Below the pieces are notes generated by a model. That model ran no database searches and had not been told where the DNA came from. It saw only the letters and a list, made by a program, of their open reading frames with translations. From positions 434,001 to 498,000 of the forward strand of contig NZ_CP031148.1 of assembly GCF_003342675.1 (NCBI RefSeq): a DNA stretch of 64,000 nt, given 5' to 3'. The position numbers and the translations under genes were made by a program. Numbering within the stretch: the first letter of the stretch is position 1; every line of letters begins with the position of its first letter. The stretch is from Haloplanus rubicundus (GTDB lineage Archaea > Halobacteriota > Halobacteria > Halobacteriales > Haloferacaceae). This document shows, one piece after another, positions 1-64,000 of this stretch.

Positions 1-579
1 GGCGCGACGCAGATACGTCGCGTCCGCGGGGTGGATGCCGCCCTCGCCCTGGATGGGTTCGAGGAAGACGGCGGCCGTCTCCTCGTCGACCGCCTCCGCG
101 AGTTCCTCGCTATCGCCGTAGGAGACGAACTCGACGCCGTCGATCAGGGGTTCGAACGGCTTCTTGTACTTGTCCTTCCACGTCATCGAGAGGGCGCCGA
201 GGGTGCGGCCGTGGAAGCCGCGGCGCGTGGCGACGATCTTCCCCCGGCCCGTGGCGTTGCGCGCGAACTTGATCGCCGCCTCGTTGGCCTCGGTGCCCGA
301 GTTGCAGAGCCAGACGTTGTCCAGTCCCGGCGGCGACACCGTCGCCAGTTTCCCGTACAGTTCCGTCCGCGCCTCGACGGGATAGGACGCCTGGACGTAC
401 ATGAGGTCCTCGACCTGTGCCTTCACGGCGTCGACGACCCGCGGGTGACAGTGGCCGACGGGCGTGACGGCGTAGCTCGCACCGAAGTCGAGATACTCGG
501 TGCCGTCGTCGGCGTAGAGGAAGGCCCCCTCGCCGCGTTCGATCCCGATTGGTTTCTCGGAAAAGACGAAACCGCTCAT
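1..579 (-). CDS. argD: Acetylornithine / LysW-amino-acid aminotransferase, 5' part only
   Basis: PLP-dependent class III aminotransferase of arginine (and possibly lysine) synthesis. Only the N-terminal 193 residues are present because the gene runs off the left edge. The translation begins MSGFVFSEKPIGIERGEG and has the class III landmarks: a pyruvoyl-like cofactor region NSGTEANEAAIKFAR, then GRTLGALSMTW, and an EPIQGEGG block near the edge. The catalytic lysine lies outside the window. Its start codon overlaps the stop of the kinase gene by four bases (ATGA), which indicates translational coupling in the arg operon. Whether it works on free N-acetyl or LysW-bound substrates cannot be read here; the neighbouring argX implies the carrier-protein route. 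Confidence 0.93.
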   Translation of the reverse strand, partial: MSGFVFSEKPIGIERGEGAFLYADDGTEYLDFGASYAVTPVGHCHPRVVDAVKAQVEDLMYVQASYPVEARTELYGKLATVSPPGLDNVWLCNSGTEANEAAIKFARNATGRGKIVATRRGFHGRTLGALSMTWKDKYKKPFEPLIDGVEFVSYGDSEELAEAVDEETAAVFLEPIQGEGGIHPADATYLRRA

Positions 580-1400
580 GGGTCCTCTAGAGCACTCCGA
601 TGAATGTGTGTACCGCTTCCGCCCAGTGCTGCCGTAACGGGGGCGTCGGCGTTGGCGTCGGCGACGATCACTTCGCTCGCTCCCGACTCCAGTGCTTCGG
701 TAGCGGCCATCACCTTCTTGGTCATGAACCCCTCCGCGGCGTCGGTGAGCGCGTCGTACTCCGCGGGCGTGGTCACCGACTCGATCAGGGTACTGGAGTC
801 GTCGGGGTCGGCGTACACCCCCGCCACGTCGGTGAGGACGACGAGCGTCGCGCCGAGGGCGCCCGCCACCGCCGCGGCCGCGCGGTCGGCGTCCGTGTTG
901 ACCGGGACGCCGTCGTCGGCGAGCATCGGCGGGCCCGCGACGGGCGTGTAGCCCTCCCCGAGCAACGTCTCCAGCAGGTCGGCGTTCACCGATTCGATCT
1001 TCCCCGAGTGATCGCCGCGCTTGATCTTCTTCTTGCCGTCCTCGATCACGCGGACCGCGGACTTCCGGGGGCCGGTGATGAGGCCGCCGTCGACGCCCGA
1101 TAGACCGACGGCGTCGACGCCCGCCTCGCGGAACGTCGCCACGAGGTCGCTGTTCACGCGGCCCATCGCCATCGTGAACGCCTCCATCGTCGCCTCGTCG
1201 GTAAAGCGCCCGACGACGCCGCCCGGCGTCTCGACGTACGTGGGGTCGATCCCCAGCCGATCCAGCAGGTCGTCGACGGCGGTGGAGCCGCCGTGGACGA
1301 CGGCGACGGGTTCGCCGTCGTCGACGAGGCCGGCGATGTCGGCGACGGCGCCCGCCGGATCGACCGCCTTCGCGCCGCCGATCTTGACTACCACCGACAT
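576..1400 (-). CDS. argB: [LysW]-glutamate/aminoadipate kinase (amino acid kinase family)
   Basis: Phosphorylates the gamma carboxyl of the carrier-bound glutamate (arginine branch) or aminoadipate (lysine branch). The 274-residue protein has the amino-acid kinase fold signatures: N-terminal VVKIGGAKA, the VVHGGS glycine loop near residue 35, NADLLETLLGEGYTP in the middle, and VPVNTDADRAAAAVA followed by LTDVAGVYADP. Length is normal for the family. It lies one base after argC and overlaps argD by four bases. In archaea with an argX/lysX homologue this enzyme is usually LysZ-like rather than an acetylglutamate kinase; that substrate assignment is inference. Confidence 0.92.
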   Translation of the reverse strand: MSVVVKIGGAKAVDPAGAVADIAGLVDDGEPVAVVHGGSTAVDDLLDRLGIDPTYVETPGGVVGRFTDEATMEAFTMAMGRVNSDLVATFREAGVDAVGLSGVDGGLITGPRKSAVRVIEDGKKKIKRGDHSGKIESVNADLLETLLGEGYTPVAGPPMLADDGVPVNTDADRAAAAVAGALGATLVVLTDVAGVYADPDDSSTLIESVTTPAEYDALTDAAEGFMTKKVMAATEALESGASEVIVADANADAPVTAALGGSGTHIHRSALEDP

Positions 1401-1401
1401 C

Positions 1402-2445
1402 CTACGGCGCCCCCACCGGATGTAGCCCCTCGAACTCCAGGCCCGCCGTCTCCTCGATGCCGAGGGCGACGTTCGCGGCGTGGACCGCCTGTCCCGCCGA
1501 GCCTTTCATCATGTTGTCGATGGCCGAGAACACTACTAACCGTTTGTTCGAGGGATCGATTTCGAAGCCGACTTCGCCGTAGTTGGTGCCCGCCACCGCC
1601 TTCGGTTCGGGGTAGCGGTAGACGCCACCGCCCCCGGCGACGGTGCGCATGAACGGTTCGTCGCCGTACGAGTCCCGGTAGGCGCTCCACAGCTCTTTTT
1701 TCTTGACCGGGCCGTCCGGGAAGACGTGACAGGTCGCGGCCGCGCCGCGGATCATGTCCACCGCGTGGACGGTAAAGGAGACGGAGAGGCCGAGGAACTC
1801 CTCGATTTCGGCCTCGTGGCGGTGGCCCGTCGGGGCGTAGGGGCGGACGATGCCCGAGCGTTCGGGGTGCGAGGAGGCCGCGCCGCCGCCGGCGCCGCCC
1901 TCCGAGGACCCCACCTTCACGTCGACGACGACCTGTTCGTCGCCCGCGAGGATGCCGGCGTCGAAGAGGGGCTTGAGTCCCAGAATCGTCGCCGTCGCGT
2001 TACAGCCGCCGGAGGCGATCAGATCCGCGCCGGCGAGGTTGTCGCGGTTGAGTTCGGGGAGGGCGTACTCCGACTCCGCGAGCAGTTCCGGGCGCGTGTG
2101 CCCGTCGTACCACTCGTCGTACTGCTTCTCGCTCCCGAGGCGGAAGTCGGCGCTTAAGTCGACCACGGTGTCCGCGGCGTCCCGAAACGCGTCGATGCGA
2201 TCCATCGAGACGCCGTGGGGCGTCGCCGCGAAGAGCACGTCGACGGAGTCGAGTTCCGTCGGCGAGGTAAAGCGGAGGTCCATGCCCCGCAAATTGGGAT
2301 GCTGGTGCCCCACCGTCTTGCGCTCGTAGCTCCGACTCGTCGCCTGTGCCACCTCGAAGTGGGGGTGGCCGTTCAGGAGGCGGAGGAGTTCGCCGCCAGC
2401 GAAGCCGCTCGCGCCGACGACGCTCGCGGTGTACGTCTCCGTCAT
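1402..2445 (-). CDS. argC: [LysW]-glutamyl/aminoadipyl phosphate reductase
   Basis: NADPH-dependent reductase that converts the acyl phosphate made by the upstream kinase into the semialdehyde. The 347-residue protein starts MTETYTASVVGASGFAGGEL, a Rossmann GxxGxxG nucleotide-binding loop, and contains the catalytic-cysteine segment ASGGCNATATILGL near residue 150. The start was set at this ATG because the Rossmann strand begins immediately after it and because it overlaps the stop of argX by four bases. The open frame continues further upstream only as a shadow of argX. Confidence 0.92.
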   Translation of the reverse strand: MTETYTASVVGASGFAGGELLRLLNGHPHFEVAQATSRSYERKTVGHQHPNLRGMDLRFTSPTELDSVDVLFAATPHGVSMDRIDAFRDAADTVVDLSADFRLGSEKQYDEWYDGHTRPELLAESEYALPELNRDNLAGADLIASGGCNATATILGLKPLFDAGILAGDEQVVVDVKVGSSEGGAGGGAASSHPERSGIVRPYAPTGHRHEAEIEEFLGLSVSFTVHAVDMIRGAAATCHVFPDGPVKKKELWSAYRDSYGDEPFMRTVAGGGGVYRYPEPKAVAGTNYGEVGFEIDPSNKRLVVFSAIDNMMKGSAGQAVHAANVALGIEETAGLEFEGLHPVGAP

Positions 2446-3302
2446 GCCGGCGCCTCCTGGGCCGCCTTCTCCTCCAGCCAGTCGACGATGGCGGCGGGCA
2501 CGTCGAAGTCGACACAGGAGTCGAGCGCCTTGAACTCGACCGTGTGGTTCACCTCGTGGACGGTGTAGGAGTCGCCGGTCTCCATCAGATCGACACCCAG
2601 CAAGCCGCCGCCGACGGCGTCGGAGGCGCGCTCGACGAGTTCCGCCACCTCGTCGGTCACCTCGAACTCGTTGACTTCGCCGCCCTTCGCGGCGTTGGTG
2701 AGCCAGTGGTCGGAGCTCCGGGTCATGGCCGCGACCGGTTCGCCGTCGGTGGCGACGACGCGGATGTCGCGGCCGGGCTTCTCGACGAACTCCTGGATGT
2801 AGAACACCTTGTGCTCGTAGTGGCCGAGGGTGGCCTTGTGCTCCAGAATCGCTTCGGCGGCGCTCCGGGAGTCGACTTTGGCCATCAGGCGTCCCCACGA
2901 CCCGATGACGGGCTTCAACACGCAGGGGTAGCCGAATTCCTCGATGGATTCGAGGGCGCTGTCGGTGGTGAAGGCCACGTCGGTGTTGGGCGTGGGGACG
3001 CCCGCCGCCTCCAGCACGAGGCTGTTTTTCACCTTGTCCGCACAGAGTTCGGCGGTGTCGGCGGCGTTGATCACGGGAACCCCGTAGGCGTCGAGAAAGC
3101 GCGTGACGTACCGACTGCGGCTGGTGGCGAGACAGCGGTCGATGGCGATGTCGACGTCGTCGAACGCTTCGGGCGCCTCGCCGATGTTGAACCGCTCTTT
3201 CCGCACGTCGATTTTCGTCACCTCGTGGTCGCGCTCCCGCAGTTCCGAGAGCAGGAGCTTCTCGTCCCGCCTGATCCGCGAGTAGAGGAGGCCGACGTGC
3301 AC
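2442..3302 (-). CDS. argX: Glutamate/aminoadipate--LysW ligase (ATP-grasp)
   Basis: ATP-grasp ligase that attaches the alpha-amino group of glutamate (ArgX) or aminoadipate (LysX) to the C-terminal Glu of the carrier LysW. The GTG start gives VHVGLLYSRIRRDEKLLL, the typical family N terminus, two bases after the argG stop. ATP-grasp features include CVLKPVIGSWGRLMAKV, IQEFVEKPGRDIRVV and the C-terminal metal-binding EVNHTVEFK block. At 286 residues it has the normal length. The presence of this gene shows that the organism uses carrier-protein chemistry rather than N-acetyl intermediates. The carrier gene itself is not next to it, which is unusual. Confidence 0.9.
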   Translation of the reverse strand: MHVGLLYSRIRRDEKLLLSELRERDHEVTKIDVRKERFNIGEAPEAFDDVDIAIDRCLATSRSRYVTRFLDAYGVPVINAADTAELCADKVKNSLVLEAAGVPTPNTDVAFTTDSALESIEEFGYPCVLKPVIGSWGRLMAKVDSRSAAEAILEHKATLGHYEHKVFYIQEFVEKPGRDIRVVATDGEPVAAMTRSSDHWLTNAAKGGEVNEFEVTDEVAELVERASDAVGGGLLGVDLMETGDSYTVHEVNHTVEFKALDSCVDFDVPAAIVDWLEEKAAQEAPA

Positions 3303-3304
3303 GG

Positions 3305-4498
3305 CTACTCCTCCTCTTTGGCCTTCGCGAGCACCTTCGCGGCGAGGCGCTCCTGGAAGCCGTGGTACTTGGCGACGCCCGTCGCGTCGGCCTGCGTAAT
3401 CGACCCCACGTCCTCCGTGTTGAACGAGGCGAAGGACTCGTCGTAGACGGCGTACTCGCTGTCGCGGCCGACCGGGCGGGCCTGTCCGCCCTCGAATCGG
3501 ATGGTGACCGTCCCCGTCACGCGGGTCTGCGTGGCGTCGATGAAGCCCTCCAGCGCCTCCATCAGCGGCGCGTCGACGAGCCCCTCGTACCCTTTCTGGG
3601 ACCACTCGTCGTCGACGAGGCGCTTGAAGTCGCGCTCCTCTTTCGTGAGCACGAGCGACTCCAGCGTCTCGTGGGCGTTGAGCAGCGTCGTCGCCGCCGG
3701 GTGTTCGTAGTTCTCGCGCACCTTCAGGCCGAGCATCCGATCCTCCATCATGTCCGTGCGCCCGACGCCGTACTTGCCGGCCACCTCGTTGAGGTGCTCG
3801 ATCAGGGCGACGGGGGCCATCTCCTCGCCGCCGACGGCGACGGGGTAGCCGTTCTCGAACGTGAGTTCGATCTCCTCGGTGTCGCCGGCTGGCGCCCGCG
3901 TCCAGTCGTAAATCTCCTCGCCGGGGACGTGGCCGGGCTGTTCGAGGTCGCCGCCCTCGATGGAGCGACTCCAGAGGTTCGTGTCGATGCTCCAGACCCC
4001 CTCGTTGCCGCCCTCGACGGGCAACTCCTTCTCCGCGGCGTACTCGATCTCCCACTCCCGGGTCAGGCCGAGTTCGCGCACCGGCGCGATGACCTCCAGA
4101 TCCGAGGCGCGCCAGACGGCCTCGAAGCGCAGTTGATCGTTGCCCTTCCCCGTACAGCCGTGGGCGACGGCGTCGCAGTCGTGTGCTTCGGCCACGTCGA
4201 GGATGGCCTCGGCGATGACCGGCCGCGCCAGCGCCGTCCCGAGCGGGTAGCCCTGATACGTGGCGTTGGCCCGCACCGATTCCATACACATGGCCGCGAA
4301 CTCCTCGGTCGCGTCCACGACGTGGTGTTCCAGATCCAGCGCCTCGGCCGTCTCCTCGGCCTCGGCGAACTCCTCGGCTGGCTGTCCGACGTCGACCGTG
4401 ACGCCGACGACCTCGTCGTACCCCCACTCCTCTTCGAGGAGCGGGACGCATACTGTCGTATCGAGACCGCCGGAGAACGCGAGTGCCACACGTGTCAT
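3305..4498 (-). CDS. argG: Argininosuccinate synthase
   Basis: Condenses citrulline and aspartate with ATP to argininosuccinate, the penultimate step of arginine synthesis. The 397-residue protein starts MTRVALAFSGGLDTTV, the SGGxDT PP-loop of the N-type ATP pyrophosphatase family, and continues with the conserved GCTGKGNDQLRFE segment (near residue 115) and an EGGNEGVWSIDTNLW block. First gene of the arg operon. It is followed two bases later by argX; argH, commonly next to argG in this lineage, is absent here. An AT-rich stretch about 27 bases upstream of the ATG suggests a leaderless transcript. Confidence 0.97.
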   Translation of the reverse strand: MTRVALAFSGGLDTTVCVPLLEEEWGYDEVVGVTVDVGQPAEEFAEAEETAEALDLEHHVVDATEEFAAMCMESVRANATYQGYPLGTALARPVIAEAILDVAEAHDCDAVAHGCTGKGNDQLRFEAVWRASDLEVIAPVRELGLTREWEIEYAAEKELPVEGGNEGVWSIDTNLWSRSIEGGDLEQPGHVPGEEIYDWTRAPAGDTEEIELTFENGYPVAVGGEEMAPVALIEHLNEVAGKYGVGRTDMMEDRMLGLKVRENYEHPAATTLLNAHETLESLVLTKEERDFKRLVDDEWSQKGYEGLVDAPLMEALEGFIDATQTRVTGTVTIRFEGGQARPVGRDSEYAVYDESFASFNTEDVGSITQADATGVAKYHGFQERLAAKVLAKAKEEE

Positions 4499-4520
4499 TA
4501 CCGACTTCTCGACCCTTTAC

Positions 4521-4530
4521 GGACTTAAAT
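4521..4530 (-). promoter_or_regulatory. Probable TATA box of the argG operon
   Basis: On the minus strand this reads ATTTAAGTCC, a TATA-like element centred about 27-28 bases upstream of the argG ATG at 4498. Such spacing predicts transcription starting at or within a base or two of the start codon, the usual leaderless arrangement in haloarchaea. The surrounding 40 bases are distinctly AT-rich compared with the coding DNA. Confidence 0.5.
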
Positions 4531-4756
4531 TCTACGTTTTTGTAATTGAAATAAAATGAGAAACGGGACGCTCGTGGGGGGGGTGGCTGCAGCGTCGAAC
4601 GAAGGGAGTGAGAGAGAGGTGGGCCTAACGGGCCCGTCGTCGCGGTCGGCGGACGTGGCGGACGGCTGTGAGCGCCGATGTCCGGTCCATTGTCGCTAGA
4701 AATCGTGGCTCGCTACAAATATCTTGCGAACGGACGCTCCGTGCCCGCTCGATGCG

Positions 4757-4846
4757 TTACTCTTCCTCTTCTTCCTCGTCTTCCCGTTCGAACCGTCGGT
4801 GGACGGTCCCGCCCGCGAAACGACGGCGGTTGCGCTCGTTGCCCAT
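4757..4846 (-). CDS. Possible 29-residue microprotein with basic body and poly-Glu tail
   Basis: A short frame, MGNERNRRRFAGGTVHRRF followed by an acidic run ending in six glutamates, sits alone in the 387-base gap between argG and the next gene. An AT-rich box (minus strand GAGTTATGC) lies about 25 bases upstream of this ATG, as expected for a leaderless haloarchaeal gene. The charge pattern, Arg-rich first and Glu-rich last, is striking but also makes chance possible. No family is recognised. A second ATG four bases earlier opens a different, less convincing frame. Confidence 0.35.
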   Translation of the reverse strand: MGNERNRRRFAGGTVHRRFEREDEEEEEE

Positions 4847-4885
4847 GCATCTACGGACGACGGCTGAGAGCATAACTCTATCTTC

Positions 4886-5506
4886 CTATCGTCGTTCCAA
4901 CAGTTGGTGGAGCTGTGTGAGCGGTTCGAGTAGCCGGGTGATAGCCACGAGAAGGAGCCCCAGCACCGCTGCGAACGGCAGCCACTGGGCCGGGAGGAGG
5001 ACGTTCACGACGCCGACGGTGAGGAAAGCCACGCCGTAGATGATCGCGAGGATCGTCGTCGTGATGAACACGCCCTGGCGCTGGTTCGCCCGCTCGTTCG
5101 CCTCGATCCAGTCGGCGTAGCCGACGAGGAGGTCCTCGTACAGTCCACGCCGGAATTCGCCGTCCGCGTACCCTTCGTCGACGATCCATCGAAGGTCCTC
5201 GACGCCGACGCCGGCGTGGTACTCCCCCGTCGAGTAAGTGATCGCCGCGGCGGCCATCGCGCCCACGAGGAAGGTGATTCCGGCGAGCGTGAACGGGTTG
5301 AGCAAGCCAATCGCCGCCGCTTCACGTCCCTCGTAGACGAACGACAGGAGGCTCAGCAGTATCCCGACGAGGACGGTCACCACCTGAAACAGCTGAATCG
5401 CCTTCCCATCCACGTTGTCGATGCTCGACAGCTGTTCGTCGAGAAAGCGCCGTGCCTCCGTGAGACTCGCCTCCAGCCCCTCGATTTCGTCGTCCACGTC
5501 TTCCAT
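4886..5506 (-). CDS. Membrane protein with N-terminal coiled coil and four helices
   Basis: Unknown function. The 206-residue protein has an acidic, probably coiled-coil N terminus (residues 1-35), then hydrophobic segments near residues 38-60 (FQVVTVLVGILLSLLSFVY), 68-88 (FTLAGITFLVGAMAAAAI), 147-170 (ITTTILAIIYGVAFLTVG) and 173-192 (WLPFAAVLGLLLVAIT). The central polar part and both ends are probably cytoplasmic. No catalytic motif is visible. It stands alone between the argG control region and a pseudogene, so context does not suggest a role. Confidence 0.75.
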   Translation of the reverse strand: MEDVDDEIEGLEASLTEARRFLDEQLSSIDNVDGKAIQLFQVVTVLVGILLSLLSFVYEGREAAAIGLLNPFTLAGITFLVGAMAAAAITYSTGEYHAGVGVEDLRWIVDEGYADGEFRRGLYEDLLVGYADWIEANERANQRQGVFITTTILAIIYGVAFLTVGVVNVLLPAQWLPFAAVLGLLLVAITRLLEPLTQLHQLLERR

Positions 5507-5600
5507 CCCTCACCGTACGCCACCGGACGGAATATAGGTTTCTCGACAGGTTCGGCGCGGTTACTCGGTGGGCACCGCCGGATCGTCCCGAACGCCGCCG

Positions 5601-6041
5601 GCCGACGTGGTCCGCCTTGCCCGCGGCCGGCGGCTTGCCGGCGTTGTACGTGTACGCCTCGCGGACGTTCTGCCCGGCGCGGTGGAGGTCGATGTCGACG
5701 TACTCCGCCTGCAGGCGGTCGCGGATCGCCTCGGTCCCCTCCTCGTCGATGAAAAAGCGACTCCGGTTCCCCTGGCGGTTGTCCCGCCGCCCGTGTTCGT
5801 GGTAGAGTTCGCCGAACCCGCGAACCACCTCGTAGGCGTTCTCGCGCGTGACGAACACGTCGAGGTCACGCGCCCGTCGGGGTTCGCGCCCGCCGAGGCC
5901 GCCACCGATCCGGACGTTGAAGCCGGTGACGACCGCTCCGTTCACTTCTTTTTCCGCCGGTTCGAGCCCGATGCCGTCGATCGCGTCCTGCGCACAGCCC
6001 TCCCGACACCCCGTGACGCCGATGTTGAACTTCCGGGGCAT
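5601..6041 (-). pseudogene. Remnant of a siroheme nitrite/sulfite reductase
   Basis: 147 codons clearly derive from the middle of a ferredoxin-type nitrite/sulfite reductase (NirA/Sir family): PRKFNIGVTGCREGC carries one CxxxC pair that in the intact enzyme helps bind the [4Fe-4S]-siroheme centre, followed by GFNVRIGGGLGGREPR, DLDVFVTRENAYEVV and YTYNAGK...ADHVG. Homology stops abruptly after ADHVG, where intact homologues continue with a second reductase half, and also stops just before PRKF. The N-terminal half with the other Cys pair and the whole C-terminal half are missing, so it cannot be functional. It abuts the end of the polyprenol kinase gene. Confidence 0.8.
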
Positions 6042-6088
6042 GTTGGCGCGTTCGTCGTCGCCGTCCGCCTCGGTTCGCCCGTGCCGGC

Positions 6089-6685
6089 CTAGCCAGCCAC
6101 GCGCAACACGACCCAGATGCCCAGACACGCTACGGGCGGGATGGTGAGGTTGTCGTCGAGGACGTATCCCCGGATTACGGGTGTGAACCCGTCGGCGACC
6201 GTCGCTCCCGCGGCGCCGACGGCGGCGGCGCCGAGGGCCGGCACGAGGGGCACCGCTCCCACCAGCACTACCGCCGCGAGCCCGAAACAGACGGCGAACA
6301 TGACGCCGAGGACGCCGACGCGTTTCGCCCGCCCGGCCTCGTTCGAGCCGAGGAGGCCGCTGACCGGGTCGCCGATGGCGAGCATCAACATCCCCGGCAC
6401 CGCGACCGGTGGCTCGAACACGAGCGCCACGCCCGTCATGCTGAACATGTAGAGCGCGTAGCCGGCGACGTTGTCGCGTTCGTACTCCCGGGTGAGCGTC
6501 TCGTAGATGGCCCAGTCGAGGCCGACACCGAGCCGAATCGTTTCGAGGCCGGCAGCGACGCCGGCGCCGACGAGGAGAAGCCAGCCGAGCGTCGGCCAGT
6601 CGACGACGTCGAACAGGTACAGTGCCGGGAACCCGACCCCGCTGGCGTGGACGGCGCGCCGCTTGAGTTCGGCGCCCGTGGTCAT
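6089..6685 (-). CDS. Dolichol/polyprenol kinase-like membrane protein (CTP-transferase family)
   Basis: A 198-residue polytopic membrane protein, mostly hydrophobic helices, related to the SEC59/VTE5/CDP-alcohol-type lipid kinases. The signature region AIGDPVSGLLGSNEAGRAKRVGVLG resembles the conserved GDxxA/SxxxGxxxG...K loop of CTP-dependent dolichol and diacylglycerol kinases, and ATVADGFTPVIRGYVLDDNLTIPP resembles their second conserved block. It probably phosphorylates polyprenol or another lipid for membrane or glycan synthesis; the exact lipid is inference. Translated 31 bases after glyS and likely in the same transcript. Confidence 0.7.
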   Translation of the reverse strand: MTTGAELKRRAVHASGVGFPALYLFDVVDWPTLGWLLLVGAGVAAGLETIRLGVGLDWAIYETLTREYERDNVAGYALYMFSMTGVALVFEPPVAVPGMLMLAIGDPVSGLLGSNEAGRAKRVGVLGVMFAVCFGLAAVVLVGAVPLVPALGAAAVGAAGATVADGFTPVIRGYVLDDNLTIPPVACLGIWVVLRVAG

Positions 6686-6716
6686 GGTCGCCGCCCCGTT
6701 CGCGCGCCCGCCATCC

Positions 6717-8534
6717 TCAGGAGCGCGTCACGTCCGTCTCGACCGCGTCGTACGCTTCGAGCAGGCTCTCGAAGGTGCCGCCGGCGGCGAGAACCGCCTC
6801 CAGTTGCTCGGCGAGGTCCGCGACCGGCACCCGAACCTGTGCCGTCGTGTCGCGGTCCCGAACCGTCACCGTCGCCTCGTCGCGCTCGACGCTCTCGTGA
6901 TCGACCGTCACCGACAGCGGCGTGCCGACCTCGTCCTGCCGGCGGTACCGGCGCCCGATGTTGCCCGAGTCGTCGTGGGCGACCGACAGACCGGCGCCGC
7001 GGAGGTCGTTCACCACCTCGTCGGCGAGCGTTTCGAGCGCGTCGTCGCCCACCAGCGGGAACACCGCCACGTCCGTCGGCGCCACCTCCGGCGCCAGCGA
7101 GAGATACGTGCGCTCCTCGCCGTCGATCAGGTCCTGATCGTACGCGTGCGCGATCAGCGTGTACACCGTCCGGTCGACGCCGAAGGAGGGTTCGACGACG
7201 TGGGGCGTGACGTGTTCGCCCGCCTCCGTCTGCTCCTCGATCCGGAAGTTCGCCACGTCGGCGTCGACGGCCACGTCCTCGCCGCCCACCTCGACGGTCA
7301 CCTCGTCGCCGTCGAAGGCGTCGGGGTTCCGTTCCGCGAGGGCGTGCAGAGCGTCGGCCACGTCGCCCGCCCGCCCGCCGAACTCGGGGCCGAGGACGCT
7401 CATGTCGGGGTCGACGACCGCCCGCTCGACCGTCCGGGGTTCGTCGTACTGCTCGAAAACGGTGAAGTCGTCGTCGCCGTGGTCGGCGTGCTTGGAAAGG
7501 TCGTAGTCGCCGCGGTAGGCGAAGCCCGCGATTTCGATCCAGTCGCCGTCGGTCGGATCGTCGGGGTCGTCGACCACGCCGCCGACTTCGCTCTCGGCGT
7601 CCCAACAGTCCGCGGCGTAGTGGGCACGCTCGCCGGGGAGGTGCTGGCGGAACCGGAACCGGTCGCCGTCGACGCCGATCCGGTCGTACCACTCGCGGGC
7701 GACGCCGAGGTAGTAGCCCACCCAGTCGCTGGCGACGATGCCCTCCTCGACCGCCTCGCCGACTGTGGTCTCGACGTAGCCGCCGTCGGGGTCCTCCTGC
7801 TCGTCGGCGGGGTAGAGTTTCACCGACACGTCGGCGACGCGGGAGAGGGGCGGTTCGTCGGTGTCGGGGTCGACGAACTGCTCCAACTCGGCCTGCGTGA
7901 ACTCCCGGGTGCGGACGATACCCTTGCGCGGACTGATCTCGTTGCGGTAGGCCCGACCGATCTGTGTGATCCCGAACGGGAGTTTGTTCCGGGCGTACTC
8001 CTTCAGCCGCGGGAACTCGACGAAGATGCCCTGTGCCGTCTCGGGCCGGAGGTAGCCGGGCTGGCCGGAGCCGGGACCGATGGCCGTCTCGAACATGAGG
8101 TTGAACTCCTCGACCGACCGGCCGGCGAGGGGGGCGCCACAGGACGGGCAGGCCACTTCGTACTCGGCGATCAACTCCTCTACCTCGGGGAGCGGTAGGC
8201 TCTCGGCCTCCTCGATATCGCTCGCGTCCTCGATCAGGTGGTCGGCGCGGTGGCTCTCGCCGCACTCGCCGCACTCGACGAGCATGTCGTCGAAGCCGTC
8301 GAGGTGGCCGGACGCCTCGAAGACGGATTCGGGCGCGATGGTCGGCGCCTCGATTTCGTCGTTGCCCTCGCGGACGGTGAAGCGGTCGCGCCACGCCGCC
8401 TCGACGTTCCGCTTCAGGGCCGCGCCCTCGGGACCGAAGGTGTAGAAGCCGGCGACGCCGCCGTAGGCCTCGTTCGCGCCGAAGAAGAAGCCCCGGCGCT
8501 TCGCGAGTTCGGTGATGGCGGTGCCGTCGCTCAT
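6717..8534 (-). CDS. glyS: Glycyl-tRNA synthetase (archaeal/eukaryotic alpha2 type)
   Basis: Class II synthetase charging tRNA-Gly. The 605-residue protein starts MSDGTAITELAKRRGF with the usual FYTFGPEGAALKRN motif-1 region, has two CxxC pairs (CGECGESH near residue 100 and CPSCGAPL near residue 150) in a metal-binding insertion, then motif 2 YRNEISPRKGIVRTREF, and a C-terminal anticodon-binding domain beginning near AVFPLVGDDALETLADEV. Its start overlaps the stop of the CBS-domain gene by four bases, which fixes the ATG. The frame extends upstream only as a shadow. Confidence 0.95.
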   Translation of the reverse strand: MSDGTAITELAKRRGFFFGANEAYGGVAGFYTFGPEGAALKRNVEAAWRDRFTVREGNDEIEAPTIAPESVFEASGHLDGFDDMLVECGECGESHRADHLIEDASDIEEAESLPLPEVEELIAEYEVACPSCGAPLAGRSVEEFNLMFETAIGPGSGQPGYLRPETAQGIFVEFPRLKEYARNKLPFGITQIGRAYRNEISPRKGIVRTREFTQAELEQFVDPDTDEPPLSRVADVSVKLYPADEQEDPDGGYVETTVGEAVEEGIVASDWVGYYLGVAREWYDRIGVDGDRFRFRQHLPGERAHYAADCWDAESEVGGVVDDPDDPTDGDWIEIAGFAYRGDYDLSKHADHGDDDFTVFEQYDEPRTVERAVVDPDMSVLGPEFGGRAGDVADALHALAERNPDAFDGDEVTVEVGGEDVAVDADVANFRIEEQTEAGEHVTPHVVEPSFGVDRTVYTLIAHAYDQDLIDGEERTYLSLAPEVAPTDVAVFPLVGDDALETLADEVVNDLRGAGLSVAHDDSGNIGRRYRRQDEVGTPLSVTVDHESVERDEATVTVRDRDTTAQVRVPVADLAEQLEAVLAAGGTFESLLEAYDAVETDVTRS

Positions 8535-9376
8535 ATACCCTTCAGGAGGTCCACGTCGCGGACGATGCCCGCGAGCGCGCCGCCGTCGATCAACGGCACC
8601 TGTTCGATGTCGTTCGAGAGGAGGAGCTTGGCGACTTCCTTCGCCGTCTTCCGGCCGGACACCGTCACCATGTCGTCGCTCATGAACGTCGAGACGGGTT
8701 CGCGCGGAATCTCGACGTTCCGGGTCGGGAAGTAGCGGTTGCCGACCGCCTTGATTCCCTCCCACATCCACTCGTCGTCCTGATTGGCGATGCTCTCGCC
8801 AGTGTCGTCCTCACCCTCGACGACGCGGGCCACCTCGATGATGTCCACCTCGGTCAACATTCCCGCCATCTCGCCCTCGTCGTCGAGGACGACGGCGTAC
8901 GGGACGTTCGCGTAGTGAATCTCGCGCTCGGCGACCGTCAGCGGCGTCTCGTGGTAGGTGGTGTTCACCGCGTTCGTCGCCAGCGACGCGACCGGCGTCT
9001 CGCCGTCCACGTCGCCCCGGGCGATGGCCCGTACCACGTCGGTCACGGTGATGATCCCGACCAGTTCGTCGTCGACGACCGGCACCCGGCGGGCGTGCTC
9101 TTCGAGCATCATCGCCGCCACGTCGACGATGTCGGTGTCGGCCGTCGTCGTCGGCACCTCCCGCATCAGGAGCGCGAGCTGGTCCTCGTCCGGGTTCTCG
9201 ATGAGGTCGTCCCGCGAGACGAGGCCGCGGTACGCCTCGCCGTTCTCCGTCGGCTTGACGACGGGGATCGACGAGAAGCCCCGCTCCTGTAAATATTCGA
9301 GAGCGTCGTCCCGGGTTCCCGGGAGATCGACGGTGACGACGTCCGCGCGGGGCGTCATCGCGTCGGCTACGTGCAT
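8531..9376 (-). CDS. Four-CBS-domain regulatory protein
   Basis: A 281-residue soluble protein made of four CBS modules in two Bateman pairs: MTPRADVVTVDLPGTRDDAL to about residue 60, VPTTTADTDIVDVAAMM to about 120, a third around TTYHETPLTVAEREI, and a fourth at MSDDMVTVSGRKTAKEV. CBS pairs typically bind adenine nucleotides or SAM and regulate partners; no catalytic domain is fused. Start chosen at MHVADAMTP, because an AT-rich box (GAGTATTAGAG, minus strand) is centred about 27 bases upstream. Cotranscription with glyS is conserved in many haloarchaea as far as I recall, but its partner is unknown. Confidence 0.88.
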   Translation of the reverse strand: MHVADAMTPRADVVTVDLPGTRDDALEYLQERGFSSIPVVKPTENGEAYRGLVSRDDLIENPDEDQLALLMREVPTTTADTDIVDVAAMMLEEHARRVPVVDDELVGIITVTDVVRAIARGDVDGETPVASLATNAVNTTYHETPLTVAEREIHYANVPYAVVLDDEGEMAGMLTEVDIIEVARVVEGEDDTGESIANQDDEWMWEGIKAVGNRYFPTRNVEIPREPVSTFMSDDMVTVSGRKTAKEVAKLLLSNDIEQVPLIDGGALAGIVRDVDLLKGI

Positions 9377-9454
9377 GCTCCCCGTTCCGCCGCCCACCCT
9401 CTAATACTCTGCGAAGGGCGGGCGGTCCGACGTGCTCGTGTTCTCGTATCGACG

Positions 9455-9468
9455 TATTTATATGAGGT
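9455..9468 (+). promoter_or_regulatory. TATA box for the 54-residue DUF7556-like gene
   Basis: CGTATTTATATGAG, a strong archaeal TATA box centred about 26 bases before the ATG at 9487, predicting a leaderless transcript. It lies in the divergent control region with the CBS-domain gene. Confidence 0.65.
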
Positions 9469-9486
9469 TGTTACTATCTAACATAC

Positions 9487-9651
9487 ATGGCGTCCGACGT
9501 GACGACTGTGGGGGGGCAGAGTTCCGATGTCATGGCTTCCGTCGACGAGGGGACCGGAACGACCGAGTTCGTCATCGCGGACGTATCCCGTGACGACGCC
9601 TGGGTCTCGATCCAGCTTCGGGACGCTCCCGGCCTGGACGACTGGCGCTGA
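9487..9651 (+). CDS. 54-residue conserved haloarchaeal protein (DUF7556-like)
   Basis: Small soluble protein beginning MASDVTTVGGQSSDVMASVD and ending in GLDDWR. It looks like the haloarchaeal DUF7556 family from memory, with the central EFVIADVSRDDAWVSI segment. A textbook TATA box 26 bases upstream and normal haloarchaeal codon use make it a credible gene despite its size. The function is unknown. No transmembrane segment or metal motif is present; the C-terminal part is acidic. Confidence 0.75.
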   Translation: MASDVTTVGGQSSDVMASVDEGTGTTEFVIADVSRDDAWVSIQLRDAPGLDDWR

Positions 9652-9762
9652 CGCCGGTCACGACCCAGTCGCCGCTCGGCGTGGCTCCCCAGCGGCGCCG
9701 GCCGTCGACTTCCCCACGGACGATCCGCGGGCTTTATTCGCGTCACCCCCGCACTGACCCGT

Positions 9763-11310
9763 ATGTCGAGCGACGCCCCCGGGAAGGTCCTCTTCGTCGT
9801 CATGGACACGGTTCGGGCGGACCACCTCTCTCCCTACGGCTACGACCGGCCGACCACTCCCGGTCTCGCCGACTTCGCCGCCGAAGCGACCGTCTTCGAG
9901 GAGGCCGTCGCCCCCGCCCCGTGGACCCTCCCCGTCCACGCCTCCCTCTTTACCGGCCTCTACCCCAGCCAACACGGTGCCGATCAGGAGAACCCCTATC
10001 TCGAGGGCGCCACCACCCTCGCCGAGACGCTCTCGGCCGCCGGTTACGACACCGCGTGTTACTCCTCGAACGCCTGGATCACACCCTACACCCACCTCAC
10101 CGACGGCTTCGACCACCAGGACAACTTCTTCGAGGTGATGCCCGGTGACCTGCTCTCCGGCCCCCTCGCCCGCGCGTGGAAGACGATGAACGACAACGAC
10201 CGGCTTCGAACCCTCGCGGACAAACTCGTCTCCCTCGGCAACGTCGCCCACGAGTATCTCGCCGGCGGCGAGGGCGCCGACTCCAAGACGCCCGCCGTCG
10301 TCGACCGCACACAGGAGTTCGTCGACGACGCCGATGACTGGTTCGCCTTCATCAACCTGATGGACGCCCACCTCCCCTACCACCCGCCCGCGGAGTTCGC
10401 CGAGGAGTTCGCCCCCGGCGTCGACTCGACGGCCGTCTGCCAGAACTCCAAGGAGTACAACTCGGGCGCCCGCGACATCAGCGAGGGGGAATGGGCCGAT
10501 ATCCGGAACCTCTACGACGCCGAAATCGCCCACATCGACGCCCAGCTCACCCGCCTGTTCGACTGGCTCAAAGACGAGGGCGAGTGGGACGACACCACGG
10601 TGATCGTCTGTGCGGACCACGGCGAACTTCACGGCGAACACGACCTGTACGGCCACGAGTTCTGCCTCTACGACCCGCTGGTGAACGTGCCGCTCGTGGT
10701 CAAACACCCCGAACTCGACGCCGAGCGCCGGACCGACACCGTCGAACTCGTCGACCTGTACCACACCGTCCTCGACGCCCTCGACGTGCCGGGCGGCGAC
10801 CCCGCCACGCCGGGCGACACCGCGGTCGCCCGCGACCCCACCCGCTCCCTTCTCTCGGCCGACTACCGTGCCTTCGACGCCGCGACCGATCCCGACGCCG
10901 GGCAGGTTGCCGCCCCGGGCGGCGACTACGGCTTCGTCGAGTACTCCCGGCCCGTAGTCGAACTCAAGCAGTTGGAGGAGAAGGCGTCGGCCGCGGGCAT
11001 CGACCTCCCCGAGGACTCCCGGTTCTACTCGCGGATGCGCGCCGCGCGCCGCCCCGACGCGAAGTACGTCCGGATCGACCGGGTCGACGACGAGGCCTAC
11101 CGCCTCGACCGGGACCCCGGGGAGACGACCGACCTCGCCGGCGGCGACGACGGCGCCGTCAACGACGTCGAACGCGTCCTCGCCGACTTCGAGTCCCGCG
11201 TCGGCGGCGCGTGGACCGGCGCCGCCGACGCCGACGTGACCGACGACGCCGTCGCCGACATGGACGACGAGGCACAGGAGCGCCTCCGTGACCTCGGCTA
11301 TCTGGAGTGA
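9763..11310 (+). CDS. Sulfatase-like hydrolase/phosphotransferase with Thr nucleophile
   Basis: A 515-residue enzyme of the alkaline phosphatase superfamily. Metal-binding residues are visible in VVMDTVRADH (Asp15) and ADHGELHGEH (the DHGE block near residue 286). The nucleophile segment is PWTLPVHASLFTG, so Thr55 stands where true sulfatases carry Cys/Ser for formylglycine (C/S-x-P-x-R). This points to a phosphoesterase or phosphotransferase, or a non-canonical sulfatase. There is no signal peptide, so it is probably cytoplasmic. Related proteins are often near glycan and cell-surface genes. Monocistronic as far as can be seen. Confidence 0.85.
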   Translation: MSSDAPGKVLFVVMDTVRADHLSPYGYDRPTTPGLADFAAEATVFEEAVAPAPWTLPVHASLFTGLYPSQHGADQENPYLEGATTLAETLSAAGYDTACYSSNAWITPYTHLTDGFDHQDNFFEVMPGDLLSGPLARAWKTMNDNDRLRTLADKLVSLGNVAHEYLAGGEGADSKTPAVVDRTQEFVDDADDWFAFINLMDAHLPYHPPAEFAEEFAPGVDSTAVCQNSKEYNSGARDISEGEWADIRNLYDAEIAHIDAQLTRLFDWLKDEGEWDDTTVIVCADHGELHGEHDLYGHEFCLYDPLVNVPLVVKHPELDAERRTDTVELVDLYHTVLDALDVPGGDPATPGDTAVARDPTRSLLSADYRAFDAATDPDAGQVAAPGGDYGFVEYSRPVVELKQLEEKASAAGIDLPEDSRFYSRMRAARRPDAKYVRIDRVDDEAYRLDRDPGETTDLAGGDDGAVNDVERVLADFESRVGGAWTGAADADVTDDAVADMDDEAQERLRDLGYLE

Positions 11311-11426
11311 TCGTGACTGGTTACCCGTGGGTCGCCGGCCCGTCTCGGCGACCCACCGGCACTGACTCACAGTACCCCGTCTGAGCCGGCGCACGGCTTT
11401 TTCGTGTTGGGTGCGTATCAGATCGC

Positions 11427-11660
11427 ATGGAACCGAACGTCGGCGGCACCGACCGCACCGTCCGGGTGGTTCTCGGCGTCCTCGCCCTTCTCTCGTCGAT
11501 GGCCGTCGTCGTCTACGGCGGCGGGCTGACCGGCGACCTCCAGACGGTCGTCGCGGGCGCGACCCTCGTCTTCGCCGCCGTCATGTTCGTCACGGTCGGG
11601 ATACGGCGGTGCCCGATCAACGCCCTCCTCGGGCGGAACACCTGCCACGGCCGCGAGTGA
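11427..11660 (+). CDS. DUF2892 (YgaP-like) two-helix membrane protein
   Basis: A 77-residue protein with two hydrophobic helices (VRVVLGVLALLSSMAVVVYGG and VVAGATLVFAAVMFVTVGI) followed by the RRCPINALLGRNTC motif, a Cys-Pro segment characteristic of the DUF2892 inner-membrane family. Members are sometimes fused to rhodanese domains in bacteria, hinting at sulfur chemistry; here it is free-standing. It ends four bases from the convergent surface-protein gene. Confidence 0.8.
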   Translation: MEPNVGGTDRTVRVVLGVLALLSSMAVVVYGGGLTGDLQTVVAGATLVFAAVMFVTVGIRRCPINALLGRNTCHGRE

Positions 11661-11664
11661 TCGG

Positions 11665-13137
11665 TCACCGCCGACGCGTCAGGCCGCCCAGCAGGAGGCC
11701 GCCGAGTATGCCGACCGCCGCGAGCGCCGTCGGCAGCGACCCGCGTCCGCGCGTCGTCGGTCCCCCGTCGTCGGGCATCGTCGTGACCGGCGTCGCCTCC
11801 ACGGTCGGCGTGCGGGTCGGCGTCCCGGTGGGCGAGGAGGCGACCGGCGTCTCCGTCGGCGTCGACGCCCCGAGCGTCACCGACGCCCGGTGTGACTCCC
11901 CGGAGACGTCGACGGCGCGGATCACGACGGTCGTTGCCCCCCTCGCGGCCCCGACGCGGTCCCTGACCTGCACGTCGTCGGTGGCCGCCCCGTCGTAGAC
12001 GGTGACCGCGTCGACCACCGCCCCCTCGGCGTCGACGGATTCGACCACCACCGTCGTCACCCACCCGCCGACGACGGAGCCGACCACCTCGACTCCCCCC
12101 TCGCGGGCGCGCGTCGCCGACTCGTCGACCGTCATCGTCGGCGCAGCCGATCCCCGGTAGTCGAGTGGCACCGCCCAGAGCAGCGTGTTGCCGACCACGT
12201 CCGTCGCCACGACCGTGACCGCCGCCGCGTCGTCGCCGACGCGGGCCGTGAACTCGAAGTCGGCGTCGACCCGCGACCGGGTGGGCTCGGGCGACGTGGG
12301 GTTCAACACGTACGTCCGCTGTGCCGACCGCCCGACCCGATACGACAGGCTGTCCACCTTCGTGCCGTCGCTGACGGTGCCCGCGACGCGGAGGCGGCCG
12401 CCGCTCCGCTCGACCCGATCCAGCGCGATCCGCGGGCGATCCTCGTCGATCACCCAGACCACCACGTCGTACGTGCGCCGCTGGCCGTGGACGTCGACGG
12501 CCTCGATCCGGAGTTCGTTTCGATGGTGGCCGAACAGGATGGGTTGCGAGACGTTGTCGCCGGGGTTCTCGATGCGGTAGGTCTCGACGCTCCGCCGCGA
12601 CTGCCCCCCGAACCGCCACTCGTAGACCCGTTCGATCCGCACCTCGCGGACGCCGCTCGGGTCGTCGAGGTCGGCCGCGAGCGTCGCCGCCCCGTGGTCG
12701 ATGGCGACCTGCCCGGTCGGTGCCGCCACCGCCGACTCGAACGGCGATGTGACCGTCACTATCGGCCCGGTCGAATCCTTCCGGACCGTCGCCGTCAGGG
12801 TGCGGTTCCCCGGCGCTACCGCGACGGACACCGTGTGGTTCCCGTCGGTGAGGTCGAGCGTGAGCCGTTCCGAGAGCGCCGTCGTGTTCGGCTCGAACGA
12901 CGCGCGCGTCTCGCCGTCGACGCGAATCGTCACCGATTCGATGGACTCGTCGCCCCCGACGTCGACGCCGAGCTCCGGGTCCTCGGTGACGGTGATCGAC
13001 CCGCCGTCCCGGATCGGGGTGCCGTCGACGGTCACGTCGAGCGTCACCAGCCCCGTGGCCGTCGGAGCGAGCACGGCCGCGAGGACCGCCGTGATAGACA
13101 GGACGGCGAGTCGCCGTCGCCGGCGTGTCGGCGTCAT
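11665..13137 (-). CDS. Secreted surface protein with C-terminal membrane anchor
   Basis: A 490-residue exported protein. Residues 1-29 form a signal peptide (RRRRRLAVLSITAVLAAVL...A). The body is beta-rich with repeated short domains resembling Ig/FN3-like units (for example VDGETRASF, DDPSGVREVRIERV, VVESVDAEGAVVDAV). Residues about 425-460 are a Thr/Pro stalk (TPTETPVASSPTGTPTRTP), probably glycosylated, followed by a single helix (LPTALAAVGILGGLLLGGL) and RRR tail that hold it in the membrane. Function is not evident; adhesion or envelope structure is plausible. Confidence 0.75.
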   Translation of the reverse strand: MTPTRRRRRLAVLSITAVLAAVLAPTATGLVTLDVTVDGTPIRDGGSITVTEDPELGVDVGGDESIESVTIRVDGETRASFEPNTTALSERLTLDLTDGNHTVSVAVAPGNRTLTATVRKDSTGPIVTVTSPFESAVAAPTGQVAIDHGAATLAADLDDPSGVREVRIERVYEWRFGGQSRRSVETYRIENPGDNVSQPILFGHHRNELRIEAVDVHGQRRTYDVVVWVIDEDRPRIALDRVERSGGRLRVAGTVSDGTKVDSLSYRVGRSAQRTYVLNPTSPEPTRSRVDADFEFTARVGDDAAAVTVVATDVVGNTLLWAVPLDYRGSAAPTMTVDESATRAREGGVEVVGSVVGGWVTTVVVESVDAEGAVVDAVTVYDGAATDDVQVRDRVGAARGATTVVIRAVDVSGESHRASVTLGASTPTETPVASSPTGTPTRTPTVEATPVTTMPDDGGPTTRGRGSLPTALAAVGILGGLLLGGLTRRR

Positions 13138-13179
13138 CGAGCTACGGGGCGGGGTTCGTGGACGCTTCGAACGGACGGC

Positions 13180-13464
13180 TCAATCCTCGGTCCAGTAGTA
13201 GAGATCCTCGCGTGGCGCCGCACAGTCCGGACACTCCGCGGGCAGGTCGCCCAGCTCACCGACCGCCCCACACTGCGAACACCGCCACACCAGTTCCGCC
13301 CCGCCGAACTCGTGGCCCGCGCGCTCGTGTTCGATCGATAGCGCCTCGATGCCCTCTCGGGTCGTGACGAAGAAGCCGTCCTCGTCGAAGCCGCGGATGG
13401 TCCCCAGTTTCCTCCCCTCGTCGTCGTACACCGTCTGCCCGACGGTCAGATGCGTCTCGGCCAT
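13180..13464 (-). CDS. Small protein with rubredoxin-like zinc ribbon (DUF7130-like)
   Basis: A 94-residue protein. Residues 1-50 (HLTVGQTVYDDEGRKLGTIRGFD...) look like a small PRC-barrel-type beta domain. Residues 58-88 carry two CxxC pairs (CSQCGAVGELGD, then CPDCAAPRE) ending in DLYYWTED, the arrangement of a rubredoxin-type metal knuckle. It could bind iron or zinc; electron transfer is only one possibility. It lies upstream of the surface-protein gene on the same strand, 42 bases away. Confidence 0.75.
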   Translation of the reverse strand: MAETHLTVGQTVYDDEGRKLGTIRGFDEDGFFVTTREGIEALSIEHERAGHEFGGAELVWRCSQCGAVGELGDLPAECPDCAAPREDLYYWTED

Positions 13465-13506
13465 GCTCCCCCTTCGCGTTCGCGGCGGTTAAGTGTAAGT
13501 GAGGAG

Positions 13507-14880
13507 TCAGGACGGGTCACTTCGTTCGTCTCGTTCCCTCGCCGACGTGCCGTTTGCTTCGCTCACGGCACTTCCGTCGAGCGCGTACACCGTCCCCCCG
13601 GCGCCGACGAACGCGAGGTCGCCGGCGGTCGCCACCCCGGCGAGCATCGAGTCGGGTGCGAACCGCCACCGCTCCGTCCCGTCCGCCGGGTCGAAGGCGT
13701 GGAGCCGGTCGCGGTCGACGGCGGCGAACGCGGTCGTCGAGGCGTGGACGCGCACGTCGACCGACTGGGGCGTGAACGACCACGCCCGCTCGCCGGAGAC
13801 CGGATCGAGGGCGTAGACGCCCGGCCCGCCGACGAACAGGTGCTCGCTCGTCCGGACGACGTGCGGGCGAAAGTCGTCGCCCCCGACCGAGAGTGTCCAG
13901 CGCGTCCCGCCGTCCAGCGGGCTCAGGGCCAGCAGTCGGCCCGCGCGGTCGGCCACGAACACCGTCGTGCTCGCGGCCGCACGCGGGGTGGTCACCGCCG
14001 ATATCGAGAAGTCGACCTCGCGTCGCCAGCGTTCGCTCCCGTCCGCGAGGTCCAGCGCTCGCACCACGCCGTCGTAGCCGACGAACAGCCGCTCACCCCG
14101 GGAGTCGAGGGCCGGACCGTACATCACGGTCGGACTGTCGACCCGCCAGCGCTCCGCGCCCGTCTCGACGTCCAGCGCCCGGACGCGGGCCGGCGTCCGC
14201 ACGAGGAGCGTGTCGCGCCGGACCGCGTGACCCGTCGGCAACGCGTCGCCGCTCTCGACTCGCCACCGCTCGTGCCCGTCCCCGGCGGCCAGCGCGTGGA
14301 CCGTCTCGCCGTTCCGCGCCACGTCGTCGTCCCGCGTCCCGACGAACACCGTCTCGCCCGTCGCGCCCAGCGGGTAGACCCGCCGTCGCTCGGGCGCGTC
14401 GAACCCCCAGACACGCGTCCCCCGCGAGGGGTCGAGCGCGTACAGTTCGGCCGCGTCGCTCGACCGACGGGTGGCGACGTAGACGCGCGGCCCCGACTCC
14501 CCCTCGGCGTACAGCGGTTCGGTCACGACCGGGGTCGGGAGCGACACGCGCCACTGTTCGGTGCCGTCGGTCAGCCCGACGGCGTGGAGCGCGTGGCCGT
14601 CCGCCCCCTCGCCGCCGCCGTCGCTCCCGACGTACACCGCCGGCCCGTCGGCGCCGGGCGCGAGCGACACGACGTCGAGGGCGCTGTGTGGCGTCTCGTG
14701 TCGCCAGCGGACGGGCACCGAGTCGCTCGTCGGCGTCCGGGTCGGCGCCTCGGTCGCGTCGCTGGCATCCGTTCCAGTGGGCGTCCGTGTCGACGACCCC
14801 GTCGATTCGGGTGACTGCGACCCGTCGGTACAGCCAGCTAGCGCCGTCAGTGCGGCGAGAACCGCTCGTCTGGAGGGCAT
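13507..14880 (-). CDS. Tat-exported lipoprotein, eight-bladed PQQ-type beta-propeller
   Basis: A 457-residue protein starting MPSRRAVLAALTALAGC, a twin-arginine signal with lipobox LAGC (lipidated Cys17), then a Ser/Thr-rich linker. I count eight blade motifs of the form GxxxWxx, such as GTEQWRV, GHERWRV, GAERWRV, GSERWRR, GTRWTL and GTERWRF, which matches an eight-bladed PQQ-like propeller. The quinone-binding enzyme residues are not apparent, so it is more likely a binding or scaffold protein on the outer face of the membrane. The start is fixed by the Tat motif; the open frame reads on upstream only through polC. Confidence 0.85.
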   Translation of the reverse strand: MPSRRAVLAALTALAGCTDGSQSPESTGSSTRTPTGTDASDATEAPTRTPTSDSVPVRWRHETPHSALDVVSLAPGADGPAVYVGSDGGGEGADGHALHAVGLTDGTEQWRVSLPTPVVTEPLYAEGESGPRVYVATRRSSDAAELYALDPSRGTRVWGFDAPERRRVYPLGATGETVFVGTRDDDVARNGETVHALAAGDGHERWRVESGDALPTGHAVRRDTLLVRTPARVRALDVETGAERWRVDSPTVMYGPALDSRGERLFVGYDGVVRALDLADGSERWRREVDFSISAVTTPRAAASTTVFVADRAGRLLALSPLDGGTRWTLSVGGDDFRPHVVRTSEHLFVGGPGVYALDPVSGERAWSFTPQSVDVRVHASTTAFAAVDRDRLHAFDPADGTERWRFAPDSMLAGVATAGDLAFVGAGGTVYALDGSAVSEANGTSARERDERSDPS

Positions 14881-14927
14881 CGTTCGACGTAACAGTTGCC
14901 GCCGGTATGTGCCCTTCGCTCGCCGCG

Positions 14928-17900
14928 CTACATGAAGTCGTCCAGTCGCGACGGCTTGTTGTGGTCGTTCTGGAAGACGCTCTCCAAGCTCTTTTCGAGC
15001 ACTTCGAGGCGCTGTTTCGTGTACGGCCGGCAGCCGAACTCCTCGGCCACCTGGATGGCGGTGTCCATGTACTTGTTCACCGATCCCTCGTGGACGGTCA
15101 GGTTCACGCGCCCGCCACACTCCCGGCAATCGCCCGAGAGCGGCATCCGCCGGTAGGACTCGCCGCAGTCCAGACACCGCGTCTCCTGGCGCGAGAACGC
15201 CCGCAGGTTGCCGATCAGGTCCGGGAGGAAGTGGTACTCGATGACCCGCTCGGCCACGTCCGTCTCGTCGACCGCCCGGAGTTTGCGGGCCAGGTTCAAC
15301 TGGGCGTCCATCTTGTCCATCATCGACCCCAGCGTCTTGTACGCCGAGAGGTCCGGCCCCAGGGCGATGTTCGAGGTGTCGTGGGTGTGGTCGAAGCCGT
15401 GGTACTCCGCCTCCGTATCGAGCGAGTCCTCCGCGATTTCGACGTCTACCGCTTCGGGGTCGGCCATCTCGCGGGTCGCCTCGTAGAACTCGAGGGGGTA
15501 CTCCCGCACCACGTCCATGTTGTGGGCCTCGTCGTCGATTTCGGTGGGGTCGATCCGGGAGGACATGACGAGGGGGGCGTCCATTCTGCCCCCCCTTTGA
15601 TCCGGGAGGAACTCCTGGCTGAAGTTGAGCAGACCGTCCATGAGGAGCATGACGCAATCTTCGTCACCGTCACATTGACAATTTGACAGATCGTTCGTAA
15701 TCAGTGTATGGGTATCTGCAACGGTAAGACAGTATACTGAATCGACGTTAGACGTACTGATACTCGTTGATTCGACAGTATCGATCAAATATTCGTCGTT
15801 TCCACCGTCGAAACAGCGCGCGTATTTCTCCTTACTACTACGCTCGGCGACATTTTGACGAAGCACTTCGTCTTTCCGTGAGAGGTGGAATCCGATCTGC
15901 TCCGAGAATCGGACGCTACGTTCTCCAGCAAGGTGAACGACGTACGCCGGTTTCGACATGGACATGTCGTTATCCCTGTAGTGCTCCGGAAACTGGTCTT
16001 GGAGTAATACCGGCTCGACATGCCTGATCCGTGCTTCGATACCGAATCTGGTCAGGAGTGCGACGATATCTTCTTTGAGTTCGTTGCTGACCGTCGACGC
16101 CGAAACGGTTGTTCCCGTTGAGTCAACCGACCCGTCGCCGCTAAAGTATCCGCGTAGATACGCTGCAGCAATTCGGTTCGACGAATCGAATATGTGTTGA
16201 GGGACACGCTTGCTTTCCGCATACACACCCGCATTCAGGATTGTATCGAAGAACGCACGGGGTAGTCGTCCCGAAACAGTAACCTTCGCCTCGTTTTCAC
16301 GGTACGGCTCGACACCGAATTCGGATCGAAACGTCTCCATGAAGAACTCTCGGGCCTCGGATTCGGTTCCACAAACCGTCGTCTGGTGGATCGTTCCTTT
16401 GGGTGTCTCCTGTGCGCGAGCGAATCCTTCCGCAGCGTAGTATCCTAGGAGCGTCGCAACTCGTCCGTTCAGTTCGACGAATCGATCCATCTGAGCTCGG
16501 TCTCGTTTGACACCGAGTTTCACGTCGTCCGGGACGGCCGATAAGAGCGCGTCGGTAGACTCGAACAGTCGGTCCAGCAGTTGGACAGGAATGCTCTCTC
16601 GATAGACGTAGTTACTTAGGGCTTTTTTCGATAGTCCGAGGTACTCGGCGGTGCTTTTCAGTGGATAGAACGTCCCCTCCCATCTATGACGCAGCGATTC
16701 GGTAAATAGATCGTAGAGTTCGCTCTTCGCTATTCCTCTGATAGTCAGGCGGTCGCCATTGATAATATCTCTCCGTAGCAACTCCGCGAGCAAATCGATA
16801 CGCTGTGGCTCGTCTGCTGGTGACACCGTATCGAGATGTGAGGGTTTGATTAGCTGGTCGTCGTCCGCTACCTTTGACGCTCGTTTCGATTCGACCTCTC
16901 CCCCATCGAACACCTGCACCTCGTGATCCGGCGTCACTGTAACCGCCCGCCCACTCCGCGTCTCGATTTCGACCAGATGATCCGGCGCCCGGTGTTTCGA
17001 CACCGCTTCGACCGGCTTCAGCACCTGCTCGCCGTCGTCGTCGATGCTCGGCACGTGCACGTCGCCGTCGAGTTCCTGCACGAGCGTGCCGAAGTCGTCC
17101 GTTTCGGGGTCCTCGAGCCGCTCTTCCACCAGCCGCTCGATCCGCTCGTGGTGCCACGCGCCGTCCTCGTCCCGATACCACACCTTGGTCTCCGGGTGGA
17201 AGCAGTTCCGCCGCTTCGCCGCGTGGAAGTACGGATGCGCGTACCCGACCGCCGCCGACGTGAACCCGACCACCCGACCGACCACGGCCGCCGAGGTGTG
17301 CGGCGCCATCCCGAAGACGAGTTCGCCCACTAGGTCCTGGCGCTCCGCCACCTCGTAGAACGGCGGCAGGTCGTAGAACTCGGTCAGCAGGTCGTCGACG
17401 AAGTCGGCCGTTTTGAGGAGGTGTTCCGCCGCCCCGTCCGAGAGCACGATGTCCTGTACTTTCAACTCGACCAGTTGATCGTCGAAGCGGAGCGGGTCGC
17501 CGTCGACGTCGGTCTCGTAGCCGAGTTCGCGGAAGTCCTCGGCGGTCACGTCCAGCTCTTCGGGGCGGACCGCCGTCACCGGCAGGTCCGTCATGTCGTA
17601 GCGGACGGTGCCGTCCTTGAACGAGCTGACGCCGTGTTTCGCGCGGAGGACGCCTTTCTCCATCGGCTCCGGCGTCTTGTTCGCCGACGTGAGCCCTTTC
17701 ACGCCCTTCAGAATCTCGAACGCCGCCTCGCGCTCGCCCACGGTATCGAGGGCTTCCTGATACCGCTCGCCGAGGTCGAGTCGGCGCCACTCGACGCTGG
17801 TCACGTCCCGATCACAGCGGTCACAGTGGACGCGCCCGGATTCGTCGGGTTCGATCACCTGCTCGCAGGACTCGCACTCGTACACCGGCTCCGTGTGGGC

Positions 17901-20027
17901 GCCGCAGTTCCGGCACTGCGTGCGGTGCGTGGTCGCGCCGCAGTCGGGACACGCCCGCCGGCCTACCTGCACGTTCACGACGCCCCGGCCATCGTCGGTG
18001 CGGGCGCGGGCCGCGCCACCCACGTCGCGTTGACTGCCACCCGCCTCGCCGATGGGATAGAGGGTGTGGACCGCGGGCGAGAGGTCGCGCCCCTCCGACT
18101 TCTCCGGTCGCCCCATCCGGTTGCCGATGCGGGTCGGGGCGCGTTCCCGAACCGTGAACGGCGCCACCTCGTCGACCGCGCGGACGGCGTTGTCGCCGTC
18201 GTCGTACTCGCGGGCGGCCGTCGAGAGGTCGTCGAGCGTCCACTCGCGGTCCAGATCGGCCGTCACGCCGAGCGACCGGGCGAACGGTCGCCAGTCGGCG
18301 ATTCTCACCACCCCGTCGGTGGCGACGTGTTCGACGAGGAGCGTTTCGAGCGTCCGCCGCACCGCCGGCGTCGCCTCGACGAGGAGCGTATCGGCCGTCG
18401 ACTCGTCGCCATCGGACGCGACCCGTCCGACCCCGCCATCACCCTCGACGGCGACCGTCTCCCCGCCCGCGACGGCGGCCGCGAGTTCGTCCATCGCCGC
18501 GACGCTCACGTCGTGCCAGAGGTAGGTGTACGCCGGGTGGAGCGGGCAGTCGAACTCGGTCGCCCAGCGGAGCGCCTCGTCGGCGCTCGGGTCCTCGAGG
18601 TCGACCCGCGGGTCGTCGCGGAGCGCCTGCACGTCCGCGTCGCTCTCCTCGAACTCCTTCACCCACCACTCGACCGTGTAGGAGGCGGGCGCGAGGGGGT
18701 GGTTGTTCTCGACGAACTCGCCGTAGTTGACGAGGTACTCGCCGAGGTCCAGAATCTCCTCGACGCCGTTGCGGACCGCCAGCGCCTCCGCCGGATCGTC
18801 GATGCGGCGGACCTCGCCGTTGGCCAGTCGGACCGTCGGCCCCTCGATGGTGTCGACGGGGACGACGCCCGCGGCCTTCCCGGGGCGTTCGGTCTTGATC
18901 TGCGTGCCCGTCGCGAGGAAGTCGTCGACGAGATGCATCGTCGCGGGGTGGACGCCCGCGGTGGCGAAACCGTGGTTGCGGGCGCGGCCGTAACGGAGGC
19001 GAAAGCCCCCGGCCTCGGAGGGATGGCCGAACACCGGCCGCCCGGCGATCAGGTCGCGCAGGAACTTCGTCGAGGGGTCGACGCGGGGTGGTCCGGACGG
19101 CTCGGCGTCGTCGTCCGCGGCCGCGTCGTCGTCCGCGTCGTCCCCCTCGTCCGCGGCCGTCTCGTCCGTCTCCTCCCCGTCGTCTTTCCCGATGGTGCCG
19201 TCGATGAGGTCCTGGAGCCACGGCCACTCCACCTCCGCTAAGTCGCGGGTGTAGCGCTGGATCTTCGGCGCCTTCAGCGCGATGCCCTCGGCGAGGACGA
19301 GACACATCCCGCCGCGGGCCGAGTTGGTGTCGACGCGTTCGAGGTCACGGAACCCCGACACCTCCTCGTCGCCCGTCGCCTCGCCGTCCAGCATGATCGG
19401 CATGTGTTCGGCGATGAACTTCGTCTCCTTGTCCTTCGGCGTGTACTGGAGCCCCGTCTCCGAGTCGTAGAGCCCCACCTCCTCGGCGTAGCGCTCCACC
19501 TCGTCGTCGCGTGGTTTGAACTCGTCGATGCCGAGCAGGGAGCGGGCGTAGTCGGCGACGAGCACCGAGAGCGCCTGTGCCGTCCCGCCCGCCGAGCGGA
19601 TGGGACCGGCGTAGTAGACGTTGACGAACTCGGTGCCGTCGTCGTTTGCAAGCACCTCGACGCGGTCGATGCCCTCGATGGGCGCGGCGACGACCCCCTC
19701 GGTCAGGAGGGCCACGGCGGTCCGGACCGCCCCCTCGATCTTCCCGGCGTTCGTGTCGTAGTCGCCGACGGTCCCCTCGACGAAGTCGGTGACGAGCGCC
19801 AGCGCCGCCTCCTCGCGGCTCATCTGCCCGTCGAGTTCGCGCACGCGTTCGGCCACGCCGTCGATGCCGAGGATGTTCTCCACCCGGTCGGCCATGTCGC
19901 GGGCGACCGGAATCTCCACCTCGGTGGTCGGGTCGGCACCGCGGCTCCGCGCCCGCTCCGCGCGGTCGAACGCCTCGTCCAACCGCGCTTCCATCCGCTC
20001 GAAGTAGCGTTCGTCGTCGGGCGTCAT
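14928..20027 (-). CDS. polC: DNA polymerase D large subunit (DP2) containing an intein
   Basis: Catalytic subunit of the archaeal replicative polymerase PolD; pairs with the small exonuclease subunit DP1, which is not in this window. The 1,699-codon frame starts MTPDDERYFERMEAR. The precursor has the conserved N-terminal region (SAGGTAQALSVLVADYAR, near residue 140), an acidic insertion near residues 290-320, zinc-binding CPDCGATTHRTQCRNCGAH near residue 690, and the catalytic HPYFHAAKRRN / CDGDEDCVMLL region split by an intein at residues 942-1451. A second Cys cluster (CLDCGESY...CRECGG) and the C-terminal PSRLDDFM follow. After splicing the mature protein would be about 1,189 residues. The start overlaps the PPC-domain gene by four bases. 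Confidence 0.96.
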   Translation of the reverse strand: MTPDDERYFERMEARLDEAFDRAERARSRGADPTTEVEIPVARDMADRVENILGIDGVAERVRELDGQMSREEAALALVTDFVEGTVGDYDTNAGKIEGAVRTAVALLTEGVVAAPIEGIDRVEVLANDDGTEFVNVYYAGPIRSAGGTAQALSVLVADYARSLLGIDEFKPRDDEVERYAEEVGLYDSETGLQYTPKDKETKFIAEHMPIMLDGEATGDEEVSGFRDLERVDTNSARGGMCLVLAEGIALKAPKIQRYTRDLAEVEWPWLQDLIDGTIGKDDGEETDETAADEGDDADDDAAADDDAEPSGPPRVDPSTKFLRDLIAGRPVFGHPSEAGGFRLRYGRARNHGFATAGVHPATMHLVDDFLATGTQIKTERPGKAAGVVPVDTIEGPTVRLANGEVRRIDDPAEALAVRNGVEEILDLGEYLVNYGEFVENNHPLAPASYTVEWWVKEFEESDADVQALRDDPRVDLEDPSADEALRWATEFDCPLHPAYTYLWHDVSVAAMDELAAAVAGGETVAVEGDGGVGRVASDGDESTADTLLVEATPAVRRTLETLLVEHVATDGVVRIADWRPFARSLGVTADLDREWTLDDLSTAAREYDDGDNAVRAVDEVAPFTVRERAPTRIGNRMGRPEKSEGRDLSPAVHTLYPIGEAGGSQRDVGGAARARTDDGRGVVNVQVGRRACPDCGATTHRTQCRNCGAHTEPVYECESCEQVIEPDESGRVHCDRCDRDVTSVEWRRLDLGERYQEALDTVGEREAAFEILKGVKGLTSANKTPEPMEKGVLRAKHGVSSFKDGTVRYDMTDLPVTAVRPEELDVTAEDFRELGYETDVDGDPLRFDDQLVELKVQDIVLSDGAAEHLLKTADFVDDLLTEFYDLPPFYEVAERQDLVGELVFGMAPHTSAAVVGRVVGFTSAAVGYAHPYFHAAKRRNCFHPETKVWYRDEDGAWHHERIERLVEERLEDPETDDFGTLVQELDGDVHVPSIDDDGEQVLKPVEAVSKHRAPDHLVEIETRSGRAVTVTPDHEVQVFDGGEVESKRASKVADDDQLIKPSHLDTVSPADEPQRIDLLAELLRRDIINGDRLTIRGIAKSELYDLFTESLRHRWEGTFYPLKSTAEYLGLSKKALSNYVYRESIPVQLLDRLFESTDALLSAVPDDVKLGVKRDRAQMDRFVELNGRVATLLGYYAAEGFARAQETPKGTIHQTTVCGTESEAREFFMETFRSEFGVEPYRENEAKVTVSGRLPRAFFDTILNAGVYAESKRVPQHIFDSSNRIAAAYLRGYFSGDGSVDSTGTTVSASTVSNELKEDIVALLTRFGIEARIRHVEPVLLQDQFPEHYRDNDMSMSKPAYVVHLAGERSVRFSEQIGFHLSRKDEVLRQNVAERSSKEKYARCFDGGNDEYLIDTVESTSISTSNVDSVYCLTVADTHTLITNDLSNCQCDGDEDCVMLLMDGLLNFSQEFLPDQRGGRMDAPLVMSSRIDPTEIDDEAHNMDVVREYPLEFYEATREMADPEAVDVEIAEDSLDTEAEYHGFDHTHDTSNIALGPDLSAYKTLGSMMDKMDAQLNLARKLRAVDETDVAERVIEYHFLPDLIGNLRAFSRQETRCLDCGESYRRMPLSGDCRECGGRVNLTVHEGSVNKYMDTAIQVAEEFGCRPYTKQRLEVLEKSLESVFQNDHNKPSRLDDFM
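15675..17204 (-). other. PolC intein with LAGLIDADG-type homing endonuclease (510 residues)
   Basis: In-frame insertion coding for precursor residues 942-1451. It starts with CFHPETKVWY (block A, Cys1), has block B TVTPDHEVQVF with the TxxH pattern, endonuclease blocks LLGYYAAEGFA and YLRGYFSGDGSV, and block F VYCLTVADTHTLIT. The downstream extein CDGDEDC is preceded by NCQ, so joining RRN directly to CDGDEDC leaves Gln, not Asn, as the last intein residue. The alternative junction after DLSN would leave an extra Cys-Gln in the polymerase. Roughly 15680-16900 is much more AT-rich than polC, whereas 16920-17204 has host-like composition. Confidence 0.93.
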
Positions 20028-20422
20028 GGGGCGTCGGCGCGGTCGACGACCTGTTCCTCGAAGGCCCGGAGGTGCACCGTCCCCTCGACGGCCGTCGCGG
20101 CGTTGAGGTAGCCGCCGACGGCCTGCCCGCTCGGGCGAGTGAGGACGGCGTGGGGGCGGGCGAACGCCCCGTCCGCGTCCGCCCCGACCCCACCGACGCA
20201 GACGGCGACCGTCAGCGGTTCGTCGAACCCGACGGCGCGGTGCTCCCCGGCCCTCGGATCGTAGTGCCACACGTCGGCGTCCGCGACCGTCCCCGTCCCG
20301 GTGAACCACCCCGACGTGACCCCCTCGGCGTCGGCGGCGTGCTCGATGGCCTCCCGCCAGTCGTCGCCCTCCTCGACGGCGACGCGGTACTCCGCGCTCA
20401 CGGCGAGTTCACGAGCGTCCAT
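20024..20422 (-). CDS. PPC/DUF296-domain protein
   Basis: A 132-residue single-domain protein of the PPC (DUF296) family, known from plant AT-hook proteins and free-standing in prokaryotes. Recognisable parts are WREAIEHAADAEGVTSGWFTGTGTVADADVWHY and the C-terminal GGYLNAATAVEGTVHLRAF. Family members form trimers; some bind DNA or small ligands, but the role in archaea is not settled. A TATA-like GTTTAATCC box (minus strand) lies about 27 bases upstream, and the stop overlaps the polC start, so it is the first gene of the polC transcript. Confidence 0.8.
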   Translation of the reverse strand: MDARELAVSAEYRVAVEEGDDWREAIEHAADAEGVTSGWFTGTGTVADADVWHYDPRAGEHRAVGFDEPLTVAVCVGGVGADADGAFARPHAVLTRPSGQAVGGYLNAATAVEGTVHLRAFEEQVVDRADAP

Positions 20423-20538
20423 AGACGCGACACGGACGGCCTCGGATTAAACCTTCCTCAGCGCGGCCGTCGCCGGCCGACGGCGTGGCAGTCGCTGGGT
20501 GGGTCGGAAAACACCGCGGTCGGACGGGGGCGAACCGG

Positions 20539-20925
20539 TTAGAACGGGGCCTGCGGGCCTTCGTCGCGGCCCTCGTCGTCGTCGCTCGTCTCGCCGGGGA
20601 AGGAGGGTTCCATGCCGCCGCCGTGGCCGCCCTCGCCGCCCTCGCCGCCCATGCCTTCCATGCCGGTGTCGGCGTGGACCTTCGTGATCTCGGGAATCTC
20701 TTTGACCATCCGGCTCTTGATCGCCTGAATCGTCATGGGGGAGATGCCACAGCCGGAACAGGCGCCGCCGAGCTGGATGCTCACCTCGCCCGTCTCGGTG
20801 TCGATGTGCTGGATGGCTGCGCTCCCGCCGTGCATCTGAATCTGCGGGAAGTTGCGCCGCAGGAAGTTCGTGACGCGCTCGCGGAGTTCGTCCTCGCCGT
20901 CGGCGTCCTGAGCGTCGGTACTCAT
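20539..20925 (-). CDS. NifU C-terminal-domain iron-sulfur scaffold protein
   Basis: Small Fe-S cluster scaffold/carrier of the Nfu type. The ATG chosen gives 128 residues beginning MSTDAQDADGEDELRER. The core is NFPQIQMHGGSAAIQHID and LGGACSGCGISPMTIQ, with the CxxC that binds a cluster between subunits, then the tail becomes Gly/Glu-rich (GMGGEGGEGGHGGG) and acidic. An earlier in-frame ATG exists 45 bases upstream, but a weak TATA-like GCCTAAGCC sits about 26 bases before the chosen start. Confidence 0.88.
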   Translation of the reverse strand: MSTDAQDADGEDELRERVTNFLRRNFPQIQMHGGSAAIQHIDTETGEVSIQLGGACSGCGISPMTIQAIKSRMVKEIPEITKVHADTGMEGMGGEGGEGGHGGGMEPSFPGETSDDDEGRDEGPQAPF

Positions 20926-20950
20926 GGACGAGACAAGGATACCGACGGGC

Positions 20951-21286
20951 TTAGGCCTTTGGTTCATCACGTTCGTCGAGGCCGAAGACGGTCCGCAGTT
21001 CCGCCTCGATTTCCTCGACGTACCGGTCGAGCGTCGTCTCCAACTTCTCCTCGTCGACGACCACCGCCGTCACCCGCTCGGTCGGGTTCTCGGGGAGTTC
21101 GATCCGGAACGCACCGTCCTCGTAGAACGGCTCCGACTCGTTGAGCACCTGCTGGTCGATGGCGTGGACGAGTTCGGAGTCGAAACGGTCGTTCATCGTC
21201 TCGAAGGCGTTCTTGTACGCCCGCTGGAGCTCGGTGAAGTAGTTGGCGTACTTGTCCTCGAACTTCTCCGGGTCGAAGTCGGCCAT
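20951..21286 (-). CDS. Conserved haloarchaeal protein (DUF5783-like)
   Basis: A 111-residue acidic, soluble, mostly helical protein beginning MADFDPEKFEDKYANYFTEL. From memory it matches the haloarchaeal DUF5783 family, including the central LVHAIDQQVLNESEPFYEDG block. It has no cysteines, no catalytic motif and no membrane segment, and its function is unknown. It lies 25 bases upstream of the Nfu-type gene on the same strand. Confidence 0.75.
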   Translation of the reverse strand: MADFDPEKFEDKYANYFTELQRAYKNAFETMNDRFDSELVHAIDQQVLNESEPFYEDGAFRIELPENPTERVTAVVVDEEKLETTLDRYVEEIEAELRTVFGLDERDEPKA

Positions 21287-21323
21287 GGCGGTCTTTGCTC
21301 CCCGCCGGGCAAAAGTCGGACGG

Positions 21324-22241
21324 TTAGGCGTCGAACAGATCCGTCGAGAGGTAGCGCTCGCCCGTATCCGGCAGGATCACGACCGTCGTCTCCGTCGGAT
21401 GCTCGGTCGCGTACGCCGTCGCCGCCGCCAGCGCTGCGCCCGAGGAGATGCCGACGAGGAGGCCGGCCTCGCGGCCCAGTCGGCGCGCGGCCGTGCGCGC
21501 TTCGTCGGCCGTCACCCCACGCACCTCGTCGATCAGGTCCGTCCGCACCACGTCGGGGAGAAAGCCCGGGCCGATGCCCTGGATGTCGTGGCCATCGCTG
21601 CACGCCTCGGTGATCGTCGGCGACGACGCGGGTTCGACGGCGACGGTCGTCACGTCGTCGCCGCGTTCGACGAAGTACTCCCCGAGCCCCGTGATCGTCC
21701 CGCCGGTGCCGACGCCGGCGACGACGGCGTCCACGTCGCCGCCCGTCGCCCGCCGTATCTCCGGCCCGGTCGTCGTCCGGTGGGCGCGCGGGTTCGCCTC
21801 GTTCTCGAACTGCCCGACGAGGACCGCGTCGTCGGCCGCGGCCAGTTCCTCCGCGCGGCGGTTCGCCCCACCCATCCCCTCCTCGGCCGGCGTCAACTCC
21901 AGGTCGGCGCCGAGGGCGGCGAGCATCGTCCGGCGCTCTTCGGACATCGACTCGGGCATCGTCAACGCGCAGTCGTAACCGCGGGCCACCGCCACCGTCG
22001 CCAGACCGATGCCGGTGTTGCCGCTCGTGGCCTCGACGACCGTCCCGCCCGGCGGCAGGTCACCGGACCCCTCGGCCGCGTCGATCATCTCGCGGGCGAT
22101 GCGATCCTTGACCGAGTAGGCGTTCACCGCCTCCACCTTCCCGAGGAGGTTCTCGGCGACCCCGTCCAGCCGAAGGAGCGGGGTGTCGCCGATCAGCCCC
22201 TCGACCGATTCCACGACGTTCCGGTGGGCCGTCTCGCTCAT
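21324..22241 (-). CDS. cysK: Cysteine synthase (O-acetylserine sulfhydrylase family)
   Basis: PLP enzyme of fold type II that makes cysteine from O-acetylserine or a related activated serine. The 305-residue protein has the cofactor lysine in NAYSVKDRIAR (Lys45), the substrate loop TSGNTGIGLA near residue 71, the phosphate-binding GVGTGGTITG near residue 177, and GISSGAALAAA near residue 265. Length and motif order are typical of CysK/CysM; a cystathionine beta-synthase is less likely because the regulatory domain is missing. The archaeal sulfur donor cannot be told from the sequence. Confidence 0.9.
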   Translation of the reverse strand: MSETAHRNVVESVEGLIGDTPLLRLDGVAENLLGKVEAVNAYSVKDRIAREMIDAAEGSGDLPPGGTVVEATSGNTGIGLATVAVARGYDCALTMPESMSEERRTMLAALGADLELTPAEEGMGGANRRAEELAAADDAVLVGQFENEANPRAHRTTTGPEIRRATGGDVDAVVAGVGTGGTITGLGEYFVERGDDVTTVAVEPASSPTITEACSDGHDIQGIGPGFLPDVVRTDLIDEVRGVTADEARTAARRLGREAGLLVGISSGAALAAATAYATEHPTETTVVILPDTGERYLSTDLFDA

Positions 22242-22292
22242 CGGTCGCGTTACTCCGAAGCGACGGGTAAGCCCCGTCCCGAACGGGTTCGA

Positions 22293-23735
22293 CTACCCCA
22301 ACTGGTCGGCGATCAGATCGTCGGCCGCCGCGACGAACGCCGCTTGAGTGCCGGCGGGAATCGTCGCCCCCGCAGCCACGTCGTGGCCGCCGCCGTCGCC
22401 GCCGACCGACCGCGCTGCCTCCCGCATGACCGTCGAGAGATCCAGTCCCTGCCGAACGAGGGTGTGAGACCCCCGCGCGGAGACTTTCACCTCGTCGTCG
22501 CCGCCATCCGACTCGCCGGCGTCCACGCTCGCGAACGCGACGATGGGCCGGTCCCGTCGGACGCCGTCCGCCCCCAGCGCCATCCCGGCGACGATGCCGA
22601 CGATGGTCTCCCGGATTCGCGTCCCCGCGTCGAACCACTGGACGTGGTCTTCGACGGTCACCCCCTCCGATTTCACGAGTTCCAGCCCCTCCGAGAGGTT
22701 CTTGCGGTGGTTGCGCAGGAGCGTCCGGGCGCGGTCGAGTGCCTCGCCTCGGTCCCCCAGACACACTGCCAGCCCCACGTCCGCGCGCTCGTAGCGCGCC
22801 GTCGCGTTCAGGAGCGTCGAGAACTCGCTCACGTCGCGGAGTTCCGTCCCTTCGGCCTCCGCGGTGAGGGTGTAGGTCGTCCCGATCAGGTCGTTCACCC
22901 GATCCGCCGGCACGCCGCTCGCCACCGCCCGCTTGAGCAGGGCGCTCGCCACCGTCCGCCGCTCGTCGTCGGTCAGATCGACCCACCGTTTCCACTCCCC
23001 ATCGGCCCGGAGGTCGAGATCGAGATCGGCGAGAAAGCGCACGGCGCCGGACTCGTCGCCGCTGATCCCCGGAATCCGCACGTCGCTGGCGTACTCCAGT
23101 AGCTTGGGGAGCGGCCGGGTCTGCCGGCCGTACATCGACAGATCGGTTCCCTCGCGTAGGACGCCCGCCTCGACGCCCTCGGCGACGATGGCCTCGTTGG
23201 CGCCAGTGAGGCCGTCGACGCCGGCCTGCATGTCGCCGACGGCGCCGACGACGGCGAGGGCCGCGAGGTCACGGTTGGCCTCCCCGCCGAGCGCCCGCGC
23301 CACGCAGTAGGCCGCCCCCGCGCCGGACAGTTCGCTCGCGCCGTTCAGCCCCTCCAGCAGGGGGTTACAGTGGAACTCGACGTCCGCGTCCGCCGGCTGG
23401 TGGTGGTCCGCGACCACGGGCGTGAAGGCGTCGGCGTACTCGACGACGACGTCGAGTTGCCCGCTCCCGAAGTCCGTAAAGAGGACCGTCCCGTGCTCCG
23501 TCGCGGCGATGGAGCGGATGGCCGCCTCGTCGAGCTGTTTCTCGAAGACCGTATCGAAGGGGATTCCGGCGCGTTCGAGCGCCGTCGCGGCCACGGCGGC
23601 GCTCGTCAGGCCGTCGGCGTCGATGTGGGAGGCGAGGAGCACCGAGTCGGCCGCCCGGAGGCGGTCGGCACACGCCGCCGCCCGGTCGGCGAGTTCGGGA
23701 ACCGGCCCGTCCATGGGTTCGGCGTCGGTCGCCAT
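22293..23735 (-). CDS. DHH-family phosphoesterase, RecJ-like
   Basis: A 480-residue soluble Mn-type phosphoesterase. DHH motifs are clear: ASHIDADG (His37, Asp39, Asp41), FTDFGSGQ, VADHHQP (Asp110-His112) and GAVGDMQ; the C-terminal DHHA1-type block is GGDGGGHDVAAGA. It resembles archaeal RecJ-like/GAN nucleases that act at replication forks or degrade single strands, but oligonucleotide hydrolysis cannot be ruled out. A GTG codon directly precedes the chosen ATG. It follows hemD by ten bases and is probably cotranscribed with it. Confidence 0.87.
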   Translation of the reverse strand: MATDAEPMDGPVPELADRAAACADRLRAADSVLLASHIDADGLTSAAVAATALERAGIPFDTVFEKQLDEAAIRSIAATEHGTVLFTDFGSGQLDVVVEYADAFTPVVADHHQPADADVEFHCNPLLEGLNGASELSGAGAAYCVARALGGEANRDLAALAVVGAVGDMQAGVDGLTGANEAIVAEGVEAGVLREGTDLSMYGRQTRPLPKLLEYASDVRIPGISGDESGAVRFLADLDLDLRADGEWKRWVDLTDDERRTVASALLKRAVASGVPADRVNDLIGTTYTLTAEAEGTELRDVSEFSTLLNATARYERADVGLAVCLGDRGEALDRARTLLRNHRKNLSEGLELVKSEGVTVEDHVQWFDAGTRIRETIVGIVAGMALGADGVRRDRPIVAFASVDAGESDGGDDEVKVSARGSHTLVRQGLDLSTVMREAARSVGGDGGGHDVAAGATIPAGTQAAFVAAADDLIADQLG

Positions 23736-23745
23736 CACTGATAAA

Positions 23746-24486
23746 CTACCGCTCCCGCAACGCCGCGACCGTCTCCCGGGCCAGCGCCTCGAACGTCGCC
23801 TCCGCGGGCACCACGTCCACGTCGATCCCGAGCGATTCGGCCGTCTCCCGCGTCGGGTCGCCGATGACGCCGACGACGGCCGCGTTCAGCCCCACGATGG
23901 CGGCGGCGCGGAGGCCCCGCGCGTCCGCGGCGTCGAGGAAGTGTTCGACGGTCAGCGAGGAGGTGAAGCAGGCGGCGTCGAGGTCACCCGCCGCGGCGAG
24001 TTCGGCCGATTCGCCCGCCCCATCGGGGCGGACGAGGCGGTAGAGCACCGTCTCGTGGACGGCCGCGCCGGCGTCGCGGAGCCCTTCCAGCAGGACGGGG
24101 CTGCCGTGGTCGCTCCGGGCCACCTCGACGCCGGCTCCGTCGGTTCGGTCGGCCAGCAGGTCGACGAGCCCGGTCGAGGAGTAGTCGTCGGGGACCAGAT
24201 CGACCGCGTAGCCCGCCGCCTCCAGTGCCTCGGTCGTCTTCGGACCGATAGCCACCACCGTCGCGTCGCCGGAGTCCCACCCCGCCGACGCGACGAGTTC
24301 CGCGCCCGTCTTGCTCGTGAAGACGACGTACTCCCCGTCCTGTGGCGTCGCGCCCGTCGGCTCGACGGCGAGCATGGGGTCGGCCACCGGCTCGACCCCG
24401 AGGTCGGCGAGGAGCGTCCGGGCCGCGTCGAGTCGCTCGTCGTCGGGGCGGAAGACGGCGACGCGGGGGCGGTCGGTGTCGCTCAC
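23746..24486 (-). CDS. hemD: Uroporphyrinogen-III synthase
   Basis: Closes hydroxymethylbilane to uroporphyrinogen III, the branch point for siroheme, cobalamin and heme. The 246-residue protein is of the variable HemD family: N-terminal RPRVAVFRPDDERLDAA, a central VVAIGPKTTEALEAAGYAVD segment and a SLTVEHFLDAADARGL block near residue 180. Assignment rests mainly on context, since it overlaps hemC by four bases, plus these family blocks. Confidence 0.88.
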   Translation of the reverse strand: MSDTDRPRVAVFRPDDERLDAARTLLADLGVEPVADPMLAVEPTGATPQDGEYVVFTSKTGAELVASAGWDSGDATVVAIGPKTTEALEAAGYAVDLVPDDYSSTGLVDLLADRTDGAGVEVARSDHGSPVLLEGLRDAGAAVHETVLYRLVRPDGAGESAELAAAGDLDAACFTSSLTVEHFLDAADARGLRAAAIVGLNAAVVGVIGDPTRETAESLGIDVDVVPAEATFEALARETVAALRER

Positions 24487-25568
24487 ACGTCGGCCTCCTC
24501 GCGCGCCCGGTCGATCAACTCGGCCGCCCCCGCCTCCCGCAGTTCGGCCGCGAGGTCGACCGCCGCGTCGGCGTGGTCCGTGATCGGGAGGTCGGCGGTG
24601 CGCTCGACCGCCTCCGTCCCGTCGAGGGAGAGTACCTGAACCGTGACGTGGACGTACTGGCCCTGAACGACGGCGTAGACGCCGATGGGCGCGATACAGC
24701 CCCCGCCGAGTTCGGCGAGCACCGTCCGCTCGACGGTCGTCTCGACGCGCGTCACCGGGTCGTCGACGAGGTTACGGATCGTCTCCGTCGCGTCCGCGTC
24801 GCTCCGGGCCGTCACCGCGATGGCGCCCTGCCCCGGTGCGGGGACGAACGACTCCCGGGGGAGGCGGGTCGTCGCCACGGCGTCGAGCAGGCCGCTTCGC
24901 TCTAGCCCTGCCTCCGCGAGGACGACGGCGTCGTACTCCGTCTCCACCGCCCGCTCCATCGCCCGCCGCTCCAGTTCGGCGAGCCCGTCGAACCACTCCT
25001 CGACCGACCGGTCGAAGTTGTCGGGATGTTCGCCCTCGTCCTCGTCCTCGGCGTCCAGTCGCCGCTGGTGTTCGCGCTGGAGACCGGGCGCCAGCAACTT
25101 CTCCAGCCGGGTGTCGACGTTGCCCCGGAGCGATTCGACCTGCAGGTCCGGGCGCTCGCGGCGCAACTGCGCACCGCGCCGGAGCGAGGAGGTGCCGACG
25201 ACGGCGCCCTCCGGCAGGTCCTCCAGGGTCGCGCCGTCGGGGGTCACGAGTACGTCGCCCGCGGGGGCGCGTTCGGGCACCCCGGCGACGACTAGCTCGG
25301 GCGGCGACTCGGTCGGCATGTCCTTCATCGAGTGGACCGCGGCGTCGACGTCGCCGTCGAGGACCCGCTCGTCGAGCGCGCGGACGAACGCGCCCGTCTT
25401 CCCCAGGCGATGGATGAGTTCGTCCCGAATCTCGTCGCCGCGGGTCGACACCTCGACCGTCTCGACGGCGAGGCGTCGGGCCGAGAGGCGGTCGGCCACG
25501 CTCGCCGTCTGGCGCTTGGCGAGGTCGGACCCGCGCGTCGCTAGCCGTATGGTCCCGCGCGTGTTCAT
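24483..25568 (-). CDS. hemC: Porphobilinogen deaminase (hydroxymethylbilane synthase)
   Basis: Polymerises four porphobilinogens to hydroxymethylbilane on a dipyrromethane cofactor. The 361-residue protein starts with RGTIRLATRGSDLAKRQT, has HSMKDMPTE (substrate loop), GTSSLRRGAQL, and the cofactor-attachment LGGGCIAPIG with Cys291. It is longer than bacterial HemC (about 310) because of an acidic insertion around residues 165-200 (DAEDEDEGEHPDNFDRS), a halophile-type expansion. The stop overlaps the hemD start. Confidence 0.95.
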   Translation of the reverse strand: MNTRGTIRLATRGSDLAKRQTASVADRLSARRLAVETVEVSTRGDEIRDELIHRLGKTGAFVRALDERVLDGDVDAAVHSMKDMPTESPPELVVAGVPERAPAGDVLVTPDGATLEDLPEGAVVGTSSLRRGAQLRRERPDLQVESLRGNVDTRLEKLLAPGLQREHQRRLDAEDEDEGEHPDNFDRSVEEWFDGLAELERRAMERAVETEYDAVVLAEAGLERSGLLDAVATTRLPRESFVPAPGQGAIAVTARSDADATETIRNLVDDPVTRVETTVERTVLAELGGGCIAPIGVYAVVQGQYVHVTVQVLSLDGTEAVERTADLPITDHADAAVDLAAELREAGAAELIDRAREEADV

Positions 25569-25602
25569 ACCGGGGCGACGCCCCCGAAGGTGAAAAGCCC
25601 CG

Positions 25603-26937
<1,335 letters not shown>

Positions 26938-27027
26938 ACCTACCGCTGGGGACCGCTGGGGAAAGAATGTACGGGGTTTCGTCGAAAAGACCGTGCCGCG
27001 TGGTGCTCGCGTGCCGAACCGATCCGC

Positions 27028-28674
27028 TCAGACCGCGTCGGGACCCGTCTTGCCGGTGCGGACCTGCACCGCCTCGTCGACGGGCATGATGAAGATTTTG
27101 CCGTCGCCGGGTTCGCCCGTGTTGGCGCTGTCGCGAATCGCCTCGGCCACGTCCATGGCGGGAACGTCCGCGACGACGCACTCGATTTTCACTTTCTGGT
27201 GCAGATCGACGGTGTACTCCTCGCCACGCCACTGGCCCTTCTTCGCGGGCTGGGACCCGCGACCGGAGACGTTCGTCACAGTGATCGAGGGGGCACCCAC
27301 TTCGGCGATGGCCTGTTTCACGTCGCCCAGTTTCTCCGGGCGGAGCATCGCGACGACCATCTTGATCTCGCGGTCACCGCCGTCGGTCCGGATGATCTCG
27401 TTGCCGCCGTCCGCCATCACGTCGGCGCCGGGGTCGCCGAACTCGGGGTAGGTGTTGACGCCGTGTTCGGCCACGTCGAGGCCTTCACGTTCGTGTTCGG
27501 GGGAGACGCGGGCCTGCCCGATCAGCTTGAGGGCGCCGAACACCAGCGCCGTCGCGACGATGGTCCAGCCGCCGATGACCGCGACGCCGGCAATCTGGCC
27601 GACGAAGCTCACCGAGTAGCCGGGAATCGCGAACAGCGGGAAGAGCAAGGCACCGAGGACGCCCGCGGAGCCGTGAACCGGGAACACCGCACAGACGTCG
27701 TCGATCTTGAGCCGCTTCTCGATGAATTCGAAGACGACGGGCAGCTGCGCGCCGGCGAGACCGCCGATCACGAGGGCACCGACCCACGTGATTGCGTTGG
27801 TGTTGCTCGTGATGCCGACGAGACCGGCGAGCATCCCGTTCGCGACGTACAGCGTGTCGACCTTGCCGGTCTTGGCGAGGGCGGCCGTCGCGGCGCCGAT
27901 GGCGCCCGCCGCCATGCCGAGGGTGGTCGTCAGCGCGACGCGACCGACCGTGTCGCCGAAGGCGCCGAGGGCGACCGAGCCCTCCTCGACGACGAACACC
28001 GAGGCCGCCGTGCCGACGTTGAAGCCGTACCAGCCGAAACAGAGGATGAGCGTCCCCAGCACCGCGAAGGTGAGCGAGTGGCCGGGGATGATGTTGACCG
28101 AGCCGTCCTCGTTGTAGCGGTCCATCCGGGGACCGAGGACCCACGCGGCCGTGAGGCCGGCGATGCCGCCCATGCCGTGGACGATCATGCCGCCCGCGAA
28201 GTCCTGGAAGCCGGGGCCGATGTCGTTCAGGAAGCCGCCGGCCCAGGTGAGACCGGTGACGACCGGGTAGATGACCGCGGCCAGCAGGATGGTGTACGTG
28301 ACGTACGCGCGGAGTTTCGCGCGACCGGCCACGGCCCCGCTGACGATGGTCGCCGCCGTCATGGCGAACACCGCGCCGAAGAGCCAGCCGATCCACGCGT
28401 CGGAGCCGCCGGCGATGTAGCCGAACGGGTTCGCGCCCCCGCCGACGATGCTCGAGACGCCCGCGCCCACCAGGAAGTAGATGATGACGCCGACGCTCCA
28501 GGTCAGCATGTTCTTGGTCAACTGGTTCGCCACGTTCTTCGAGCGTACCTGCCCCGCCTCCAGCATGGCGAAGCCGGCGTGCATGAAGAAGATCAGGAAG
28601 GTGACCGTGAGCACCCAGACGTTGTTCACACCGGAGGCGAGCGCCGCCGGATCGATCTGGAGCGGCGTCAGCAT
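27028..28674 (-). CDS. Ammonium transporter fused to PII regulator (Amt-GlnK)
   Basis: One 548-codon frame joins an Amt/Rh channel (residues 1 to about 400, eleven helices) to a complete PII protein (about 439-548). Amt landmarks are [29 protein letters not shown] and [14 protein letters not shown] with the two pore histidines. The PII half has the T-loop [12 protein letters not shown] (Tyr487, the position modified or ligand-responsive in PII) and the B-loop [10 protein letters not shown]. Separate amt and glnK genes are usual, with PII blocking Amt when nitrogen is plentiful. Internal ATGs at 27417 and 27360 could still yield free PII. GAGGTG lies eight bases before the ATG. Confidence 0.92.
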
Positions 28675-28784
28675 ACGCTCACCTCTGGACGGGACGATTC
28701 GGGGTTGGTGCTTGGACAGACGTTTGTGTTTTGTATCGCTTGCTGCATGTTCGTTCTCCGTGTTGCGATAGAACGTACTGTTAC

Positions 28785-28797
28785 GACATAGTATAAG
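28785..28797 (-). promoter_or_regulatory. Probable TATA box for the Amt-PII gene
   Basis: On the minus strand CCTTATACTATGT lies about 115 bases upstream of the start codon. With a start site some 25 bases downstream, the mRNA would have a leader of about 90 bases ending in the GAGGTG ribosome site at 28680-28685. A second AT-rich box near 28728-28738 (GATACAAAACAC) is an alternative. The rest of the 307-base gap (28675-28981) is AT-rich and holds no recognisable gene. Confidence 0.4.
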
Positions 28798-28981
28798 GAT
28801 TAGCGTTTACAAATGTCTGAATAACGCCGCTACCGTGGATGTTCGTCCGATTTAATAGTAGATAAGAGTTGTATAAGGTCGTAAGTTAGCCAGTCTCTCG
28901 GACTTCTTTGCCGAAGAATTGGTCGAATGTAGTGATAGAAAAATTATATTTCTCTCGGTGTGCCGCGCCATCCCGCGGGGA

Positions 28982-29986
28982 TCAGCGGTCGGGCGCGATC
29001 CGTTCCGCGAAGTACGTCACGATCACGTCGGCCCCGGCGCGTTTGAGCGCGAGCAAGGACTCCCGCGCCACCGCGTCCAGGTCGAGCCACCCCTTCTCCG
29101 CCGCGGCGTGGAGCATCGCGTACTCGCCGCTGACGTTGTAGGCCGCGACGGGACGGTCGAACTCCCGGCGGACGGCGCTCACCACGTCGAGGTAGGGGAG
29201 GCCGGGTTTGATCATCAGCACGTCCGCGCCCTGCTCGACGTCGAGGCGAACCTCCCGAAGCGCCTCCCGGCCGTTCGCGGGGTCCATCTGGTAGTGGCGT
29301 CGGTCGCCGAAAGCGGGCGCGCCGTCGGCGGCGTCACGGAACGGGCCGTAAAACGCGCTCTCGTACTTGGCGGCGTAGGACATGATCGCCACGTCCGCGA
29401 AGCCGGCGTCGTCGAGGGCCGTCCGAATCCGTCCGACCATCCCGTCGGTCATGCTCGAGGGGGCGACCATGTCTGCGCCCGCCTCGGCCTGCGAGACCGC
29501 GGTCTGCGCGAGGAGGTCGAGGGTCGCGTCGTTGTCGACGGTCAGCGTCGGATCCTCGCGGGCGTTCGGTTCCAGGGCGCCGCAGTGGCCGTGGTCGGTG
29601 TACTCACAGAGACAGACGTCGGTGATGACCGTCGCGTCCGTCTCGGCGGTGACCGCGCGGGTCGCCCGCTGGACGACGCCGTCCTCGGCCCACGCCCGCG
29701 ACCCCTCGGCGTCTTTCGACTCCGGGATTCCGAAGAGCATGACGGCCTCGACGCCCGTCGCCAGCACCTCCTCGACGCGGGCGACCGCCTCGGCGACGGG
29801 GACGCGTTCGTGCCCGGGCATCGATTCGATGGGCACCCGTTCGTCGGTCGTCGCGTCGACGAAGACGGGGGCGATCAGATCCGTCGCCCGGAGTTCGGTT
29901 TCGCTGACCAGCGAACGCACGCCGTCGCGGCGGAGCCGGCGCGGGCGGTCGGTGTTCATACCGCACGCCTCGTCGGGGACGCCCAA
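28982..29986 (-). CDS. hemB: Delta-aminolevulinic acid dehydratase (porphobilinogen synthase)
   Basis: Condenses two 5-aminolevulinates to porphobilinogen. The 334-residue protein has the metal-binding region DVCLCEYTDHGHCG (three Cys, as in zinc-type enzymes), the first Schiff-base lysine in SYAAKYESAFYGPFRDA, and the second in VLMIKPGLPYLDVV. The C-terminal YNVSGEYAMLHAA block is intact. It supplies the substrate for HemC but is on its own transcript, divergent from DedA. Confidence 0.96.
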   Translation of the reverse strand: MGVPDEACGMNTDRPRRLRRDGVRSLVSETELRATDLIAPVFVDATTDERVPIESMPGHERVPVAEAVARVEEVLATGVEAVMLFGIPESKDAEGSRAWAEDGVVQRATRAVTAETDATVITDVCLCEYTDHGHCGALEPNAREDPTLTVDNDATLDLLAQTAVSQAEAGADMVAPSSMTDGMVGRIRTALDDAGFADVAIMSYAAKYESAFYGPFRDAADGAPAFGDRRHYQMDPANGREALREVRLDVEQGADVLMIKPGLPYLDVVSAVRREFDRPVAAYNVSGEYAMLHAAAEKGWLDLDAVARESLLALKRAGADVIVTYFAERIAPDR

Positions 29987-30014
29987 AACCCCGTCGTTCC
30001 GGCCGATGAGTAAC

Positions 30015-30024
30015 CGCTATAATC
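30015..30024 (+). promoter_or_regulatory. TATA box for the dedA-like gene
   Basis: CGCTATAATC centred about 27 bases before the GTG at 30046. This spacing supports a leaderless transcript and the GTG start, because no AT-rich element suits a later ATG. Confidence 0.55.
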
Positions 30025-30045
30025 CTCCGTGGCCCACCGCGAACC

Positions 30046-30567
30046 GTGCTCTCCCCGCTCCAGGTCTCGCAGTTGCCCGACACCCTCCGAGACCTGCTGG
30101 CCGCGGACTACGGCCTCCTCGTCCTGTTCGGCGTGTTCGTCCTCGAAGGGGCGATGTTGCTGTACGTCGTCCCGAGCGAACTCGTGGTGCCGGGCGCGCT
30201 GGCCCTCCTCGGGGGGTCCGTCGAGACGGCCATCCTCGTCGTCGCCGTCGCCGTCGCCGGCGCGACGGTCGGCCAGTTCGCGCTGTTCACGGTCGCCAAA
30301 CGCGCCGGCCGGGAGCGGCTGCTCCGGTCGCGGTGGTTCCGGATCAGCGACGACGCCCTCGACCGGTTCGAGGGCTGGTTCGACCGCTGGGGACCGGTCG
30401 TCGTCCCCGTGAGCAACACGCTCCTGTTCACCCGCGGGATGGTGACGGTGCCCGCCGGCCTCGCGGGGATGGACGACCGCCGGTTCGTGCTCCTGTCGGC
30501 GCTCGGCACGCTCTCGTTCGAGTCGATTCTCGCGGCGCTGTTTCTCTGGTTCGGAACCGTGCTGTGA
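30046..30567 (+). CDS. DedA-family membrane protein
   Basis: A 173-residue polytopic membrane protein of the DedA/SNARE-associated family, whose members help lipid flipping and membrane homeostasis. It shows a re-entrant-type region (LEGAMLLYVVPSELVVPGALALLGG, containing the conserved Glu and Pro), helix AILVVAVAVAGATVGQFALF, then the FDRWGPVVVPVSNTLLFTRGMVTVPAGLAGM block with the conserved Arg and Pro-Ala-Gly, and a final helix. It is on the short side for DedA. GTG start chosen from the promoter position. Confidence 0.85.
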   Translation: MLSPLQVSQLPDTLRDLLAADYGLLVLFGVFVLEGAMLLYVVPSELVVPGALALLGGSVETAILVVAVAVAGATVGQFALFTVAKRAGRERLLRSRWFRISDDALDRFEGWFDRWGPVVVPVSNTLLFTRGMVTVPAGLAGMDDRRFVLLSALGTLSFESILAALFLWFGTVL

Positions 30568-30627
30568 TCCGCAGGAATAGGCTACGATCCGGGGACGTGG
30601 ACGGGGTGAGCGGGGACCGAAAGAGAA

Positions 30628-30792
30628 CTACTCGGTGCGGTCGATATCGATCTTCTCGCGCAGGGCGGCGAGATCGTCGGATTCCGCGAGCTCCTCCAGC
30701 CGCTCGCGGAAGTGGCTCTCGCAGAGGCCGACGCGAATGCCTTCCTTCTCCGCGGCGTAGGCGGCCTCGCGATCACAGTAGTGACACTTCAT
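30628..30792 (-). CDS. 54-residue CxxC protein (DUF6757-like)
   Basis: Starts MKCHYCDREAAYAAEKEG and has a second Cys/His set in GLCESHFRERL, giving C-x2-C...C-x2-H, a small zinc-knuckle pattern. The C-terminal half is acidic and helical. It resembles a widespread haloarchaeal small-protein family (I recall DUF6757). Function unknown; nucleic-acid or protein binding is a guess. The upstream in-frame extension lacks family-like sequence. Confidence 0.7.
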   Translation of the reverse strand: MKCHYCDREAAYAAEKEGIRVGLCESHFRERLEELAESDDLAALREKIDIDRTE

Positions 30793-30817
30793 ACGACCTC
30801 TTGGTGCTCCCTCCGGT

Positions 30818-31609
30818 TTAACCCTGCGCATCCGGCAGGCGTGACGCCATACGCGCGTATTCGTCCGCGTCGAGACCGGCGAGCCCGAGCCGGCCGTCGT
30901 GGGCGTCGCTCCCCCCGGTCGCCAGCAGGTCGTGACGCTCGATCACCGCGTCGAGTTGCGCCTCGTCGACCGGGCGCCCGTACGGGTAGTACCGTTCGAT
31001 CCCGTCGAGATGGGGTGCGAGGTCGAGCGCCGCCTCGGAGTCGGCGTACCGGAACGGGTGCGCGAGCGAGACGACCGCCGCCGCGTCGGCGAGGAGGTCG
31101 AGGCCTCGTTCGACGCTCGGCACCGACCGCGAGACGTAACAGGGGCCGTCGTCGCCGATGAACCGCTCGAACGCGCCCGCGTAGTCGCAGTCGGCGTCGC
31201 TGGCGTCGACGGCGCGGGCGACGTGGGGCCGCCCGACGCCGGCTTCGAACGTCACGTCGAGCGACACGTCGAGTCGGTCCTCGACCCGCTCGGCCATGCG
31301 CCGGGCGCGCTCGATCCGGTCGGTCTGGAGGCGATCCAGCTCCGCCCGGAGCGCCGGCGTCTCCCTGACGCCGTAGCCCAACAGATCGATCCGCCCCGTC
31401 GCCGTCTCCACCTGTAGCTCGATCCCGTGGATCACCGTCACGTCGTCGCGTGTCGTCACCGGCGCGTCGAGGTCGGGATGGAGGCGGTCGTGATCGGTCA
31501 CGGCGACGACGTCGACCCCGGCGCGTCGCGCCGCCGCCGGGAGTTCGGGAACGGTCAGCCGACCGTCGGAAGCCGTCGTGTGTACGTGCAGGTCGGCGAC
31601 CACGTCCAT
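30818..31609 (-). CDS. PHP-domain metal-dependent phosphoesterase
   Basis: A 263-residue single-domain PHP protein. N-terminal DLHVHTTASDG (His8, His10), VTDHDRL, the IHGIEL block, SLAHPFRY and C-terminal GGSDAHDGRLG supply the trinuclear metal site. Members hydrolyse small phosphates such as nucleoside 3',5'-bisphosphates or act as RNases; the substrate here is unknown. A GCATATCG box (minus strand) about 25 bases upstream fits a leaderless start. Confidence 0.87.
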   Translation of the reverse strand: MDVVADLHVHTTASDGRLTVPELPAAARRAGVDVVAVTDHDRLHPDLDAPVTTRDDVTVIHGIELQVETATGRIDLLGYGVRETPALRAELDRLQTDRIERARRMAERVEDRLDVSLDVTFEAGVGRPHVARAVDASDADCDYAGAFERFIGDDGPCYVSRSVPSVERGLDLLADAAAVVSLAHPFRYADSEAALDLAPHLDGIERYYPYGRPVDEAQLDAVIERHDLLATGGSDAHDGRLGLAGLDADEYARMASRLPDAQG

Positions 31610-31657
31610 ACGCCACCGTCGCCACCCCCGCCGATATGCCTTGTGCCCGTGTGAACG

Positions 31658-31673
31658 ATCCTCAATTAAGGAT
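31658..31673. promoter_or_regulatory. Imperfect palindrome in a divergent promoter region
   Basis: ATCCTCAATTAAGGAT reads almost the same on both strands, with 14 of 16 positions matching. It lies between the divergent PHP and DUF5789-like genes, about 50 bases from the first and 75 from the second. It could be an operator for a winged-helix or Lrp-type regulator, or just an AT-rich coincidence. Confidence 0.3.
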
Positions 31674-31712
31674 AATTAAAGACTACCTGCTGTTTTAGGT
31701 TGTACATGGAAA

Positions 31713-31722
31713 ACCATTATAG
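31713..31722 (+). promoter_or_regulatory. TATA box for the DUF5789-like gene
   Basis: ACCATTATAG, centred about 29 bases before the ATG at 31747; favours that start over an upstream in-frame alternative near 31732. Confidence 0.5.
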
Positions 31723-31746
31723 TTATCGACCGTGTTGGACCTGTTG

Positions 31747-32031
31747 ATGAAGTTCAACGGCACTGGCGAGATGATCGACGCCCTGGAATTCCCGATCACC
31801 ACCGACGAGATCATCGCCGACCACGGCGAGCACGAACTCGAACTGCAGCGTGGGACCGAGCGAGTCGGCGAGGTCCTCGAACGCCTCGGCACCGAGGAGT
31901 TCGAAGGTCCCGAGGACGTGCGGCTCTCCGTTCGCTCCGCGGTCGGTCACAAGGCCATCGGCCGGCGCTTCTACAGCGACCGCGACCCGACGGCCCTCGG
32001 CGAGAGCGGCCCGACGCCCCTGTCGCTCTAA
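31747..32031 (+). CDS. Conserved haloarchaeal protein (DUF5789-like)
   Basis: A 94-residue acidic protein starting MKFNGTGEMIDALEFPITTD, with the conserved C-terminal VGHKAIGRRFYSDRDPT segment typical of what I recall as the DUF5789 family. Soluble, no metal motif; function unknown. The TATA position supports this start. Its TAA overlaps the stop codon of the convergent DUF5784-like gene by three bases, so the two transcripts must overlap at their 3' ends. Confidence 0.8.
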   Translation: MKFNGTGEMIDALEFPITTDEIIADHGEHELELQRGTERVGEVLERLGTEEFEGPEDVRLSVRSAVGHKAIGRRFYSDRDPTALGESGPTPLSL

Positions 32032-33029
32032 TCCAGCACCGAATCTAGTTCTAGCGGCACCGAACCCTTCGTGTAGCCAGCGACGCGGCCGTCCGGCCGC
32101 ATCCGGTAGACGACCGCCGGCCGGTGGCCCACCTCCGGGCGGGCGTCCCTGACCGCGTACCAGTCGTCGTCCGGGAACGACGAACAGTCGACGAACAGCA
32201 CGACCCCGCCCGCGTGGGCGGCGAGCTGGCCGTCCGTCTTCGTCTTCGCCGTGTCGCGCACGGCGGCGACGGGGGTTCCCGCCGACCGGCGATTCGGCGG
32301 CAGCGGACGCGTCACCTCCACCAACGGCTGTTGGCCGTCCGGCGCCTGCGCCTGGAAGTCGATGGAGTGGCCCGTCGTCACCTCGATTTCGGGTTCCACG
32401 TCGTAGCCGGCGTCGACGAGGAGCTTCGCGGTGTGGAACTCGCCCATCGTCGCCGCCATCCGCGTCAGATCAAGCTGTTCCGAGGTGCCGAGTTTCCCCG
32501 CCATCGTCTCCCGGTAGTCGTCGAGGACACCCGTCGAGAGGAAGGACTCGTAGAATTCGAGCGCGTCGTCGCGGCTCGCGTCCGGGAACCCGCCCGCGTG
32601 GTCGTCGAAGAAGTCGCGGGTCGTCCACCGGCCGTCCTTCGAGAGGAAGACGGGGAGGAAGAACCACGACAGGTACGGATAGTCCGCCAACCACGGCGAC
32701 TGCTCGTGGAGTTCGGCGCGGAGTTCGCGCTCGGCCCACTCCGCGACGGGAGTGGGCACCTCCTCGAAGCCGTACTTGTCGGTGCGCCAGAGGCTCGACG
32801 GCGTCTCGGTGTTGCCCAGCCAGTACGCTTCGTCGTCGGTCCAGCAGAAGAGCGCGGTGTCGCCGTTGTCGACGTCGAACCGCCGGGCGTCGTACCCCTC
32901 GGGCGGTTTGAACCACGGGCGATTCCACGTCGCGCCGAGGTTGGCGTCGAGCGGGTCGAACACCTCGGCGCGGACGCGGCCCTCGGTCCAGCGCCCGGGG
33001 GCGTGTCGAAAACGGAGCGGTCGTGCCAC
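32028..33029 (-). CDS. DUF5784-like protein with nuclease-like core
   Basis: A 333-residue soluble protein that I believe belongs to haloarchaeal DUF5784. The N-terminal two thirds are rich in Trp and acidic residues. Around residues 230-265, GYDVEPEIEVTTGHSIDF is followed twelve residues later by VEVTRP, a spacing that resembles the Asp-x(n)-Glu-x-Lys core of PD-(D/E)xK nucleases, though Thr replaces Lys. This is suggestive only. A GTAAATCGG box about 26 bases upstream supports the start. Confidence 0.75.
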   Translation of the reverse strand: MARPLRFRHAPGRWTEGRVRAEVFDPLDANLGATWNRPWFKPPEGYDARRFDVDNGDTALFCWTDDEAYWLGNTETPSSLWRTDKYGFEEVPTPVAEWAERELRAELHEQSPWLADYPYLSWFFLPVFLSKDGRWTTRDFFDDHAGGFPDASRDDALEFYESFLSTGVLDDYRETMAGKLGTSEQLDLTRMAATMGEFHTAKLLVDAGYDVEPEIEVTTGHSIDFQAQAPDGQQPLVEVTRPLPPNRRSAGTPVAAVRDTAKTKTDGQLAAHAGGVVLFVDCSSFPDDDWYAVRDARPEVGHRPAVVYRMRPDGRVAGYTKGSVPLELDSVLD

Positions 33030-33200
33030 GTCGGCTGTAGACGCCCGGCCGATTTACGCCTTCCGTGTCGGCGTCGGCGGTCACACTCCACTCCGCCGCC
33101 GATGCCCGTCGGGTCGCGCCGCCGGCCCTGCCTGTGAACTCCCCGAGCAGTCTCCGCGACCGACACGTCTATGCCAGTGGTTGGTGAACGCGCCGAACGG

Positions 33201-34661
33201 ATGAGCGACCGGCGAGAGGCCATCGTCGAGGGATCGATTCCGCGGACGCTCGTGGGTCTCGCCCTCCCGCTCGTCGCCCAGAACGTCGTCCGCGTCGCCC
33301 AGCAGGTGATCGACACCTTCTGGCTCGGCCGCCTCGGCGAGACGGCCGTCGCCGCCGTCGGCCTCACCATCCCCGTCCTCGGCGTCTGTTTCGCCCTCCT
33401 CGTCACGCCCTTCGTGGGCACGCAGATTCTCGTCTCCCAGCGCGTCGGCGCCGACGACGACGCCGGCGCCCACCGGATGGTCGTCCACGGCTTCGTCCTC
33501 GCCCTCCTCGTCGGCGCCCTCGTCGGCGGCGCCGTCTTCCTCGGCGCCGGCCCCGTCGTCCGCCTCGTCGGTGCCGGCCCCGACGTGGCCCCGCTCGCCG
33601 CCCTCTATCTCGCCGTCGTCGCCCTCGGCCTCCCGCTCGCCGGCGCGAGCGATGCCGTCGAAGCCGGCTTCGTCGGCCGCGGCGACTCCCGGGCCTCCCT
33701 CTGGATCAACGTCGCCACCGTCGCCGTCAACGTCGTCCTCGACCCCTTCCTCATCTTCGGCTGGTGGGTCTTCCCCCGGCTGGGCGTCCGCGGCGCGGCG
33801 CTCGCGACGGTCGGCGGCTACGCCGCCGGGCTCTGCCTCGCGCTCGCGCTCGCGCTCGGCCCGCGTATGAACCTCGCGCGCCGGCATCTCACGCTCACCG
33901 CCGCCGACTTCCGCGACCTGCTCTCGGTCGGCGCCCCGATCACGGGCCGACAGGTCGTCAGTCAGAGCGTCCGCGTCCTCCTCGTCGGCGTCGTCGCCCT
34001 CGCCGGCGGCGCGGCCGGCCTCGCCGCCTACACCATCGGCGCCCGCGTCGCCAGCGTCGCCGTCCTCCCCTCGCGCGGCCTCGGGCAGGCGGCCCAGAGC
34101 ATGGTCGGACAGAACGTCGGCGCCGACCGGCCGGATCGCGCCCGGCGGACCACCCGCGTCGGCGTCGCCGTCGCCGCCGGCGCCCTCGCCGTCCTCGGCG
34201 CCGTCCAGTGGCTCGTGCCCGTCCCCGTCGCCCGCGTCTTCGTCCCCTCCCTCGCCGGCGACGGCCTCGCGCTCACCGTCCAGTACCTCACCATCCTCGC
34301 CTACGGCTACCCCGCCATCGGCGTCGTCGACGCCCTGCTCGCGGGCTTCAACGGCGCGAGCCGCACCCGGACGAGCTTCGTCGCCGACCTGCTGAAATAC
34401 TGGACGGTGCGCCTCCCCGTCGCCGCCCTCGCGCTCCCCGCGACGGCGTCGGTGTCCCTGCTCGGCGTGACCGTCGCCCCGGGCCTCGACCTGGGGATGC
34501 CCGCCGTCTTCTGGGCGGTCACGGGGTCGAACGTCGTCGCCGCGGTCGGCGTGGGGGCGTACTACGCGTACGCGGTTCGTGGTGGCCTGTTCGTCGACGC
34601 GGCGGCGGACGTGGCGACGGCGGCGGACGAGAGCGAGGCGGCCGCCGAACCCACCGACTGA
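33201..34661 (+). CDS. MATE-family multidrug exporter
   Basis: Twelve-helix antiporter that exports organic cations with Na+ or H+. The 486-residue protein starts MSDRREAIVEGSIPRTL, and the first helix carries LALPLVAQNVVRVAQQVIDTFWLG, a typical MATE start; an equivalent pattern, VGAPITGRQVVSQSVRVLLV, opens the second half, showing the internal two-fold repeat. VGLTIPVLGVCFALLVTPFVGTQ is also typical. An earlier in-frame ATG at 33171 would add ten polar residues. Confidence 0.88.
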   Translation: MSDRREAIVEGSIPRTLVGLALPLVAQNVVRVAQQVIDTFWLGRLGETAVAAVGLTIPVLGVCFALLVTPFVGTQILVSQRVGADDDAGAHRMVVHGFVLALLVGALVGGAVFLGAGPVVRLVGAGPDVAPLAALYLAVVALGLPLAGASDAVEAGFVGRGDSRASLWINVATVAVNVVLDPFLIFGWWVFPRLGVRGAALATVGGYAAGLCLALALALGPRMNLARRHLTLTAADFRDLLSVGAPITGRQVVSQSVRVLLVGVVALAGGAAGLAAYTIGARVASVAVLPSRGLGQAAQSMVGQNVGADRPDRARRTTRVGVAVAAGALAVLGAVQWLVPVPVARVFVPSLAGDGLALTVQYLTILAYGYPAIGVVDALLAGFNGASRTRTSFVADLLKYWTVRLPVAALALPATASVSLLGVTVAPGLDLGMPAVFWAVTGSNVVAAVGVGAYYAYAVRGGLFVDAAADVATAADESEAAAEPTD

Positions 34662-34782
34662 CGGCCGTGTCGCTCCCGACGGAAACGCCTTTGACGCCCC
34701 GGTCCCCGGACTCACCTATGCTTCTGTCCGGCGCCCACGGTCGCGTTCGTGCGCGCTCCCCACCTTCGGAGGTGCTGACCGC

Positions 34783-37122
34783 GTGAAGGTCGCCGACGCC
34801 GTCCCGGAGTTCGCCGACGCCTTCGACTTCGACGAGTTCAACGCGATGCAACGGGAAGCCCTCCCGGTCCTCGTCGAGACGGATCACAACGTCGTCGCGT
34901 CGGCGCCGACGGCGAGCGGCAAGACCGCCCTCGCCGAACTCGCCATCTGCAAGACGCTTCGCGACGGGGGGACCGCGCTCTTTATCGCGCCCATGCGCGC
35001 CCTCACCAACGAGAAGGAGAGCGAGTGGGAGCGCTTCGAGGACCTCGGCTACTCCGTCTACGTCGTCACCGGCGAGCGCGACCTGAACCCGCGGCGCGCC
35101 CGCCACGCCGACGTACTCGTCATGACGCCCGAGAAGGTGGACTCGGCCACCCGCAAACACGACTCCCGGCGCTACGACTTCGTGACCGACGTGGACTGCG
35201 TGGTGATCGACGAGGTCCACCTCCTCGACTCCGAGCGCCGCGGCGGCGTCCTCGAAGTCACCGTCTCCCGCCTCCGCCGCCTCTGTGACCCCCGATTCGT
35301 CGCGCTCTCGGCGACCATGCCGAACGTCGAGGACGTGGCGGCGTGGCTCGACGCCCCGCCCGAGGCCACCTTCGCCTTCGACGACGAGTACCGCCCGGTC
35401 GACCTCCAGACGGGCGTCAAGACCTACACTCACGGCGAGAACTCCTTCGCCGACAAGTACCGCCGGCTCTACCGCGCGCTCGACCTCGCCGAACCCCACG
35501 TCCGCGAGGACGGGCAGGCGCTCGTCTTCGTCGCCTCCCGGCAGGACGCCGTCAGCGCCGCTGCCAAGACCCGGGACGAACTCGCCGAACGCGACGTACC
35601 CGTCGGCGCCCGCGGCGACTACGACTTCCACACCGACGCGAAGGAGCTGAGCGACGACCGCCTCCACAAGGCCGTCCTCGACGGCGTCGCCTTCCACCAC
35701 GCCGGTCTCTCGAAAGCGGACCGCGACCGGATCGAGCAGTGGTTCAAGGAGGGGAAGATATCCATCCTCTTCTCGACGTCGACGCTCGCGTGGGGGGTCA
35801 ACCTCCCCGCCCGCTGTGTGATCGTCCGCGACACAAAGTACCACGACCCGTTGGAAGGTGAAGTGGACATCAGCCCCCTCGACCTCCTGCAGATGCTCGG
35901 CCGCGCCGGGCGGCCGGGGTACGACGACGTGGGCTACGGCTGGGTCGTCTGTGACCGCTCCGACGCCGACCGCTACCGTCGCCTCCTGCGTGAGGGCACG
36001 GAGATAGAGTCCCACCTCGCGGCCGATCTGGACGCCCACCTCAACGCCGAAATCGCGATGGGGACCATCGACGACCTCGACGACGTGCTCTCGTGGCTCG
36101 AGACGACCTACTACTACGTCCGCGCGGCCTCCGAACCCGCGGCCTACGACTTCGACGGCCTCCGCGACCGGGTGCGCGACACGCTCGACTCGCTGGTCTC
36201 GCGGGGCTTCGTCGAGATGGGGTCGGACCTCGCCATCGAGTCGACGGCGCTCGGCCGCCTCGCCTCGAAGTACTACCTCCGGCTCTCGACCGCCGAGGCG
36301 TTTCACGCCCTCGCGGACCGTGACCGCATCGACGCCGACGCCATCCTCGAAACCGTCGCCGCGGCGGCGGAGTTCGACTCCGTCTCCGCGCGGCAGTCGG
36401 AGGCGGACGCCGTCGACGCCGTGTTAGGTAGCGAGGCTGACCATCTCGACGACGGCGGCCGCAAAGTCCTCGCCATCCTCCGCGCCTCGACCAGCGACTC
36501 CGTGCCCGCCGACCTGCGGAGCGACGCGTGGATCATCCGCCGGAACGCCCTCCGCCTCCTCGCCGCGCTTCGGGAGTTCCTCGCCCGCTTTGCCGGCCCC
36601 CGGGCCGCCAACCTCGCCAGGCGGCTGGAGGCCCGGGTCGAACACGGCGTCAGCCGCGACGCCGTCTCCCTGACCGCCGTCGACGGGGTCGGCGCCGGCC
36701 GCGCCCGCAACCTCGCCGCCGGCGGCCTCTCGCGTCCCGCCGACATCGTCGACGCAGGCGCCGACGAACTCGAACGCGCCGGTCTCGCCGCGGGCGTCGC
36801 CGAACGCGTCGTGAACGCGGCCGCCGACTTCCCCGCCATCTCGGTCGACTGGGGTGACGTGCCCGACTCGGTGGCCGCCGGCGACAGCGAGATGTGCGAG
36901 GTCCGGGTGCGGAACGCCGGCGGCGGCGCCCGCGTCGGCGTCCGCGTCACCGTCAACGGCGTCGAGATGCACGCGAAGGAGACCTACCTCTCGGACGTGA
37001 CGACGGTGCCGGTCGGGGTGTTCGGGGCGGACGCCGATGAACTCGACTTCCGGGTCGAGGTGGCCTTCGTGGAACTGCCGATTCGGCCGTTCGTGGCGGA
37101 GCGGACGGTCCGGGTGGTGTGA
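34783..37122 (+). CDS. Ski2-like superfamily 2 DNA/RNA helicase
   Basis: ATP-dependent helicase of 779 residues, related to Hel308/Brr2. Motif I is APTASGKTA (Lys47), motif II is DEVH (143-146), motif III SATMP near 176, and motif VI QMLGRAGRPG near 370. A winged-helix/ratchet region follows, then helix-hairpin-helix LTAVDGVGAGRARNLA near 628 and a C-terminal Ig-like domain of the Sec63 type. The GTG start is chosen because GGAGGTG lies eight bases upstream (34768-34774), one of the few clear ribosome sites here. It probably acts in repair or fork restart. Confidence 0.88.
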   Translation: MKVADAVPEFADAFDFDEFNAMQREALPVLVETDHNVVASAPTASGKTALAELAICKTLRDGGTALFIAPMRALTNEKESEWERFEDLGYSVYVVTGERDLNPRRARHADVLVMTPEKVDSATRKHDSRRYDFVTDVDCVVIDEVHLLDSERRGGVLEVTVSRLRRLCDPRFVALSATMPNVEDVAAWLDAPPEATFAFDDEYRPVDLQTGVKTYTHGENSFADKYRRLYRALDLAEPHVREDGQALVFVASRQDAVSAAAKTRDELAERDVPVGARGDYDFHTDAKELSDDRLHKAVLDGVAFHHAGLSKADRDRIEQWFKEGKISILFSTSTLAWGVNLPARCVIVRDTKYHDPLEGEVDISPLDLLQMLGRAGRPGYDDVGYGWVVCDRSDADRYRRLLREGTEIESHLAADLDAHLNAEIAMGTIDDLDDVLSWLETTYYYVRAASEPAAYDFDGLRDRVRDTLDSLVSRGFVEMGSDLAIESTALGRLASKYYLRLSTAEAFHALADRDRIDADAILETVAAAAEFDSVSARQSEADAVDAVLGSEADHLDDGGRKVLAILRASTSDSVPADLRSDAWIIRRNALRLLAALREFLARFAGPRAANLARRLEARVEHGVSRDAVSLTAVDGVGAGRARNLAAGGLSRPADIVDAGADELERAGLAAGVAERVVNAAADFPAISVDWGDVPDSVAAGDSEMCEVRVRNAGGGARVGVRVTVNGVEMHAKETYLSDVTTVPVGVFGADADELDFRVEVAFVELPIRPFVAERTVRVV

Positions 37123-37235
37123 GTGGTCGGCCGGCGACGCGTCCGGTCGTCCGTGCCTGTGTCGTCGGTCACGAGACTAGGCCTTCGTGTTTAGTTAACG
37201 ATGAAGAGTGAGGCGAGTGAATTTCTTGGTGCTCT

Positions 37236-37370
37236 ATGCCAGAAATCACACGCCTCAGCGGGAATAGGGACTGGATTGATTTGGATTTTGTGGAGCGAGA
37301 GCGGACCGTGCAAACAATTAACACACTGGCTCCCCTCCCCTCCGTACTCCACGCTTCGGGGACTCCATGA
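37236..37370 (+). mobile_element. IS6-type transposase remnant (N-terminal fragment)
   Basis: A 44-codon frame starts MPEITRLSGNRDWIDLDFV followed by ERERT, which is the familiar N terminus of haloarchaeal IS6-family transposases. After ERERT the match ends and the frame runs into unrelated sequence, so the DDE catalytic domain is absent. It lies in a locally AT-rich patch between the helicase and a surface-protein gene, and its last codons overlap the ATG of that gene. No terminal inverted repeats were identified with confidence. Confidence 0.65.
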
Positions 37371-38794
37371 GAGGCGATGGCTCGCGATTCGTCGTCTACG
37401 TCGCCCTGTTCGTCCTCGTGATCGGGCAGGTGAGCGGGGCCGGCGTCACGGTCGTTCGTGGCGAGAGCGGTGCCGCGACCGTCAGCGACGGTGGCACCTA
37501 CTTCGTCGGGCAGACCCTGTCCACGGATCGGTACGATTCGGGCGATAGCGTCGACCTCGAACGCACCAATGGGAGCCTCGTGACGGCCGTTCGCGTCGCC
37601 GACGACGGGACGGTGACGCTCGATACGGGGCGATTCTCCTCCGGTGGGTACGAACTCACCAGCCCGTCGGGACCGACCATCTCGTTCGACCTCGTTCGCC
37701 AGACGTACTCGGTCGATCCGAACCGCAGTACCGTTTCCACCGCCGACGCGACCCTCGACATCGCGGTGCGGTCGAACCGGGGGAACTACACCCATGCCGT
37801 CCGATCACCGGACTTCGATGGATCGACGCTCCGAACGTTTTTCGGCGGCGCCGGAACCGTCGCTTCCGACGGTGACACGCTCCTGCTGTCGGGTGGCGCC
37901 CGACAGTCCCTGTCGATGAACCTCACCGGCGTCGAGCCGGGAAGGTACCGCTTCGTCTTCGCCGTCGCCGACGCCGACGCGAGCGAGCACATCACCGTCT
38001 CCGTCGACGACTCTGGCCCCGGTCAGATCACACTCGTGCCGCGAATCGTCCAGACCGAGGTCGGCGACGTCGCGACGGTGACCCTCCGCTTCCAGGGCAC
38101 GGACACCGCACGGCTGACGGTCGGCTCGGCGGCGCTCAACTGGCGGGTCGCCCTGACCGTCAGGGACGCCGACGGCGACGGTTCGGTCGCCATCCGGGTC
38201 GATACGGCCAACGCCCGCCAGCCGGGGACGGTGTTCACCGCGACCGGCGCCGACACCGCCTCGAACGTTACCGTGACACACGGTACTCAGTTCACCGACC
38301 CCGACCGCCGCATCGCCGCGAATCCGTATCCGCTCTCCGTCGCGACGGGCGGCAGGGAGACTGACGTCGGGACCTTGTCGTTGCGTCCCGCGACCGGCGT
38401 CACCAGCATCTGCAACCGGAACGCCGGCTCACTGGTCGATGCGTACGACGACAACGCGGACGCCGTTCCGGGGTTCCTGGCTGGTACCGTCACCGAGACG
38501 ACGATCCACGGCATCGTGACCGACGCCGGTCAGCGCGATTACACGATTATCACCGATTCCGATCGATCGGTGTCCGCGTTCCGCGCCGGTTCCCCGGACA
38601 ACGCCACCGTCGAAGTCGAAACCGACTGCGCCACGGTCCGGACGATAGCCGATGCCGAAAACAAGCGCGACGCCGTCGGCACGGCGTACGACGACGGCGA
38701 CATCGCAATCCGTGGGGTCGGTCCGATCGACACGATTCTCGTCGAGGTGCTGAAACTCGGCGTTCGGATCGGCGATCTGTTCGGCCTCGTGTGA
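37367..38794 (+). CDS. Secreted surface protein (BGTF/DUF7827-like)
   Basis: A 475-residue exported protein. Residues 1-25 are a signal peptide (FVVYVALFVLVIGQVSGA). The mature part begins with VTVVRGESGAATVSDGGTYFVGQTL and has repeated beta-rich units (SGGYELTSP, ARQSLSMNLTGVEPGRYRF) like haloarchaeal surface-glycoprotein domains, with several NxS/T sites. No C-terminal PGF or anchor helix is obvious, so it may be released or held by other means. It starts immediately after the IS6 remnant, and lies inside the apparently inserted region. Confidence 0.7.
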   Translation: MRGDGSRFVVYVALFVLVIGQVSGAGVTVVRGESGAATVSDGGTYFVGQTLSTDRYDSGDSVDLERTNGSLVTAVRVADDGTVTLDTGRFSSGGYELTSPSGPTISFDLVRQTYSVDPNRSTVSTADATLDIAVRSNRGNYTHAVRSPDFDGSTLRTFFGGAGTVASDGDTLLLSGGARQSLSMNLTGVEPGRYRFVFAVADADASEHITVSVDDSGPGQITLVPRIVQTEVGDVATVTLRFQGTDTARLTVGSAALNWRVALTVRDADGDGSVAIRVDTANARQPGTVFTATGADTASNVTVTHGTQFTDPDRRIAANPYPLSVATGGRETDVGTLSLRPATGVTSICNRNAGSLVDAYDDNADAVPGFLAGTVTETTIHGIVTDAGQRDYTIITDSDRSVSAFRAGSPDNATVEVETDCATVRTIADAENKRDAVGTAYDDGDIAIRGVGPIDTILVEVLKLGVRIGDLFGLV

Positions 38795-38816
38795 CGGTAC
38801 GGGGTAGTCGTGCCGA

Positions 38817-38927
38817 CCGGTTCTCCACCGACGCTGGGCCGCCGAGGAACTCGATTTCCCCGGGTTGGAGGTGACGCTTCCGGCGTTGCCGGGTCGGTCG
38901 TCCGTGGACGAGCGGACGGTACGGGTG
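38817..38927 (+). pseudogene. Degenerate second copy of the helicase C-terminal tail
   Basis: Reading from 38817, the frame gives PVLHRRWAAEELDFPGLEV, then a middle part ending LPALPGRSSVDERTVRV. It parallels the end of the helicase at 37020-37116 (PVGVFGADADELDFRVEV ... LPIRPFVAERTVRV), with shared ELDF, LP, R, V and the terminal ERTVRV; the DNA match is strongest at GAACTCGA and GAGCGGACGGT-CGGGTGG. There is no start codon or upstream part. It looks like the 3' end of a related helicase gene left behind after insertion or recombination. Confidence 0.5.
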
Positions 38928-38937
38928 GCCTACGGGG

Positions 38938-41901
38938 TCATTCGGCTTTCGGCAGCTCGACGACGAACGCCGCGCCGCCGGCGTCGCTGTCCTCGACGCC
39001 GACCTCGCCTCCGTAGCTCTCGACGAGCGTGTCCACCAGATACAGGCCGATCCCGGTTCCTTGGCTGTCGAGACCCTTCTCCCCCTTGCCGAAGATCGTC
39101 TCCCGCTGGGCCTCGGGGACGCCCGGTCCGTTGTCCGCGACCCGAACGACGACGGTGTCGTCGTCTTCCGTCACCGAGAGGTTCACCTGCGGCGTCGCCG
39201 CGTCGTTGTGCTGGATCGCGTTCTTCAGGAGGTTCCTGAAGACGGAGCTCAGCATGTCGTTCGCCTCGACCGTGGTCCGTGGAATGCTCGTCTCGGTGCT
39301 GACGACCGCCCGCGAGTACGTCGACCGCACCTCGTCGAGCTCGCTCTGGAGAACGGGTCGAAGGTCGACGGGTCGTGACGCCTCGTCGGTCGAGAGCATC
39401 ACGTCGGCCATCTCCCGGGCTACCTTCGTGAGTCCGACCGCGTGATCGACGGTTTCGCGCACCGTCTCGAAGTGGTCGCCCGTCGACGCGTCGTCACACT
39501 CGTCGGCGAGTCGCTCCACGTAGCCGGTTATCACCTGGAGGTCGTTGCGAATGTCGTGACGGAGGACCCGGTTGAGGATGCCGAGGTTATCGCGTTGCTC
39601 CTCTAACCGACGCTCGTACTCCTTCCGGGCGGTCACGTCCCGAACCAGCGCGTGCAGGACCGGCTTGCCCTCGTACTCGAACCGGCTGAGCTTCACCTCG
39701 GCGGGGAACGTCGTCCCGTCGGTGCGCCGATGTGTCCACTCGAAGAACGCTTCCCCTTCCTCGAAGGCCGTTTCGACGTGTGCCATGGCCGCCGCCTTCG
39801 AGTCCGCTCCGTCCGGCTGCTGTGGGGGAGAGAGTTCCCACGGTGCACGACCGACGAAGTCGTCCCCGGAATCGATGCCGAACAACTCGAGCGTTCGCTC
39901 GTTGCAGTCGACGAAGCCGTCACGGTCGAGGAGCATGAGCGCGTCGCGGGTGTTCTCGAACAGGCTACGGTATTTCTCCTCGCGTTCCTCGAGTTCGCGC
40001 TTTCGTTTCTTCCGCTCAGAAATATCGCGGACGAGCGCGTGTATCGCCGGCTGACCGTCGTATTCGAATCGGCTGAGCTTCACTTCTGACGGGAACTCCT
40101 CCCCGTCGTTGCGCTGGTGTGTCCACTCGAAGAACGCTCCCCCCTCCTCGAAGGCCGTCTCGATGCGCTCCAGCGCCGCCACCTTCGAGTCCGTCCCGTT
40201 CGGTTGTCGTGGGGGAGAGAGATCCCAGGGCGTGCGCTCCCGGAACTCTTCGACGGTGTCGATTCCGAACAGTTCGAGCGCCCGTTCGTTACAGTCGAGG
40301 TAGCCGTCGCGGTCGAACACCATGAGCGCGTCGCGCGTGCCCTCGAAGAGGCTCCGGTATTTCTGCTCCCGTTCCCTGAGCTTCTGCTCACGCTCCTTGC
40401 GATCGGTGATGTCCCGAGCGACGGCGACGAACTTTCCGACGTCGCCGTCCTCGTCGATAACCGGCGCGACCGTCTGACTCAGTACGATCTGCTGGCCGTC
40501 CGCCCGTTCATCGATCATCTCCGCTTCCCACTGCGCTCCGGAACGGATCGTCCCCCAGAACTCCGCATAGAACTCGTCGTCGTACTCCCCCGACTGGAGG
40601 ATGCGCGGCGTCTTTCCGACCGCCACCCCCTCGCTGTACCCGGTGATCTCCTCGAAGGCCGGATTGACGTATTCGATCGTTCCCTCGGCGTCGGTGATGT
40701 AGATGGCGTGGGCACTCCGCTCGACGGCCGCCTTGAACTGTTGTAACTCGGTTTCCCGGCGCTTGCGTTCCGTGATATCGACGAGATAGCCGAGGAGATG
40801 GTCTGTCTCGCCCCCGCTTTCGATCACTCTGGTGTACTCTTTCACCCACCGAACGTCGCCCGACGCCGTCTTCACTCGATACGGGTCCAAGGTGATGCTT
40901 TCGACCCCTTCGGCGTCGAGTTCGCTCGCTTCCTCGCCGACCCGTTCCCGGTCTTCCTCGTGGATGAGGTCGGCGTACTCTATCGCTCCCGACCGGAGTT
41001 CGTCGGATCTGTATCCGAGCACCTCCTCGACGTTCTCCGAGACGTAGTCGATCGGCCAGCCGTCGGTGTCTTCCCACTTGAAGACGACCGCCGGCCCCTG
41101 CTTGAACATGTCCCGCTCCTCCTTCAGCGCCAGTTCGGCGCGCTTCCGGTCGTCGATGTCCTGGTGGATGCCCACCGCCCGCACCGGCTCCCCGTCCTCG
41201 TCGCGCTCGACGACCATCCCCATCGTTCGCACCCACTTCCACTCACCGGACTTCGTTTTCAGTCGATGATCGCACCGGTAGTAGGGCGTCCGCCCCGCGA
41301 CGTGTTCGGCCAACGCCTCGTCGTGTCGGTCCCTGTCCTCCGGATGGACCACGTGCTCCCAGCCACGCATCCGGTCGCCCATCTCGGCTTGCGTGTAGCC
41401 GAGCATCTCGGTCAGCAGCTTGTCACGTGAGACTTCGCCAGTCCGCATATCCCAGTCCCAGATGCCGAGGTTCGCCCCCTCCAGCGCCAGTTTCATCCGC
41501 TGTTTCGTCGTGACCAGTTCCGCTTCGCGCTCCTTGTGCTCGCTGATGTCGCGGCTGTTCACGAGAATGCTCCCGATCGAGCCGTCGTCGAGCCGAGTCT
41601 GCGCGGTCGCTTCGATCCAACACCACGACCCGTCGGCCCGCCGGAGGCGGAGTTCGACCGTCCGTGGTTCGTCGGGATCGGTTCGCACCGCCTCCAGCAC
41701 GTCCGTAACTGTTTCCCGGTCGTCCGGATGCGTGTATTCGGTCCAGTCGTCTCCGATCACCACCCCTGGATCGTATCCGAGTACCCGTTCCACCGCCCGG
41801 TTCACGTACGTCACCGTCCCGTCGGCATCGACGACGGCGACGATATCGGCCGACTCCTCGACGAACTCGCGGTACCGTTCGGATTCCCCCTCCTCTGTCA
41901 T
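38938..41901 (-). CDS. Multi-PAS sensor histidine kinase
   Basis: A 987-residue cytoplasmic sensor with about six PAS domains in series (roughly residues 8-125, 128-255, 256-380, 383-505, 513-635, 638-757), then the dimerisation/phospho-acceptor segment RVLRHDIRNDLQV (His782) and an ATPase with LLKNAIQHN, VADNGPGVP and GTGIGLYLV. PAS5 and PAS6 are close copies of each other. No membrane helix and no receiver domain, so it senses an internal signal and needs a separate regulator, none of which is adjacent. A GTTATATTCGG box about 27 bases upstream supports the start. Confidence 0.92.
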   Translation of the reverse strand: MTEEGESERYREFVEESADIVAVVDADGTVTYVNRAVERVLGYDPGVVIGDDWTEYTHPDDRETVTDVLEAVRTDPDEPRTVELRLRRADGSWCWIEATAQTRLDDGSIGSILVNSRDISEHKEREAELVTTKQRMKLALEGANLGIWDWDMRTGEVSRDKLLTEMLGYTQAEMGDRMRGWEHVVHPEDRDRHDEALAEHVAGRTPYYRCDHRLKTKSGEWKWVRTMGMVVERDEDGEPVRAVGIHQDIDDRKRAELALKEERDMFKQGPAVVFKWEDTDGWPIDYVSENVEEVLGYRSDELRSGAIEYADLIHEEDRERVGEEASELDAEGVESITLDPYRVKTASGDVRWVKEYTRVIESGGETDHLLGYLVDITERKRRETELQQFKAAVERSAHAIYITDAEGTIEYVNPAFEEITGYSEGVAVGKTPRILQSGEYDDEFYAEFWGTIRSGAQWEAEMIDERADGQQIVLSQTVAPVIDEDGDVGKFVAVARDITDRKEREQKLREREQKYRSLFEGTRDALMVFDRDGYLDCNERALELFGIDTVEEFRERTPWDLSPPRQPNGTDSKVAALERIETAFEEGGAFFEWTHQRNDGEEFPSEVKLSRFEYDGQPAIHALVRDISERKKRKRELEEREEKYRSLFENTRDALMLLDRDGFVDCNERTLELFGIDSGDDFVGRAPWELSPPQQPDGADSKAAAMAHVETAFEEGEAFFEWTHRRTDGTTFPAEVKLSRFEYEGKPVLHALVRDVTARKEYERRLEEQRDNLGILNRVLRHDIRNDLQVITGYVERLADECDDASTGDHFETVRETVDHAVGLTKVAREMADVMLSTDEASRPVDLRPVLQSELDEVRSTYSRAVVSTETSIPRTTVEANDMLSSVFRNLLKNAIQHNDAATPQVNLSVTEDDDTVVVRVADNGPGVPEAQRETIFGKGEKGLDSQGTGIGLYLVDTLVESYGGEVGVEDSDAGGAAFVVELPKAE

Positions 41902-41993
41902 CGGTGTAGGCTACGAGATTCGGCCGAATATAACACGGGGTTGTCATCGACGCACATTTCTGCTCCATCGGTCCCCGCGTCGCGTTCCCGTCC

Positions 41994-42632
41994 CTACATC
42001 GGAGCCCCCAGTTCCGCCAAGACGGCCCGCAACGCCTCCGGATCGGTCGCGGCGTGGTCGGCCAGCTCGGTTGCCTCGGGGTCGCCGCCGTACGCTATCG
42101 TGAGAATTCCGGCCCGCGTCGCCGCCCGGACGCCGTTCGGCGAGTCCTCGACGGCGACACAGTCCGCTGGGTCGGCCCCCACGCGCTCGGCGGCGACGGC
42201 GTACACGTCCGGCGCCGGCTTGCCCGGGCCGTCGACGTCTTCGGTGCTCACGACGGCGTCCACGTCGAGGTCGAACCGCTCGACGACGCGGTCGATCCAC
42301 GCGTGCGGGCTGGAGGAGACGATGGCGATCCGAACTCCCTGTTCCCGCAGATCGGCGAGCAGATCATCGAACCCCGGCAGCAGGTCGGCGCTGTCGTAGA
42401 GGTCTGCGGCGGCGGACTCGTACAGATCCAGAAATTCGTCCCGACCCAGCGCTGTCTCGTAGTTGTCGGCGAGGTAGTCGTAGGTCTCGCGGTAGTTGAT
42501 GCCGCGAATCTCGTCCTGTGCGGGCGGCTCTCCGGCCACCGCCGCGGGCAGGATCACGTCTCGCTCGCGGGCACGCCAGAACTCCTCGGTGTCGACGATC
42601 ACCCCGTCCATGTCGAAGAGGACCGCGTCCAT
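41994..42632 (-). CDS. HAD-superfamily phosphatase (phosphoglycolate-type)
   Basis: A 212-residue HAD subfamily IA hydrolase. Motif I is LFDMDGVIVDTE (nucleophile Asp near 8), the cap domain is helical, motif II lies in IAIVSSSPHAWID, motif III Lys in GPGKPAPDVYAVAA, and motif IV in VAVEDSPNGVRAA. Such enzymes act on phosphoglycolate, sugar phosphates or similar; substrate not predictable. Divergent from the NucS-N gene with 75 bases between. Confidence 0.88.
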   Translation of the reverse strand: MDAVLFDMDGVIVDTEEFWRARERDVILPAAVAGEPPAQDEIRGINYRETYDYLADNYETALGRDEFLDLYESAAADLYDSADLLPGFDDLLADLREQGVRIAIVSSSPHAWIDRVVERFDLDVDAVVSTEDVDGPGKPAPDVYAVAAERVGADPADCVAVEDSPNGVRAATRAGILTIAYGGDPEATELADHAATDPEALRAVLAELGAPM

Positions 42633-42707
42633 ACGGGCCGACCGCGAGCCATCGCCGAAAGACCTTCGTCCGAGGCTTTTCACCCGGGGACGGGACCACC
42701 CCGTGCC

Positions 42708-43424
42708 ATGGCAGACGCCATCCGCGCCTTCGCCGGCGACTGCACCGTCGAGACCGACGACCGCACCCACCGCGGCCGGGTGCTCGTCCTCGTCAAACCC
42801 GACCGGACCGTCCTCGTCCACGACGCCGACGGCTACCAGCCAGTCGCGTGGCTCACCCGTGCCGACAGCGTGACCGTCGAGACGGACGACGGGTTCGGCC
42901 TCACGGCTCACCTCGACGACCGTCGGCTCCGGGTGACCGGCGACCGCATCCGCCGATCCGTCTACCCGGTCACCGAGGCGGGCGTGCCGGTCGGCACCCA
43001 CCCCGAGACGGGCGGGCCGCTGGTCCGGACCGGCGGCGCCGTGGTCGACCTCGATGCCGGGACGCGCTACCCGCTCGTCGCCGGCGCGACGGTGCTCGAC
43101 GCCCGCTGTCCGGACTGCGGACTCCCGACCATGCGCGTCGACCGCGGCGCGACGTTCGAGGTGTGCATCGACCGCGCCTGCGACCCCCTCGACGATGTGG
43201 TGCGGGAGCGGTTCGACCGCGCGTGGACCTGTCCCGACTGCGGGAGCGATCTGCGGATCATCCGCCGAAACGGTCGCCTGCTCGCGGGGTGTGACGCCTA
43301 CCCCGACTGCGAGACGGCCTTCACCGTCCCCGCTGGCGTCGTCGTCGACGACTGTCCATGTGGACTGCCGGTCTTCGAGACGGCGACGGGGCGGCGGTGT
43401 CTGGACGGGACCTGTGACCGGTAG
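42708..43424 (+). CDS. NucS N-terminal domain plus three topoisomerase-type zinc fingers
   Basis: A 238-residue protein. Residues about 8-110 resemble the DNA-binding N-terminal half of NucS/EndoMS (GDCTVE, GRVLVLVKPDRTVLVHDADG, QPVAW). The rest holds three C4 fingers like those at the end of topoisomerase I: CPDCGLPTMRV...CIDRAC, CPDCGSDLRII...CDAYPDC, and CPCGLPVFET...CLDGTC. The RecB-like nuclease domain of NucS is absent. It therefore probably binds single-stranded or branched DNA without cutting it, as a repair accessory; this is inference from domains. Confidence 0.75.
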   Translation: MADAIRAFAGDCTVETDDRTHRGRVLVLVKPDRTVLVHDADGYQPVAWLTRADSVTVETDDGFGLTAHLDDRRLRVTGDRIRRSVYPVTEAGVPVGTHPETGGPLVRTGGAVVDLDAGTRYPLVAGATVLDARCPDCGLPTMRVDRGATFEVCIDRACDPLDDVVRERFDRAWTCPDCGSDLRIIRRNGRLLAGCDAYPDCETAFTVPAGVVVDDCPCGLPVFETATGRRCLDGTCDR

Positions 43425-43608
43425 CCACCGCAGCGGTTCCGCCGAAACTCTCGGTATCTGCCGATACTGTCGTGCTGAATACCTACACGGACACTCGTTC
43501 TCTTTTAACCTGCTCAGTACGGTTCGAGAGAATATCGCAACGGCGGCTCCCGGCGGGGACTCGGGGGCAAGTGGGTCGCCGGAGGCGGAAGGCGAGACGG
43601 AGAGCTGG

Positions 43609-46467
43609 TCAGCAGTCGCAGTCGTCGTCGAGTTCGATATCGAGAGTGATCCGCTTGACCTTGGTCGACTTCACGTTCTCAGCCGGGATGTCGAGACAGT
43701 CGAGTAAGCGCTCGGTGGTGTCGTTACACTCGTCATCGTCGGGTTTCGGGTGCTCCCTCGGCGGGGTCTTGAGCGTCGGGTCCACGTCGTATCTCATCCC
43801 CCCGACCGGCAGGTCGTCCACGAACGTGAGGACGTCGATCGCCGTCTCCTCTCCCGCCTTCCGGACGTCCTCCGGCGTGAAGTCGTTCCCCTCTTCGAGT
43901 TCGAGAACGACCTCGCGGCTGCCCCGGGGACCGAGCGAGAACGACGCTCCACCCGGGTTCCGGAACCGTAGGTGCCACCCACGCTGTCGGAGGAACGCCG
44001 GTAGTTCCCGTTCGAGTTCGACGTCGACGGACCGGTCGAAGGGGTTGTTGACCCAGAACCGTCGGTCGGCGAACGACGATGCGAGGTTCGTGGCGCCGCC
44101 ACCGCCGGCCACCGGCGCGACGTTCCGCTGGGCGATATTGTTGTCGAACGGGACGAGCCGCCAGTGGGGGATAGAGCCGTTTACCGTGTCGGCGTTGCTC
44201 GGGTCGCCGTCGGCGGAGACGCTCACGAGGAGACACTCGTGTCCCACCGTCTCCGGCGTCCACTCGAACGGGCCGACGACCGTTTCGCCCCCCGACGAAA
44301 GAGAGCCAGCGGAGAGTTCGGCCGTCGTCATCGTCTGCCAGTCGTCCGGCCAGACGAGTCCGGTCGCCGGCTTGCAGTGGTACGCACTGACGGCCGTGTT
44401 CTCGGCCGTCCCGGTTCCCCGGTTTTTCACGCGGACGTACATGTAGTTAGACGTGCCGACGACGGGGGTCTGGTGGTCCGTCCCCCCGTCCGGACTCGTC
44501 CGGTTCCACATGTCGGTCGTGTTCCAGAAGTTCCGCTGGTACTCGTACTCGCCGTCGCGCCCGTCGTCGACGTAGACGTCCGTCTCCGGCGGCGCTCCCT
44601 CGGTACTCACGGGGGTCGGCGCGCCCGGCGGCTGGTACAGCCCCTGCTGTTCGAACCCCCAGCGGACGACCTTGTGGAACGCGCCGCCGGGGTGGCCCTC
44701 GAAGTCGGTCGTCCCCTGGTCGGCGTCCATGACCGCCGTCGCGAACACCGCCGGATCGCTCGTGTTCGACGTCATCGACCCGACGGCCCGGACGAGAAGG
44801 TACGCGAGGTAACGCGCGGCGAACCGCTGGACGTTCAGCCGGTCGTCGTCGCCCCCGGTCGAGCGGTAGACTCGAAACAGGGTCGTGGCGAGTATCTGCG
44901 TGCTCGGGTAGCCCCCGCTGTCGTTCGTTCCGCCCCACGCCCAGCCCGCAGTGACGTCTCGGTCGTGTCGGCGCGTGATCAGCGTGCTCCAGGGGAACGT
45001 CCGGAAGCGGTCGGCCACGGGCGTGCCCGGGTCGTTGAGCACGACTGCGAGACTGTCACCGATGCCGTGTGCGAATCCGAACGTCCCCGAACCGATGCTG
45101 TTCCGGAGGACCGAGTGGGCGAACTCGTGGACGACGATTCGAACGTCCGCAGCGATGCCCACGTCACAGCCGCTCCGACAGAGCCCGAACGTGAACTTCG
45201 TCGTCCCCGACGAACTGCCGAAGTGGAACGCGTTCACGCCACCCCCGACACCCCGGTGGTCGGTAGGAATCGGGAAGGAGGTGCCGCTGAAGAACCCCGA
45301 CACGTCGAACCCCAGGTCGTCGATCATCCGGTAGAGCGAGTCCAGATAGTAGTACGCGCTCACGGCCGCGAAGTCGTCGGTCGGCGCCGAGGACGAGAAG
45401 TCGCCCTCCGGAAGCGGCGCCGTCGGCGGCGCAACCGTCGGCGAGTTCGTGTCCTGGAGGTCGATATACTCCCCCGAGAGCGATTGGTCGTCGCCTGGGT
45501 CGGGGGCCGTGAGGCCGGCGAGCGTCACGTCCTCCGTGAGGGGGTCGAGCGTGCCGGCCGGATCACAGCAGTCGATGTCTGGCTGGGGCGTGTCGGTCAG
45601 GAAGTCGGCGGGAAAGACGTTCCCGTGTGCAGTCTCGACGAACGCACGCAGGTAGAGCACCGCGCCGGTGACCGGTTCGACGAACGCCCGCCAGTTGATC
45701 GGTCCGAGATCGGGGCGGGCGAGCGTGAACAGCACCTCGGTGACGACGTAGTGGGTTCCGTCCTCGATTTCGTCGGGAACCGGCGGGAGCGGGAGGGTGG
45801 GCGGTCCCTCGTGGTCGGAGTTGCCCTCGCGCTGTCCGCGCTCGCTCTCCGGGTCGAACCGAAGTTCGGAGTCGTACCGGTAGACGAGCGAGCGCCTGCG
45901 GGTGATTTCGGGCCCGCGCTTGGTCTTGAATGCTCCCTCCTCGGACGGGCCAAGGAGGTCCTCGAGGTCGTCCGCGTCAATTGCGTCGGCGGTGTAGTCC
46001 GCCCGCTCGAACGCGCCGATGACCTCCGGTTTCTCCTCGTCAGGTGTGACGACTCGGATGTCGTAGTGTACCGTGCTCTGGGAACTGGTGGTCCGGAGGT
46101 CGTCGTCGTGCATCCGGACGCTGAGCTCCGCCTCCCACACCGGGAGCCCTAGGTGGGTCTGTTGGTACGTGACGGTGGTCGTCTCCATGACGCCTCGCTC
46201 TTCGGCGAACCTGAGGCGCGTTCCCTCGTCGGTGGGCTCCGTCGATGAATTCCGCGGGAGTGGCTGATCGAGGTCGACCAGCCAGCCGGGGTCGATGTCG
46301 TAGATCTCGGCAACGTCTCGAACGTACTGCCCGGCGAGCGATCGGGGTGTCGGTGCCGTCAATCCCGCGTCGGTCTCGGTGTACGGTTGCTGTAAGTGCC
46401 GCAGACTACGCGCGATTCCCTCCTGATCCCGCCGTACTTCCACATCGGGGGTGATCTCGAAAGTCAT
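43609..46467 (-). CDS. Large gluzincin-like metallopeptidase without signal peptide
   Basis: A 952-residue protein. Residues 1-290 look like a fungalysin/thermolysin-type propeptide (EEKPEVIGAF, VYRYDSELRF, INWRAFVEPVTGAVLYLRAF). The zinc motif VVHEFAHSVL has His447, Glu448 and His451; 24 residues after His447, in HGIGDSLAVVL, Asp471 occupies the position of the usual third ligand Glu. The C-terminal third has CARDB-like beta domains (YMYVRVKNRGTGTAENTAV) and ends in DDDCDC. No signal peptide or membrane helix is seen, odd for this family. A TATA-like GATAATAG sits about 25 bases upstream. No neighbour explains it. Confidence 0.7.
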   Translation of the reverse strand: MTFEITPDVEVRRDQEGIARSLRHLQQPYTETDAGLTAPTPRSLAGQYVRDVAEIYDIDPGWLVDLDQPLPRNSSTEPTDEGTRLRFAEERGVMETTTVTYQQTHLGLPVWEAELSVRMHDDDLRTTSSQSTVHYDIRVVTPDEEKPEVIGAFERADYTADAIDADDLEDLLGPSEEGAFKTKRGPEITRRRSLVYRYDSELRFDPESERGQREGNSDHEGPPTLPLPPVPDEIEDGTHYVVTEVLFTLARPDLGPINWRAFVEPVTGAVLYLRAFVETAHGNVFPADFLTDTPQPDIDCCDPAGTLDPLTEDVTLAGLTAPDPGDDQSLSGEYIDLQDTNSPTVAPPTAPLPEGDFSSSAPTDDFAAVSAYYYLDSLYRMIDDLGFDVSGFFSGTSFPIPTDHRGVGGGVNAFHFGSSSGTTKFTFGLCRSGCDVGIAADVRIVVHEFAHSVLRNSIGSGTFGFAHGIGDSLAVVLNDPGTPVADRFRTFPWSTLITRRHDRDVTAGWAWGGTNDSGGYPSTQILATTLFRVYRSTGGDDDRLNVQRFAARYLAYLLVRAVGSMTSNTSDPAVFATAVMDADQGTTDFEGHPGGAFHKVVRWGFEQQGLYQPPGAPTPVSTEGAPPETDVYVDDGRDGEYEYQRNFWNTTDMWNRTSPDGGTDHQTPVVGTSNYMYVRVKNRGTGTAENTAVSAYHCKPATGLVWPDDWQTMTTAELSAGSLSSGGETVVGPFEWTPETVGHECLLVSVSADGDPSNADTVNGSIPHWRLVPFDNNIAQRNVAPVAGGGGATNLASSFADRRFWVNNPFDRSVDVELERELPAFLRQRGWHLRFRNPGGASFSLGPRGSREVVLELEEGNDFTPEDVRKAGEETAIDVLTFVDDLPVGGMRYDVDPTLKTPPREHPKPDDDECNDTTERLLDCLDIPAENVKSTKVKRITLDIELDDDCDC

Positions 46468-46846
46468 CTTCTTATTCTTCGCTAGCTATTATCATTCAAT
46501 TCACATATAATCACGGGGGAGTGCAGGCCAGACTGCCGAACGCCAAGCGGCCGGGTTCGAAGCACCGGGTGTCACGAGGCCACCGGAGGCGAGATCGCCG
46601 GTAAAAGACCACGCACGACCGTACGAAACGGCCGCTCTCGTACGAGCGCTCGTCTCACTCGAACGTCCTCTGATCGGCGGACGAGAGTCACGCACACGGA
46701 CCGTCTCCCGACGAATTCATCGTGGACGTGGGGACGGGCCATCCCGTCGTGGCACAGTTCGGTAGCACCGTCGAAACCTATCACTACTTGCGGGTTTCGA
46801 CGAAGCCACCGCAGACCCTTTACCGCCGCCCCGCCCCCACTCGGGT
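46468..46846. other. 379-base intergenic region, no gene recognised
   Basis: Divergent control region between the metallopeptidase-like gene and endA. The left end (46480-46512) is AT-rich and contains the minus-strand TATA-like box of the peptidase gene and a plus-strand TATAATCA. Frames across the rest are short and have no family-like sequence. The sequence GGGTTCGAAGCACC near 46553 resembles a tRNA T-arm only superficially. Confidence 0.6.
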
Positions 46847-47890
46847 ATGCAAGGGACGTTCGAGGGCGGCACCGTTCGGGTCGGCGGCGACGCCCGCCAG
46901 CGCTTCTACGACGCGCGGGGGTACGGCCGGCCACTCGACGGCAACCGGATCGAACTCGCGCCCGTCGAGGCCGCCCACCTCCTCTTTCGGGGTGACCTCG
47001 ACGGCGTCGTCGGTCCCGACGGCGAGACGATGGCCTTCCGGGCCTTCCTCACCGCCGCCGACGCCGTCCTCACCTTCGTCGTCTACAAGGACCTCCGCGA
47101 CCGGGGCTTCTACCTCTCGCCCACCCGCGAGGGATGGGTCGACGACCCCGCGGGCGCGGACCTCGTGGTCTACCCCCGCGGGAAGGGGCCGGCCGACGAC
47201 GAGGTGGCCCATCGGGTCCGCGTCGCCGGCGAACGCGAGGAGATTCCCGCCGCCGACCTCGGGGACGTGGTCCTCGCCGTCGTCGACGAGGAGGGGGAAC
47301 TCACGTACTTCGAGACGGAACGGATCGGGGCGGCGGGCGACGCCGACGCCGAGATCGACCGGTACGATCCCCCCACCGACCTCGACGCCGCTCTCCTCGC
47401 CGACCGGGCGGTCGTGTGGGACCCCCCGGCCGACCTCCACGACCGCGGGTTCTACGGTCAGCGCCTCCACGGCCGAAACGCCGAGTCCGGGCCGCTCCAG
47501 CTCTCGCTCGTGGAGGCGGCGTATCTCGCTCGCCGCGGCGCGCTCGGCCTGCCCGAACCCCGCGTGGTCGAGCGCGGCCGGCAGGTGGAGGGGGAGCGCT
47601 TCGACCGCCGGCTGCGCGCCTACGCGGCGCTCCGGGCGGCGGGGAGCGTCCCCAAGAGCGGGTTCAAATTCGGCGCCGACTTCCGCACCTACGACGGCTT
47701 CACGACGGTCTCGGAGATGGACCACTCCACCCGCCTGATCCGCGTCGTCTCGCCCGCGCATACGTTCCTCCCCCGCGACCTCTCGCTCGACGTGCGGCTG
47801 GCGGGCGGGGTCCGGAAACGAATGGTTTTTGCGCTGACCGACGTGAACGAGGGGATAGACTGGCTCTCGGTCGCCCGACTCACGCCCTAA
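46847..47890 (+). CDS. endA: tRNA-splicing endonuclease
   Basis: Cuts introns out of pre-tRNAs at bulge-helix-bulge structures and, in haloarchaea, matures rRNA. The 347-residue protein is the two-repeat form that dimerises: a degenerate first repeat (AAHLLFRGDLDGVVG, VVYKDLRDRGFYLSP) and a catalytic second repeat (AAYLARRGALGLP, YDGFTTVSEMDHSTRLIRVV). Predicted catalytic triad is Tyr282, His293 and Lys324, with the spacing of known archaeal enzymes. Followed one base later by trpS. Confidence 0.95.
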   Translation: MQGTFEGGTVRVGGDARQRFYDARGYGRPLDGNRIELAPVEAAHLLFRGDLDGVVGPDGETMAFRAFLTAADAVLTFVVYKDLRDRGFYLSPTREGWVDDPAGADLVVYPRGKGPADDEVAHRVRVAGEREEIPAADLGDVVLAVVDEEGELTYFETERIGAAGDADAEIDRYDPPTDLDAALLADRAVVWDPPADLHDRGFYGQRLHGRNAESGPLQLSLVEAAYLARRGALGLPEPRVVERGRQVEGERFDRRLRAYAALRAAGSVPKSGFKFGADFRTYDGFTTVSEMDHSTRLIRVVSPAHTFLPRDLSLDVRLAGGVRKRMVFALTDVNEGIDWLSVARLTP

Positions 47891-47891
47891 C

Positions 47892-49487
47892 ATGACACGA
47901 GACACTCCCGAGGACGCCGAGGACACGCAGGACGACCACCCCGTCGCCGACGGCGGAAGCGACGCCGACACCGCCGCCGGCGCCGACGACGTGGCGCTCG
48001 ATCCGTGGGGCTCCTCGACCGTCTCCGACTACCGCAAGCTGTTCGACGAGTTCGGCATCGAGGCCTTCGACGAGGCGCTCGACGAAGTGCCGAACCCACA
48101 CTACCTGATGCGCCGGGGCGTCATCTTCGGCCACCGCGACTACCGTCCCGTGGCCCGGGCGCTCCGCGAGGGCGAGGACGCCGCCGTCCTCTCCGGATTC
48201 ATGCCCACCGGCGACCCCCACATCGGCCACAAACTCGTCTTCGACGAGATCATCTGGCACCAGCAGGAGGGCGCCGACGCCTACGGGTTGATCGCCGATC
48301 TGGAGGCCCACAGCGCCCGCGGCCTCTCGTGGGACGAAATCGACGAACACGCCCGCGACTACCTGCTCTCCCTGCTCGCGCTGGGATTCGACCCCGAGGA
48401 GGGCGAACTCTACCGGCAGTCGACCAACCGCGAGGTACAGGACCTCGCGTTCGAGCTGGGATCGAACGCTCGCTTCGCGGAGTTCGAGGGCATCTACGGC
48501 TTCGACGGCGAAACCTCCGTCTCCCACATGCAGTCCGTCGTCACCCAGATGGCGGACATCCTCTACCCCCAGCTGGAGGAACCGAAGCCGACGGTCATCC
48601 CCGTCGGGCCGGATCAGGACCCGCACATGCGTCTCGCGCGCGACGTGGCCGCACGGATGCGCTACTTCAAGGTCACCGAGGCGTACGCGAGCTTCGAGGC
48701 CGACGCCGCGGAGCGCGACCACCTCGCGGCCGCCTACGCGGCGCTGGAGGACGATTCGGACACCGTGCGTTGCGAGGACGCCGCCGACTGGCTCGACGCC
48801 GAGATGGCGCCCGACGCCGTCCGCGACGCCGCCATCGAGAAGCTCCGCGCCGCGGGGAAGGAGCCGCTCCGCCCCCGCGTTCGGTTCCTCGACCGCAACG
48901 CCACCGACGAGGCCTTCGACGCCCTGATCGACGCCGTGCCGGGCGAGAAGCGTCGCTACGACGAGCACATCGACGCCTTCGAGATGGACCGCGAGGCTGC
49001 GGAGGAGTTGGCCCGCGAGGTAGAAGTCGACCACGGCGGCTACGGCTTCCTCCCGCCCTCTTCCATCTACCACCGGTTCATGACCGGGCTGACGGGCGGG
49101 AAGATGTCGTCGTCGATTCCGGCCTCTCACATCTCCCTGCTCGACGACCCCGAGGACGGCTACGACAAGGTGAAGTCGGCGACGACGGGCGGGCGCGAGA
49201 CGGCCGAGAAACAGCGGGAGTTGGGGGGAAAGGCCGACGAGTGTCCAGTCTACGAACTCTACGCCTACCTCCTCGCCGGCGACGACGACGAGTTCGCGAC
49301 CGAGGTGTACGAGGAGTGTGTCGGCGGCGAACGGCTCTGTGGCGGCTGTAAGGAACAGGCGGCCGAACTCATGCGCGACTTTCTGGAAGACCACCAGGAG
49401 AAGCGCGCGGAGATGGAGGCCGTCCTCGACGATCTGGACATCGATCTGGATTCGGATCGGCGGGGCGTCCCCGGCGACGGACATTAG
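47892..49487 (+). CDS. trpS: Tryptophanyl-tRNA synthetase
   Basis: Class I synthetase for tRNA-Trp. The 531-residue protein has an acidic N-terminal extension of about 40 residues (EDAEDTQDDHPVADGGSDAD), the HIGH-type motif PTGDPHIGHKL near residue 105, and the signature GKMSSSIPASHISLLDD near residue 410. Archaeal/eukaryotic type. It lies one base after endA, so the two are almost certainly in one transcript. Confidence 0.95.
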   Translation: MTRDTPEDAEDTQDDHPVADGGSDADTAAGADDVALDPWGSSTVSDYRKLFDEFGIEAFDEALDEVPNPHYLMRRGVIFGHRDYRPVARALREGEDAAVLSGFMPTGDPHIGHKLVFDEIIWHQQEGADAYGLIADLEAHSARGLSWDEIDEHARDYLLSLLALGFDPEEGELYRQSTNREVQDLAFELGSNARFAEFEGIYGFDGETSVSHMQSVVTQMADILYPQLEEPKPTVIPVGPDQDPHMRLARDVAARMRYFKVTEAYASFEADAAERDHLAAAYAALEDDSDTVRCEDAADWLDAEMAPDAVRDAAIEKLRAAGKEPLRPRVRFLDRNATDEAFDALIDAVPGEKRRYDEHIDAFEMDREAAEELAREVEVDHGGYGFLPPSSIYHRFMTGLTGGKMSSSIPASHISLLDDPEDGYDKVKSATTGGRETAEKQRELGGKADECPVYELYAYLLAGDDDEFATEVYEECVGGERLCGGCKEQAAELMRDFLEDHQEKRAEMEAVLDDLDIDLDSDRRGVPGDGH

Positions 49488-49528
49488 GGTGGGGAACGCT
49501 TTTGCCTCGCGCTCCGCATCGTCGAAGT

Positions 49529-49704
49529 ATGGCGCCCGATCCCGCCACGACCGAGTCGTTCGCTCGCGAAGCGACCGCCGTCGGGTTCGGGTTCTTTTTC
49601 GCGGTCTGATCGCGGTCGGCGGACTCCGCCCGCGGTGGGCGGACGAAATCGACCCGTTCGGCCGGCCACGCGGCGGCCGTGTGGCCTTCGGAACTGCTAA
49701 CTGA
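49529..49704 (+). pseudogene. Possible small membrane protein interrupted by a frameshift
   Basis: The ATG at 49529 opens MAPDPATTESFAREATAVGF then GFFFAV and a stop after 26 codons. In the next frame, starting right at the T-run near 49591-49598, translation continues GLIAVGGLRPRWADEIDPFG and ends after RVAFGTAN at 49704. Joined by one extra T, the product would be about 58 residues with one transmembrane helix. A GCTTTTGCC box lies about 26 bases upstream. Either a genuine frameshift in the genome or a homopolymer sequencing error is possible; the gene itself is not certain. Confidence 0.35.
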
Positions 49705-49733
49705 CCGGCTTGGGTGAACGTGGACAAGAGAAC

Positions 49734-51239
49734 ATGCGACTCCCGGAATCACAGGTCGCGGTGTTGGAAGCCGCGAGCGCGACGGACGAACGGACCATCG
49801 AACAGTTGAGCGAGGCGACGGGGCTGAAACCGGAGACGGTGACCGGCGCCGCCTTCGACCTCGAAGACGCGGGGCTGGTGACGGTCGCCACCGCGGAGGC
49901 GGTGTCTCACGCCCTCACGGCCGAAGGCGAGACGTACGCCGACGCGGGGTTGCCCGAGGTGCGCCTCTATCGGGCCGCCGTCGACGCCGGCGCCGACGCC
50001 GACCCCGTCCCGATGGGTGAGGTCATCGGCGCGGCGGCTCTCGACGGTCCCAAGGTGGACATCGCCCTCGCCAACTACGCCCGCAAGGGGTACGGCGAGG
50101 TGGCGTCGGGGGAGATTCGGGCCGACCCCGAAGCCGACCCCGAGGCCGATAGCGAGGTGGCGGCGCTCGCCGCGCTCGTGGCCGACGAGGCCGTTGCCGA
50201 CGACGACGCACTCGATCAGCTCGTTCGCCGTGGTCTCGCCGACCGGAACGAGCGGACCGTCCGCTCGGTCACCCTCACCGACGAGGGCGTGACGGCGCTG
50301 ATGGAGGGCGTCGAGGCGGCGGAGACGGTCGACCGCCTCACTCCCGAGATGCTGACCTCCGGCGAGTGGCGGGACGTGGAGTTCACGCCGTACAACGTCG
50401 AGGCGGACGCCCCGGAGCGGCAGGGCGGCAAGGTCCACATCCTCCGACAGACCGCCGAGCGCGTGAAAGACACGCTCGTCGGCATGGGCTTCCGGGAGAT
50501 GGACGGCCCCCACGCCGACTCGGAGTTCTGGATCAACGACTGCCTGTTCATGCCCCAAGACCACCCGGCGCGCACCCACTGGGACCAGTTCGCCCTCGAC
50601 GTGGCGCCGATGGCGGACATCCCCGAGGATCTGCTGGAACGCGTCCGCTCGGCCCATCTGGACGGGGTCGGCGATGACGGCGACGGCTACCACTCCCCGT
50701 GGACCGAGGAGGTTGCCCGCGAAATCGACCTCCGGGGCCACACCACCTCGCTCTCGATGCGCTACCTCTCGGGGCACGAAATCGGCGACCTCGAACCCCC
50801 GGAACGCTTCTTCAGCGTCGAGAAGGTGTACCGAAACGACACGCTCGACCCGACGCATCTCCTCGAATTCTTCCAGATCGAGGGCTGGGTGATGGCCGAG
50901 GACCTCTCGGTGCGTGACCTGATGGGCACCTTCGAGGAGTTCTACGAGCAGTTCGGCATCACCGACCTGCAGTTCAAGCCCCACTACAACCCCTACACCG
51001 AACCGAGCTTCGAGCTGTTCGGCACCCATCCCGAGACGGGCGAGTTGATCGAAATCGGCAACAGCGGTATGTTTCGCGAGGAAGTCCTCCGCCCCCTCGG
51101 CGTCGAGTGTGACGTGATGGCGTGGGGGCTGGCGCTCGAACGACTTCTGATGCTCATGTACGGCTTCGACGACATCCGCGACGTGCACGGGACGCTCTGT
51201 GATCTGGACCTCCTGCGGGAAACGGAGGTGCTTCACTGA
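49734..51239 (+). CDS. pheS: Phenylalanyl-tRNA synthetase alpha subunit
   Basis: Catalytic subunit of class II PheRS. The 501-residue archaeal-type protein starts MRLPESQVAVLEAASATDE with winged-helix domains up to about residue 200 (an acidic stretch RADPEADPEADSEVAAL links them), then motif 1/2 (GKVHILRQTAERVKDTLVGMG, FFSVEKVYRNDTLDPTH) and motif 3 (VMAWGLALERLLMLMYG). An in-frame ATG 24 bases earlier is less likely. The stop overlaps the pheT start by one base (TGATG). Confidence 0.95.
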   Translation: MRLPESQVAVLEAASATDERTIEQLSEATGLKPETVTGAAFDLEDAGLVTVATAEAVSHALTAEGETYADAGLPEVRLYRAAVDAGADADPVPMGEVIGAAALDGPKVDIALANYARKGYGEVASGEIRADPEADPEADSEVAALAALVADEAVADDDALDQLVRRGLADRNERTVRSVTLTDEGVTALMEGVEAAETVDRLTPEMLTSGEWRDVEFTPYNVEADAPERQGGKVHILRQTAERVKDTLVGMGFREMDGPHADSEFWINDCLFMPQDHPARTHWDQFALDVAPMADIPEDLLERVRSAHLDGVGDDGDGYHSPWTEEVAREIDLRGHTTSLSMRYLSGHEIGDLEPPERFFSVEKVYRNDTLDPTHLLEFFQIEGWVMAEDLSVRDLMGTFEEFYEQFGITDLQFKPHYNPYTEPSFELFGTHPETGELIEIGNSGMFREEVLRPLGVECDVMAWGLALERLLMLMYGFDDIRDVHGTLCDLDLLRETEVLH

Positions 51240-52957
51240 TGCCCGTCGTCGACGTCGACGCCGACGAACTACGGCGGCTGACGGGCCACGAGGAGAAGAG
51301 CGACGACGAGTTGATCGACGACCTGTTCGCGCTCGGCCTGGAGTACGAGGGCGAGACCGAGGAGGGCGAACTCCAACTGGAGTTCGGCCCCGACCGGCTG
51401 GACCGCCTCTCGGTCGAGGGCGTCGCCCGCTCCCTTCGCTACCAGTACGGCGACGACCGCGGCGTCTACGTCCCCAACACGAACGATCCCGACTGGACCA
51501 TCGAGGTCGACGAGTCGGTGCCCGACGAGCGGCCGTACGTCACCGGCGCGGTGATCCGCGGGGTCGACCTGGACGACGCCGCCCTCGACTCCCTGATCCA
51601 ACTGCAGGAGAAACTCCACGCGACGATGGGGCGCAAGCGGGCGAAAGGCGCCATCGGCATCCACGACCTCACGATGCTGAAAGGGGAAGTGCTGAGCGAC
51701 GACGGGCGGGACGGTCACACCATCACCTACCGCGGCGTCGACCCCGAGGGCGACCGGTTCGTCCCTCTCGACTCGGACGCGGAGATGACGCCCGCACAGG
51801 TGCTCACGGACCACCCGACCGGCGAGACGTACGCCCCCATCGTCGAGGAGTACGAGCGCTACCCGGCCATCTACGACGAGATCGGTCTGTTCTCGTTCCC
51901 GCCGGTCATCAACGGCCGCCGGACCGAGGTGTCGACCGACTCGCGCGACCTGTTCGTCGAGTTGACGGGGACCGACCAGTGGACCATCGACCGGATGTGC
52001 AACGTCATCTGCTACGCCCTCGACGCCCGCGGCGCGACGATAGAGGCGGTCGAGGTGGCCTACCCCGACGGGACGCTTCCGCGTCCCGACTTCGAGGTGG
52101 AGACGAAAACCGTCGCCCACGAGCGCATCGAGGGGATGCTCGGCGTCGACCTGGAGGTCGAGGAGACGGTCGACCTGTTCGAGCGGTCGGGACTGGACGC
52201 CGACATCGAGGACGGCGACGGTCCGACCGCCTACGAGGTGTCGATCCCCCCCTATCGGACCGACGTCCTCCACCCTCTCGACCTGATCGACGACGTGGGG
52301 CGGGCGTACGGCTTCAACGAACTCGACCCGCGGTACCCGGACGTGGCGACCGTCGGCGGGCGACACGACCGCTCGAAACTGGAGGCCGCCGCGCGCACGT
52401 CGCTCGTCGGCCTCGGCTTCGAGGACCTGCTCAACTTCCACATGATCTCCGAGAGAGAGAACTACGAGCGGATGGGCGTCGCCCCCGGCACGCCCGTCGT
52501 CGGCGGCGCGGACCCGGTGACGATCACCGAACCCTACAGCGAGGACTACACCATGCTCCGGACGTGGGCGCTGCCCTCCCTGCTGATGGTGCTGGAGAAC
52601 AACACCCACCGGGCGTATCCCCAGGACCTCGCCGAAATCGGGTTGGCCGCGGGCGCGGACGACGACGAGAACACGGGCGTCGCGGAACACCGCACCGTCG
52701 CGGCCGTTCTCGCCCGCCACGACGCCACCTACGAGGACGCCAAGTCGCGGCTGGCGTCGCTGTGTGGCGACTTCGACGTCGACCTCGAAACCCCGGCGAC
52801 CGAGCATCCGACCTTCATCGACGGCCGGGCGGCCGAGGTGGTGATCGACGGCGACACCGTCGGCGTCATCGGCGAGGTCCACCCGCAGGTGCTGGTGGAA
52901 CACGACCTCGAACTGCCGGTGGCGGCGTTCGAGTTCCGGCTGGACGCGCTGGCGTAA
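51239..52957 (+). CDS. pheT: Phenylalanyl-tRNA synthetase beta subunit
   Basis: Second subunit of PheRS, carrying the editing (B3/4) and DNA/tRNA-binding domains. The 572-residue archaeal-type protein starts MPVVDVDADELRRLTG, has the B3/4 region around GAIGIHDLTMLKG and PVINGRRTEVSTD, the B5 domain (VEETVDLFERSGLDADIEDG), and the catalytic-like fold with FHMISERENYERMG and IGEVHPQVLVEHDL near the end. Coupled to pheS by a one-base overlap. Confidence 0.95.
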   Translation: MPVVDVDADELRRLTGHEEKSDDELIDDLFALGLEYEGETEEGELQLEFGPDRLDRLSVEGVARSLRYQYGDDRGVYVPNTNDPDWTIEVDESVPDERPYVTGAVIRGVDLDDAALDSLIQLQEKLHATMGRKRAKGAIGIHDLTMLKGEVLSDDGRDGHTITYRGVDPEGDRFVPLDSDAEMTPAQVLTDHPTGETYAPIVEEYERYPAIYDEIGLFSFPPVINGRRTEVSTDSRDLFVELTGTDQWTIDRMCNVICYALDARGATIEAVEVAYPDGTLPRPDFEVETKTVAHERIEGMLGVDLEVEETVDLFERSGLDADIEDGDGPTAYEVSIPPYRTDVLHPLDLIDDVGRAYGFNELDPRYPDVATVGGRHDRSKLEAAARTSLVGLGFEDLLNFHMISERENYERMGVAPGTPVVGGADPVTITEPYSEDYTMLRTWALPSLLMVLENNTHRAYPQDLAEIGLAAGADDDENTGVAEHRTVAAVLARHDATYEDAKSRLASLCGDFDVDLETPATEHPTFIDGRAAEVVIDGDTVGVIGEVHPQVLVEHDLELPVAAFEFRLDALA

Positions 52958-52965
52958 GCGCCCGG

Positions 52966-53355
52966 TCAGTACGTTTCGATATCGACGCCGAGCCGCTCGA
53001 AATCCGTGACGTTTCGCGTGAGCACCGGTTCGTCGACGATTTCGGCGGTCGCGCCGATGATCACGTCGCCGTCGGCGACGGCGTTGCCCTCGTTCGCCAG
53101 CTGTCCGGCGAGGCGTCCCGCCTTCCGCATGACCGCCGTATCGGCCGGATGGATGGGTTTCGACGCGAGAACGTTCTCCACCCGGTCGCGCTCGGCCGCC
53201 GACTGGGTCGAGCGCGCGACGCCGTACTGTAGTTCGAAGAGCGTCATCGCCGAGAGGCGCTGTTGTACGAGGTTCGCTTCCAACTCGCGTGCCGTCGCCA
53301 CGGCACCCTCCTCACCGTTCATCAGGTCGATCAGAAACGACGTGTCGAGGAGCAC
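52966..53355 (-). CDS. vapC: VapC-type PIN-domain toxin (RNase)
   Basis: A 129-residue PIN-domain endoribonuclease, the toxin of a type II toxin-antitoxin pair. Acidic active-site residues are visible: Asp4 in MLLDTSFLID, Glu41 in TLFELQYG, Asp97 in VADGDVIIGATA, and Asp118 in RNVTDF. Overlaps the antitoxin stop by one base, ensuring coupled translation. It lies nine bases from the convergent end of pheT. Typical VapC targets are initiator tRNA or rRNA; the target here is unknown. Confidence 0.9.
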   Translation of the reverse strand: MLLDTSFLIDLMNGEEGAVATARELEANLVQQRLSAMTLFELQYGVARSTQSAAERDRVENVLASKPIHPADTAVMRKAGRLAGQLANEGNAVADGDVIIGATAEIVDEPVLTRNVTDFERLGVDIETY

Positions 53356-53591
53356 TACGCGCCTCGCATGTCGTCTGCGACCGTCTCCAACTCCCCTCCC
53401 CGTCGTTCCCGTCGCTCCTCGACCGCGTCCCGGAGCGCCTCCGCTTCGTCGTCGTCGAGGATGCCCGCGATGTCGAGCAGGGAACGCTCGCCGGCGAGTC
53501 GGAGGACCACGTCGGAGAACGTCTCGTCGTCGCGTTTGTGCGCGGCGAGGCGTTCGTAGGCCTCCTCGGAGAGGCGGATGCTCTTCGACAT
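53355..53591 (-). CDS. vapB: VapB-type antitoxin (UPF0330/DUF217 family)
   Basis: A 78-residue antitoxin beginning MSKSIRLSEEAYERLAAHK, a ribbon-helix-helix-like DNA-binding N terminus, followed by FSDVVLRLAGERSLLDIAGIL and an acidic C-terminal helix that would wrap the toxin. The start chosen matches the family N terminus; a second ATG two codons earlier (53597) is possible. An inverted repeat directly at the start is the likely autoregulatory operator. Confidence 0.87.
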   Translation of the reverse strand: MSKSIRLSEEAYERLAAHKRDDETFSDVVLRLAGERSLLDIAGILDDDEAEALRDAVEERRERRGGELETVADDMRGA

Positions 53592-53592
53592 G

Positions 53593-53610
53593 TGCATACG
53601 GTTGTATGCA
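53593..53610. promoter_or_regulatory. Perfect inverted repeat, probable vapBC operator
   Basis: TGCATAC-GGTT-GTATGCA: two perfect 7-base arms around a 4-base centre, lying immediately before the vapB start at 53591 and covering the alternative ATG at 53597. Antitoxins of this type usually repress their own promoter by binding such palindromes. The AT-rich GTTTTTCACC (minus strand) about 27 bases upstream of the start is a candidate TATA box. Confidence 0.6.
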
Positions 53611-53729
53611 GCGGTGAAAAACGCTTTCGCCGGAGCGCCGGCGTGTTCGCCGACGCCGGGGAGTCGCTCCCGCGGAGGCCGCCTAACCGAGTCGTTTAAC
53701 ACCAATCCTCCGGTAGCGTCACGCGAGCA

Positions 53730-56342
53730 ATGCCGAGCGGAGAATACGACCCGGAGACGGTCGAACGACAGTGGCAGGAGCGGTGGGTCGAGGAGGATCT
53801 GTACGTCTACGGTGACGGCGCGGTAAACCCCGACACCGTCTTCTCCATCGACTCGCCGCCGCCGACCGTCTCGGGGAGCCTCCACTGGGGCCACGTCTAC
53901 GGCTTCACCCTGCAGGACTTCGTCGCCCGCTACAACCGGATGCAGGGCAAGGACGTGTTCTTCCCGTTCGGTTACGACGACAACGGCATCGCCTCCGAAC
54001 GGCTCACCGAGGACGAACTCGGGATCCGGCATCAGGACTTCGGCCGCCGGGAGTTCCAGGAGAAATGTCGCGAGGTCTGTGCCCAGTACGAGGCGGAGTT
54101 CACCGAGAAGATGCAGAACCTCGGCATCTCCATCGACTGGTCGGAGACGTACCAGACCATCTCGCCCGAGGTGCAGCGGACCTCCCAGCTCTCCTTCGTC
54201 GACCTCTACGAACAGGGCCGGGAGTACCGCCAGCGCGCGCCCGCCATCTGGTGTCCGGAGTGTGAGACGGCCATCTCGCAGGTCGAAACCGAGGACGACG
54301 AACAGGACAGCCACTTCCACGACATCTCCTTCGAGGTGGTCGAAGAGGACGAGGACCTTCCGGAGACGTTCACCATCTCGACGACCCGGCCCGAACTGCT
54401 CCCCGCCTGCGTCTCGGTGTTCGTCCACCCCGACGACGAGGCCAACGAGGACCTCGTCGGCAACCACGCGCGGATCCCCCTGTTCGGCCAGGAGGTGCCC
54501 ATCATCGAGGACGAACGCGTCGACATGGAGACGGGGTCGGGCGTCGTGATGTGCTGTACCTTCGGCGACCAGACGGACATCGAGTGGTACCAGGCCCACG
54601 ACCTCGACTTGCGCATCGCCATCGACGAGTCGGGGACGCTGACCGACGTTGCGGGCGAGTACGCGGGACTCGACCGCGACGAGGCCAGCGAGGCCATCGT
54701 CGCCGACCTCGACGACGCCGGCGCCCTCCTCGACCGGCGGGCCATCACCCACACCGTCAACGTCCACGAGCGCTGTGGGACGAGCATCGAGTTCCTCGTC
54801 ACCGAGCAGTGGTACGTCAAACTCCTCGACAAGACCGAGGAGTACCTCGAAGCGGGCCGCCAGATGGACTGGTACCCGGAGAAGATGTTCACGCGGTACA
54901 AAAACTGGATCGAGGGGCTCCAGTGGGACTGGGCCATCTCCCGTCAGCGATCCTCGGGCATCCCCTTCCCGGTCTGGTACTGCGCGGAGTGCGACGCGGA
55001 AGTCGTCGCCGAGCGCGACCAGCTGCCCGTCGACCCGCTCTCGGACGCCCCGCCGGTCGACGCCTGCCCGGCCTGCGGCCACGACGAGTTCGTCCCCGAG
55101 GACGACGTCTTCGACACCTGGGCCACCTCCTCGTTGACGCCGCTGATCAACGCCGGCTGGGACTGGGACGACGAGCGTGCGGAGATGGTGATCGAGCGCC
55201 CCGAACTCTACCCGATGAACATGCGCCCGCAGGGCCACGACATCATCTCCTTCTGGCTGTTCCACACCGTCGTCAAGTGCTACGAGCACACGGGCGAGGT
55301 GCCCTTCGACAGCGTGATGATCAACGGGATGGTCCTCGACGAGAACCGGGTGAAGATGTCGAAGTCGCTCGGCAACATCGTCTCGCCGGACGAGGTGCTG
55401 GAGCAGTACCCCGTCGACGCCGCGCGCTACTGGGCCGCCGGCAGCGCCGTCGGCGACGACCTGCCGTACAAGGAGAAGGGGCTCCGGGCGGGCGAGCGCC
55501 TGATGCGGAAGCTCTGGAACGCGTCGAAACTCGTCGACGACCTCACGCCCGCGGAGCGGCTCTCGCGCCCCGACCTCCGCGAAATCGACCGCTGGCTGCT
55601 CGCCGAACTCGACGACCGGATCGAAACCGTCACCGACCACTTCGAGCGCCGCGAGTTCTCGAAGGCCCGCGACGAGCTTCGATCCTTCTTCTGGCATACG
55701 TTCTGTGACGACTACCTCGAAATCGCGAAACAGCGCCTCCGCGACGGCGAGGACCCGTCTGCGGCGTACACGCTCCAGACCGCCCACCGGCGGTTCTGTA
55801 CGCTGTTCGCCCCGATTCTCGCCCACGTCACCGAGGAGCTCTGGCGGGACATGTACGGCGACGGGAGCGTCCACACGGCCGACTGGCCCGAACCGCTGGG
55901 CGTCGAGGCGGACCTGCCCGCCGGGGAGCGGGCGATGGCCGTCGTCGCCGCGCTCCGGAAGTACAAGACCGACAACCAGCTGTCGATGAACGCCGATGTC
56001 GACGCCGTGCGGGTGTACGGCGACGTCTCCGCCTTCGCCGACGACATCCGGCGCGTGATGCACGTCGCCGAACTGGAGTCGGTCGACGAGGAACCGCCGG
56101 TCGAATCCGTCGTGACGGGCATCGACCTCGATTACTCCCTCGTCGGTCCCGAGTTCGGCAATCAGGTGTCGGACATCGAGTCCGCCATCGCGCAGGGTGA
56201 CTACGAGGTCACGGACGGCCGCCTCCACGTCGCGGGCGTCGAACTCGACGCCGAGATGTTCGACATCGAGGAGGAACGGCAGTACGCGGGTGCGGGTGAG
56301 ATGGTAGAAGCCGGCGATACGGTCGTGATCGTGCGGAACTGA
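53730..56342 (+). CDS. valS: Valyl-tRNA synthetase
   Basis: Class I synthetase for tRNA-Val. The 870-residue protein begins MPSGEYDPETVERQWQERW, has the HIGH-type motif GSLHWGHVYGF near residue 50, the CP1 editing domain (FTISTTRPELLPACVSVFVHPDD near 215, TGSGVVMCCTFGDQTD near 270), a zinc-type CAECDAE...CPACG pair near 415-450, and the signature VKMSKSLGN near 535, followed by the helical anticodon domain. Full length, no anomalies. Transcribed away from vapBC. Confidence 0.96.
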   Translation: MPSGEYDPETVERQWQERWVEEDLYVYGDGAVNPDTVFSIDSPPPTVSGSLHWGHVYGFTLQDFVARYNRMQGKDVFFPFGYDDNGIASERLTEDELGIRHQDFGRREFQEKCREVCAQYEAEFTEKMQNLGISIDWSETYQTISPEVQRTSQLSFVDLYEQGREYRQRAPAIWCPECETAISQVETEDDEQDSHFHDISFEVVEEDEDLPETFTISTTRPELLPACVSVFVHPDDEANEDLVGNHARIPLFGQEVPIIEDERVDMETGSGVVMCCTFGDQTDIEWYQAHDLDLRIAIDESGTLTDVAGEYAGLDRDEASEAIVADLDDAGALLDRRAITHTVNVHERCGTSIEFLVTEQWYVKLLDKTEEYLEAGRQMDWYPEKMFTRYKNWIEGLQWDWAISRQRSSGIPFPVWYCAECDAEVVAERDQLPVDPLSDAPPVDACPACGHDEFVPEDDVFDTWATSSLTPLINAGWDWDDERAEMVIERPELYPMNMRPQGHDIISFWLFHTVVKCYEHTGEVPFDSVMINGMVLDENRVKMSKSLGNIVSPDEVLEQYPVDAARYWAAGSAVGDDLPYKEKGLRAGERLMRKLWNASKLVDDLTPAERLSRPDLREIDRWLLAELDDRIETVTDHFERREFSKARDELRSFFWHTFCDDYLEIAKQRLRDGEDPSAAYTLQTAHRRFCTLFAPILAHVTEELWRDMYGDGSVHTADWPEPLGVEADLPAGERAMAVVAALRKYKTDNQLSMNADVDAVRVYGDVSAFADDIRRVMHVAELESVDEEPPVESVVTGIDLDYSLVGPEFGNQVSDIESAIAQGDYEVTDGRLHVAGVELDAEMFDIEEERQYAGAGEMVEAGDTVVIVRN

Positions 56343-56382
56343 GCGGAGATAGGGTTATCATTTCAGCGAGCGTAGGTGTCTC

Positions 56383-56817
56383 GTGACACGACACCTCCTC
56401 GTTTCGTTCGACGACTCCGAGCTCTCCGACCGAGCGCTGACGTTCGCCTGTTCGGCCTTTCCCGAGGACCGCATCACGGTCATGTACGTCATCGACGCTC
56501 GTTCCGACGAGACGGCGGCAGCCGGGTGGGGGAACACGACCGACCAGTACGAGCGATGGGTCGCGTCCCGTCGCGAGTTCGCGGACGAACTTCTCCACCA
56601 CGCGGAGGCCATCGCCGACGAGCACGGCGTCACACTCGACACCGTCGTCGCCATCGGACGTGTCCGCGACGCCATCGTCGACTACGCCGCCGACCACGAT
56701 GTGGACCTGGTCGTGATGGGTTTTCATCCCCGTTCGCGACTCTCCGCGTATCTCGCCGGCGAGTTCTCCGACCGCGTCATTCGCTCCTCCGACCTCCCCG
56801 TCGCCCTCGTCAAATAA
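56383..56817 (+). CDS. Universal stress protein (UspA family)
   Basis: A 144-residue single-domain UspA-type protein with a GTG start, TRHLLVSFDDSELSDRALTFA. The GTTATCAT box about 26 bases upstream supports this start. The C-terminal nucleotide loop reads MGFHPRSRLSAYLAGEFSD and lacks the G-x2-G-x9-G-S/T pattern of ATP-binding members, so ATP binding is doubtful. Two bases separate it from a second related gene; the two may form a heterodimer. Confidence 0.85.
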   Translation: MTRHLLVSFDDSELSDRALTFACSAFPEDRITVMYVIDARSDETAAAGWGNTTDQYERWVASRREFADELLHHAEAIADEHGVTLDTVVAIGRVRDAIVDYAADHDVDLVVMGFHPRSRLSAYLAGEFSDRVIRSSDLPVALVK

Positions 56818-56819
56818 TC

Positions 56820-57248
56820 ATGCCACGCACACATCTCGTCGTCGTCAACGACGGCCACAACCTGCACAGCGCGCTCGACTACACCTGCGAGACGTTCCCC
56901 GACGACACCATCGTCGGGCTCTACGTCGACACGGCGGACGATGGGCCTCGGTCGATTCGCTGGGACGACTCCGCGACGCCGGCGACGGATTGGATCGACG
57001 GTCACCGCGAGGAGGCCCGCCGTCACTTCGACGACGCCCAGGCGGTCGCTGACAAGTACGGGGTTACGCTGGAGACCGTCGCCGCGTTCGGGAAGCTGAC
57101 CGACGTTATCCGGCAGTACTGCACTCAGCACTCGATCACTACCGTCATCGTCGGCACTGCCGACCGCGACGCGTTCAGTTCCTACGTCGTCGCCGACGAC
57201 GTGACTCGGATCGCCAACACCGCGCCGGTTCCGGTCGTCGTCGTCTGA
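56820..57248 (+). CDS. UspA-like protein, second of a tandem pair
   Basis: A 142-residue protein, MPRTHLVVVNDGHNLHSALDY, with the UspA fold pattern (N-terminal strand, DDTIVGLYVD, C-terminal ITTVIVGTADRDAFSSYVV and PVPVVVV). The usual Asp after the first strand is replaced by Asn, and the glycine loop is degenerate, so it is a divergent, possibly non-nucleotide-binding member. It begins two bases after the first Usp gene and ends directly against the pyrD stop. Confidence 0.8.
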   Translation: MPRTHLVVVNDGHNLHSALDYTCETFPDDTIVGLYVDTADDGPRSIRWDDSATPATDWIDGHREEARRHFDDAQAVADKYGVTLETVAAFGKLTDVIRQYCTQHSITTVIVGTADRDAFSSYVVADDVTRIANTAPVPVVVV

Positions 57249-58304
57249 CTACAGGTCGGCACCGACCGCCTCTTCGACCGAGTCGAAGCCGTCCCGTTCC
57301 AACAGGTCGCGGAGGCCGCGGTTGATGTCGCGCGCGAGGCTCGGTCCCTCGTACACCAGCCCCGTGTACAACTGGACGACGCTCGCGCCCGCCCGAATCT
57401 TGCGGTAGGCGCCTGCCGCGTCCGTGATGCCCCCGACGCCGACGACGGGGACGTCGGTGCGCTCGGCGATGAACTCGATCGTGCCCGTGGCGCGCTCCTC
57501 GATGGGCTTCCCGGAGAGACCACCCCGCTCGGCCTTGTTCGGGTTCCGCAGGCCGGGCGGTCGCTCGATCGTCGTGTTGGTCGCGACGACGCCCGCGAGA
57601 TCCAGCTCGTCGACGACCGCGAGTGCCTCCTCGATGGCCGGGGCCGCGAGGTCGGGCGAGAGCTTGACCAGGAGGGGGTCGGCACCGGCGTCGACGAGGC
57701 CGCCGAGGATGCGTTCGAGCGATTCGCGGTTCTGGAGTTCGCGCAGGCCGGGCGTGTTCGGGCTGGAGACGTTGACGACGAAGTAGTCGCCGGCGTCGGC
57801 GACCCTGTCGTAGGTGTAGCGGTAGTCGTCGACGGCCTCGTCGAGTGGCGTCGACTTCGACTTGCCGATGTTGATGCCGACGGGGGCGTCGGGCAGGTCG
57901 GCGTCGTCGAGACGGGCGCCGATCCGGTCGGCGCCCTCGTTGTTGAATCCCATCCGGTTGATGAGCGCGCCGTCCTCGGGGAGGCGAAAGAGCCGGGGAC
58001 GGGGATTGCCGGGCTGTCGTTCGGCGGTGACGCCGCCGACTTCGACGTGCGAGAAGCCGAGGGCGGTGAGGACGCTCGGCAGTTCGGCGTTCTTGTCGAA
58101 GCCGGCGGCGACGCCGACGGGGCTGTCGAACTCGAGGCCGAACGCCTCGGTTCGGAGTCGGTCGTCGTCGACGGTGTAGCGAGCGCGCAGTACGTCCTCG
58201 ATGGGGGTGTGCTGGACGCTCCGGAGGAGTCGATGGGTGGCCCGATGGGCCGTCTCGGCGGGGAGCGCGAACAGCGCCGGTTTCACCAGGTCGTAGGCCT
58301 TCAT
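57249..58304 (-). CDS. pyrD: Dihydroorotate dehydrogenase (quinone-type, class 2)
   Basis: FMN enzyme of pyrimidine synthesis, oxidising dihydroorotate with membrane quinone. The 351-residue protein has a short N-terminal helical extension (YDLVKPALFALPAETAHRATH), characteristic of class 2, then GVAAGFDKNAELP, NRMGFNNEG, the active-site NVSSPNTPG (Ser base), VKLSPDLAAP, NTTIERPPG and the FMN phosphate loop GVGGITDAAGAYRKIRAGAS. Start fixed by the N-terminal helix. Confidence 0.95.
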   Translation of the reverse strand: MKAYDLVKPALFALPAETAHRATHRLLRSVQHTPIEDVLRARYTVDDDRLRTEAFGLEFDSPVGVAAGFDKNAELPSVLTALGFSHVEVGGVTAERQPGNPRPRLFRLPEDGALINRMGFNNEGADRIGARLDDADLPDAPVGINIGKSKSTPLDEAVDDYRYTYDRVADAGDYFVVNVSSPNTPGLRELQNRESLERILGGLVDAGADPLLVKLSPDLAAPAIEEALAVVDELDLAGVVATNTTIERPPGLRNPNKAERGGLSGKPIEERATGTIEFIAERTDVPVVGVGGITDAAGAYRKIRAGASVVQLYTGLVYEGPSLARDINRGLRDLLERDGFDSVEEAVGADL

Positions 58305-58371
58305 CGGTCGCTCCACCGCGGCCGATGACGCGCCCGGTCGCTCCCGTCGGAATCGCGGGTGGTCATCGAAC

Positions 58372-58569
58372 TCAGAAGTCGTGTTCCACGTCGTCCGGGT
58401 CGGCCTTCTGGATGATGATCTTGCCGTCGCGTACCCGGACGAACACCTCGTCGCCAATCTCCATACCAGCCACGGCGAGTTCGTCCTCGTGCAGGTTGAC
58501 GTGGACGTTGTGGTACTCGCCGTTTTCGTCCTTCGCGCCGCTTGGACTGAGCTTCTTTTTCCGGACCAT
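58372..58569 (-). CDS. Small AbrB-like DNA-binding protein
   Basis: A 65-residue protein, MVRKKKLSPSGAKDENGEYH, followed by VHVNLHEDELAVAGMEIGDEVFVRVRDGKIIIQKA. The second part matches the swapped-hairpin AbrB/SpoVT pattern (strand, helix, GDEV, strand, KIII), which usually binds DNA as a dimer. The lysine-rich N terminus suits nucleic-acid binding. It is 67 bases upstream of pyrD on the same strand; a role in transcription control is likely but unproved. Confidence 0.7.
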   Translation of the reverse strand: MVRKKKLSPSGAKDENGEYHNVHVNLHEDELAVAGMEIGDEVFVRVRDGKIIIQKADPDDVEHDF

Positions 58570-58701
58570 CGGGGGTGTCTAGCCCTGTTTCGCCCGAGGA
58601 TACACATAAGGCTGTCTACTGTCGCACGCCCCGTCGAGGACGGCGCTCGGTCCCGGTGCCGCCCCGCGTTTATATACGACCGGCCGCCGGAGGCCTCACT
58701 T

Positions 58702-58716
58702 TGCCGATATATTTAT
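58702..58716 (+). promoter_or_regulatory. TATA box and leader of the MC1 gene
   Basis: TGCCGATATATTTAT is a strong TATA element about 47 bases before the ATG at 58756. A start near 58737 would give a leader of about 19 bases containing GAGGTG (58743-58748), eight bases before the ATG. A leadered, SD-bearing mRNA is the exception in this window and fits a highly expressed protein. Confidence 0.6.
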
Positions 58717-58755
58717 GTTGTGCCATGTGTTCGACCCTCATAGAGGTGCAAAATC

Positions 58756-59067
58756 ATGGTACGCGAGGACGGTAAGCGGAACTTCGTGATGCGCGAGGAC
58801 GGACAGGAGGACAGCGTGTTCTCGGGGAACATGCCCCGTCAGGCTGCGCTCAAGGCGGCCCGCCGGCTGGATCCGGCGAGTTCGGAGAGCGACGCCGAGG
58901 CCAACCCGACGGAAATCCGCCTCCGGGAGAAGGGGACCGACAAGGTTCACATCTTCGACGCGTGGGCGTGGGAGGAGAACGCCCCGGACGACAAACCGGA
59001 CTGGATGGGCGACCGAATCACGAAAGGGAACGTCTCGAAGAAAGGTATCGAACACATCGAGGAGTGA
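58756..59067 (+). CDS. MC1-family chromosomal protein
   Basis: Small nucleoid protein of the archaeal MC1 family that binds and bends DNA. The 103-residue protein has the family sequence REDGKRNFVMREDGQEDSVF, PRQAALKAARRLDP, TEIRLREKGTDKVHIFDAW and the C-terminal RITKGNVSKKGIEH. Compared with methanogen MC1 it carries extra acidic residues (ASSESDAEAN), a halophilic adaptation. Strong promoter and ribosome site point to high expression. It is the last protein gene before the rRNA operon. Confidence 0.92.
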   Translation: MVREDGKRNFVMREDGQEDSVFSGNMPRQAALKAARRLDPASSESDAEANPTEIRLREKGTDKVHIFDAWAWEENAPDDKPDWMGDRITKGNVSKKGIEHIEE

Positions 59068-59370
59068 GCCTCACGCGCGTCGGGTCGCGGCGCGGATAGC
59101 GACGGTGCGCTCGTCCGCGAGCCCGGGTGACCGCGCATCCGCGGTCGACCCCGCGACCGCGAGTGCCGACAGGGCTTTGTCCGTCCGTCTACCACGTCCG
59201 TCCGCGTGGCCGCTCCCCGGCGGGACCGACCGTACGAGCGAGGGATGACCGACCGGCCTCCAGCCGCGCGATACCGTTCTCTCCGTACTCGCAGTGTGCA
59301 CACCCGTGTGTAGACGCTCAACGGCGTGTTGGTCCCTCTCTCCCATGGAATCTATTGACGTGGGGACGGC
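59068..59370. other. Region upstream of the rRNA promoters, no gene recognised
   Basis: GC-rich, non-coding by eye: frames are short and none resembles a known family. TGTGCACACCCGTGTGTAGACG near 59295-59320 has a small dyad. It is probably spacer and upstream activating sequence for the rRNA operon. Confidence 0.5.
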
Positions 59371-59373
59371 TAC

Positions 59374-59396
59374 TTCGACGGCCTTATTTATGACAC
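59374..59396 (+). promoter_or_regulatory. rRNA operon promoter P1
   Basis: TTCGACGGCCTTATTTATGAC, a TTCGACG-type upstream element directly followed by a TATA box, the arrangement known for haloarchaeal rRNA promoters. It is the first of three such units ahead of 16S. Confidence 0.65.
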
Positions 59397-59488
59397 CGGT
59401 CTCTGTCGTAGTACACGCGTCGTCGGCGTCGATTCGTCCGCCGGACCTGTTTCGGTGGTCACATAATCGACGGCCGGCGGCGGGACGC

Positions 59489-59512
59489 TTCCGACGCCCT
59501 TAAGTAATTAAG
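59489..59512 (+). promoter_or_regulatory. rRNA operon promoter P2
   Basis: TTCCGACGCCCTTAAGTAAT: a TTCCGACG element followed by a CTTAAG-type TATA box, as in other haloarchaeal rRNA promoters. It coincides with a perfect inverted repeat (59494-59517). Confidence 0.65.
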
Positions 59513-59517
59513 GGCGT
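59494..59517. repeat. Perfect 10-base inverted repeat over promoter P2
   Basis: ACGCCCTTAA-GTAA-TTAAGGGCGT: ten-base arms, four-base centre, centred on the TATA region of the second rRNA promoter. It might be a regulator site controlling rRNA synthesis or allow start in both directions. Confidence 0.6.
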
Positions 59518-59598
59518 TCGGTGGTAATGCGAAGGCGGCGAGGGCGACGATGCCCTCGACCCCCGGACTGGAACGCCGACCCGGCGCGACCCACGCCC

Positions 59599-59618
59599 GA
59601 TCAACGGGCTTATATGGG
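59599..59618 (+). promoter_or_regulatory. rRNA operon promoter P3
   Basis: GATCAACGGGCTTATATGGG: an ACG element followed by CTTATATG, about 205 bases upstream of the mature 16S start. It is the promoter nearest the gene. Confidence 0.6.
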
Positions 59619-59716
59619 TCGCCCGCGTCGGTTCAGGTCCGGACGAGAGATGAGGATTCCCCCCCTGCGGTCCGCCGTAAGACGGAATCTGATGTGAGCC
59701 TCGGTGGTTCGGTGAC

Positions 59717-59764
59717 ACCCGGTCGATCGGGCGGCCCGAACCACCACCTTGGACCTCAGTGGTC
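59717..59764 (+). other. 16S rRNA processing stem, 5' strand
   Basis: ACCCGGTCGATCGGGCGG and CCGAACC, then ACCTTGGA and GTGGTC, are complementary to 61333-61377 downstream of 16S (GACCAC, TCCAAGGT, GGTTC, CCGCCCG...CGACCGGGC), with short internal loops. Archaeal pre-16S is released by cutting bulge-helix-bulge structures in such a stem, probably by the EndA encoded at 46847. Exact cut sites were not resolved by eye. Confidence 0.65.
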
Positions 59765-59822
59765 TTTACGACGCGGAAACATTACGTTTCCCGCCACCCC
59801 TCACTCCACATGGAGTGAGCCC

Positions 59823-61292
<1,470 letters not shown>

Positions 61293-61332
61293 ACTGACCG
61301 GGACCTCCCACACGGGAGGCCCACCACGTAGC

Positions 61333-61377
61333 GACCACGACTCCAAGGTATCGGTTCAACCGCCCGCGCGACCGGGC
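61333..61377 (+). other. 16S rRNA processing stem, 3' strand
   Basis: Pairs with 59717-59764; together they would close the 16S precursor in a long helix with short opposing loops (ACC opposite ATC, among others). Confidence 0.6.
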
Positions 61378-61437
61378 ACCTACGATCCACCGAGGCTCAC
61401 ACTCACACACACTCGCCCCACGTCCCACCAAGGGACC

Positions 61438-61509
61438 GGGCCCGTAGCTCAGCGGTAGAGCACCTCCTTTGCAAGGAGGATGCCCTGGGTTCGAATCCCA
61501 GCGGGTCCA
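61438..61509 (+). tRNA. tRNA-Ala (anticodon TGC)
   Basis: A 72-base cloverleaf in the 16S-23S spacer: acceptor GGGCCCG pairs with CGGGTCC, D-arm AGCTCAGCGGTAGAGC, anticodon arm CCTCCTTTGCAAGGAGG with TGC in the loop, T-arm CTGGGTTCGAATCCCAG, discriminator A. No intron. Its position in the spacer is standard for haloarchaeal rRNA operons. CCA is not encoded. Confidence 0.98.
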
Positions 61510-61529
61510 TGCCAGCCCACCGACGCCGA

Positions 61530-61550
61530 ACCGCACGCCTTAAGTGCAAG
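61530..61550 (+). promoter_or_regulatory. Possible internal promoter ahead of 23S rRNA
   Basis: CCGCACGCCTTAAGTGCAAGA resembles promoter P2 (ACGCC-CTTAAGT). Haloarchaeal rRNA spacers are known to contain an internal promoter between tRNA-Ala and 23S; this is the best candidate here. Confidence 0.45.
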
Positions 61551-61718
61551 ACGGCGCTCGGTTGGGTTACGCAAGACCGATGCACCATCCCGCGTAAGCG
61601 CGGATGGGAAGGGTCGAACGCTGTCGCATCCACGAGAGCGTAATGACACCGTATGTACGTGCGATCCAGGCGTCCACTGGACCCGACAGTTATCCGGGTC
61701 ACTAGTGTGACATCCATC

Positions 61719-64000
<2,282 letters not shown>

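Follow-up and report, generated by a model that had tools for sequence, protein, structure and literature searches.

Near the middle of a 64,000-nucleotide stretch of Haloplanus rubicundus DNA (the window; contig 2 of a 3.77-Mb genome), the last codons of a Ski2/Hel308-like helicase gene are encountered twice, first at the end of the gene itself and again, in degenerate form, beyond an insertion sequence remnant and a gene for a surface protein. The arrangement raises the question of which of the two tails belongs to the helicase, and of how the other came to lie beside the stop codon of a histidine kinase gene (Table 1).

The helicase and its two tails

Table 1. Features from the helicase gene to the phosphatase gene, in window coordinates
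Feature	Position	Strand	Remark
Ski2/Hel308-like DNA helicase gene, native 3' end	34783..37122	+	part of tail matching the copy: 37029-37117
Putative IS6-type element, left end, right side truncated	37183..37306	+	90-96% to the left end of five ~700-bp copies
Secreted/surface protein gene, DUF7827 domain	37367..38794	+	475 codons
Possible additional scrap, joining a helicase-tail end to a tail-unit start, at the surface-gene stop codon	38793..38826	+	score 26
Degenerate second helicase-tail copy	38837..38928	+	score 74 (shuffle maximum 36); 84 when probed with the G005 unit and junction (shuffle maximum 28)
Multi-PAS sensor histidine kinase gene	38938..41901	-	stop codon abuts the tail copy
Presumed HAD-type phosphatase gene	41994..42632	-	next to the helicase in several congeners without kinase and surface gene

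The first-pass annotation had remarked that the helicase tail is echoed downstream on the same strand, and had named an alignment against shuffled sequence as the measure of that echo. The echo is borne out. The local DNA alignment of the two tails (37029-37117 with 38837-38928) scores 74, a value attained by none of 2000 dinucleotide shuffles and by none of the 3845 further 131-base stretches taken from both strands of the window (maximum 41). At the protein level, the tail ADELDFR-VEVAFVELPIRPFVAERTVRV and the copy AEELDFPGLEVTLPALPGRSSVDERTVRV align over 29 columns in one reading frame with a BLOSUM62 score of 60, the copy having one extra codon. Among 37 window ORFs tested in this way, only the helicase has a tail that is clearly repeated in the following 3 kb, the next best score being 38. 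The copy is thus beyond chance, yet it is not adjacent to the gene, as 1.7 kb lie between the helicase and the repeated unit.

The second copy is preceded by a stop codon and no frame is conserved across species; no sign of function was found for it, nor any helicase sequence beyond the tail beside it. Where the resident tail reads FVELP and that of the sister genome G005 reads FSDLP, the copy reads LPALP, and since it keeps these FPELP-like bases it was not copied recently from the resident tail. In Blast comparisons the copy scores 77.9 bits with the tail of G003 and 75.2 bits with that of G006, as against 60.8 bits with its own. Immediately upstream of the copy, the possible further scrap has modest support, its score being reached by 3 of 5000 shuffles and by 2 of 10595 window stretches.

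As for the resident gene, the Pfam domains DEAD, Helicase_C, SNRNP200_wHTH and Sec63 are found in the helicase, and the Hel308 model is matched as well, with a score far under that model's cut-off. A single close ortholog is present in each of the 11 congeners (G001 to G011), at 89-95% identity and with a match that reaches residue 778 or 779 of 779; beyond these orthologs, high identity within the genus is confined to two tail-only pieces in G005 (residues 743/744-779). The C-termini of the congener helicases form an unbroken alignment, and the window tail (37020-37122) is colinear with the helicase in each of the 11 congeners and with those from other genera. Judged from these alignments, the resident tail is the original, orthologous tail of the helicase, common to all 12 Haloplanus helicases, and the suggestion that the resident gene had acquired a new tail is not supported. 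In the helicase tree, the window stands beside G005 (94/93), followed by G009 (96/94), G002 (91/93) and G011 (85/77).

Tail repeats in Haloplanus and other genera

The helicase end (136 bases) was used as a probe against up to 3 kb of downstream sequence, or up to 1.5 kb in some rows, in a comparison of 72 rows, of which one is the window, 11 are congeners and 60 are additional. Two of these 60 (L060 and L061) duplicate congeners, leaving 58 other-genus rows in which some genomes appear twice. The highest echo scores were those of G005 (199), G006 (111), the window (74) and G008 (53), with a best score of 39 among the remaining rows, a level that includes the congener G011, and a maximum of 36 in the reverse-complement control. 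When the G005 unit served as the probe, a cut copy was detected in G001 too (score 44, shuffle maximum 25), such that a tail-only repeat is present in 5 of the 12 Haloplanus genomes. With this same probe the other seven (G009, G011, G002, G007, G010, G004 and G003) remained under the shuffle maximum, and with the helicase-end probe a tail-only repeat was found in 0/58 other-genus rows.

All five echoes consist of the tail, or a piece of the tail, alone. In G005, G006, G008 and G001 the repeat lies directly 3' of the helicase stop codon, as opposed to 1.7 kb downstream in the window; it is degenerate or cut in G006, G008 and G001, and near-perfect in G005. In the case of G005 (L042, minus strand of the locus), two head-to-tail 110-bp units make up the first 220 bases behind the stop codon, the tail and the first unit agreeing at 100/110 positions and the two units at 108/110, and the sequence behind the units starts with TCGTCGAG once more. 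The G005 units resemble a small minisatellite-like array at the gene end. Programmed frameshifting into these units, a 110-base unit being one that shifts the frame, was considered as a candidate and dropped, because G006, G008 and G001 have only cut or broken units.

The unit start TCGTCGAGTTCTC is common to G005 and G008 and unlike the matching helicase bases, and for this reason favours a single origin of the units in at least these two genomes. In both G005 and G006 the copies most resemble the helicase of the same genome, a likeness that fits homogenisation and repeated independent duplication equally, and the tree built from 17 tails and copies (93 columns), in which no inner branch is well supported, leaves the window copy unplaced.

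The second tail in the window is best explained as one unit, now in decay, of a partial tandem duplication that affected the helicase 3' end and arose within Haloplanus, a reading to which we give a probability of about two in three. The duplicated unit comprises about the last 30-33 helicase codons (110 bp in G005), and would have originated by slippage or unequal crossing-over. Later, copies would have been lost or cut, with re-amplification or homogenisation in G005, and in the window lineage the surface-protein gene and the IS6-type element would have come between the functional tail and the unit. Support comes from the tail-only repeats directly 3' of the helicase stop codon in four congeners. 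Against this reading stand the nearness of the G005 and G006 copies to their own helicases and the lack of resolution in the tail tree; in addition, several losses are needed under one ancestral duplication because 7 of the 12 congeners have no unit above the shuffles.

DNA between the two tails

The first-pass annotation had placed an IS6 transposase fragment and a secreted-protein gene between the copies. Both elements are indeed present, although the IS6 label is only suggestive, as a long copy of the element matches the Pfam family DDE_Tnp_IS240 at 24.9 bits, under the cut-off of 27. The remnant represents the first ~124 bases of an insertion sequence with five longer copies of ~700 bp elsewhere in the genome (G000:C2:658661, 1178279, 1408038, 2383759 and C3:94743). 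Perfect 8-bp target duplications were seen by eye at 3/5 of these long copies. The corresponding duplication looked for near the remnant was not found, the 8 bases to its left (GACTAGGC) having no recurrence in the window and its right end being lost. The IS remnant is not the cause of the tail duplication.

A full-length homolog of the surface protein (74% amino acid identity) immediately follows the helicase in G010 alone, where the gap of 74 bases between the two genes holds no IS remnant and where the surface gene is followed by neither kinase nor tail unit. The match in G004 is weak, partial and located elsewhere, and the other 9 congeners have none. The earlier proposal of an insertion or gene capture at the helicase 3' end is supported in so far as extra DNA lies between the tails, as an insertion or recombination there would leave it, but an insertion fails to explain the duplication, because G005, G006, G008 and G001 carry the tail repeat without the surface gene.

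The kinase junction

The kinase gene lies behind the helicase only in the window, G001, G003 and G006 (4/12 Haloplanus genomes), and the weaker matches elsewhere are to other kinases, at no more than 78% over short stretches, a few very short ones excepted. Counted by eye, no more than about 12 bases separate the kinase stop codon from a helicase tail in any of the four carriers, the tail in question being the functional one in G003 and a degenerate unit in the other three. That the kinase gene adjoins a helicase tail in 4/4 carriers is a second line of support for the tandem duplication. Furthermore, the junction is common to carriers with and without the surface gene, which suggests either that the surface gene entered between tail and unit later, in the window lineage, or that the tail travelled with the kinase.

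The window kinase is a mosaic with respect to its closest relatives, its C-terminal part being nearest to G006 (91.2%), its middle to G003 (87.8%) and its N-terminal part to G001 (86.3%). The flanks of the locus are 86.0% (helicase end) and 81.1% identical to G006, the latter figure being for the gene that we take, from its DxDG motif, to encode a HAD-type phosphatase, and the best flank matches are to G005 or G009. In G005, G009, G002 and G011, the window's nearest relatives in the helicase tree, no kinase occurs at the locus. From these comparisons, the kinase, possibly with its helicase tail, has probably been exchanged between lineages. It may have arrived by recombination from a G006-like lineage, perhaps with the tail attached.

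These comparisons bear on a different origin of the second tail, namely a recombination scar. Here, a resident arrangement of helicase, surface gene and phosphatase, as in G010, would have received a foreign segment of helicase end, tail (or tail unit) and kinase behind the surface gene, from a G006- or G003-like Haloplanus donor, and the second tail would be that of the donor, a passenger of the kinase gene. Such an event is possible, if rather unlikely. It would account for the closeness to G006 of the kinase part next to the tail relative to the flanks, for the kinase-free loci of the four nearest relatives, for the helicase and surface gene without unit or kinase in G010, and for the higher Blast bits of the copy with the G003 and G006 tails; the scrap at the surface-gene stop codon suits the end of a donor helicase. 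Nevertheless, G003 is nearest to the middle of the kinase and G001 to its N-terminal part, leaving no single donor, the tail tree groups the copy with no donor, and an older tandem unit is still required for G005, G008, G006 and G001.

Other proposed origins of the second tail

The echo is real, and its cause, most likely the tandem duplication that we prefer, is ordinary genome wear and tear. An old local duplication followed by later rearrangement would explain it, and would make the locus a modest illustration of the way the surroundings of a conserved haloarchaeal gene are remodelled. A broader proposal regards the helicase 3' end of Haloplanus as a small turnover spot seeded by repeats, where tandem tail units give homology for recombination and neighbouring genes (surface protein, histidine kinase) would be swapped in and out with the helicase unharmed. 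We consider this doubtful; if tail units did help genes to come and go, the locus would offer a simple case in which to test gene turnover seeded by repeats.

The coincidence of tail copies and variable genes (surface gene, kinase) at one spot is also what might be left by an integrating element that targeted the helicase 3' end and restored the tail, resulting in two tails around its cargo. Such an attachment-site duplication is very unlikely, given that the G005 units are head to tail with nothing between them, and that the two window tails enclose no genes besides an IS remnant and a surface-protein gene, and no integrase. Lastly, two homologous tails on one strand had prompted the suggestion of a second helicase gene mostly deleted, or of a new tail for the resident gene, both of which are hardly credible when the echoes in the genus are tail-only and directly behind the stop codon in four other genomes, and the resident tail is orthologous throughout.

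Comparison with known systems

Where a gene has undergone partial tandem duplication with decay, its 3' portion recurs behind it in numbers that vary among relatives, and the repeats degenerate. The Haloplanus tails share the repeated 3' portion, its variable number among relatives and its decay, the difference being that in the window an IS remnant and a further gene stand between the helicase and the unit. The near-exact match of the G005 units to the G005 helicase tail could be explained by gene conversion, which has been described between the genome copies of the polyploid haloarchaeon Haloferax volcanii (PMC8223754, PMC11276520); in the parts of those reports drawn on here, the process concerns genome copies of that species, not tandem tails. 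A literature search on the present locus, at the level of titles and abstract openings, found nothing. The long insertion sequence copies are like IS6-family elements in their length of ~700 bp and in the 8-bp target duplications of 3/5, and differ from the window element in that only the first ~124 bases are found there. A further small element was noticed by eye in G002 (L044), where a MITE-like stretch of ~80 bases with inverted repeats ATAGTGTTTATTGTAA / TTACAATAAACACTAT lies directly behind the helicase stop codon, as an insertion at this same spot.
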